Assembly: GCA_007116635.1 (NCBI GenBank) | Contig: SKIB01000129.1 | Location: forward strand, 1 to 36,033 | Direction of reading: 5' to 3' | Length of the DNA: 36,033 bases | DNA from: Saccharospirillaceae bacterium | GTDB lineage: Bacteria; Pseudomonadota; Gammaproteobacteria; Pseudomonadales; Natronospirillaceae | Shown here: positions 1 to 36,033 of the stretch, in pieces | Position numbering within the stretch: position 1 is the first letter of the stretch | Layout of the letters: each line of letters begins with the position of its first letter | Translations under genes and position numbers: made by a program | Notes under the pieces: generated by a model | Told to the model about the DNA's origin: nothing | The model's database searches: none | Seen by the model: only the letters and a program-made list of their open reading frames with translations

Positions 1-22
1 CTGGGAACTGGGATCGAGGGGT

Positions 23-48
23 GTCGGCGGCCATGGATGGACGCCGTC
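23..48. repeat. Imperfect hairpin, possible relative of the palindromic element
   Basis: GTCGGCG (23-29) pairs 6 of 7 with CGCCGTC (42-48) around a 12-base loop. On the minus strand it is preceded by TAGCC and a smaller GGACG/CGTCC hairpin. That arrangement (small hairpin, TAGCC, larger hairpin with a TCC-containing loop) is also seen in the 69-bp cores at 2792 and 19242. The sequences themselves differ, so kinship is a guess, and the element may be cut by the window edge. Confidence 0.25.
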
Positions 49-183
49 AAGCGGCTAGGACGGCGAACAGCGTCCCTGAGAGCACAGTTGCCAGACCAGC
101 GACAGGGCGGACAACGGTAGTCCTGTACTAATCAAAGAGACCCTGCGACTGCGCGCAGGATGACTGAATCAAGCGCTGGATGG

Positions 184-234
184 CTGGTATAGCCTTAATA
201 CTGGTATAGCCTTAATACTGGTATAGCCTTAATA
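184..234. repeat. Three perfect 17-bp tandem repeats
   Basis: CTGGTATAGCCTTAATA occurs three times back to back (184-200, 201-217, 218-234) with no mismatch. The array ends 12 bp before the -35 hexamer of the copA promoter. Perfect identity implies a recent expansion or active maintenance. It could be a multiplied protein-binding site or simple slippage; the sequence alone does not decide. Confidence 0.9.
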
Positions 235-246
235 GAAACAGCAGCC

Positions 247-277
247 TTGACCCTAAAGCCACTTCAGGCTCTATACT
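247..277 (+). promoter_or_regulatory. MerR-family (CueR-like) promoter of copA
   Basis: The -35 TTGACC (247-252) and -10 TATACT (272-277) are separated by exactly 19 bp, the long spacer typical of promoters activated by MerR-family metal regulators. The spacer carries a dyad, CCTAAAG (252-258) and CTTCAGG (262-268), matching at 6 of 7 positions. The start codon of copA lies 34 bp beyond the -10. Copper-responsive activation by a CueR homologue encoded elsewhere is the natural inference. Confidence 0.8.
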
Positions 278-310
278 CTGGCCATAGCATCGATAAGCAC
301 GGAGACACAG

Positions 311-2752
311 ATGAGTCAGGCGGATCATTGGTTACTGCAGGTGTCTGGCCTGCGCTGCGCCAGCTGCGTAAACAAGCTAGAGTCAGGGCTGCAACAACAG
401 CCGCAGATCAACAAAGTTGGGGTCAACCTCAGCCTCAACCTGCTAGACCTACAATGGCAAGACAAGGGCGATGCCAAGGCACTCCAGACTTGGGTGGCCG
501 AGCTGGGCTTTGGTTTGCAGCAAGAGCAATGGCAAGCCGAACTGACCCAGGTGCGTTGCGCTGGCTGCATTAGTAAGATCGAACAGCGCCTCAGCGTCCT
601 GCCCGGTGTGCTGTCCGCTCAGGTCAGCCCGGTCAACCATCAATTACAGCTGGATTATTTGGCCGGTAGCCTCAATCTGGATCAGGTGCGCACCGAATTG
701 CAGCAACTAGGCTACCCCGCGGCGGCGCAGGTCGAAGAGGAAAGTCCAGCAGAGCCAGCCAAGGGCCAAGCCTTTTGGCCCATTGGTTTAGGCTTATTGG
801 CCTGCCTGCCTCTGGTGGTCAGCATGTACGCCGACTGGTTTGGCCTGCATTGGATGCTGCCCAACCTCTGGGCACTGCTGATCACCACACCGGTATTTCT
901 CGGTCTGGGCTGGCCCTTCTTTGTGGGTGCTTGGCGCTCGTTAACGCATGGCCAGTTCACCATGGATAGCCTGGTGGCCATAGGCACAGGCACGGCTTGG
1001 AGCTATTCCCTGATCATGACCCTGCTGGGCGAACAGGACCATCTTTACTTTGACGCCGCCGCGGTCATTGTGGTGCTGATTCGCCTGGGTAAGTGGCTGG
1101 AAGATCGTGCCCGCTTGGCCAGTGGCCAAGCCATACGCGCCCTAATGGCGCTGCAACCCCAGCAAGCCTGGGTCATGCGCGATGGCAGTTGGCAGGTGCT
1201 CGCCCTAGCAGAGGTACAGCTGGGTGACCAACTGTTGGTCAAAGCGGGCGAGCGCCTCCCCTTGGATGGCTTGATCATTGAGGGCCAGTCCGAACTGGAC
1301 GAATCCATGCTCACTGGCGAGCCGCATTTGCAGCTGCGCGGCCCTGGGGATACGGTCTATGCCGGCACGCTCAACCAGCTGGGCAATTTGCAGATCTGCG
1401 CCAGTAGCTCGGCCAGTGACTCGCGCTTGCAACACATTCTGCGTCTGGTGCAGCAGGCACAGATGAGTAAACCGCGCATTCAGGCCTTGATCAACCGCAT
1501 TACCCAGTATTTCGTTCCTGGGGTACTGCTGCTGGCGGCCGTCAGCTTCCTTGGCCATTGGCTATTCAACGACCTGAATACCGCCATTTACGCCAGTGTG
1601 GCGGTGCTGGTCATCGCCTGCCCTTGCGCACTGGGGCTGGCGACACCAACCGCCATTGTCGCCGCCAGCACAGCCGGGGCGCGAATGGGCATTTTGGTGC
1701 GCGACATGGCGCAACTGGAAAGCCTAGCCAAGGTCGACACCCTGGTGTTTGATAAAACCGGCACCCTCACACAGGGTCAACCACAGGTGATGCATAGCTT
1801 TAGGCCAGCAAAGGCCAGCAGCCCGACCGCCACAGGTAACAACAGCACCAGCCTGCAGCTGGCACTGGCCATCGGCAAACAGTCCGACCACCCCTTGGCC
1901 AAGGCTGTCGCCAACTGGGCAGAACAGCAACTGGCCTCAAACGAGGCTGATGATGACAGCTCGGCGCACCATGACACCATGAATCACGAGCTATTGCAGC
2001 TCAGCACTGAGCTGCAGCAGGCAGAGGCGGTGATCGGTAAGGGTGTGCAAGCCATGACTGCCACTGGCCAGCGCGTGCGCTTAGGCCGCGCCAGCTGGCT
2101 GATCGAGCTGGGCATTGAGCTACCAAGGCTGCCAGACGAATTTGCCGATCTGAGCCAATCTTGGCTATGCCTTGAGCAACAGCCCTTGCTGGCCTTTGGT
2201 TTGAGCGACCCGCTTAGGCCGGAAGCCAAGGCCACTGTTGCTCAACTGCAAGGCCAAGGGCTGGAATGCTGGCTGCTCAGTGGCGACCAACAGGCCGCGG
2301 TGGCCAAGCAGGCCGAACAGCTGGGCATTAAGCATTACCTGGCCGAATTGTTGCCGCAACACAAACAGCAGGCCGTCAGCCAGCTGCAAGCCAAAGGCGC
2401 CAAGGTGTTGATGGTGGGCGATGGCATCAATGATGCGCCGGCTCTGGCTCAGGCCGATGCCGGCATGGCCATGGGCTCTGGCACTCAAGCGGCCTTGGAA
2501 AGTGCGGGCATAAGCCTGATGCGCCCGAATTTGGCGCTGATTCCTTGGGCTCGGGTGTTGGCCCGCAAGCTGCAAAGCAAAATCCGCCAGAATCTGTTTT
2601 GGGCCTTTATCTTCAATGTGATTGGCTTGCCCATTGCGGCGCTGGGGCTGCTGAACCCTGTCTATGCGGGTGCGGCCATGGCGCTGTCCAGCATTTCGGT
2701 GGTCAGCAGCTCGTTGTTGCTGCTCTATTGGCGACCCAAGCTGGACAGCTAG
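311..2752 (+). CDS. copA: Cu(+)-exporting P1B-type ATPase CopA
   Basis: An inner-membrane ATPase that pumps cytoplasmic Cu(I) (or Ag(I)) outwards. At 813 residues it has two N-terminal heavy-metal domains with CxxC sites (C16/C19 and C83/C86), eight expected membrane helices, the actuator TGEP at 335, the membrane metal site CPC at 437-439, the phosphorylated DKTGT at 481, an SDHP motif in the nucleotide domain and GDGIND before the last helices. The usual membrane YN pair reads FN (768-769), so the tyrosine ligand expected in Cu(I) ATPases is replaced; the MxxSS site that follows is kept. The MerR-type promoter directly upstream supports a copper role. It is transcribed alone and converges on nadE through a palindromic element. 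Confidence 0.93.
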   Translation: MSQADHWLLQVSGLRCASCVNKLESGLQQQPQINKVGVNLSLNLLDLQWQDKGDAKALQTWVAELGFGLQQEQWQAELTQVRCAGCISKIEQRLSVLPGVLSAQVSPVNHQLQLDYLAGSLNLDQVRTELQQLGYPAAAQVEEESPAEPAKGQAFWPIGLGLLACLPLVVSMYADWFGLHWMLPNLWALLITTPVFLGLGWPFFVGAWRSLTHGQFTMDSLVAIGTGTAWSYSLIMTLLGEQDHLYFDAAAVIVVLIRLGKWLEDRARLASGQAIRALMALQPQQAWVMRDGSWQVLALAEVQLGDQLLVKAGERLPLDGLIIEGQSELDESMLTGEPHLQLRGPGDTVYAGTLNQLGNLQICASSSASDSRLQHILRLVQQAQMSKPRIQALINRITQYFVPGVLLLAAVSFLGHWLFNDLNTAIYASVAVLVIACPCALGLATPTAIVAASTAGARMGILVRDMAQLESLAKVDTLVFDKTGTLTQGQPQVMHSFRPAKASSPTATGNNSTSLQLALAIGKQSDHPLAKAVANWAEQQLASNEADDDSSAHHDTMNHELLQLSTELQQAEAVIGKGVQAMTATGQRVRLGRASWLIELGIELPRLPDEFADLSQSWLCLEQQPLLAFGLSDPLRPEAKATVAQLQGQGLECWLLSGDQQAAVAKQAEQLGIKHYLAELLPQHKQQAVSQLQAKGAKVLMVGDGINDAPALAQADAGMAMGSGTQAALESAGISLMRPNLALIPWARVLARKLQSKIRQNLFWAFIFNVIGLPIAALGLLNPVYAGAAMALSSISVVSSSLLLLYWRPKLDS

Positions 2753-2772
2753 ATGGCTTTGCTTTGGTTCCG

Positions 2773-2881
2773 CTCAGGGCTTTTGGTACTCGCTATTCGA
2801 CACGGCGCAAGTACATCCCTGTAGCCTCGACACCCGCTCCCTGCGGGTGACGGTCTCATATCGAATACCAAAAGCCCTGAG
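2773..2881. repeat. Palindromic intergenic element, copy 1
   Basis: A 69-bp core (2792-2860) is identical to 19242-19310. It is enclosed by long inverted arms: 2773-2792 pairs 19 of 20 with 2862-2881 (outer part CTCAGGGCTTTTGGTA). Inside the core are a short hairpin, TACA/TGTA around TCCC, and a stronger one, CACCCGC/GCGGGTG around TCCCT, giving a predicted branched or cruciform fold. It lies between the convergent 3' ends of copA and nadE, so a two-way transcription stop or an mRNA 3'-end stabiliser is plausible. Neither strand has a T-run after the stem, so it is not a classic intrinsic terminator. Confidence 0.85.
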
Positions 2882-2914
2882 CTAAAGACATGCTAACAGC
2901 ACCTAGCTAAACCC

Positions 2915-4534
2915 TTATTGCAAAATCCAGCCACTACTAACCGGCAAGCGCCAGTCCTTACCAAAGGCGCGCTTGCTGATGCGCACGCCTAGGGGCGATT
3001 GCTGGCGTTTGAACTCGGAGCGCTGAATCAGACGCAACACCTGAGCCACGGCCTCGCTGGGCAGACCTTGATCCACCAAGGCCTGATAGCCAAGGTTGTC
3101 TTCGACATGGCCTTGAATGATGGCGTCCAAGATGGGGTATGGCGGCAGGCTGTCTTCGTCTTTTTGTCCCGGCGCCAGCTCAGCCGAAGGCGGACGGTCG
3201 ATCACCCGCTCAGGGATGCTCAAACCAAGGCTGTTGCGCCAGCGTGCCAGCTGCCAAACCTCGGTTTTCAGCAAGTCCTTCAGGGCATTAAAGCCGCCAC
3301 ACATGTCGCCATAAAGGGTGGCATAGCCCACGGCCATTTCGCTCTTGTTGCCGGTGGTCAACACCATCAGGTTTTGTCGATTAGACAAAGCCATCAGCAT
3401 CAGGCCGCGCAAGCGCGATTGCAGATTCTGTTCCGTGACATCACCGGCCTGAGCTGGGGGCATGTGCGGGGCGAGGCTGGCCATACTGGCCTCAAAGGCT
3501 GGATGGATGGGCAGCTGCAACAGCGGCACTTCCAAGTAGTCCGCCTGAAGTTGGGCATCTTCTAGGCTCATGTCACTGGTGTAGGCATAGGGCAGCATCA
3601 CGGCGGTGCAGCGCTCACTGCCAAGGGCGTCCACGGCAATGGCCAAACTTAGGGCCGAATCAATACCACCAGACAGCCCAAGCACAATGCCGGCAAAACC
3701 GTTGCGGTTAACATAGTCCGCCAAGCCCATGCACAGCATCTGCCAAATGGCGGCTTCTTGGCTTTCTGGCCAATGCTCCCAAGCACCGGTGAGTTCTTGT
3801 TCGTTCAGCTCCACAGGCAGGATGCTGGCCTCAGCAAAGGCCGCCTGAGCCACCAATTGGCCGCTGTTATCCACCACAAAGCTGCTGCCGTCAAACACCA
3901 GTTCGTCCTGTCCACCGAGCAGATTGCAATAAGCCAGATGCAAGCCAAATTCTTCGGCCCAATCCTGCAATTGCGCCAAACGCTGCTGCTCACGGCCTTT
4001 GTACCAAGGCGAGGCGTTAGCCACTAGCACCAGCTCAACATCCATCTGTTGCAACTGCTGCAGCATGGTGCGCTGCCACACATCTTCACAGATCAGCAGG
4101 GCCACCAGATGACCCTTCAGATCAAAAACCACTGGCTGCTGACCAGCGGTGAAATAGCGCTGCTCGTCAAAGACCTGATAATTAGGTAGGGCGCGCTTGT
4201 GATACTGCAGCACTCGCTGGCCAGCTTGCACGCCGATGAGGCTGTTGTATAACCGGCCCTTGTCGATGATGGGTGCGCCAAAGATCAAGAGCGCCGGCAG
4301 TTCGGCGGCGGCGATGCGGTCAATGGCAGCTTCCACTCGCTGTTGCAATTCAGGGCGCAACAACAAATCTTCTGGCGGATAGCCAGTCAAGGCCAACTCA
4401 GGAAAGAGCAACAGCTCGGCTTCGTGCTCGCTGATGGCTTGTTGCGCCAGGCGGATGATCTGGTCGGCATTCTGTTCAATGGCACCTACGGCAAAACGAT
4501 CCTGCAGCAGGCAAAACTTTAGGGTGGCACTCAC
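2915..4534 (-). CDS. nadE: Glutamine-dependent NAD+ synthetase
   Basis: Converts deamido-NAD+ to NAD+ with ATP, taking ammonia from glutamine; this is the last step of NAD synthesis in the cytoplasm. The N-terminal nitrilase-like glutaminase domain has the Glu-Lys-Cys triad (E46, K113, C149). The C-terminal synthetase domain has the ATP-pyrophosphatase P-loop SGGIDS at 288-293 and a GNKSE motif. An in-frame ATG further upstream (4603) would add 23 residues with no homology-like character. The GTG at 4534 was chosen because it has GGAG eight bases upstream and gives a 539-residue protein starting right at the nitrilase fold. It appears monocistronic. Confidence 0.92.
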   Translation of the reverse strand: MSATLKFCLLQDRFAVGAIEQNADQIIRLAQQAISEHEAELLLFPELALTGYPPEDLLLRPELQQRVEAAIDRIAAAELPALLIFGAPIIDKGRLYNSLIGVQAGQRVLQYHKRALPNYQVFDEQRYFTAGQQPVVFDLKGHLVALLICEDVWQRTMLQQLQQMDVELVLVANASPWYKGREQQRLAQLQDWAEEFGLHLAYCNLLGGQDELVFDGSSFVVDNSGQLVAQAAFAEASILPVELNEQELTGAWEHWPESQEAAIWQMLCMGLADYVNRNGFAGIVLGLSGGIDSALSLAIAVDALGSERCTAVMLPYAYTSDMSLEDAQLQADYLEVPLLQLPIHPAFEASMASLAPHMPPAQAGDVTEQNLQSRLRGLMLMALSNRQNLMVLTTGNKSEMAVGYATLYGDMCGGFNALKDLLKTEVWQLARWRNSLGLSIPERVIDRPPSAELAPGQKDEDSLPPYPILDAIIQGHVEDNLGYQALVDQGLPSEAVAQVLRLIQRSEFKRQQSPLGVRISKRAFGKDWRLPVSSGWILQ

Positions 4535-4702
4535 AATGGCATCTCCGCACAAAAACGGACCTATTGTCGCTGCTGTGGCCAAGAAAGCAACTGGCTCTGG
4601 CATCAGGATGCCAAGAATGATGCAAAGAAGGCATTGGTCTGGTCAGCAAACAACCAATTAATAATCTACACTTTAAGTAACTTTCGGCTGAGCACCAGCA
4701 AG

Positions 4703-5422
4703 ATGAAAAACGACAACTCGAAGCAAGAACAGCTAGCCATGCTTGGGCTACTCACCTCAGGTGTGGCGCACGAACTCAAAACCCCCCTTGCCTTTGTGCA
4801 CAGTAATCTGGGTTCGCTGGAAGGCTACCTGGCCGATTTGCAACAATGCCAAGAGGCTGAAAAAACCCAACTCATCCTTGAAGCGCAAGAAATCCTCAAA
4901 GAAAGCCTTGAAGGCCTGCACCGCATGAACGACATCATCGGCTCGGTGTCCAGCTACAACAAACAACAGGCACCGCCAGAATCCATGCCTGCCAACGCGC
5001 CACTGAATATCGCCATTCAGCTGACTTGGCACCAGCTCAAGTACAGCGTTGAAGTGCGGCAGTTTTTAGACGCGCAGCAGTACATTTCTGGCGTGCAGGG
5101 CAAATTAATTCAAGTCTTTGTCAATCTGATCATCAATGCGGTGCAGGCCATGGCCGAGCAACAGCAAAAAAAGCTCTATTTAGAGTCATACGACAAAGAC
5201 GGGCGGGTTTATTACCTGATCGCTGACAATGGCCCCGGCATTTCAAAGCAGGTGCAGGCCAAGATTTTTGATCTCTTCTTCACTACCAAAGGATCTGAGG
5301 GCACTGGTCTTGGCCTGGCACTGAGCCAAGAAATACTCAGTGCTCATGGTGGGGACATCCAACTGGTTGACCATGAACTGTGCGGCGCGGCCTTTCGGCT
5401 GAGCCTGCCTGCTGTAAACTGA
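4703..5422 (+). CDS. Short cytoplasmic sensor histidine kinase
   Basis: A 239-residue kinase with no sensor domain and no membrane segment. It begins almost directly with the phospho-acceptor region (GVAHELKTPL), followed by a helical linker and a GHKL ATPase domain with N-box (VNLIINAVQAM), G1 (DNGPGI), F-box (FDLFFTTK) and G2 (GTGLGLAL). All catalytic motifs look intact. The ATG at 4703 was preferred to a TTG 69 bases upstream, since the extra residues are not kinase-like. The ribosome site is weak. It is separated by seven bases from a larger kinase with a similar catalytic half, so the two are probably co-transcribed and may act as a pair. The likely partner is the response regulator encoded convergently at 7155-8507. 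Input signal unknown. Confidence 0.85.
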   Translation: MKNDNSKQEQLAMLGLLTSGVAHELKTPLAFVHSNLGSLEGYLADLQQCQEAEKTQLILEAQEILKESLEGLHRMNDIIGSVSSYNKQQAPPESMPANAPLNIAIQLTWHQLKYSVEVRQFLDAQQYISGVQGKLIQVFVNLIINAVQAMAEQQQKKLYLESYDKDGRVYYLIADNGPGISKQVQAKIFDLFFTTKGSEGTGLGLALSQEILSAHGGDIQLVDHELCGAAFRLSLPAVN

Positions 5423-5429
5423 GGTATCT

Positions 5430-7094
5430 ATGAATTACATCGAACAAGAAATGCTACGCCTCTGGTTCTTACAGGCTAGAACGCCAGTGGTGATTCTTGA
5501 GCAGGGAATAATCAGTAAGATGAATCCGGCGGCGGAGTATTTTTATGGCACCAAACTCAAACCAGGGGATTCGCTCACCCGCATCGTGCCGGATTTTTCG
5601 ATGTCGGTCACTGGCGAACAGCGCCTTGAGAACATTGAGGGCCTGCCGGTCAAGGTGGAGCTGATTCGTGAGGCCGACGATGGCATCGCCATGGCGGTAT
5701 TGCACCATGGGAGAGGCACGCAGCAAGACGATTTCGCTCGCTGGTTGACCAATCTGCATAAGATCAGCAAATCTCTGTCTGAGTGCGCCACCCCTAACGA
5801 TGTGTATCGCTACGCCATTGATGCCGCCAAAATGCTGCTCGACATTGACCGCATTGGCCTGCTTCTGATCGTGCCCGGCACCAACGAATTCGTGGGCACC
5901 TGGGGCACCAATGAAGACGGAGATACGGTGGATGAAAGTGACTACCGTGAACCCATTCCTAACTCGCCCTGGGCTGAAGAAACTCTGGCCCGCAAGGACT
6001 CAGTGGCTGTCTGGGAAAACATCCCTCTGCACCACTATGGCAAAGAAGTTGGTCTGGGCTGGAACGCCATGGCCGCGCTCTGGGATGGTGAACAAGCCAT
6101 TGGTTGGATTGCGTGCGATAACCTGCTGAACCGCCGCCCCATGACAGCCGAACATCGCGAAGTCATCCGCCTCTTTGCCTCGCTGCTGGGCCAAGCCATC
6201 ATTCGCAAACGGGCAGAGATGCAATTGCGTGAAATCAATGACAACCTTGAGCAGGTGGTTGAGGAGCGTACCGCCAGCCTAAATGCCAAGATGCTGGAAC
6301 TCAATCAAACGCAGCAGCGTTTGATCCAAGCCGAAAAGAGGGCTGCTCTGGCCAAACTGGTGGTGGGCGTGGCGCATGAAATCAACAACCCCCTAGCCAT
6401 GGTAATCAGCAATCTGAGCGTCCTGACCTCCTATGTACAGGATTTGCAGCACTTGGCTGCCGATCAGATCATGGAGCCACAGCTTGCTGAACAAATTTTA
6501 GAGCTGCCCGACATCGTCAAGGACTGCAACAAAGCCTTAGAGCGCATCAAGCTGATCACCAGTGACCTGCAAGGCTTCAGCGTACAGCAGATTGGCCAGC
6601 AAGAAAAAACCGAACTTTTGCCCTTGATACAGTCCCTGACTTCAAGAGCCAAACCCGGAATTACGATCAGCCTAGAGCAGCAGGAGTTGGCAGACGCCAG
6701 CGTCAACATGAGCAGTAACCAATTGCATAAGGTGCTGCAACAAATCGTCGACAACAGCATTAGTGCCATCGAACAGGCCGGCAGGGCTGAAGGCAGAATT
6801 GTCCTTCACTGCTCGCAACCCACTAAAGAGCGGGTTCGAATCAGCATCGAAGACAATGGCTGCGGCATGACCAAAGAAGTGATTAATCGAGCATTCGACC
6901 CCTTCTTCACCACCAAACAGGTGGGCCAAGGAACAGGACTAGGCTTAGCAGTGGCTTCTAGCCTAATCAATGCCGTGGGTGGCAGCATCGAGCTGACCAG
7001 CCAACCTGCCAAGGGCACCACGGTGACCATTGAATTTCCGGCTGTCATTCACCATAAGAATATCAGCCAATTGGCGGCCACTAAGAAGGGTTAG
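5430..7094 (+). CDS. PAS/GAF-domain sensor histidine kinase
   Basis: A 554-residue cytoplasmic kinase. Residues about 10-95 look like a PAS-type sensor, about 110-260 like a GAF domain, about 270-300 like a coiled coil. Then come the H-box (GVAHEINNPLAM), N-box (DNSISAI), G1 (DNGCGM), F-box (FDPFFTTK) and G2 (GTGLGLAV). No transmembrane segment is evident, so it probably binds a soluble ligand or partner. It starts seven bases after the short kinase stop with GAGG before the ATG, which indicates one operon. Its catalytic half resembles that of the upstream kinase, including the rare SNL stretch after the H-box, suggesting duplication. It ends facing the response regulator gene, with a hairpin between them. 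Confidence 0.87.
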   Translation: MNYIEQEMLRLWFLQARTPVVILEQGIISKMNPAAEYFYGTKLKPGDSLTRIVPDFSMSVTGEQRLENIEGLPVKVELIREADDGIAMAVLHHGRGTQQDDFARWLTNLHKISKSLSECATPNDVYRYAIDAAKMLLDIDRIGLLLIVPGTNEFVGTWGTNEDGDTVDESDYREPIPNSPWAEETLARKDSVAVWENIPLHHYGKEVGLGWNAMAALWDGEQAIGWIACDNLLNRRPMTAEHREVIRLFASLLGQAIIRKRAEMQLREINDNLEQVVEERTASLNAKMLELNQTQQRLIQAEKRAALAKLVVGVAHEINNPLAMVISNLSVLTSYVQDLQHLAADQIMEPQLAEQILELPDIVKDCNKALERIKLITSDLQGFSVQQIGQQEKTELLPLIQSLTSRAKPGITISLEQQELADASVNMSSNQLHKVLQQIVDNSISAIEQAGRAEGRIVLHCSQPTKERVRISIEDNGCGMTKEVINRAFDPFFTTKQVGQGTGLGLAVASSLINAVGGSIELTSQPAKGTTVTIEFPAVIHHKNISQLAATKKG

Positions 7095-7117
7095 AGCCTA
7101 AGGATAACCTAATTCAA

Positions 7118-7143
7118 CCAGGGCTTGTCAGACCAAGCCTTGG
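7118..7143. terminator. Hairpin between convergent kinase and regulator genes
   Basis: CCAGGGCTTG (7118-7127) and CAAGCCTTGG (7134-7143) form a 10-bp stem with one non-Watson-Crick position and a six-base loop. It sits between the stop of the kinase at 7094 and the stop of the opposing regulator at 7155. No T-run follows on either strand, so termination would have to be Rho-assisted or weak. Confidence 0.5.
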
Positions 7144-7154
7144 TCGGAAGGTGT

Positions 7155-8507
7155 CTACTTCGAGTCCTGCTGTTGCTGCTTAGCTTCTTCTAACGCTTTA
7201 CGCACCCCAAGATCGATCTGCAGTACATACTGCTCATCATGAGTTTCCTCAATTTCTTTTAGCTTACTGATGACCTTTTCGTTAATAATCAAACCCGCTG
7301 ACAGTAACAAAAAACCTGACTTGCTGATTAAATTACGCGCAATCTTATCACCCACAACCAACTGATCCACCCTAACTACATCTCTGCGCAAGGCTTGCTC
7401 ATTGGCGGAAACCTTCTCCACCGCCTGAGAAAAGACCTCAACGATCTGTGGGTCATAGTCCTTGCCTGAACGCAGCACAATCCAGTCCAGTGCGTCCTCA
7501 GGGGACAGCTCTTTGGCCATGCGCTGGCCGGATTGCATGGCATAGTAATCAATGCATGGCGCCAAAATTCGTGCCCCGAAGGGAACTGCATCTGCACGCA
7601 GTTTGTCCGGGTAACCCAAGCCATTCCAGGCCTCTCGATGATGGCGCACCAAGGTGGCTGAATCGTGGAGGTAACTAATGCTCAATAGCATTTCTTGACC
7701 GTAGATGGGGTACATCTTGTACTCCTCTCGCTCAGGCTTGGTCATGCCGGCTTCTTCTTTGGCTAATAAACGCTCTGGCAAACGAATTTTGCCAATCTCA
7801 TGCAGCAGTGCCGCCTGCTCAATGGCGCTGCACTCCACCGGGCTAAGATCGAACATTTCCGCCATGGCCAGAGCCAAAGACGCAGATCGCTCGGCCACCC
7901 CTGCGTACATGCCATGTCTTGAGCTGGCAAGAAAGCTAAACATGCGCACAAAACCTTGAATGCTATTTTGCATTTCTTGGTACGAAGCCTCGACCATGGC
8001 TTCAATCTGCTCAAGCTCCGCAGTGCTGTGGTGCAGCTTGGAGTTCAAACCTTGGTTCATGTCGATCAGCATTTTGTTTTGCTTGCGCATGATCACCAGC
8101 ATGCGGTCCCGCTCCCGCCGGATTTGCACCAATTCCAGAGCCGACTCGACTGCTGATTGCAGCTGCTCCGGCAACCAGGGCTTGGCCAAGAAACGAAAGA
8201 TGCCACCGTCGTTGATCGCCGCGACCGTGTCTTCAAGATCTGCTTGGCCGGTGAGTAAGATAGTCATAATACGCGGGTATTTTGACTTAACCTCTTTTAA
8301 TAGCTGCGCTCCACTCATCTCTGGCATGCGCATATCAGATACCACAACATCAACAGTACTCTCAGCAAGCAACTCTAGAGCTTCAGCTCCTGAGCCGGCA
8401 AACTCTAACTGCCAAGGTTGTTTGCGAAGTTCGCGACGTATGGCATTGAGCACCATGGGCTCATCATCAACAAATAACACCACAGGCTGTTTAGCTGCCT
8501 CCGTCAT
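7155..8507 (-). CDS. Response regulator with degenerate HD-GYP-like output domain
   Basis: 450 residues. A receiver domain (about 8-125) has the acidic pair D14/D15, phospho-acceptor D58 in SDMRMPE, a conserved T and a KPW lysine motif. A helical linker leads to an HD-GYP-like domain (about 175-390), followed by about 60 uncharacterised residues. The HD pair reads HE (LLHEIGK), the following HPxxG reads YPIYG, and the signature reads HREAWNGLGYP. The fold is therefore recognisable, but several metal ligands of active cyclic-di-GMP phosphodiesterases are changed. The ATG at 8507 has AGAGG five bases upstream; a GTG at 8513 is possible. It overlaps the end of the upstream GGDEF/EAL gene by 17 bp and is the last gene of its operon. 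The two convergent histidine kinases are plausible phosphodonors. Confidence 0.82.
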   Translation of the reverse strand: MTEAAKQPVVLFVDDEPMVLNAIRRELRKQPWQLEFAGSGAEALELLAESTVDVVVSDMRMPEMSGAQLLKEVKSKYPRIMTILLTGQADLEDTVAAINDGGIFRFLAKPWLPEQLQSAVESALELVQIRRERDRMLVIMRKQNKMLIDMNQGLNSKLHHSTAELEQIEAMVEASYQEMQNSIQGFVRMFSFLASSRHGMYAGVAERSASLALAMAEMFDLSPVECSAIEQAALLHEIGKIRLPERLLAKEEAGMTKPEREEYKMYPIYGQEMLLSISYLHDSATLVRHHREAWNGLGYPDKLRADAVPFGARILAPCIDYYAMQSGQRMAKELSPEDALDWIVLRSGKDYDPQIVEVFSQAVEKVSANEQALRRDVVRVDQLVVGDKIARNLISKSGFLLLSAGLIINEKVISKLKEIEETHDEQYVLQIDLGVRKALEEAKQQQQDSK

Positions 8508-10452
8508 AGGCACCTCTACTTAAGGGGATGGTAGGCTTTACCATCTGAGTTGGCTGATCATAATCTAAGGACAATTGTAAAATATCTTTGATGGGTTTGG
8601 CTTGAGACCAATAATATCCCTGCCCTGAGTCACAGCCAAGATCGCTCAGTAAACTGGCCTCTTCAACATACTCGATGCCTTCAGCTACCAAAGCAAGATT
8701 CAGGCTTTGGGCCATCTGTATTACTGCGGTTACCAAAGCTCTATTATTTTTGTTTTGATGAAGATTCGTAATCAGACTGCGATCAATTTTTAGAGTATTT
8801 ACCTCAAATCGCTGCAGGTTAATCAAGTTTGAGTAACCTGTACCAAAATCGTCAATGGCAAAACTGACTCCATGGCCTGCCAGAGCCCTAATGGTGGCAA
8901 GAACCTGTTGATGCTGAGTTGAAAAAACTTCCTCGGTAATCTCAAGCTCTAAAGAGCTAGGGGATAATTGATGATTGGCCAAACATTGTAGGACACCTTG
9001 TACAAAGGGCTCACCAACCAGTTGTGATACCGAAACATTGACACATACTATCATTTTGCTATTTTTCTGCCGGTTAATTTCCGCAAGATCCTGACAAGCC
9101 TTATTCAACACAAAGTCGCCCAGCTGGTGTATTAGGCCTGAGCTTTCAGCAAGGGCAACAAAGTAACTGGGCGCCAAAGCTCCATAGTTAGGATGAGTCC
9201 AACGCAATAGAGCTTCGCATTTAGTGATCTTATTCTGCTGTAAGTCAACTATGGGTTGATACTGAACCTCAAGGGCAGCTTCTTTTAAGGCCTGCTGTAG
9301 GTCCTTTGTGATACAAGCATCCTTTTCTTGCTGAACTCTTAGCTGTGCATAATAATAGCACCAGCAATCTCTTCCCTGCCTTTTCGCTTCATTTAAAGCC
9401 AGATTAGCAGCAGCAAAAAGCTCACTGGCATCCTGAGCATCATTTGGCCAACGAGCAATGCCCGCTGAAAAACAAAATGACAAGCCTAGGCCCTGCTCCT
9501 TATCTTCCTGGTTTTCATCCTTAGCTAACATCATTAGCTTTTGAATATCTTGCTCAACTTTACCATTCTGATCTCTTTTCAGCAGGATCAAAAACTCATC
9601 AGCGCCGATACGATACACCTGATCAGGAAATGAGAACTCAGACCTTAACTGACTGGCAAAATGTCGCAATATTTTGTCACCAGCCACTGTACCATGAATG
9701 CTATTAATACGCTTAAAGTGATCAATATTTACCACCACCATATAAAGGCTCTGGAAGTTCTTACGCTCAGCCTGCATCTTGGAAAAGCGAATAAAGGCTG
9801 AGCTACGGTTAGGCAGACCAGTCAAGAGGTCATTTTCCGACAAATATCGACTTAACTCATAGCTTTCTGCTGCGCGCTTAATCTGTAACCTGAGTTGTTG
9901 AATGTTCTCTCTTAGATCCGAGAGTAGCCAGTGAATGGCTAGGCCCAAACTTGTGAAAACCGCTAAATTCGTCACTAGGCTCGGCAAGGCCTGCTGCTCA
10001 GTCACAGCCACATGCCAACCCAGTTGCCCAGCGACGAATACCAAACAAATAATCAATATACCCAGTATGAAACTAGCAACAAACCACTTTCGACTACCGA
10101 CTAAGGCAGCAAAAATCATTATGCCAGGCAAGGCAATAATGGCTGTCGACTGTAGCCCCTGGCCAAGCCACATTACGGCAAAACAAACCAGCAATAGAGT
10201 ACAGATAAAGAAACTTAGCTGCCAAGTACCTTGACTTCGATGCAGATCTCCTCGGTTTCGATGCCAGGAAAGGCCTATAACCAACACAGTAAAAGCGCCC
10301 AAAGTAAGAATCAAGGACGTTGTGGTACGGGCAAACAACCAAGAAGTGCAGGTTAGAATGACTAGCGTAACCAGACTTAATAACAACACCTGAGTAAAAC
10401 GCTTTTGATGTAGCTCGGATTCTATGACTTTATCCTGCTCACTAAGCCTCAT
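8491..10452 (-). CDS. Membrane GGDEF/EAL cyclic-di-GMP protein
   Basis: 653 residues. About six hydrophobic helices occupy residues 18-190. A GGDEF domain follows with the signature changed to GADEF (283-287) and no RxxD inhibitory site, then an EAL domain with E413-A-L, NVSVSQL, EITEE, DDFGTGYS, KIDRS and AEGIE, all intact. The likely activity is cyclic-di-GMP hydrolysis, with the GGDEF half regulatory or weak. AGGAGG six bases before the ATG at 10452 fixes the start, overlapping the preceding phosphatase gene by 11 bp, which implies translational coupling. The membrane part resembles that of the phosphatase: both share MW-x-G-x-GL-x-S-x-A about 95 residues from the start and an AA-x-x-GS 22 residues on. 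Confidence 0.88.
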   Translation of the reverse strand: MRLSEQDKVIESELHQKRFTQVLLLSLVTLVILTCTSWLFARTTTSLILTLGAFTVLVIGLSWHRNRGDLHRSQGTWQLSFFICTLLLVCFAVMWLGQGLQSTAIIALPGIMIFAALVGSRKWFVASFILGILIICLVFVAGQLGWHVAVTEQQALPSLVTNLAVFTSLGLAIHWLLSDLRENIQQLRLQIKRAAESYELSRYLSENDLLTGLPNRSSAFIRFSKMQAERKNFQSLYMVVVNIDHFKRINSIHGTVAGDKILRHFASQLRSEFSFPDQVYRIGADEFLILLKRDQNGKVEQDIQKLMMLAKDENQEDKEQGLGLSFCFSAGIARWPNDAQDASELFAAANLALNEAKRQGRDCWCYYYAQLRVQQEKDACITKDLQQALKEAALEVQYQPIVDLQQNKITKCEALLRWTHPNYGALAPSYFVALAESSGLIHQLGDFVLNKACQDLAEINRQKNSKMIVCVNVSVSQLVGEPFVQGVLQCLANHQLSPSSLELEITEEVFSTQHQQVLATIRALAGHGVSFAIDDFGTGYSNLINLQRFEVNTLKIDRSLITNLHQNKNNRALVTAVIQMAQSLNLALVAEGIEYVEEASLLSDLGCDSGQGYYWSQAKPIKDILQLSLDYDQPTQMVKPTIPLSRGAYDGGS

Positions 10453-11716
10453 AACCAGCCTCCTGTTCCTTAGACTGGGCCAACTTAGCAAAATCTATCA
10501 ACACCAATGCCAGATCATCTTCAAGGCGACTAGTACCCACTTGCTGGAAAAATGCATGCTTAAGTTCAGTTAGCCAGCCCATATTCGAGAAGCCCGGCAT
10601 TTGGCGCTGTAAATGCTCAAGGGTAAAGCCGGTACTCTCATGCTCCTTAAAAGCAAGAATGCCATCTGTCACCACCAGAAAAGCCCCTAGACTCACGAGT
10701 GGAGCTTGCTGAATTTTAACCATCAAGCCTTCGCTGGCAACGATACCCAAAGCTAGCATACTGGATGCAAAAGACCTCTGAACCTGGCCCATCTCATCCA
10801 ACAGCCAAATATCTGGTAAACCAGCATTGATGATTTCTATTCGTTCAGTAGCGCTGTTAATTTCAATAAGGGCTACTGCCACAAATTGCTCAGGAGGCAA
10901 TAATTGATGCACCTGCTGATTCAAACGATAAAACAACTCACGAAGGCCGAGCTTAGATTGTCGAAACTCAAACAAAACAGGCATAAGCGCCATGGCTGCT
11001 GCCATATCTTGTCCAGTGGCATCAACCACCATTAGCTGCCAACAGTCAGGACTGATCTGACGCATTAGAATAAAGTCACCACCAAATGCATGATGAGTAT
11101 GTAGCCAATGAGTGACCCAAGGAACACTTACTCGATGGTCACGAAACATGTGCTCAAAATTTTTACGGGCCTGTTGCGATTGTTGCTCACGAGCCATAAT
11201 ACGCGCCGACAAATTTGGATAGGCTCGTAAAATCAGGGTAAAAAGCAGAAAGATCAGCATGTATTCCAATAACTCTAGACCACTTAGTAGCCCATTTGCT
11301 GTGCGCAAGCCAAAGTGGCTGGCTGAGTAAAGGATTAAGATCGACAACTGGACCAGTACTGCCGTTAAATACAGATGCCAATGTGAGCCCATAATAGCGG
11401 CATAGGCTAGGATTAACATCATACCCAGCAAAGCAGAGGACTCCAGTCCCGCACCAATCCACATAAGCATGACCAACAGAATAAAGTTGATCACTAACAG
11501 CCACCAAAAGGCAAACTGCTGTTGCTGACGATGCAAGAGCCAGATACCAAAGGGCAAAAGTAGTAAAGCAAAACAGATAAATAGTGCTGCCAGCCACTGC
11601 TGAAACAATACTTTCTGCAGCAACAGCATAAAGTACAACAGGGTACAGGCTAGAATCAGTAGCAAGTACCGCAGCGACCATGAAGTAGGAGAAAGACTAA
11701 AGACATCTGTTCTCAT
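10442..11716 (-). CDS. Membrane SpoIIE/RsbU-type PP2C serine phosphatase
   Basis: 424 residues. About six membrane helices (18-185) form a sensor of unknown ligand, a short helical connector follows, then a PP2C-type phosphatase of the SpoIIE group (about 200-410). FGGDF, the DATGQD segment and the terminal EDDLALVLI hold the aspartates that bind metal in this family. Such enzymes dephosphorylate STAS proteins, and a STAS gene lies 71 bp upstream in the same orientation. The membrane domain aligns without gaps over a 27-residue stretch (85-111) with residues 94-120 of the GGDEF/EAL protein next door. Start at 11716 is the only reasonable ATG, although its ribosome site is poor. Confidence 0.85.
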   Translation of the reverse strand: MRTDVFSLSPTSWSLRYLLLILACTLLYFMLLLQKVLFQQWLAALFICFALLLLPFGIWLLHRQQQQFAFWWLLVINFILLVMLMWIGAGLESSALLGMMLILAYAAIMGSHWHLYLTAVLVQLSILILYSASHFGLRTANGLLSGLELLEYMLIFLLFTLILRAYPNLSARIMAREQQSQQARKNFEHMFRDHRVSVPWVTHWLHTHHAFGGDFILMRQISPDCWQLMVVDATGQDMAAAMALMPVLFEFRQSKLGLRELFYRLNQQVHQLLPPEQFVAVALIEINSATERIEIINAGLPDIWLLDEMGQVQRSFASSMLALGIVASEGLMVKIQQAPLVSLGAFLVVTDGILAFKEHESTGFTLEHLQRQMPGFSNMGWLTELKHAFFQQVGTSRLEDDLALVLIDFAKLAQSKEQEAGYEA

Positions 11717-11724
11717 TGGGCATC

Positions 11725-11744
11725 CAAACAGCTAATACTGTTTG
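11725..11744 (-). promoter_or_regulatory. Perfect dyad between STAS and phosphatase genes
   Basis: CAAACAG (11725-11731) and CTGTTTG (11738-11744) are perfect inverted repeats around six bases, nine bases ahead of the phosphatase start codon. In mRNA this would form a hairpin near the ribosome site and could lower or time translation of the phosphatase relative to STAS. No T-run follows, so it is not a terminator. Confidence 0.4.
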
Positions 11745-11787
11745 CAGTGTAGACCCTAAAACACTAGCCAGCCAAAAATGAGAAAAC

Positions 11788-12078
11788 TTAACGAATAATA
11801 AACATCTGATCTAGACGTGCAATTGCCACGATCTCTGCTGCCAACCCCTGTAAATTGACAAGCACTATGCGCATTGACTTCTCTTCAGCCTGCTTATTCG
11901 CCATGACCATCATCCCTAGCGCTGAGCTATCAAGGTACTGGACCTGGGCAAAATCTAGCACAATTTCCTCTTCTGTAGCCTGCTGCTCGCCCAACAAGGA
12001 CAGAATTTGCTGCTCAAAACTCTGAAAAAACGAATAATCAAATCGCTCAGGTAACAGAATGGCATTGGAAGTACCCAT
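11788..12078 (-). CDS. STAS-domain anti-sigma-factor antagonist-like protein
   Basis: A 96-residue single-domain STAS protein, the type of switch protein phosphorylated on serine by an anti-sigma-like kinase and reset by a SpoIIE phosphatase. The phosphorylatable serine lies in the motif YLDSSALG (S51/S52). The ATG at 12078 has AAGGA six bases upstream. It is the first gene of the set STAS, phosphatase, GGDEF/EAL, response regulator. A comparable logic is known for HsbA in Pseudomonas aeruginosa, where a STAS protein links a phosphatase/kinase switch to a diguanylate cyclase and to the flagellar anti-sigma factor FlgM. No serine kinase of the RsbW type is visible in the window. Confidence 0.88.
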   Translation of the reverse strand: MGTSNAILLPERFDYSFFQSFEQQILSLLGEQQATEEEIVLDFAQVQYLDSSALGMMVMANKQAEEKSMRIVLVNLQGLAAEIVAIARLDQMFIIR

Positions 12079-12171
12079 GATATAATCCTTGCAGTGATAA
12101 CTTTATTGCCACTAGTATAGAGCAGATATTGCGGAGCATCACCTTGATATGGCCAAAGTAAGATTAAATCC

Positions 12172-13284
12172 ATGAATTATTTTGCCCAGATCAAGCCCAA
12201 CATAGCTCAACCTAAGCCAAGCCTACTGATCGTCTTTGGTTTGTTGATTTCCTACAGTCTTTACTCTTTAACTCAGAGCCCTAGTTTGGATCTGCTCAAT
12301 GACCCTGCCTTCTTAAAAAGCTGGATTGATGACCGCAGCCTAAGGGGGCGATCACAAGCCAGCCTGTATCACGAAAATAACATGCTAGTCCTTGAGTGCA
12401 AGCTTGAAGAAAGTAGTTACCAATGGCCTTTCTGCGGTCTGAGACTAAGCTGGGATAGTCGCAACCAGGGAATTGAATTTTTAGATGCAGGTGAATTTGA
12501 TTATTTGCAAATATCTCTGGGCTATCGAGAGCTACCCAAGGTAGAAGCTTCAGTTCGGCTTCATCTCAATGCTCAGCTTCCCATGTCTGCTGGAGGCCAA
12601 ATTAAGCATCAAGAGTTAACAATCCCTGCCAATCATCAAACACAAGCCATTGATTTGCATAGTTTTGAAATACCAATTTGGTGGTTGCGTGAACACCAGG
12701 ACTTATCTGCTAGCTACAAGAAGCTGCAGCTCAGTGCTATTCGTCGAATTCAGATTTATACTGGCCAAGAGTTGAACAAAGGGACTTATCACCTAGAAAT
12801 AGAAGAACTAAAAATGGTCAAGCACTCTAGGCTTCAAGCTTGGCAGGGCGCAATCCTTACTTTGGCTTACTGGCTACTGGTCGGATATTCTCTAAGAGAT
12901 GGTTCTAGGCTGGCATCTAACAATAGACGTGAACCAGACTGGGAGTCACTATGCCAATCTCAAACAGCCCAACAACGACCACTAGGCATACTGTTACTGA
13001 GCTCAAATCATAACCAAATCGAATACTATCGCCCTTGGTTACCTGCAAATCATGAAGCACATCAGGATACTCAAGGACTGATGATCTTGCTCGCCGGCCA
13101 TTCCATTGAGCAAACAGAACTAATTGCACGTAAACTATTAGTACGAGAGCCAATGCTGTGCATTGGTGTGAGCAATTGTGCCGACAATGAGTCACTTCAG
13201 GCAGGTTACCATCGCGCTATTCAGGCACTGAGTTCTGCTATTGCGCTTGGTCCTAATCATGTCATCATTGCACAACAGACCTAG
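12172..13284 (+). CDS. Membrane protein with periplasmic domain and relic GGDEF-like C-terminus
   Basis: 370 residues with no sure family assignment. Residues about 17-35 are a membrane anchor; about 45-215 form a beta-rich, probably periplasmic domain that could be a galactose-binding-like fold; about 222-243 is a second membrane helix; about 250-370 is cytoplasmic. The last 60 residues follow the end of a GGDEF domain (LMILLA..., CIGVSN..., a helix ending LGPNHV), but the GGDEF motif and metal aspartates are absent and the domain is too short. It could be a decayed cyclase kept as a receptor or scaffold. It is divergent from the STAS operon and nine bases before a small membrane gene. The start at 12172 has no clear ribosome site. 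Confidence 0.6.
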   Translation: MNYFAQIKPNIAQPKPSLLIVFGLLISYSLYSLTQSPSLDLLNDPAFLKSWIDDRSLRGRSQASLYHENNMLVLECKLEESSYQWPFCGLRLSWDSRNQGIEFLDAGEFDYLQISLGYRELPKVEASVRLHLNAQLPMSAGGQIKHQELTIPANHQTQAIDLHSFEIPIWWLREHQDLSASYKKLQLSAIRRIQIYTGQELNKGTYHLEIEELKMVKHSRLQAWQGAILTLAYWLLVGYSLRDGSRLASNNRREPDWESLCQSQTAQQRPLGILLLSSNHNQIEYYRPWLPANHEAHQDTQGLMILLAGHSIEQTELIARKLLVREPMLCIGVSNCADNESLQAGYHRAIQALSSAIALGPNHVIIAQQT

Positions 13285-13293
13285 GAGCGTTGA

Positions 13294-13542
13294 ATGATAA
13301 TTTTAATTCTTGCTTTTGCTTTTTACGTTATTGCCCAGGGCTATAACCTGATGCGCTTATCGGGCAAAGCTCTGCTACAGAGCCGGATCTGCGCCGCAGT
13401 GATGTTACTCATGCTGATCATTAGTCTGGCAATGCTCCTAGCTGGATTATCATCCTGGCCAGTTGCCATTTTATTGCCCAGTCCAGTTGCTCTTGCGTTT
13501 CAGCTTTGGCTTTTGCTACAAACCTATGCTGAAGGCAAGTAG
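13294..13542 (+). CDS. Small hydrophobic membrane protein, unknown function
   Basis: 82 residues, not recognised. Three hydrophobic segments (about 2-17, 30-52 and 56-75) are joined by short loops, the first loop basic. It starts nine bases after the stop of the preceding membrane protein with AGGAG upstream, so the two genes form a unit and the products may associate in the membrane. It converges on pomB with about 50 bp between stops and no convincing terminator. Confidence 0.65.
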   Translation: MIILILAFAFYVIAQGYNLMRLSGKALLQSRICAAVMLLMLIISLAMLLAGLSSWPVAILLPSPVALAFQLWLLLQTYAEGK

Positions 13543-13593
13543 CAGCCAGATACTATTCGCCAAGTATTGTTCGCTAAATACCAATCAAAGATT

Positions 13594-14553
13594 CTAGAAT
13601 ATTTCTTGGGGTGACAAACGGAATAAATTTTCTGTGCCAGGCAAAATTGGACTGGGAGGTTCAAACCTAGGGCCATCATAGGTTGGATTATCACGACGAA
13701 TGCTAATTTCGACCCGCCTATTTCTAGACCTCCCATCAAGAGTCTCATTTTCCGCTAGAGGCCTGGCCTCACCATGACCAATGATCATAAACCTATTGTT
13801 ATCAAGAGCGGGCTCTTCAAATAAATATTCTGCCACTGACATGGCTCGGGCTACTGACAACCACCAATTGCTGGGGTACCTGGTAGTATTAATGGGCAGG
13901 TTATCAGTATGACCCTCAATGACAATGTCTCCCTCTGTTGCTGCCAATAGGAAACGAATTCGATCAAGGATCGGCATAAACTCTGGGCGGAGAGTGGAAC
14001 TACCGCCTGGAAAGGACTGTTCTTTGATACGGATGATAATGATGTCACTAATGGTTTCAATTTCGATCAGACCTTGCTGGATTTCTGCTCTTAACTCTTC
14101 CGCAAGATCTGCAGCCTGCTCCCGGACCTGTTCTGCCTGCTGTTGGTCTTGAATAGTAATCTGGCTAGAACGCTCGCCATCTTCGCCTTCGCTCTCCATC
14201 TGCATCAGCATTGGGTCTTGGCAGAGTACTTCTAAACTATCCCTCAGGTCATCAACCGTCATCTGACGAATCACATTTAAGGCTGTTGGATTAGGAGTGC
14301 CAGGCGAGAACTCTTGGGCAATGATGCTGGTGCCCTTAGGGATAGCGTTAGCCTCAATGTCACGCTGAACACCAAAAGCATTGCGCATCGAGCCCGCCAA
14401 GCGCTTAAATTTTAGCGCATCCAATTCAGAAAAGGACAGCAGTAGCACAAAGAAGCACATCAACAGCGCCATCAAATCTGAAAAGGTCGCCATCCAGGCC
14501 GGTAAGCCCGGTTTACATTTGCACTTTTCTTCTTCTTCCTCGTTTGCTGCCAT
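13594..14553 (-). CDS. pomB: Flagellar stator protein PomB (MotB family)
   Basis: 319 residues. After an acidic start there is one membrane helix with the ion-binding aspartate D26 (AWMATFSDL), a plug/linker region, and a C-terminal OmpA-like peptidoglycan-binding domain (about 190-305, with GHTDN and RNRRVEI). It forms the ion channel of the flagellar stator with PomA and anchors it to the wall. The partner resembles Vibrio PomA much more than E. coli MotA, so sodium is the likely coupling ion. The start lies eight bases after the pomA stop. An internal stretch rich in Glu and Gln (about 115-150) is longer than in short MotB proteins. Confidence 0.92.
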   Translation of the reverse strand: MAANEEEEEKCKCKPGLPAWMATFSDLMALLMCFFVLLLSFSELDALKFKRLAGSMRNAFGVQRDIEANAIPKGTSIIAQEFSPGTPNPTALNVIRQMTVDDLRDSLEVLCQDPMLMQMESEGEDGERSSQITIQDQQQAEQVREQAADLAEELRAEIQQGLIEIETISDIIIIRIKEQSFPGGSSTLRPEFMPILDRIRFLLAATEGDIVIEGHTDNLPINTTRYPSNWWLSVARAMSVAEYLFEEPALDNNRFMIIGHGEARPLAENETLDGRSRNRRVEISIRRDNPTYDGPRFEPPSPILPGTENLFRLSPQEIF

Positions 14554-14561
14554 AAGTACTC

Positions 14562-15326
14562 CTAGGCAGCCACTTCTTCAACAGGACGTTGACGACCCGG
14601 CAGATAGGTTTGCAGCATTTCATCAATGATGCGCGGGTTTTGCCCCCCCTGAATGGCCAACAGACCATCAATAATGATGCGCATCACTGTCTCTTCTTGT
14701 CTTGTCCTGACTAAACACTTTTGCTTAATGGGACCAAAGACAATGGTGGCCATGATCGAACCATAAAGGGTGGTTAACAGAGCCACCGCCATCGCGGGGC
14801 CAATGGTTTGCGGGTCATCCATGTTGGCCAACATGCCCACCAAACCAATAAGAGTGCCCATCATACCCATTGCAGGAGCCACATCCTGCAAGCCACCAAA
14901 GATATCTGCACCGGCCTCATGCCTCTCGGTGGTTAATTTCATGTCCCGAGACATAATAGTGCGAATTACATCAGCATCATGACCATCCACCAACAATTGT
15001 ATGCCCTTGCTTAAGAAAGGATGACCTACCTCTCTACCCTCAAGCGACAGCAAGCCACCCTTGCGTGCGGCATCGGCGATTTCAACGATTTCTTTGATCA
15101 GGTCCGGTGCAGCAATCAGCTTAAAAGAGTAGGCCTTTCCTGCAATTTTGCCGGCATTTAGGTACTGTTCTAAAGTATAGTGCTGCATGGTCACGAACAA
15201 AGAACCAATGACCACAATCAAGACCGAGGGCAAATTATAAAAAATACTGATATCGCCACCGATGACCATGGCCAAGATAATCATGGCAATGCCGCCGGCT
15301 AAACCCACAATGGTCGCTAAATCCAT
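14562..15326 (-). CDS. pomA: Flagellar stator protein PomA (MotA family)
   Basis: 254 residues with four membrane helices. It shares many stretches with Vibrio PomA, including MDLATI at the start, IAGKA, ADAARKGG, LLVDGHDADV, DVAPAMGMMGT and GPAMAVALLTTLYG, and the same overall length. It conducts ions with PomB and pushes on the rotor protein FliG. AAGGGG six bases before the ATG supports the start. A sigma-28 promoter lies about 30 bp upstream (15355-15381), so pomA and pomB are expected to be late flagellar genes. Confidence 0.94.
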   Translation of the reverse strand: MDLATIVGLAGGIAMIILAMVIGGDISIFYNLPSVLIVVIGSLFVTMQHYTLEQYLNAGKIAGKAYSFKLIAAPDLIKEIVEIADAARKGGLLSLEGREVGHPFLSKGIQLLVDGHDADVIRTIMSRDMKLTTERHEAGADIFGGLQDVAPAMGMMGTLIGLVGMLANMDDPQTIGPAMAVALLTTLYGSIMATIVFGPIKQKCLVRTRQEETVMRIIIDGLLAIQGGQNPRIIDEMLQTYLPGRQRPVEEVAA

Positions 15327-15354
15327 TGCTTCACCCCTTTAAAATTCTTTACAA

Positions 15355-15381
15355 CTATCGACCAAACACAAGCTTTCTTTA
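15355..15381 (-). promoter_or_regulatory. Sigma-28 (FliA) promoter of pomAB
   Basis: On the minus strand TAAAGAAA (15381-15374), 11 bases, then GTCGATAG (15362-15355). This fits the FliA consensus TAAAGTTT-N11-GCCGATAA at 5 of 8 and 6 of 8 positions with exact spacing. The predicted start is about 20 bases ahead of the pomA ATG. Confidence 0.8.
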
Positions 15382-15407
15382 ACAAAAGGCCCTCCTAAGT
15401 GTAGACT
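15379..15407 (+). promoter_or_regulatory. Sigma-70 promoter of xseB-ispA-dxs
   Basis: TTAACA (15379-15384), 17 bases, TAGACT (15402-15407): 5 of 6 and 4 of 6 matches to the consensus at optimal spacing. Its -35 box overlaps the outer edge of the pomAB sigma-28 promoter by three bases, so the two divergent promoters could interfere with each other. Confidence 0.55.
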
Positions 15408-15463
15408 AGTGTCCATTAAACGTTGGGCGAGCCTGCAATTATTGCCCTTTGTTCACCCTTGGC

Positions 15464-15485
15464 CTAACTCTAACGCCAGAGTTAG
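15464..15485 (+). promoter_or_regulatory. Leader hairpin before xseB
   Basis: CTAACTCT (15464-15471) and AGAGTTAG (15478-15485) form a perfect 8-bp stem with a six-base loop, ending a few bases before the GGAG ribosome site of xseB. No T-run follows. It may affect message stability or translation. Confidence 0.4.
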
Positions 15486-15501
15486 TAGTTTGGAGCACCC
15501 A

Positions 15502-15705
15502 ATGACCGACCAACAACCTCATTTTGAAGAACTGCTCAACCAGCTGGATCAGGTTGTGCAGCAATTGGAACAGGGCAACCTCAGTCTAGACCAATCCCTA
15601 ACTGCCTACGAGCAGGGCGTACGCCTATCCAAGCACTGCCAGCAATTACTGGATCAGGCTCAGCAACGTATTCAGGTATTACAAAATGACGGCTCAAACG
15701 CCTAA
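15502..15705 (+). CDS. xseB: Exodeoxyribonuclease VII small subunit
   Basis: 67 residues, the short helical subunit of exonuclease VII, which degrades single-stranded DNA together with XseA. FEELL, QLDQVVQQLEQG, LSLDQSL and YEQGV are the family's signature order. An in-frame start further upstream would add 31 atypical residues; the ATG at 15502 has GGAG seven bases upstream and gives the usual size. Its end overlaps the ispA start by 20 bp, the classic xseB-ispA-dxs arrangement of gammaproteobacteria. Confidence 0.93.
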   Translation: MTDQQPHFEELLNQLDQVVQQLEQGNLSLDQSLTAYEQGVRLSKHCQQLLDQAQQRIQVLQNDGSNA

Positions 15706-16579
15706 CCTCGAGCTTGTTAGCCAGCTTAAAGCTTGCGAGCAACAAATGCAGCAAGCACTTAAAGCCTGCCTGCCACCTGTAAACAGCCGCCTGCACCAAG
15801 CCTGCGACTACAGCCTAATGGCCGGCGGCAAACGTCTGCGACCTTTTTTGTGTTGCTTAAGCGCCCAGCTATGGCAAGCACCTAGTAATAGCTGGTTGGC
15901 ACCTGCTTGCGCCATTGAGTTAATTCATACTTATTCTTTGGTGCATGACGATTTACCAGCCATGGATAATGACAGTTTGCGGCGGGGCAAGCCCACCTGC
16001 CACATTCAATACGACGAAGCGACCGCCATTCTGGTGGGCGATGGCTTGCAAAGTCTGGCCTTTGAGGTGCTGAGCCAAGCACCGGATCTCAGCGATGGGC
16101 AAAAAGTACAGATGATTGGCCTGTTGGCCAAGGCTTCTGGCCTATCGGGCATGGTTCATGGTCAGGCGCTGGACATGGCCGCAGAGCAGCGCCAAGTCAG
16201 CCTTACCGAGCTGGAACAACTGCATCTGGCCAAAACCGGGGCTCTTATTCGTGCCGCCCTGCAAATGGGTGCGCTCTGCGGCCATGCCAGCGCTGAACAG
16301 CTAGGGTTACTGGATGACTATGGTCAGCAAATAGGGCTACTGTATCAGGTGCGGGACGACATTCTGGATGTCACCAGTGACAGCCAGACCCTAGGCAAAC
16401 CACAGGGCAGTGATCAACAACGCGGCAAGAGCACCTATGTCAGCCTGCTAGGCTTAGAGGGCGCTCGTGCTCAGGCCGAGACTTTACAACAAAAAGCCCT
16501 TGGCCTGCTCAAGACTCTTGGTCTGGAGCAGTCAATGCTGCGACAATTCACTCTTTATCTTGGCGAACGAACCACCTAG
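15686..16579 (+). CDS. ispA: Farnesyl diphosphate synthase
   Basis: 297 residues. Condenses isopentenyl diphosphate with dimethylallyl and geranyl diphosphate to give farnesyl diphosphate for quinone and undecaprenyl synthesis. The first aspartate-rich motif is DDLPAMD (D88-D94) and the second DDILD (224-228), both intact; GGKRLRP near residue 47 binds diphosphate. It overlaps xseB and ends two bases before the dxs ATG, so expression of the three is coupled. Confidence 0.95.
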
Positions 16580-16581
16580 GC

Positions 16582-18474
16582 ATGAAAATTTATCACCACC
16601 TCCCCAGCGAACGCCCTGAGACCCCCCTGCTTGACAGCATTCAGCTGCCAAATGAGCTTCGCGCCCTGCCCGAAGCCAGCCTTGGCCGCTTAGCCGATGA
16701 ACTGCGCGCGTTTTTACTCTGGTCGGTGGGCTGCACCGGCGGTCACTTTGGCGCGGGTTTAGGCGTCATTGAACTGACCATTGCCCTGCACTATGTGTTC
16801 AACACCCCGGAAGACAGCCTAGTCTGGGATGTAGGTCATCAGGCCTATCCGCACAAAATCCTCACTGGCCGGCGCGAGGCCATGCACAGCATTCGGCAAA
16901 AAGACGGCCTAGCCGCCTTCCCATCTCGCTTTGAAAGCCCCTACGACGCTTTCGGCGTCGGCCACAGTTCGACCTCCATTTCCGCCGCCCAGGGCATGGC
17001 CATTGCCAATCGCCTGCGTGGCAAGGCAGCCAAGAGCGTGGCCATCATCGGTGATGGCGCACTAACAGCCGGCATGGCCTTTGAGGCCTTAAACCACGCC
17101 GGCCATGATCAAACCGACATGCTGATCATTTTGAACGACAACAACATGTCGATCTCGGCCAATGTGGGCGGCCTGCAAAAAACCCTAACCGAAATCTTCA
17201 CCAGCAAGGCCTACTCGCATCTGCGTGAAAATTCGCTCAAATTGCTCGATGGTCTGCCACCCATGCGCGACCTAGCGCGCAAGGCAGAAGAGCATGTTAA
17301 GGGCATGATTTCCCCCGGTTTGCTGTTTGAAGAGTTGGGCGTGCAGTACTTTGGCCCAGTGGATGGCCATGACCTGCCGACCCTAGTGCGCCATTTGCGC
17401 CGCCTCAAAGAGCGACCCGGCCCCAAGTTACTGCATCTGGCCACGGTTAAAGGCAAGGGCTTTGCTCCGGCTGAGGCCGAGCCCATTCGTTATCACGCCA
17501 TCAGCAAAATGGCACCCAAGAACCAAAGCAGCAATGCCTCGCCCAAATATTCCGACATCTTTGGTCAGTGGCTGTGCGACCAAGCTGCGGCCAGCCCGCT
17601 GCTAACTGGCATCACCCCCGCCATGTGTGAAGGCTCGGGCATGGTCAACTTTGCCCAACAATTCCCAGACCGTTATTTTGATGTCGCCATTGCCGAGCAG
17701 CACGCAATTACTCTGGCCGCTGGCATGGCTTGCCAAGGCTTTAAGCCGGTAGTGGCCATTTACTCCACCTTCTTGCAACGCGGCTATGACCAACTGATTC
17801 ATGACGTGGCACTGCAAAATCTGGACGTGACCTTTGCCATCGACCGCGCTGGTCTGGTCGGTGAAGACGGCGCTACCCATGCTGGCAGTTTTGACTATAG
17901 CTTTTTACGCGCCATCCCTAACATGGTCATCATGGCCCCAAGGGACGAAGCCCAGTGTCGCCTGATGCTGAGCACGGCTTGGCAATACCCAGGCCCGGCT
18001 GCGGTTCGCTACCCTCGTGGCCAAGGCCCGGGCAGCAGCCCAGCACGCCATCTAGATGGCTTGGCCATTGGCGAGGCCGAACTGCTGCTGTCCGGTGAAA
18101 AAATCGCTCTGCTGGCCTTTGGCAGCATGGTCGTGCCCGGTCTTGAGGTGGCTAAGCGACTGAATGCCACTCTGGTTGACATGCGTTTTGTCAAACCTAT
18201 AGACAAGTTAATGCTGCAGCAGCTAAGCCAAGAACACTGGCTATTCGTAACCTTGGAAGAGAATGTGATTGCTGGTGGCGCAGGCTCTGCCGTGGCGGAG
18301 TTGTGTCATGAACTGCAACTGGAGGTCAAAATCCTCAATCTTGGTCTGCCCGATCAGTTCATCGAGCAGGGCAAGGTGTCCGAGTTGTTGGCCGAGGCCA
18401 AGCTGGATGCCCAGGGCATTGAGCAGCAAATTTTGAGCCATCAACTGCTGATGGACAGGCCCGACGCCAGCTAA
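16582..18474 (+). CDS. dxs: 1-deoxy-D-xylulose-5-phosphate synthase
   Basis: 630 residues. A thiamine-diphosphate enzyme joining pyruvate and glyceraldehyde 3-phosphate, the first step of the MEP isoprenoid pathway. Features include [10 protein letters not shown] (H55), [11 protein letters not shown], the cofactor motif GDGALTAG, the catalytic AIAEQHA region and [15 protein letters not shown]. It is slightly longer at the N-terminus than average but the domain order is normal. Last gene of the xseB-ispA-dxs operon; it feeds isopentenyl diphosphate to IspA. Confidence 0.95.
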
Positions 18475-18520
18475 CCTGTTAGGCGCAGCCTAAAAGCTGC
18501 CCTCTGCTGTGGAGATTACC

Positions 18521-19201
18521 ATGCTGTGGATACTTCTGATTTTGTTCTTGCTCGGCCTATTGCTGGGCCCACAATGGATGGTAAACAGGCAAATGCGCTT
18601 GGGTGATCAAGAGCGCAGCGACCTCAAGGGCACAGGCGGCGAGCTGGCCAAGCATCTGGCCGAACGTTTTGCGCTCGAGGTCGAGATCGAGGGCGGCGCC
18701 AGCGGTGACCATTATGATCCCATCGCCAAGGTGGTGCGCCTGCAGGATAAGCACTTCAACGGCCGCACCCTGAGTGCGCTGACTATTGCCGCCCACGAGA
18801 TGGGCCATGTGATTCAAGACCAGCAGGGCTATCGTCCCTTTCAGCAACGCCAGTTATGGGCCAAAGCCATCATGGTACTGCAGCGCACCAGCGCCATTTT
18901 GCTGGCCGGTGGTTCCTTGTTGCTTTGGGTGCCAGGCATGGCCTTTGTCTGGCGCTTGTTGATCATCAGTGCCTTGGTCACGGGCGTGGCCAATATTCTG
19001 TTTCGCTTTTTGACCCTGCCAGTGGAATGGCACGCCAGCTATCGTCTGGCGCTGCCCATTTTGGCCGACGGCTACCTACCAGAGGATGACCTACCACAGG
19101 CCGAGCGCCTGCTGCGCGCTGCGGCCCTCACCTATCTGGCGGCCGCCCTCGCCAATCTGCTCAATGTCGGCTTCTGGCTCAGGCTGCTGTTGCGGCGCTA
19201 G
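18521..19201 (+). CDS. YugP-family membrane zinc metallopeptidase
   Basis: 226 residues. The zinc motif HEMGH (H92, E93, H96) is preceded by the typical ALTIAAHE context. Membrane segments lie at about 2-18, 125-145, 150-172 and 205-222, and EWHASYR follows the fourth conserved block. This matches the YugP/Zn_peptidase_2 family, whose substrates are largely unknown. The ATG at 18521 has GGAG eight bases upstream; a GTG at 18509 would only add four residues. It follows dxs by 46 bp in the same direction and converges on speA through the second palindromic element. Confidence 0.85.
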   Translation: MLWILLILFLLGLLLGPQWMVNRQMRLGDQERSDLKGTGGELAKHLAERFALEVEIEGGASGDHYDPIAKVVRLQDKHFNGRTLSALTIAAHEMGHVIQDQQGYRPFQQRQLWAKAIMVLQRTSAILLAGGSLLLWVPGMAFVWRLLIISALVTGVANILFRFLTLPVEWHASYRLALPILADGYLPEDDLPQAERLLRAAALTYLAAALANLLNVGFWLRLLLRR

Positions 19202-19225
19202 CCATCATCAGCCACCATCAACAAC

Positions 19226-19328
19226 AGGAGCCGGGGTATTGGCTATTCGACACGGCGCAAGTACATCCCTGTAGCCTCGACACCCGCTCCCTGCGGGTGA
19301 CGGTCTCATAGCCAACACCCCGGCCCCT
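19226..19328. repeat. Palindromic intergenic element, copy 2
   Basis: The 69-bp core (19242-19310) is identical to 2792-2860. The enclosing arms (19226-19246 and 19308-19328) pair at 19 of 21 positions, yet their sequence (GCCGGGGTATTGGCTAT) is unrelated to the arms of copy 1. Different arms that are each self-complementary show that the stem, not its sequence, is preserved. It lies between the convergent 3' ends of the metallopeptidase gene and speA. Confidence 0.87.
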
Positions 19329-19354
19329 TTAAGTATCGCTTGGCACTCTAACAG

Positions 19355-21244
19355 CTAACCCCGCTTGAGATAGGTGCCGGCCTGCAGACTGCGGCGCAAG
19401 CTGGCCAGCCAATCATTCTGCTGATCTCGGCTCAGGTCACTGCGCGCCAACTGGCGGCTATAGCTGGCCAACATCTGCTCGGAAGAAAAGTTCACATAGC
19501 GCAGCACGGTGTCAACGGTGTCGCCTCTGGTAGCATGCTTGAGCTGCACGCCCTCAGGAGTCAAGAGCACATCAACCGCATCACTGTCACCAAACAGATT
19601 GTGCAGATCGCCCAAGATCTCTTGGTAAGCACCCACCATGAAAAAGCCAATCAACAAGGGCTGACCATCCTGCCAAGGCGGCACCGGCAAGCTGGTCTCT
19701 AAGCTGTCGCCATCAATGTAGGTATCGATACGACCGTCCGAGTCACAGGTCATGTCCTGAATCACCGCCCGATGGGTAGGCTCTTCATCCAAGCGATGCA
19801 GGGGCACCACAGGAAACACTTGATCAATGCCCCAAACATCGGGCAAGGACTGGAACAAGGAGAAGTTAACGAAGTATTTATCCGCCAGCTTGCTGTTGAT
19901 CTCGTCAAGAATTTCACGGTGCGCGCGCCTGGCGGGCGACAGCTGCGAGCGTAATTGAGTAGCAATGGCGTTGACCATGCCTTCAATGGCAGCGCGCTCC
20001 GTCAGTGTGAGGTCACCATGAGTAAAGGCCGCAATGGCCTCGCTTTGGATATAAGCAATGTCATTCCAAACCTCCGAAGACGAGGCAATGTCTTGTTGCA
20101 ACTCATAATAGGTATTCCAGGCGTCGAGCAACAAACGATGGCTGTCAGCATCCGGTGCTTTTAGGTCGCCCTGATAGGGCGGCTCATGGTCGATGACCTC
20201 AGACACCAACACCGCGTGATGCGCAGTGACCGCACGGCCAGATTCGGTGATGATGTTCGGGTGCTCAATGCCCAGCGGGTCGCAGACATTGGCAAAGGCA
20301 TGCACCACCTGCCATGCGTACTCGTAGGGGGTGTAGTTCATCGAGCAGCTGCTCTGCGAGCGAGCACCTTCGTAGTCCACACCCAGACCACCACCCACAT
20401 CCACGGTACGGATATTCACGCCCAGCGAATGCAACTCACTGAAGATACGAGCGCATTCCAAAAGGCCGGTGTGAATGTCGCGAATATTGGCGATCTGCGA
20501 GCCAAGGTGGAAGTGCAGCAACTGCAATGAATCCATGGCATCGCGCTCTTGCAAGCGGTGCAACAGGTGCAGAATCTCGGCTGCAGTTAGGCCAAACTTG
20601 GATTTGTCACCGCCGGTGTCTTCCCATTTGCCCTTGCCGGTGTTGGCTAGGCGAGCACGTACGCCAATGCGCGGCTTAACTTGAAGCTGCTCGGCAATGT
20701 CCAGCACCCAATCCAGCTCGCCGGATTTTTCAATCACCAGATAGACCTCATGGCCCAAGCGCTCGGCCAATAAAGCCAAGCGAATGAATTCAGGGTCTTT
20801 GTAGCCATTGCAAACGATCACGGTTGGCGCTTTTTCCGCTTGCGCCAGCACTGCCAACAGTTCTGGCTTGCTGCCGGCCTCCAAGCCTAGGCGGCTTTGT
20901 CCGGCTTGCAACTGGCCCTGAACAATAGCCTCGACCACTCGGCGCTGCTGGTTAACCTTAATGGGGTAAACCGCATGGTAACCACCACGATAGCCCTGAT
21001 CCCTTATCGCACGCTGAAAGGAACCAATTAGGCGCTCAACCCGGTCATGAATGATATGTGGAAAGCGCATCAACAACGGCCGTTTTAAGCCCATTTGACT
21101 GGCTTGGTGCAAAATGGTTTCCAGAGGATAGAGTTGCTCTGCATCCTTGACACAGAGTCGACCCTGCTGGTCGATCTGGAAGTAACCCTCACTCCACTGT
21201 GGCACATTGTAAATTCGGTTGGCCTGCGCCAAGCTCCAAGTCAT
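19355..21244 (-). CDS. speA: Biosynthetic arginine decarboxylase
   Basis: 629 residues from the ATG at 21244. A pyridoxal-phosphate enzyme converting arginine to agmatine for putrescine and spermidine synthesis. The cofactor lysine is K96 (YPIKVNQQ); a glycine-rich phosphate loop (GGGLGVDYEG) and the C-terminal beta-barrel are present, and length fits the family. A start at 21262 would add six residues. A terminator-like hairpin lies just upstream of the start codon (21261-21287), so attenuation of speA is possible. Divergent from ridA. Confidence 0.94.
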   Translation of the reverse strand: MTWSLAQANRIYNVPQWSEGYFQIDQQGRLCVKDAEQLYPLETILHQASQMGLKRPLLMRFPHIIHDRVERLIGSFQRAIRDQGYRGGYHAVYPIKVNQQRRVVEAIVQGQLQAGQSRLGLEAGSKPELLAVLAQAEKAPTVIVCNGYKDPEFIRLALLAERLGHEVYLVIEKSGELDWVLDIAEQLQVKPRIGVRARLANTGKGKWEDTGGDKSKFGLTAAEILHLLHRLQERDAMDSLQLLHFHLGSQIANIRDIHTGLLECARIFSELHSLGVNIRTVDVGGGLGVDYEGARSQSSCSMNYTPYEYAWQVVHAFANVCDPLGIEHPNIITESGRAVTAHHAVLVSEVIDHEPPYQGDLKAPDADSHRLLLDAWNTYYELQQDIASSSEVWNDIAYIQSEAIAAFTHGDLTLTERAAIEGMVNAIATQLRSQLSPARRAHREILDEINSKLADKYFVNFSLFQSLPDVWGIDQVFPVVPLHRLDEEPTHRAVIQDMTCDSDGRIDTYIDGDSLETSLPVPPWQDGQPLLIGFFMVGAYQEILGDLHNLFGDSDAVDVLLTPEGVQLKHATRGDTVDTVLRYVNFSSEQMLASYSRQLARSDLSRDQQNDWLASLRRSLQAGTYLKRG

Positions 21245-21260
21245 AATCAACCCCCAGAAC

Positions 21261-21287
21261 AAAAAGGCCTTGAGAATATCTCAAGGC
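21261..21287 (-). terminator. Intrinsic-terminator-like hairpin in the speA leader
   Basis: GCCTTGAGA (21267-21275) and TCTCAAGGC (21279-21287) are a perfect 9-bp dyad with a three-base loop. On the minus strand it is followed by CTTTTT (21266-21261), the layout of a Rho-independent terminator, only 16 bases before the speA ATG. It may be an attenuator, or it may block antisense read-through from the pseudogene region beyond ridA. Confidence 0.7.
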
Positions 21288-21326
21288 TGGCAACAAAGTG
21301 GTTATTCTAATTGATGGAGATGAAAA

Positions 21327-21707
21327 ATGCGTAAAATTATTGCGACAGAATTTGCACCTGCGGCCATTGGCACCTATTCACAGGCAGTGCAAGTGGGTCA
21401 GCAACTCTTCCTTTCCGGCCAGATCCCCTTGGTGCCGGAAACCATGGAGTTGATTGAGGGCGACATGCGCGCACAAATCAGTCAGGTATTCCGTAACCTG
21501 CGCGCCGTTTGCCAAGCCGCAGGCGGGGATTTGCAGCAGATCGTCAAGCTGAACATCTTCCTCACCGACCTTAGCCACTTTGCCTTGGTGAATGAAATCA
21601 TGGCCGAATTCTTCCCTCAGCCCTACCCTGCACGTGCCGCCATTCAGGTGTCTGCCCTGCCCAAGGGTGCACAGGTAGAAATGGACGGCGTGGCCTACCT
21701 CGACTGA
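21327..21707 (+). CDS. ridA: RidA family reactive enamine/imine deaminase
   Basis: 126 residues. Hydrolyses reactive 2-aminoacrylate-type intermediates released by pyridoxal-phosphate enzymes, forming a trimer in the cytoplasm. GTYSQAV near residue 16, LFLSGQIPL, the conserved arginine in YPARAAIQV and the terminal VEMD block are all present. GGAGATGAAAA precedes the ATG. It is divergent from speA and ends nine bases before the stop of the opposing cyclase pseudogene. Confidence 0.93.
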
Positions 21708-21715
21708 TCTCTGGC

Positions 21716-22749
21716 TTAGGCTTGCTGCACCCGATCACGCCCTTGGGCCTTGGCCTGATACAGGGCCTGATCAGCACGTTGCAGCAAGCTGGCCAGGTTA
21801 TCGCTGGTCTGCCATTGGGTCACACCAATGCTCAGGGTCAAGGGGCCCGCTCAATGAATTGGCTCAGCGCACGACGATTCCAGATTTTGGTCAATGAGTC
21901 GCGCTCAGACAAGAATTTGAGCTGTTCGTTGATGCGTTGCATGCGCCATAACCAAAAGGCCGAGGTTAGAGTCACCACGAGCAGCACCAGTAGGCTGAGA
22001 TAAAATAGGCGATAGTCAGTGACCTGATCGACACGCACCGAGACATAACGATTATAAATGGTTCGTACTTCGTCTGGCTCCAGACGCGCAATACCAAGAT
22101 TGAGCAAGGGTAGCCAATGTTCATGCTCATGCAACAGAGCCATACGCAACACATTCTCATAGCCCGGTACACGACCGGCGACCTTTAAATTAAAAAAACC
22201 ACCATCGGTAATGGCACTGACCGCAATGGCTTGGGAGCGCAGAGTCATGTCGGCCAGACCTTGATTCACGGCCTCAAAGGCTTGCAGTTCAGTATCGACC
22301 AACAGAATGTCAATGTGTGGAAAATCGCGCCGTACTCTCTCTTCCACTGCCGTCCCCTTGGGCAGCACCATGACTTTGTAGGCAAAGTCGTTGAGATCCC
22401 TGATGTTTTCATGCCTTGCATGAGTCACCAGCACATTGGGGTCAATCAACAAGGGTTTGGAAAAACTAAGCCACCGCTGGCGTGACTCCGTCTCGTTGAG
22501 AAAACTCAAAGCCATGCACTCACCGGCACGGGCAAGCGCTAGGCTTTCAGGCCAATCAAGGCTTGGCACCAGCTGCAATTCGATCTCAGCTCGTTCAGCC
22601 GCCAAGGCCATGAGATCAGCGGCCATGCCAAGGTGCCGACCCTGCTGGATGATCTCAAAGGGCCACCAATCAGGATCGGCGCAGTAGGTTAGCACCGGCT
22701 TGGCCCAAGCCAGGTTGGCCAATAACAGCACGACCAAACATTCACGCAA
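21716..22749 (-). pseudogene. Broken binding-protein/GGDEF diguanylate cyclase
   Basis: The readable frame (21838-22749) gives a signal peptide, a periplasmic SBP_bac_3 domain (about 20-235), a membrane helix (about 249-268) and the first 25 or so residues of a GGDEF domain (SERDSLTKIWNRRA), then a stop. Directly beyond the stop, in another frame, the tail of a GGDEF domain continues (LTLSIGV, then RADQALYQAKAQGRDRV) to a TAA at 21716. Compared with the intact GGDEF domain of the gene at 25621, about 95-100 residues including the catalytic motif are missing, so an internal deletion plus frameshift destroyed the cyclase. The 5' end also lacks a good ATG; only a TTG at 22749 is in frame. The periplasmic part might still be made as a membrane protein. 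Confidence 0.85.
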
Positions 22750-22872
22750 AACATCTCATAAAAACATTGGCCAAAAGTATTAATGGTTTGAGCTTAGCAC
22801 AGGCGCGAGAATTGTCCTCCTTGTGAGCTACTTGGCATTTATTCGCAACGCCCCCTGCTAACCTTTTTGCTC

Positions 22873-22886
22873 TTGATGCACATCAA
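22873..22886. promoter_or_regulatory. Perfect FNR/Anr box upstream of gdhA
   Basis: TTGATGCACATCAA matches TTGAT-N4-ATCAA at all ten defined positions. Its centre is 29 bp before a TATTGT -10-like hexamer on the plus strand, which fits a class II activated promoter (site centred near -41.5) reading toward gdhA, with a predicted start near 22920. The minus-strand direction shows no -10 at the matching distance. Confidence 0.7.
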
Positions 22887-22917
22887 TAACTAGGGGCATT
22901 AACAGACTATTGTTAAT

Positions 22918-22981
22918 CTCGGCGCGCAGAGTCACCCCTTGCTTTGGCCTAAACCCTAGGTCAGCCAGCAATCCGCGCCGA

Positions 22982-22982
<1 letters not shown>
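22918..22982 (+). ncRNA. Putative structured leader RNA of gdhA
   Basis: CTCGGCGCG (22918-22926) pairs perfectly with CGCGCCGAG (22974-22982). Inside, TTGCT (22939-22943) pairs with AGCAA (22967-22971), GGC with GCC (22946-22948 and 22964-22966), and CTA with TAG around a short loop. The fold starts at the predicted transcription start and ends about 85 bases before gdhA. No T-run follows the outer stem. It may be a regulatory leader or a small RNA; no known riboswitch class was recognised. Confidence 0.45.
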
Positions 22983-24419
<1,437 letters not shown>

Positions 24420-24426
24420 ACCTAGG

Positions 24427-24810
24427 TTAGGCAGGACGATATTCGCACTGCCTTAATTGCTCAAGGGTCACATGAGCCAAGCAGTTAAAGTGCGAGGCCG
24501 CCAACTTCACAGGGGGTGCAGCCCCCTGAATGTAGGCCTCTTTCCAGCGCAAAACACAGACGCACCAACTGTCACCTGGCTTAAGGCCTGGGAAGTCAAA
24601 TTCTGGTCTTGGCGTTGACAAGTCATTACCCCTCGCCTTACTGAAAGCCAAAAACTCTGTTGTCATCACTGCACAGACCGTATGCTTGCCTAGGTCTTCA
24701 GAACCCGTATGGCAAAAGCCATCACGATAAAATCCCGTCACAGGCTGACAACCGCAAAGTTGCAGCGGCGTGCCAATAACATTAATTGCGTTCATTTCAC
24801 TGTTCATCAT
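24427..24810 (-). CDS. DUF2237 family protein
   Basis: 127 residues, unknown function. Matches the DUF2237 family by NVIGTPLQLCG, TGFYRDG, HTVCAVMT, FSKARGNDLSTP and FPGLKPGDSWC in order, with several conserved cysteines. Its start overlaps the stop of the binding-protein gene by four bases (ATGA), so they are translated together. An internal ATG at 24795 is an alternative start. Confidence 0.85.
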   Translation of the reverse strand: MMNSEMNAINVIGTPLQLCGCQPVTGFYRDGFCHTGSEDLGKHTVCAVMTTEFLAFSKARGNDLSTPRPEFDFPGLKPGDSWCVCVLRWKEAYIQGAAPPVKLAASHFNCLAHVTLEQLRQCEYRPA

Positions 24811-25616
24811 TCGCTTTCTATCTGTGTATTTCTTGTTTCATCCAGCAGTTGACCTAAAACCTCGGCCAATGACTGCGTCAGGACTTGATGTCTGGGGTGC
24901 AAAATAGGTACGGCTTCAAAGCGATGAATTTCTACTAACTTTTGTGGCAAAGGGCAGTCCTGATGCTCAATGACTTTAAAACTATAATCACCTACTGTGC
25001 TAAGTAAGATATCTACTCTTTTAGCCTCTAACATGCGTAAAGCCACACAGCTGCTGCCAACCTCATAGACCAAGTGCTGAGGATAATCCTGCAGATGCCG
25101 CCTCGCAATATCAGTCCCGCGCTGATACACCAAACGCAGCTGTTGCTCTGCAGCCTGAGTTAAATTTTCAATCTGGTGGTCGGCATCCTTAGCCTGCCAA
25201 AGATCAACGGTAGAGCCACCAACCACCACTGGCAATCTAATGACTTGCTGACCATCCAACAATTGCAAAGAATATTGATCATGTCGTGCACAGTCTGCAT
25301 CCAGCAACCCCTGTGCCATTTCTAATTGAGCGCGGGCAACAGGCAGATGCCGCCACTCTAGATCAAAGCCCAATATTTCAAGAGCCTGTCCGTACAGAGC
25401 TTGCAACCCCAGGTCAGCAGCTGAGCCTTCTTGCATCCAACAGCCAACCACAAAGGTCTGGGCTCTTGCCTGACCAAGTGCCATTACCAGACTGACTATG
25501 ATCAAACAGACTAGTTGATTAATAAATCGGGACAAATAAAAAAAATAATCCTTGGGTCTTTGGCAAATTTGCTTGCTGCTGACCATACTTAAGGAACAAC
25601 TATAATTTTGGGTCAT
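24807..25616 (-). CDS. Periplasmic solute-binding protein (SBP_bac_3-like)
   Basis: 269 residues. A long basic N-region and hydrophobic core (about 30-50, ending QARAQ) look like a signal peptide; the rest resembles the two-lobed amino-acid-binding fold, with no ABC permease nearby. Such stand-alone proteins often feed signals to membrane cyclases. It diverges from a PAS-GGDEF-EAL gene and resembles in kind the sensor half of the broken cyclase at 21716. The start is uncertain: the ATG at 25616 has a weak AGGTAGAG upstream, the ATG at 25586 has none. With the first, the divergent starts lie only four bases apart. Confidence 0.7.
   Translation of the reverse strand: MTQNYSCSLSMVSSKQICQRPKDYFFYLSRFINQLVCLIIVSLVMALGQARAQTFVVGCWMQEGSAADLGLQALYGQALEILGFDLEWRHLPVARAQLEMAQGLLDADCARHDQYSLQLLDGQQVIRLPVVVGGSTVDLWQAKDADHQIENLTQAAEQQLRLVYQRGTDIARRHLQDYPQHLVYEVGSSCVALRMLEAKRVDILLSTVGDYSFKVIEHQDCPLPQKLVEIHRFEAVPILHPRHQVLTQSLAEVLGQLLDETRNTQIESE
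25579..25606 (+). promoter_or_regulatory. Promoter of the PAS-GGDEF-EAL gene
   Basis: CTGACC (25579-25584), 16 bases, then a perfect TATAAT (25601-25606). The predicted start is near 25613, only about eight bases before the TTG start codon at 25621, which would make the mRNA nearly leaderless. Confidence 0.5.
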
Positions 25617-25620
25617 CCTT

Positions 25621-27699
25621 TTGCTCTACCTGATTATTTTAAACATCATTTTTGCTCTGGTTCTTTACTGGTGGCTCAGACCAAAACCGGTGGCGCATTT
25701 TGACAACCTTAGGCATCACAGCCTAAGCAATTTACAGCACACTCGTCTGATTCATCTAACCAGCAAACATCAAAGACTGCAACTCTGGTGCTACACTCAG
25801 GGCAAGGGGCGCGTGCTGCTAAATGGCCAGTCCTATTCCTTGCTTAGCCTGATCAAAAAGATCCATCCTCAAGAGCGAGCCGCCTACCTTGCCAATCTAC
25901 GCCAAGCCTGCAAGCAACCCCTGGTTTGGGACATTCGTTTTCGCTGGCGCTGCCCTGCTGGGCACTATCTATGGTATAGCGAACAGGGCCAGTCTTGGGC
26001 AGACGGCCAGCTGGCTGGCGTGGCTCAAGCCGAGCAACAAGTCATCAACGAACAGCCTGTGGATACGCTGCTGTTCAGCCAATCCGATCAGGCCTGCATT
26101 ATTTTTAACACTCAGGGCAAAATTCTAAAAAAGAACCCTGCCTATGAGCAAATGGAAAATAAACTCACCCGCAGTAATGAGCTGCAAGAGCACTTTACTT
26201 GCGATGCCTCGTTTTGGCAGCAATTATCCGATCAGGGCATGGCTCATTGCCTGCAGAAGGATGCAGTGCAGCTTGGCTTTCGCCATCAGTTAGACGCTTG
26301 GCCCATGACCGGCAGCGACGATCAGTTTCTGGGCTTGGTACGCAACCCAAGAATGCAGCAACTCAAGGAGCACAATTTTTTAAGCTATAACCACCCTTTA
26401 ACCGGTCTGCCTAATCGCCAAAGCCTGCATCATCACCTACAGAAGTTAAGCCATGAAAAAGAGTTTCAAGCCGATCGCTTGGCCATCATCATGGTCAACA
26501 TCGACCACTTCGGTCAGATCAACAGCCTCTATGGTCAATCCGGCGGTGATGAGTTATTGATTCAGGTTGGCAAGCGCTTGGCGACCCTAGGCTCGCCCAT
26601 CACCCTAGTATGTCACCTCGGGGGCGATGAATTTGCCCTACTGGCCGAGGACTTTCATGACATAGGCAGACTGCGCTTGGTAGGCGAAAACATCCTCAAC
26701 CTGTCTCGCCAAGATTTCATTCTGGGCAACCGCGCCATCCTGATGACCGCCAGCATTGGCATTGCCACCATCAATCAAGGCCAATTAAGCCACAGTTTGG
26801 CACGGGGCCATGACGCCTTAAAAAGTGCCCGTCAAGCCGATGGCAACTGCTTAAGATTGCTACAACAAGACATCAGCGACATTGCCACCAACGCTATTTT
26901 ATTTGAACAGGATCTGCGTCACGCCATTGCCGACCAGAAACTCGAGCTGATGTTTCAACCTCAGTTTGAGCTTAGCTCGGGCAACATTGTGGGTGCCGAG
27001 GCCTTGCTGCGCTGGCCGCACCCGGAAAAGGGCTTGCTCTCTGCCGGTGCCTTCATAGAGATTGCCGAAAACTCAGGCTTGATTCGTGAGCTTGGCCTGC
27101 AGGTCATTGAAATGGCCTGCCTCAGCCAATTGGCACTGCACAGCTCAGGTCATGCCTGCCCCATCGCCATCAATCTATCGAGCAAACAGATGGTCGACGA
27201 TGGCTTACCAGACTACCTCTATGGCCGCATCCAACATTACCAAATACCGGTTCGACTGATCAGCATTGAGCTGACTGAAACCAGCTTGGTGGATAACATG
27301 GACAGCACCACTCGCATGCTGGAACGCTTTCAGGAGCTGGAAATCGATGTTTCCCTGGATGACTTCGGCAGCGGCTATGCCAGCTTTAAATACCTAGCGG
27401 AGCTGCCCTTTAACTTCCTCAAAATCGACCGCAGCTTTATTAGCCCAATGATCGACAACCCTAGGATGCGCGACCTGGTGTCCATCATGATCGATATGGC
27501 GCATTGCATGGAGCTCAGGGTGGTTGCCGAAGGGGTAGAAAACGAGCAGCAGTATCAGGCGTTAAAAGAATTGGAGTGCGATCAGGCGCAAGGTTTCTAT
27601 TTAGGCCGACCCATGCCACTCAGTGAGCTGATGCTGCAACTGGAGCAGCAACAGCACAACACCACCGTTAGGCCTAGTCAGGCTTTTTTACCACAGTAA
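25621..27699 (+). CDS. PAS-GGDEF-EAL cyclic-di-GMP protein
   Basis: 692 residues. One membrane helix (about 2-18), a PAS-like domain (about 45-135), a linker with a second PAS-like stretch (about 140-250), a GGDEF domain with intact GGDEF (334-338) but no RxxD inhibitory site, and an EAL domain with E460-A-L, ELTET, DDFGSGYA, KIDRS and AEGVE. Either or both activities could be live. An in-frame stop at 25603 rules out a longer N-terminus, so the TTG at 25621 is the likely start; no ribosome site is visible. It is divergent from a periplasmic binding protein that may supply its signal. Confidence 0.88.
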   Translation: MLYLIILNIIFALVLYWWLRPKPVAHFDNLRHHSLSNLQHTRLIHLTSKHQRLQLWCYTQGKGRVLLNGQSYSLLSLIKKIHPQERAAYLANLRQACKQPLVWDIRFRWRCPAGHYLWYSEQGQSWADGQLAGVAQAEQQVINEQPVDTLLFSQSDQACIIFNTQGKILKKNPAYEQMENKLTRSNELQEHFTCDASFWQQLSDQGMAHCLQKDAVQLGFRHQLDAWPMTGSDDQFLGLVRNPRMQQLKEHNFLSYNHPLTGLPNRQSLHHHLQKLSHEKEFQADRLAIIMVNIDHFGQINSLYGQSGGDELLIQVGKRLATLGSPITLVCHLGGDEFALLAEDFHDIGRLRLVGENILNLSRQDFILGNRAILMTASIGIATINQGQLSHSLARGHDALKSARQADGNCLRLLQQDISDIATNAILFEQDLRHAIADQKLELMFQPQFELSSGNIVGAEALLRWPHPEKGLLSAGAFIEIAENSGLIRELGLQVIEMACLSQLALHSSGHACPIAINLSSKQMVDDGLPDYLYGRIQHYQIPVRLISIELTETSLVDNMDSTTRMLERFQELEIDVSLDDFGSGYASFKYLAELPFNFLKIDRSFISPMIDNPRMRDLVSIMIDMAHCMELRVVAEGVENEQQYQALKELECDQAQGFYLGRPMPLSELMLQLEQQQHNTTVRPSQAFLPQ

Positions 27700-27765
27700 T
27701 AGAGCCAACCCTGCTAGACCAGTCCGTGGTTAAATATTCCTCTTACGCTCCTATTTTCAATACCC

Positions 27766-27779
27766 CTGACCCAGATCAA
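27766..27779 (+). promoter_or_regulatory. FNR/Anr-like box of cydABX
   Basis: CTGAC-CCAG-ATCAA: one half-site is perfect and the other has four of five bases of the common TTGAC variant. Its centre lies about 41 bp before the start predicted from TAAGAT (27801-27806), the class II geometry. Cytochrome bd genes are well-known targets of oxygen regulators. Confidence 0.55.
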
Positions 27780-27893
27780 GGGCAGATTCGATCCATTGAC
27801 TAAGATGACAAATAAGCAAGATTCACTGTCGTGAATCAACTCCTTGCGACGCAAATTAACCTAGCAACCCTCCACCTTCATGGGAGTCACATC

Positions 27894-29465
27894 ATGCTGG
27901 ATGTCATTGAGTTATCGCGGCTGCAGTTCGCGATGACCGCCATGTATCATTTTATTTTCGTTCCTCTAACCTTGGGCCTGGCGGTGATTCTGGCCATCAT
28001 GGAGTCGGTCTATGTCATGACCGGCAAAGAAATCTACCGCGACATGACCAAGTTTTGGGGCAAGCTGTTCGGCATCAACTTTGCCCTTGGGGTGACCACC
28101 GGCATTGCCATGGAATTCCAATTTGGCACCAACTGGTCGTACTACAGCCATTATGTGGGCGATGTCTTTGGCGCGCCCTTGGCCATTGAGGGCCTGATGG
28201 CCTTCTTCTTGGAATCCACCTTGGTGGGCATGTTTTTCTTTGGCTGGGAACGCTTCTCTAAGCGCCAGCATCTGGCCATTACTTGGCTGATGGCCTTGGG
28301 CACCAATTTATCCGCGCTCTGGATTCTGATTGCCAATGGCTGGATGCAGTACCCAGTGGGTGCGGAGTTCAACTACGAAACCATGCGCATGGAAATGCAA
28401 AGCTTTGCCGAGGTGGTGTTCAGCCCGGTGGCTCAGGTCAAGTTCGTGCACACCGTCTCGGCTGGCTACACTACGGGAGCCATGTTCGTGCTGGCCATCT
28501 CCAGCTATTACTTGCTCAAAGGCCGTGATCTGCCCTTTGCACGCCGCAGCTTCGCCATTGCCAGCGCCTTTGGTCTGGCCTCGGTGCTGTCGGTCATTGT
28601 TCTGGGTGACGAATCCGGCTACGAGCTGGGCGATGTACAGAAGGTCAAACTGGCGGCCATTGAATCCGAATGGGAAACTCAGCCCGCCCCTGCTGCCTTT
28701 ACGCTGGTGGGCCTACCCAATCAGGCCGAACAGCGCACCGATGCCGCGATCAAGATCCCCTACATGATGGGCCTGATTGCCACCCGCTCGACCACTGAAG
28801 AGATCATGGGCCTTAAAGACTTGCTGGTGATTCACGAAGAGCGCATTCGCAGTGGTATGCAAGCGGTTGAGCTGCTTACCGAGCTGCGAGCAGGCAATGA
28901 CACAGCTGAAAATCGCGCTGCCTTTGATCTGGTCAAAGAAGACCTAGGCTATGGCTGGCTCTTGATGCCCTTTACCGACGACATCCCTAATGCCAGTGAA
29001 GAGCAAATCCAACTGGCGGTGCAGAGCAGCATTCCTAAGGTTGCGCCTCTGTTTTGGTCGTTCCGCATCATGGTCGGTTGCGGCTTTATCATGCTGGTGT
29101 TGATTGCCTTTGCCTTCTACCACAGCGCCAAGCGCACAGAGCAGATTCCGCCCTGGCTGCTTAAAGCCCTGCTGTTTGGCCTTCCCCTGCCTTGGATCGC
29201 CAGTGAAGCCGGTTGGTTCGTTGCCGAATACGGTCGCCAGCCATGGGCCGTGGGTGAACTGCTGCCGACCAGTGTGGCCGCGTCCAGCCTGAGCGTCAGC
29301 CAGTTGCTGATCAGCATGGTTGCCATCACCCTGCTTTACACCGTCTTTATTGTTATCGAAATGTGGCTCATGGTGCACTTCACCAAAAAAGGCCCAGCCA
29401 GCTTGCACACCGGCAAGTATCATGGCGAAGCCTTGGCCACCACTGAATCCTCCAAGGGGGCCTAA
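27894..29465 (+). CDS. cydA: Cytochrome bd oxidase subunit I
   Basis: 523 residues, nearly the same as E. coli CydA. Oxidises ubiquinol and reduces oxygen at low oxygen tension in the inner membrane. The heme ligand H19 lies in [10 protein letters not shown], a second conserved histidine in [10 protein letters not shown], and GRQPW is near the C-terminus. An upstream in-frame start (27831) would add 21 residues; the ATG at 27894 follows GGGAG and gives the family start [12 protein letters not shown]. cydB begins two bases after the stop. Confidence 0.96.
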
Positions 29466-29467
29466 GC

Positions 29468-30604
29468 ATGGAATACGAAGTTCTTAAGTTTATTTGGTGG
29501 CTGCTGATCGGCGTGCTGTTCATTGGCTTTGCGGTAACCGATGGCTTTGACATGGGCGTGGGTAGCCTACTCAAGGTATTGGGCAAAACCGACGACGAGC
29601 GCCGGGTGATGATCAACAGTGTGGCACCGCACTGGGACGGCAATCAGGTTTGGCTGATTACCGCTGGCGGCGCACTCTTTGCTGCTTGGCCACCTGTCTA
29701 TGCCACCGCCTTCAGTGGCTTCTATCTGGCGATGATGGTGGTGCTGATGGCGCTGTTCTTGCGCCCCATCGGCTTTGATTACCGCTCCAAGCTCGACAAC
29801 CCCCAATGGCGTAGCAATTGGGACTGGGCCCTGACCATTGGTTCCAGCGTACCGCCGCTGATCATTGGTGTTGCCTTTGGCAACCTGCTGCTAGGGGTGC
29901 CCTTCCACTTCACCGAGATCCTGGCCATCCAGTACACCGGCAGCTTCTTTGCCCTGCTCAATCCCTTTGCCCTGCTCTGCGGTGTACTTAGTCTGCTGAT
30001 GTTTGTCGGCCAAGGCAGCAGCTATTTGCAGATGAAGACCACGGATCAGCTTCTGGCCCGTGCGCAGCAACTGAGCCAATACCTTGGCTTGATCTGCGCT
30101 GCCCTCTTTGTGCTGGCGGGTCTGTGGCTTTGGCTAGCCATTCCGGGCTATGTGGTCACCGGCGGTTTGGACATCAGCGCCAATGCCAGTGCGGTGAACA
30201 AGACCGTGGCCATTGAGGCCGGTGCTTGGCTGGCCAACTATGGTCGCTGGCCGCTGTTGCTGCTGATCCCCTTGTTGGGCATTCTGGGTTTCTTGGGCCT
30301 GAGCTTTTTCAGCTGGCGCAAAAATGGTTGGGCGGCCTTTATCAGCTCCAGCCTAGCCCTCAGCTCAGTGATCCTTACCATTGGTGTGTCCATGTTTCCC
30401 TTTGTGCTGCCGTCCAGCTCCAACCCCAATCACAGCCTTACCATGTGGGATGCCACCTCTACCCAAACCACGCTGATGATCATGTTTGTGGTGGTCTGCA
30501 TCTTTGTGCCCATTGTGCTGAGTTACACGGCCTGGACCTACTTTAAAATGCGCGGCCGCCTGACCACGGCAGACATACAAAACAACAGCCACTCACTTTA
30601 CTAA
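29468..30604 (+). CDS. cydB: Cytochrome bd oxidase subunit II
   Basis: 378 residues with about nine membrane helices, the second subunit of cytochrome bd. FAVTDGFDMGVG near the start, HWDGNQVWLI and the EAGAW segment are typical. Two bases separate it from cydA and 13 from cydX, so all three share one transcript ended by the hairpin at 30736. Confidence 0.96.
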   Translation: MEYEVLKFIWWLLIGVLFIGFAVTDGFDMGVGSLLKVLGKTDDERRVMINSVAPHWDGNQVWLITAGGALFAAWPPVYATAFSGFYLAMMVVLMALFLRPIGFDYRSKLDNPQWRSNWDWALTIGSSVPPLIIGVAFGNLLLGVPFHFTEILAIQYTGSFFALLNPFALLCGVLSLLMFVGQGSSYLQMKTTDQLLARAQQLSQYLGLICAALFVLAGLWLWLAIPGYVVTGGLDISANASAVNKTVAIEAGAWLANYGRWPLLLLIPLLGILGFLGLSFFSWRKNGWAAFISSSLALSSVILTIGVSMFPFVLPSSSNPNHSLTMWDATSTQTTLMIMFVVVCIFVPIVLSYTAWTYFKMRGRLTTADIQNNSHSLY

Positions 30605-30617
30605 CGGGAGCCTGCTT

Positions 30618-30722
30618 ATGTGGTATTTTACTTGGATTCTGGGTGTGCTCTTGGCCTGTAGCCTTGGCATCATTAATGCGCTTTGGCTCGAAGCTCAGGG
30701 CTACCCTGACGAAGAAGAATAG
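30618..30722 (+). CDS. cydX: Cytochrome bd small subunit CydX
   Basis: A 34-residue single-helix peptide: MWYFTWILG at the start, a hydrophobic stretch, then EAQGYPDEEE at the end. This is the usual pattern for the accessory subunit that stabilises the hemes of cytochrome bd. CGGGAG precedes the ATG by seven bases. Confidence 0.93.
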   Translation: MWYFTWILGVLLACSLGIINALWLEAQGYPDEEE

Positions 30723-30735
30723 CGCAAGCCTTTTG

Positions 30736-30764
30736 GTGCAGGATGACCTTCATCCTGCACTTTT
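30736..30764 (+). terminator. Rho-independent terminator of cydABX
   Basis: GTGCAGGATGA (30736-30746) and TCATCCTGCAC (30750-30760) form a perfect 11-bp stem with a three-base loop, followed by TTTTCTGTT. Confidence 0.92.
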
Positions 30765-30809
30765 CTGTTACTAAGATTCCAAAACTTCCAAGCCTGCTGC
30801 TTAATCCTT

Positions 30810-30895
30810 GGCGGCCAGCCCCTTGCATTGCCCAGAGCAAAGCTGAATTTTCTTACTGACTCAATTCAGTACAAATAATGCATGCTCTGGCCGCC
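30810..30895 (+). promoter_or_regulatory. Nested inverted repeats in the cheX upstream region
   Basis: CCAGAGCA (30832-30839) pairs with TGCTCTGG (30883-30890), and inside it CTGAATT (30843-30849) with AATTCAG (30863-30869). GGCGGCCAG (30810-30818) can instead pair with CTGGCCGCC (30887-30895), which overlaps the first right arm, so two alternative folds are possible. The right arm ends 45 bases before the cheX ATG. It could be a leader switch or an operator; no T-run is present. Confidence 0.45.
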
Positions 30896-30940
30896 GAACC
30901 AGCAAAAATTAAGCTATGCTTGTTCAGAGGTATCTGCTTA

Positions 30941-31426
30941 ATGAATGTTGATTTTATCAATCCTTTCGTCGCCAGCATTAGCAACATACTGGTTAGTATG
31001 GCGCAGCTCGAATGCCAGCGCGGCAAGCCCTATGTGAAGGCAGACCAAAAAATGCTTGGGTCAGTGACAGGTCTTATCCCCATGGTGGGAGACGATGTGC
31101 ATGGTTCATTAGCCATCAGTTTCAGCACATCAACCATCGTGCGCATCGCCAGCAATATGCTGGGTGAAGACATCCACGAACTGGACGACAGCTGCCAAGA
31201 TCTCACGGGTGAAATCACCAACATGCTATCCGGTGGCGCACGCAAGCTACTGTGGCAAAATGGCTATAACTTTGAAATGGCTCAGCCAAAAATCCTGATG
31301 GAGCCAGAGCTAGAACACCTAGTCAAAGTGCCGGTGATAGTGATCCCTTTCACCACCGAGCCGGGCGAGTTTTTCATTGAGGTAGCCCTAGGCAAGCGCC
31401 TGCCTAAGGCCAAACTGTTGGGCTAA
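30941..31426 (+). CDS. cheX: CheX family chemotaxis phosphatase
   Basis: 161 residues. Starts MNVDFINPF and carries GKPYVK and the catalytic ExxN motif E91-I-T-N94 (GEITNMLSGGAR), as in CheX and CheC phosphatases that dephosphorylate CheY-P. It is an orphan here, away from other chemotaxis genes, though the pomAB stator is in the same window. An upstream in-frame ATG (30878) would add 21 residues of no family character; AGAGG lies ten bases before the chosen ATG. Confidence 0.85.
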   Translation: MNVDFINPFVASISNILVSMAQLECQRGKPYVKADQKMLGSVTGLIPMVGDDVHGSLAISFSTSTIVRIASNMLGEDIHELDDSCQDLTGEITNMLSGGARKLLWQNGYNFEMAQPKILMEPELEHLVKVPVIVIPFTTEPGEFFIEVALGKRLPKAKLLG

Positions 31427-31486
31427 GGAATCCTGAACCCTGCAATACAGGCCAGATAACAATGGCACTATCGCTGGTAATGGCGC

Positions 31487-31529
31487 CTAGATAGTTATGA
31501 TCTAGATAGTTATGATCTAGACAGTAACG
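31487..31529. repeat. 15-bp tandem repeats between cheX and argC
   Basis: CTAGATAGTTATGAT occurs twice exactly (31487-31501 and 31502-31516), and a third degraded copy starts at 31517 (CTAGACAGTAACG). Within the array, TCTAGAT and ATCTAGA (31501-31521) are perfect inverted repeats. It lies between two convergent genes whose stops are about 110 bp apart; no classic terminator is seen there. Confidence 0.85.
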
Positions 31530-31535
31530 CCCAGA

Positions 31536-32465
31536 CTAGGCCAGATTCACACAGGTATCGGCGGCAAAGCCCAGCATCAAGTTAAGGTTCTGCACGCAGG
31601 CCCCGCTGGCGCCTTTACCCAAGTTATCCAATCGCGCCACCAATAACCAGCGCTCGCCATCGGCATCGGCAATGGCCGTCAGATCACAGTAGTTACTGCC
31701 CTGATTGCCCTCGACATGAATGAAGTTACCCTTTTGCAAGTAGGATTGCGGTCGCACCCGCACAAAGCTGTGCTGCTGATAGTAGTCAGCCAGAACCTTT
31801 TGCAGATCCAAATCCTGAGCCAACTGGCTGCGATGCAAAGGAATCTGGATCAGCATGCCCTGCTCAACATTGACCACGGCCGGGAAGAAGTTTGGCTTGA
31901 GTTGCAAACCCGAGTGAGCCTGAATTTCCTTCAAGTGCTTGTGTTCAAAATTCAAACCATAAAGGGCATAGGCCGACGCATCAGGCTGCTGATAACTGGC
32001 AATCATCTGGTTACCACCACCGCTATAACCTGACACCGCATTAATGGAAATAGGGGTTTGGGCCGGTAAAATACCCTGCGCCAACAAGGGCTTGAGCAGC
32101 AGAATAGCACCAGTTGCATAGCAACCCGGGTTAGACACCAGCTGTGCCTTGGCAATGGCATCGGCCTGATCAGGTTGCAGCTCAGGCATGCCATAGACCC
32201 AGTCTGGCTCAATGCGGTGCGCTGAGCTGGCATCCAGCACACGGCATCCCAATGCCTTGGCTTGGGCGGCGGCCTCTTTGGCGGCTTCATCTGGCAAACA
32301 GAGCACGGTCACATCCACACTGGCCATTATCCTGGCCTTGGCCTCTGGGTCTTTACGCAGCTCAGGGTCAATACTAACAATCTCGATGCCAGGATGATCC
32401 TGTAAACGCTGACGAATTTGCAAACCCGTAGTGCCGGCTTCGCCATCAATAAAAATTTTGGCCAT
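31536..32465 (-). CDS. argC: N-acetyl-gamma-glutamyl-phosphate reductase (short type)
   Basis: 309 residues. NADPH-dependent reduction of N-acetylglutamyl phosphate, third step of arginine synthesis. The N-terminal [10 protein letters not shown] is the variant dinucleotide motif of the short ArgC class, and the catalytic cysteine is C115 in SNPGCYATG. The ATG at 32465 has GGAG eight bases upstream; an in-frame start at 32531 would add 22 non-homologous residues. It supplies the pathway that ends at arginine, the SpeA substrate. Apparently monocistronic. Confidence 0.92.
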
Positions 32466-32605
32466 GTTGATTTCTCCTGCTGTGGATGCTGCCCAAGGTG
32501 CGTCATTGTACTCAGCCAGGGAAACAAACACAAAGCAGCCTGCCTGCTGGTTCTTAGGCCTAAAGCTGGCTACAATCGGTTTTTCATTCTTTTCAGGCTA
32601 GGCTC

Positions 32606-33793
32606 ATGCTCAACTCACTCAGCGCCACCCCTATGGACCCCATCATCCAGCTGGCCATGGATTGCCGTTTGGATCAACGACCAGACAAAATCGATCTCGG
32701 CATTGGCGTTTACAAAGACGAGCACGGGCAAACGCCCATCATGGCCGCGATTAAGAGCGCTGAGCAGCGACTGTGGCAAGAACAACAGAGCAAAAGCTAT
32801 GTCGGCATGGCCGGTGATGAGCAGTACAACAGCCTGATGAGCCAGCTGTTGCTGGGAGAGCAAAGTCCGGTTCTGGCACGCACAGCAGCCGTGCAAACAG
32901 CAGGTGCCAGTGGCGCGCTCAAACTGGTGGCCGATTGCATAAAAAAGGCCGAGCCGGACGCCTGTGTCTGGCTCAGCAACCCTAGCTATGCCAACCATGC
33001 GCCCATCATGCGCGCAGCCGGTTTGCGTGTTGCTCACTACCCCTACTTCGACAGCCAAAGCCATCTGGTCGATGAAACCGCCATGCTGGCGCAGGTCGCC
33101 CAACTGGGGCCAAAGGATGTCTTGCTGCTGCACGGCTCTTGCCATAACCCAACCGGGGCAGACATCAGCTTTGCTGCCTGGCAAAGGATCACCGAACTCT
33201 GCTTGCAAAAGGGCTTCTTGCCCTTTGTTGACATGGCCTATCAGGGCTTTGGTCAGGGCCTAGAGCAAGACGCAGCCGGTTTACGCTATTTGGCTGAGCG
33301 CGTGCCCGAGCTGTTTTGTGTCAGCTCCTGCTCGAAGAATTTTGGCCTGTACCGCGAGCGCACCGGTCTGGCCCTGGTACTGACCCAAAGCGCCAGCCAA
33401 AGCATGGCGGTGAAAAGCCGATTGATGGAAGCGGCGCGCAGTACCTACACCATGCCACCAGATCATGGCGCCAGCTTGGTGCGCCTGGTACTGAGCGATG
33501 CTCAGCTCAAGCAACAATGGTTGGACGAATTGCAACAGATGCAGGCGCGAATTTCGCAGTTACGCCACGGGCTGGCGCAGGCCTTGACCCATGCTGGCTG
33601 CCAAAAAGACCTCAACTTCATCACCCAACATCAGGGCATGTTCTCGGTGCTTAGCTTAACCGAGCAGCAGTGTCTGGAGCTGAAAAACCAATTTGGCCTG
33701 TACATCGTCAATGGCGGGCGCATCAATGTCGCTGCCATCAATAGCCAACAGCTGGCCCGCATCGGCGAATTGCTAGCGCCCATGTTGGGCTAA
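32606..33793 (+). CDS. Aspartate/aromatic amino acid aminotransferase
   Basis: 395 residues, class I pyridoxal-phosphate aminotransferase of the AspC/TyrB group. LGIGVYKDE at the start, HGSCHNPTGAD, the cofactor lysine K244 in SSCSKNFGLYRER, and the substrate-carboxylate arginine in NGGRINVAAI are present. The sequence cannot settle whether aspartate or tyrosine/phenylalanine is preferred. It diverges from argC, and rlmE follows by 12 bases in the same direction. Confidence 0.9.
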   Translation: MLNSLSATPMDPIIQLAMDCRLDQRPDKIDLGIGVYKDEHGQTPIMAAIKSAEQRLWQEQQSKSYVGMAGDEQYNSLMSQLLLGEQSPVLARTAAVQTAGASGALKLVADCIKKAEPDACVWLSNPSYANHAPIMRAAGLRVAHYPYFDSQSHLVDETAMLAQVAQLGPKDVLLLHGSCHNPTGADISFAAWQRITELCLQKGFLPFVDMAYQGFGQGLEQDAAGLRYLAERVPELFCVSSCSKNFGLYRERTGLALVLTQSASQSMAVKSRLMEAARSTYTMPPDHGASLVRLVLSDAQLKQQWLDELQQMQARISQLRHGLAQALTHAGCQKDLNFITQHQGMFSVLSLTEQQCLELKNQFGLYIVNGGRINVAAINSQQLARIGELLAPMLG

Positions 33794-33805
33794 CAGGAGT
33801 ACCCC

Positions 33806-34426
33806 ATGGCACGATCCAAAAGTAGCAATCGTTGGCTGGAAGAGCATGTCAATGACCCCTATGTTAAACAGGCCAAAGCCAGCGGCTATCGTTCTCGTGC
33901 CAGCTTTAAACTGTTGGAACTCAACACCAAAGACAAACTCATTCGCCCCGGCATGCTGGTCATGGATCTGGGCTCTGCTCCTGGCGGCTGGTCGCAGGTG
34001 GCTGCCGATCTGGTGGGCGATAAGGGCTGGGTTTTGGCCTCCGACATTCTGTACATGGACAGTCTAGCCAATGTGGAGTTCATACAGGGCGACTTCACTG
34101 AAAATGAAGTCTTTGAACAAATTTTGGCTGCCATGGCAGGGCGGCAAGCGGATGTGATCATTTCCGACATGGCACCCAACATCAGCGGCGTGAATGCCGC
34201 CGACCAGGCCAGTTCAATCTATCTGGTGGAACTGGCTCTGGACATGGCCCGTCAAGTGCTCAAACCCAAAGGAAGCTTTTTGGCCAAGGTATTCATGGGT
34301 GTGGGCTATGACGACTACATCAAAGAAGTACGCCAAAGCTTCCAGCAGGTGTTGATCCGTAAGCCCGATGCCTCACGCGCACGCTCTCGTGAAGTCTATG
34401 TGGTGGGCAAGGGCTTTTTAGGCTAA
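33806..34426 (+). CDS. rlmE: 23S rRNA (uridine-2552-2'-O) methyltransferase
   Basis: 206 residues. Methylates U2552 in the A-loop of 23S rRNA with S-adenosylmethionine. [13 protein letters not shown] is the cofactor loop, and the catalytic Lys-Asp-Lys-Glu set is visible: K35 (ASFKLLEL), the Asp of SDMAPNISG, the Lys of AKVF and the Glu of [14 protein letters not shown] precedes the ATG. Unusually it is not followed by ftsH but by a convergent phosphonate-type gene, with only five bases between stops. Confidence 0.93.
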
Positions 34427-34431
34427 GGCAT

Positions 34432-35073
34432 TTATTGTTGGCCCTGCTTGCGCCAATGCCAATATTGGCGCACAAAGTCGCCAGCAGGCAGCGCACGCAT
34501 ATCAGGCAAGGATTCCTTTAATTGCTCGTGCGACCAGTCCCACCAGGCCAGATCCATTAGGTCTTGTGCCAAGGAGTCAGCAAAGCGTTGTTTGATCACC
34601 CGTGCAGGCGTACCCACTGCCACACCATAGGCGGGCACATCCTTGGTCACCACCGCACCCGAACCCAGTATGGCACCTGTACCTATGGTCACGCCTGGCA
34701 TGATGACCACCCCATGACCTACCCAAACATCATGCCCCAGTGTCACCGGATGCGCACGACGCCAAGCAAAGAACTCACTGTCGTCGGTTTCCGCCAAACC
34801 GAATTGCCGACTGCGGTAGCTGAAGTGATGTTGGCTGGCTCGCCAGCTTGGATGATTGCCCGGCCCCAAGCGGGTAAAGGCGGCAATGGAGCAAAACTTA
34901 CCAGCCTGAGTATAGGCCATGCTGCTGTCGTGGCAGATGTAGCTATAGTCATCAAGACTGGATTCGAGCAGTAGTGTGCGCTCACCAACTTCGGTGTAGT
35001 AACCCAGGTGCGAATCCTTGGCGCGAGCACCAGCTGCGAGATAGGGTTCAGGGCCAAGTTGTTTGTCACTCAT
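34432..35073 (-). CDS. Phosphonate-cluster hexapeptide acyltransferase
   Basis: 213 residues. A left-handed beta-helix transferase: hexapeptide repeats run through HDVWVGHGVVIMPGVTIGTGAILGSGAVVTKDVP. The family fits the xenobiotic-acetyltransferase-like proteins commonly found beside phn genes. The exact substrate is not known. The ATG at 35073 has GAGG six bases upstream; a TTG at 35085 is less likely. It starts eight bases after the phnE stop and is the last gene of that operon. Confidence 0.82.
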   Translation of the reverse strand: MSDKQLGPEPYLAAGARAKDSHLGYYTEVGERTLLLESSLDDYSYICHDSSMAYTQAGKFCSIAAFTRLGPGNHPSWRASQHHFSYRSRQFGLAETDDSEFFAWRRAHPVTLGHDVWVGHGVVIMPGVTIGTGAILGSGAVVTKDVPAYGVAVGTPARVIKQRFADSLAQDLMDLAWWDWSHEQLKESLPDMRALPAGDFVRQYWHWRKQGQQ

Positions 35074-35081
35074 CGAATACC

Positions 35082-35939
35082 TCAAGGACGATAGGCCTGC
35101 TGGCCAATGATTTTGCTGCGGATTTTTTTCGACATGAAGTCAATGATGGCCACCATCACCAGAATCATGCAGATGATAAAGGCGGCGTTGTCCCAATTGT
35201 TGCCACGCATGGCTTCCGACAATTGCAAGCCAATACCACCGGCACCCACCATGCCCAAAATGGCCGCCGAGCGGGTGTTGGATTCAAAGAAATACAGCAC
35301 ATGGCTAAGCATAATAGGCAACACCTGAGGCAGGATGCCAAAGCGCATGCGCATCAGATGGCCAGCGCCGGACGATTTAACACCCTCAACAGGCTTGTTG
35401 TCGGCGTTCTCGATGGCCTCGCTGAACAGCTTCATGAACATGCCGAGGTCACCAATGATGATGGCCAGAATGCCAGCGAACGGGCCCATGCCTACCGCAG
35501 CAACAAAAATCAGGGCAAAAATCAGGGTATCGATGCCGCGCACACTGTCGGAGAAGCGGCGGCACAGAAAGCGCACCAGCCAGTTGGGCATGGCATTTTT
35601 AGCGGCCATGAAGCCCAAGGGCAAGGCAAACAGCGCGGCAAAGAGGGTGCCCAAGAAGGCCATGGCCAGGGTTTCAGCCAAGGCGTAGAGGTATTCCGGC
35701 AACTCGCCGCCCGGACTTGGTGGGATCATCAGCCGGACCAAGAAACCAAGCTTGTCTAAGCCATTCCAAATGCGAACAGGGCTTGCGTCTACCCGCCACA
35801 GGGCAAACAGCACCAGAGCAAAGAACAGCAACCATGCACCGTACACCAGAGTGCGATAGCGCAAGCCAGAAGAAAAGAGTTGCGGATGCTGCTGTCGCCA
35901 TTGAGCGATTTCAGCAGGGGTCATAGCAGAAGCAGACAT
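35082..35939 (-). CDS. phnE: Phosphonate ABC transporter permease PhnE
   Basis: 285 residues. The inner-membrane channel of a phosphonate/phosphate-ester importer, with about six helices; the ABC-permease loop (here EAIENADNKPVEGVKSSGAG, typical of PhnE) contacts the ATPase PhnC. AAGGAG lies eight bases before the ATG, and the stop of the preceding permease overlaps the spacer by one base, so they form one operon. Confidence 0.93.
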   Translation of the reverse strand: MSASAMTPAEIAQWRQQHPQLFSSGLRYRTLVYGAWLLFFALVLFALWRVDASPVRIWNGLDKLGFLVRLMIPPSPGGELPEYLYALAETLAMAFLGTLFAALFALPLGFMAAKNAMPNWLVRFLCRRFSDSVRGIDTLIFALIFVAAVGMGPFAGILAIIIGDLGMFMKLFSEAIENADNKPVEGVKSSGAGHLMRMRFGILPQVLPIMLSHVLYFFESNTRSAAILGMVGAGGIGLQLSEAMRGNNWDNAAFIICMILVMVAIIDFMSKKIRSKIIGQQAYRP

Positions 35940-35940
35940 G

Positions 35941-36033
35941 TTAGAGACTCCTTAGCTTTTCTTGGCCAATCAGCGAAAAACGAATCTTCTCGCAGATGAA
36001 ATCAATCAGAGTGACCATCAAGATGATCAGCAA
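35941..36033 (-). CDS. Partial second PhnE-like permease (C-terminal end)
   Basis: The last 30 residues of a gene running off the right edge. LIDFICEKIRFSLIG mirrors the C-terminal end of PhnE next to it (IIDFMSKKIRSKIIG), so this is probably the first of two tandem phnE genes, as in many phnCDE1E2 operons. Its stop TAA (35943-35941) is two bases from the next ATG. Confidence 0.82.
   Translation of the reverse strand: MLIILMVTLIDFICEKIRFSLIGQEKLRSL

Follow-up and report, generated by a model that had tools for sequence, protein, structure and literature searches.

Two proteins with different outputs, a phosphatase of the SpoIIE/PPM type and a GGDEF-EAL protein, begin with the same type of unnamed six-helix membrane domain and are encoded in one operon of a gammaproteobacterium (Saccharospirillaceae bacterium, contig SKIB01000129.1, a stretch of 36,033 nucleotides that we call the window). 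This is a genuine instance of a single operon in which one sensor type serves outputs of two kinds, and so far it stands alone. On balance, and by a modest preference, we read the phosphatase, the GGDEF-EAL protein and a STAS-domain protein encoded just upstream as a membrane-gated partner-switch module that would draw on a kinase in trans and include a phosphodiesterase of c-di-GMP, while the receiver-HD protein encoded after them would form a separate, older unit.

Gene layout and catalytic equipment

The four genes run on the minus strand. The first, for P0004 (11788..12078; 96 residues), specifies a STAS-domain protein of the HsbA/SpoIIAA type (Pfam STAS_2 2.6e-13, STAS 2.1e-10) with the D-S-S motif of HsbA-type proteins (DSSALG); in the family, a serine of this motif is the residue known to be phosphorylated, as P0004 would be. 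After 71 bp comes the gene of the membrane phosphatase P0001 (10442..11716; 424 residues; Pfam SpoIIE 1.2e-20, residues 223-409), followed by that of the GGDEF-EAL protein P0002 (8491..10452; 653 residues; Pfam GGDEF 4.5e-28, EAL 7.4e-73). The preliminary description had these two genes overlapping by 11 bp, which the coordinates 10442 and 10452 bear out, and the overlap is supported because AGGAGG stands just 5' of the ATG at 10452. A further overlap, of 17 or 23 bp, leads to P0003 (7155..8513; Pfam Response_reg and HD_5; NCBIfam NF053512, the NosR family), which that description rightly took for a receiver-domain regulator while overlooking its degenerate output of the HD-GYP type. The genes are presumably co-transcribed. 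Those of MotA and MotB, 1.5 kb away from the STAS gene, agree with an output on motility. The G+C content of the trio (STAS, phosphatase, GGDEF-EAL) is 0.44-0.46, below most of the window; it is also low across the adjacent motA/motB and divergent genes, and another stretch of the genome (L159) is nearly as low (0.464).

The phosphatase domain of P0001 (10490..11050, minus strand; 77.6 bits) keeps the metal-binding acidic positions GGD, D(ATG), DG and DD, as do all 12 aligned SpoIIE domains; the protein scores 74.7 bits against PF07228 (cut-off 25). It reads GQD where the other aligned domains have GHG (10 of 11) or GHA (1 of 11). Receiver, HATPase and HAMP domains gave no Pfam match in P0001 at E<=0.1. 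In P0002 the EAL domain (8602..9306, minus strand; Pfam range) retains all motifs checked, EAL, N, E, DDFGTG, K, E and Q, which are the catalytic motifs of EAL phosphodiesterases, so that both enzyme kinds named at the outset, phosphatase and EAL, have their checked catalytic positions. The GGDEF domain (9367..9834, minus strand; Pfam range) is degenerate, with NID for the metal-binding DxD and GADEF for GGDEF. Among 29 aligned members of the family P0002 is unique in both respects: the first D is kept in 28/28 others, of which 23 read GGDEF and five AGDEF. This combination of a degenerate GGDEF with intact EAL motifs was absent from the preliminary description. P0002 is most likely, as predicted from its motifs, a phosphodiesterase that degrades c-di-GMP and whose GGDEF domain is broken.

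Pfam names no SiaB-like kinase among the four proteins, and since no kinase is encoded with the phosphatase, the phosphate of the STAS protein would have to be added in trans. Candidates exist: HATPase_c_2 stands in the same frame in four of the six SpoIIE proteins of the genome (three checked whole), and a STAS gene adjoins three of these four HsbR-like proteins. The two other HATPase_c_2 matches above cut-off belong to ordinary histidine kinases, so no separate RsbW-like kinase is seen in the genome; however, the assembly is a draft in 146 contigs with a completeness of 97%, and a kinase could be absent from it. In relatives (L069, L070, L075) a STAS gene adjoins that of a kinase-less receiver-phosphatase, in one case beside a receiver-HD gene, as if in the window the membrane domain had replaced the receiver.

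A membrane domain with several outputs

The domain occupies residues 1-170 of the phosphatase (11207..11716, minus strand; hmmsearch, hhalign and AlphaFold2) and residues 1-183 of the GGDEF-EAL protein (9904..10452, minus strand; profile comparison, six hydrophobic segments). The ungapped block first noticed, MWIGAGLESSALLGMMLILAYAAIMGS at phosphatase residues 85-111 (11384..11464, minus strand) against MWLGQGLQSTAIIALPGIMIFAALVGS at residues 94-120 of P0002 (10093..10173, minus strand), is exactly reproduced, with 12 identities in 27 positions; taken alone it is moderately unusual, at least 12 identities arising in 2 of 300 composition-class shuffles. The likeness extends over the full length of the domains. 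BLASTP aligns the membrane halves at E 2e-7 over 76 residues (28% identity there), and the phosphatase domain matches a profile of 13 GGDEF or GGDEF-EAL proteins, P0002 included, over 162 columns (hhalign probability 98.5, E 2.4e-15; hmmsearch 60.9 bits). Residues 1-192 score 59.6 bits, against at most 20.0 for 2,000 shuffles (four kinds, 500 each, some preserving the local hydrophobic pattern) and -10.6 for the reversed sequence; general hydrophobicity is ruled out by these shuffles as the source of the likeness. Of five outside proteins retrieved with one domain of the window, four also come up with the other. A common, unnamed multi-helix domain, as first proposed, is what BLASTP, hhalign, hmmsearch and shuffles agree upon.

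In 391 genomes of the order the domain has 30 strong occurrences: 22 in GGDEF-EAL proteins, one in a split GGDEF/EAL pair, five in GGDEF proteins, one in a kinase-receiver protein and one in a phosphatase, which is P0001 itself. As judged from these sequences it is a roaming sensor, and its presence before GGDEF-EAL, GGDEF, histidine kinase and phosphatase outputs is what a model of exchangeable sensors coupled by coiled-coil linkers predicts. The preliminary description had named a repeated association with the STAS gene as support; phmmer searches with proteins of the window found a STAS or separate SpoIIE gene near none of the other 28 strong occurrences in the order. It had also named a gene order confined to one genome as a refutation; as far as sampled, the order is unique to this genome, neither it nor the fusion of sensor and phosphatase being found elsewhere, and the species collection yielded nothing closely related to the phosphatase. 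With architecture and order confined to this genome, co-evolution of the parts is not demonstrated.

A Pfam scan of 14 members gave no convincing model, with 20 scattered families at E<=1 (best E 0.011; 7TM-7TMR_HD at 0.013 in one member). The named membrane sensors MASE1, MASE3-7, MHYT, 7TMR-DISM and 6TM_PilS are absent from these 20. MASE2 (PF05230), known from the cyclase AdrA, is likewise a multi-helix membrane domain; it differs in giving no Pfam match at E<=1 in the 14 members and no significant profile match, the profile-profile alignment, made among named sensors for MASE2 only, being weak, in register and not significant (probabilities of 22% and 13%; the highest value in 100 shuffles was 8.4%).

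AlphaFold2 (8 sequences) models phosphatase residues 1-200 with pLDDT 77.3 and pTM 0.68, as helices 10-36, 41-62, 66-87, 92-109, 112-134 and 146-197; modelled whole from its single sequence, the phosphatase reaches a poor pLDDT of 48.8. The last helix runs unbroken from membrane helix 6 towards the phosphatase domain, and its part at about residues 171-197 (11126..11206, minus strand) would be a linker. A coiled-coil function may be supposed for it; its heptad pattern is weak, the hydrophobic share of a/d positions in the best register being 0.56, versus 0.78 in the partner. Of solved folds, a slower aligner ranks the membrane part of the cyclase ImcA first (PDB 8wcn; Z 11.9, 179 residues, rmsd 6.1), a borderline match that reaches into the linker, comes without sequence similarity and falls below the aligner's own caution level for helical bundles (Z about 13). 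Foldseek found no match to the domain model at E<=0.001, and a profile search of Protein Data Bank sequences matched none, ImcA included.

A proposed mechanism and its alternatives

In the reading that we favour, a dimer of the phosphatase would be held in the membrane by the six-helix sensor, its last helix continuing as the linker. A ligand, or the state of the membrane, would alter linker packing and bring the phosphatase domains into an active pair. The active enzyme would then dephosphorylate the serine of the neighbouring STAS protein, changing its binding partner, with the phosphate most likely added by one of the four HsbR-like proteins of the genome. In P0002 the homologous sensor would set the EAL phosphodiesterase behind its inactive GGDEF domain, bringing c-di-GMP down. 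Co-produced from overlapping genes, the two enzymes could thus set the motile state, presumably STAS dephosphorylated and c-di-GMP low, on one membrane input or on two related ones. The suggestion of the preliminary description that a single signal could reset the STAS switch and lower c-di-GMP at once is conjectural. Besides the confinement to one genome, the GQD of the phosphatase, the weak heptad pattern of its linker, the poor model of the whole protein and the borderline fit to ImcA tell against the scheme.

A ligand common to both sensors is the weakest step of this scheme. The two domains of the window share 16-19% identity in three multiple alignments, while the phosphatase domain reaches 24-29% with its best GGDEF or GGDEF-EAL counterparts in other genomes; in the smaller tree the two do not pair and sit on long separate branches, and in the larger one they pair at a weak 82/33, on long branches and under a long-branch warning. 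As far as these comparisons go, neither resembles its neighbour more than it does members elsewhere, and a common ligand does not follow. Hence the alternative that deserves most weight, although we think it distinctly less probable than the favoured scheme: two related but independent sensors, distant members of a general-purpose sensor family, reading different ligands and having only their transcription in common. The lack of STAS or SpoIIE neighbours around the 28 other occurrences fits it. Against it can be set the pairing in the larger tree, such as it is, the overlap of the genes, and a shared substitution, since the aspartate of the GLRD motif of most members is serine in both domains; this serine also occurs in a few other rows (L058, L061, L116, L123 and L124 among them). 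G90 in the phosphatase block, for its part, is invariant in 24/24 rows of alignment A4.

Homologous domains encoded by overlapping genes might also assemble, so that phosphatase and phosphodiesterase would regulate one another by contacts in the membrane instead of each responding to a signal. ImcA, the nearest solved fold, is reported to need its membrane helices for binding the membrane protein IsmP, but IsmP, as described there, has no six-helix domain (PMC10904736), and at 16-19% identity a common dimer interface is uncertain; we regard such a mixed complex as improbable. Slightly more doubtful still is a putative mixed receptor, joined through the six-helix domains, in which a single membrane event would switch dephosphorylation and c-di-GMP hydrolysis, reciprocally or together.

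The receiver-HD protein raises another question. Two histidine kinase genes converge on it from the plus strand, HK1 (4634..5422; Pfam), in which Pfam found no sensor domain, and the adjoining HK2 (5430..7094), with a GAF-like region (matches below the Pfam cut-off) and a HEINN motif. In a genome of the host's family (L097) HK1-HK2 are again followed by a convergent receiver-HD gene, without the trio. HK2 is the probable partner of P0003, which would belong with HK1 and HK2 to the older unit. Its HD-GYP motifs are degenerate (HE for HD, YP for HP, HHR for HHE), and it would probably act by protein contact rather than by hydrolysis. P0003 passes the NosR model (423.6 bits, cut-off 400), HK2 shares its HEINN motif with NosK, for which it has been reported (PMC12570481), and a FIST-domain gene of the NosP type occurs elsewhere in the genome, directly after STAS and HsbR-like genes. 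One might therefore see in the operon a nitric-oxide pathway of the NosP/NosK/NosR kind, with P0003 as NosR and the STAS, phosphatase and EAL proteins as its effectors. We find this quite unlikely. The NosR system has its FIST-domain NosP in the operon, unlike the window: phmmer, queried with the FIST protein of the genome, found no relative there or in 16 receiver-HD neighbourhoods of other genomes, nor did Pfam match FIST in the eight window proteins scanned. Moreover, NCBIfam has no model that this FIST protein matches at E 1e-20, and all three further receiver-HD proteins tested, which come from three genomes, clear the NosR cut-off as well, which makes it a broad label.

An artefact, be it a chance likeness of hydrophobic segments or a misjoined trio, is hardly credible despite the low G+C of the trio, which extends beyond it and recurs in L159, given the shuffles and the largely identical sets of proteins that both domains retrieve in other genomes.

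Comparison with known systems

The domain family is newly defined, with no fitting Pfam model, no Protein Data Bank sequence match and four kinds of output. The recent proposal that sensors are freely exchanged among dimeric enzymes of bacteria (PPM phosphatases, cyclases, kinases) gains from it an example with a membrane sensor, and the natural pair within an operon lends itself to direct testing of sensor swaps. Knowing which ligand the domain binds would shed light on many gammaproteobacterial enzymes of c-di-GMP.

The comparison with HsbA/HsbD first drawn was fair; nearer parallels are SiaABCD and the model in which PPM phosphatases, cyclases and kinases share a type of linker. In that model, PPM phosphatases (RsbU of B. 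subtilis and its kin) have exchangeable sensors coupled through coiled-coil linkers, and the sensors listed in the account cited are the RsbU N-domain, PAS, GAF, receiver, HAMP and PAS/alpha-beta hydrolase (PMC12143880); the signalling helix has also been described (PMC1592074). In place of these soluble or HAMP sensors the window has a membrane domain of six helices, and its operon sets two types of output next to each other. In P. aeruginosa, SiaABCD likewise joins a membrane PP2C phosphatase, a phospho-switch protein and a c-di-GMP enzyme in one operon. As portrayed there, SiaA has two membrane spans and a HAMP domain, the operon includes the kinase SiaB and the switch SiaC, and SiaD makes c-di-GMP (PMC7647112), whereas the operon of the window has a six-helix domain without HAMP, a STAS protein, no kinase and a predicted phosphodiesterase that carries the phosphatase's own type of sensor.

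A STAS switch under a PP2C phosphatase, as proposed for the window, is found in HsbR/HsbA/HsbD of P. aeruginosa and CrsR/CrsA of Shewanella, both tied to c-di-GMP and motility. HsbR is described as a receiver-PP2C-kinase protein (PMC6482189), while the phosphatase of the window, in a genome that also encodes four HsbR-like proteins, lacks receiver and kinase and has the membrane domain as its N-terminus. Finally, ImcA (PA1851, P. aeruginosa) places six membrane helices before a c-di-GMP enzyme, as the window does; according to the portion of the work cited, its output is an active GGDEF domain, unlike those of the window's proteins, and it needs these helices to bind IsmP, a membrane c-di-GMP protein with CHASE4, PAS, GGDEF and EAL domains, which inhibits it (PMC10904736).

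A membrane domain common to a phosphatase and a GGDEF-EAL protein

The membrane SpoIIE-type phosphatase P0001 and the GGDEF-EAL protein P0002, encoded by neighbouring genes of the window, carry the same membrane domain. The preliminary description had proposed this homology from a 27-residue block with 12 identities; the observation is now confirmed and extended. The count is exact, and taken alone the block is weak, as 12 identities were reached by two of 300 class-preserving shuffles. Comparison of the full membrane regions gives a BLASTP E value of 2e-7. Against a profile made of P0002 and 12 homologues from other genomes, the membrane part of the phosphatase scores 60.9 bits (residues 20-190), and hhalign gives 98.5% over 162 columns. 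The best of 2,000 shuffles, some of which preserved the local hydrophobic pattern, reached 20.0 bits against 59.6 for the real sequence; together with the identity of the matched proteins, this rules out general hydrophobicity as the source of the likeness. Indeed, in a set of 96 genomes (the window's own among them, 21 of its family, no other of its genus; E<=0.001), the membrane part of the phosphatase found five matches outside its own genome, none of them an unrelated membrane protein. That of P0002 found 12 outside places, including four of those five; the fifth, in G013, encodes a GGDEF-EAL protein (E 5e-88 to P0002). Eleven of the 12 are GGDEF-EAL or GGDEF proteins, while the last, in G050, is marginal (E 6.5e-4), has in-frame stops and encodes nothing recognisable.

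About 170 residues long, the domain has six hydrophobic segments in P0002; the phosphatase shows a similar pattern. With eight sequences as input, AlphaFold2 models phosphatase residues 1-200 as six helices (pLDDT 77.3, pTM 0.68), helix 6 (146-197) extending towards the enzyme domain. The consensus of 24 sequences displays an R near the start, the motif MW...GLRD.A.L..P around the point where helix 3 ends and on the helix that follows, and a D beyond helix 6; one glycine and the first methionine do not vary. Pfam returned no meaningful match for 14 members (best E 0.011, scattered). Sequences of solved structures failed to match the 24-row profile even at E 10, and sequence searches retrieved no solved structure for the phosphatase at E<=0.01, nor for the domain at E<=1. 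The preliminary description had pointed to MASE-type domains for comparison. A profile alignment with MASE2 sequences collected from other genomes stays in register, though weakly (probabilities of 22% and 13%; column-shuffle controls at most 0.5%, n=20, and 8.4%, n=100), a likeness that is not significant, and identity with MASE2 is not retained. A MASE2 profile (three of the eight collected sequences) matched no solved structure either. Foldseek found no solved fold for the domain model at E<=0.001; with a poor full-length model of the phosphatase its first row was a SpoIIE phosphatase domain (E 0.22). A slower structural aligner gave its top rank to ImcA, a P. aeruginosa membrane cyclase solved by cryo-EM (Z 11.9, 179 residues, rmsd 6.1), with an adenylyl cyclase as another long membrane match (Z 9.6, 182 residues). 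As helical bundles may reach such values by chance, the fold match to ImcA is a lead.

Distribution of the domain

Across the order, 28 of 391 genomes have a match at E<=0.001, in 34 places, 30 of them at E<=1e-20. The outputs of these strong places, read from fetched loci, are GGDEF-EAL in 22 cases (the window's included) and in one more that is split over two frames, GGDEF only in five, a histidine kinase with a receiver in one (P0005, L120:477-2315) and a phosphatase in one, that of the window. In the split member (L113:7652-9552, in G180), the GGDEF and EAL halves lie in separate frames that overlap, through a frameshift, a genuine split of the gene or a sequencing error. The four weaker places comprise one GGDEF protein (G016) and three without recognised output. 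Samples of the class and of the phylum, which overlap with that of the order and all contain the window's genome, have the domain in 5 of 370 and 21 of 397 genomes; their loci encode GGDEF-EAL or GGDEF proteins and one further clear histidine kinase (L169:1477-2859). The domain's presence on these two kinases is further evidence for an exchangeable sensor. Five of the weak matches (domain E from 2e-6 to 2e-8) have identified hosts: L152 encodes a GGDEF protein, L176 one with PAS-GGDEF-EAL architecture, L177 a histidine kinase, and L175 and L178 each a PAS protein continuing into a HisKA domain; three others (L153, L154, L179) have no recognised output. No second phosphatase with the domain appeared in the order, class or phylum samples, where the first pass scored eight or nine candidates in most genomes, so that weak members may be missed. 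All seven loci from named organisms, including Saccharospirillum impatiens, Thalassolituus alkanivorans and Thiopseudomonas denitrificans, encode GGDEF-EAL proteins, and no conserved operon was found in them; at least three (L181, L182, L185) are genomes already counted (G018, G020, G376) and are not independent.

An operon unique as sampled

In the window, the genes for a STAS protein, the SpoIIE-type phosphatase, the GGDEF-EAL protein and a receiver protein of HD-GYP type follow one another on the minus strand (12078 to 7155). The STAS and phosphatase genes are 71 bp apart, with no promoter-like site between them on that strand in a promoter scan. The 11-bp overlap of the phosphatase and GGDEF-EAL genes, as first described, is borne out, AGGAGG preceding the ATG of the latter; the next overlap is 17 or 23 bp, according to which start codon the receiver-HD gene is given. 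Terminator-like sites are rarer than in shuffles. The opposite strand carries two histidine-kinase genes that run towards the operon, with 60 bp separating the facing stops.

On the other side, 93 bp from the STAS gene, starts a divergent gene of 370 aa (12172-13284, plus strand), for which neither Pfam nor NCBIfam gives a match at E<=0.1. By eye, its N-terminus resembles an exported binding domain; its C-terminus, which follows a membrane helix, resembles a degenerate GGDEF-like region. Beyond it come a short ORF and MotB- and MotA-type stator genes (Pfam; 13594-15326, minus strand), 1.5 kb from the STAS gene and adjoining genes identified by eye as ispA and dxs. Horizontal transfer was not concluded from low G+C, as the adjacent motA and motB are low as well.

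A search by phmmer with the window proteins found neither a STAS nor a separate SpoIIE gene near any of the other 28 strong occurrences, within flanks of some 5-8 kb, contig ends permitting (shorter for G009, G132 and G235:C23). In other parts of relatives' genomes the same STAS query did retrieve STAS genes (2e-17 to 2e-8), though a highly divergent one could escape it. In a scan of one genome per species (84,980 species, the window's own genome possibly left out), no close relative of the phosphatase was found: 12 stretches matched a pattern, none of them a relative. Since these searches turned up no STAS or separate SpoIIE gene in the neighbourhoods and no close relative of the phosphatase, its fusion to the domain is, as far as sampled, confined to the window's genome, and so is the order of the four genes. 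The initial interpretation was half right: the shared domain stands, while the expected recurrence of the STAS neighbourhood does not. Among the papers listed in searches of open-licence PubMed Central, none described the fusion or the gene order.

Six loci of relatives, chosen for short SpoIIE frames (L069-L073, L075), bear on how the fusion may have arisen. In three (L069, L070, L075) a STAS gene adjoins the phosphatase gene, whose product is a receiver-SpoIIE protein without kinase domain. Thus a STAS protein paired with a kinase-less phosphatase occurs elsewhere in the order, a receiver standing in place of the membrane domain. L070, from another family, is a receiver-based cousin of the window layout: receiver-HD, STAS and receiver-SpoIIE genes lie on one strand behind two kinase-like genes (L070:5401-9269), the receiver-HD gene being about 1.2 kb upstream. 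Such pairs favour replacement of the sensor, in which the membrane domain would have taken the receiver's place.

Outputs and a candidate STAS kinase

The phosphatase retains the acidic positions of all four motifs, and has GQD where 10 of 11 other aligned domains have GHG and one GHA. In P0002 the EAL motifs are complete and the GGDEF domain is broken: N replaces the first metal-binding aspartate and the signature reads GADEF, P0002 being the sole case of either among 29 members (23 others have GGDEF, five AGDEF). Hence it is predicted to hydrolyse c-di-GMP rather than make it.

The window's genome encodes six SpoIIE proteins, four with a HATPase_c_2 domain in the same frame. Three of these, scanned whole, are receiver-SpoIIE-HATPase (HsbR-like) proteins, each adjoining a STAS gene; the fourth is located where its contig ends. 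The two without a kinase domain are the window phosphatase and a 411-aa protein (L005:1486-2721, contig C102), in which Pfam recognises SpoIIE only (residues 225-407). The simplest inference would be that an HsbR-like protein supplies the STAS kinase in trans. The window STAS protein most resembles that on contig C97 (64.8 bits). Alternatively, a kinase gene may be absent from the draft genome only. A separate RsbW-like kinase was discarded, the two unassigned HATPase_c_2 matches above the cut-off being histidine kinases. In P. aeruginosa, HsbR both phosphorylates and dephosphorylates HsbA, the state of which decides between biofilm and swimming (PMC6482189).

The receiver-HD regulator

The last gene of the operon encodes P0003, a receiver plus HD domain protein above the NCBIfam NosR cut-off, with broken HD-GYP motifs (HE, YP, HHR). 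Only one of 13 aligned relatives (L108) keeps HD, so that degeneracy is the rule within this set. NosR of B. pseudomallei is likewise described as degenerate, with a proposed action via other proteins (PMC12570481). A genome of the same family, G007, has both histidine kinases and the convergent receiver-HD gene in window-like order (E 7e-53, 5e-157 and 8e-128), with no STAS, phosphatase or GGDEF-EAL gene in the 20 kb around. This unit is therefore probably older than the arrangement of these three genes, which were either gained upstream of it in the window's genome or lost in G007.

A nitric oxide pathway receives no backing from the neighbourhood: a search with the only FIST protein of the genome found nothing near relatives' receiver-HD genes. 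The NosR cut-off was also passed by all three other receiver-HD proteins tested. Elsewhere in the genome (contig C115, L157:1525-6715), STAS, HsbR-like, FIST-domain and hybrid kinase (receiver, Hpt) genes stand in a row, a possible heme/NO-linked partner switch, followed by genes identified by eye as chemotaxis genes. In four loci of relatives (L098, L099, L102, L105), receiver-HD genes come after a receiver gene and a gene of 257-273 aa, identified as HDOD by Pfam in L105 and by eye in the others; with kinase genes on the opposite strand, this is another recurring unit.

One sensor, one signal or two

That both proteins would respond to one signal is the weakest step of the interpretation. 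The two window domains share 16-19% identity in multiple alignments, and that of the phosphatase is closer to proteins of other genomes (up to 29%) than to that of P0002. They may have been a pair that then diverged strongly, or have been recruited separately. A recent duplication within the operon is neither shown nor rejected by the trees: in the smaller one the two domains do not pair, whereas in the larger one they do (82/33, with a long-branch warning).

The arrangement is of interest in making sensor exchange testable inside one operon; that it is a single case limits it. The sharing of sensors among PPM phosphatases, cyclases and kinases has been proposed to rest on dimers driven by helical linkers (PMC12143880; PMC1592074). 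The window is consistent with this proposal: a domain known on cyclases, phosphodiesterases and kinases would here have been transplanted onto a phosphatase, its sixth helix entering the linker.
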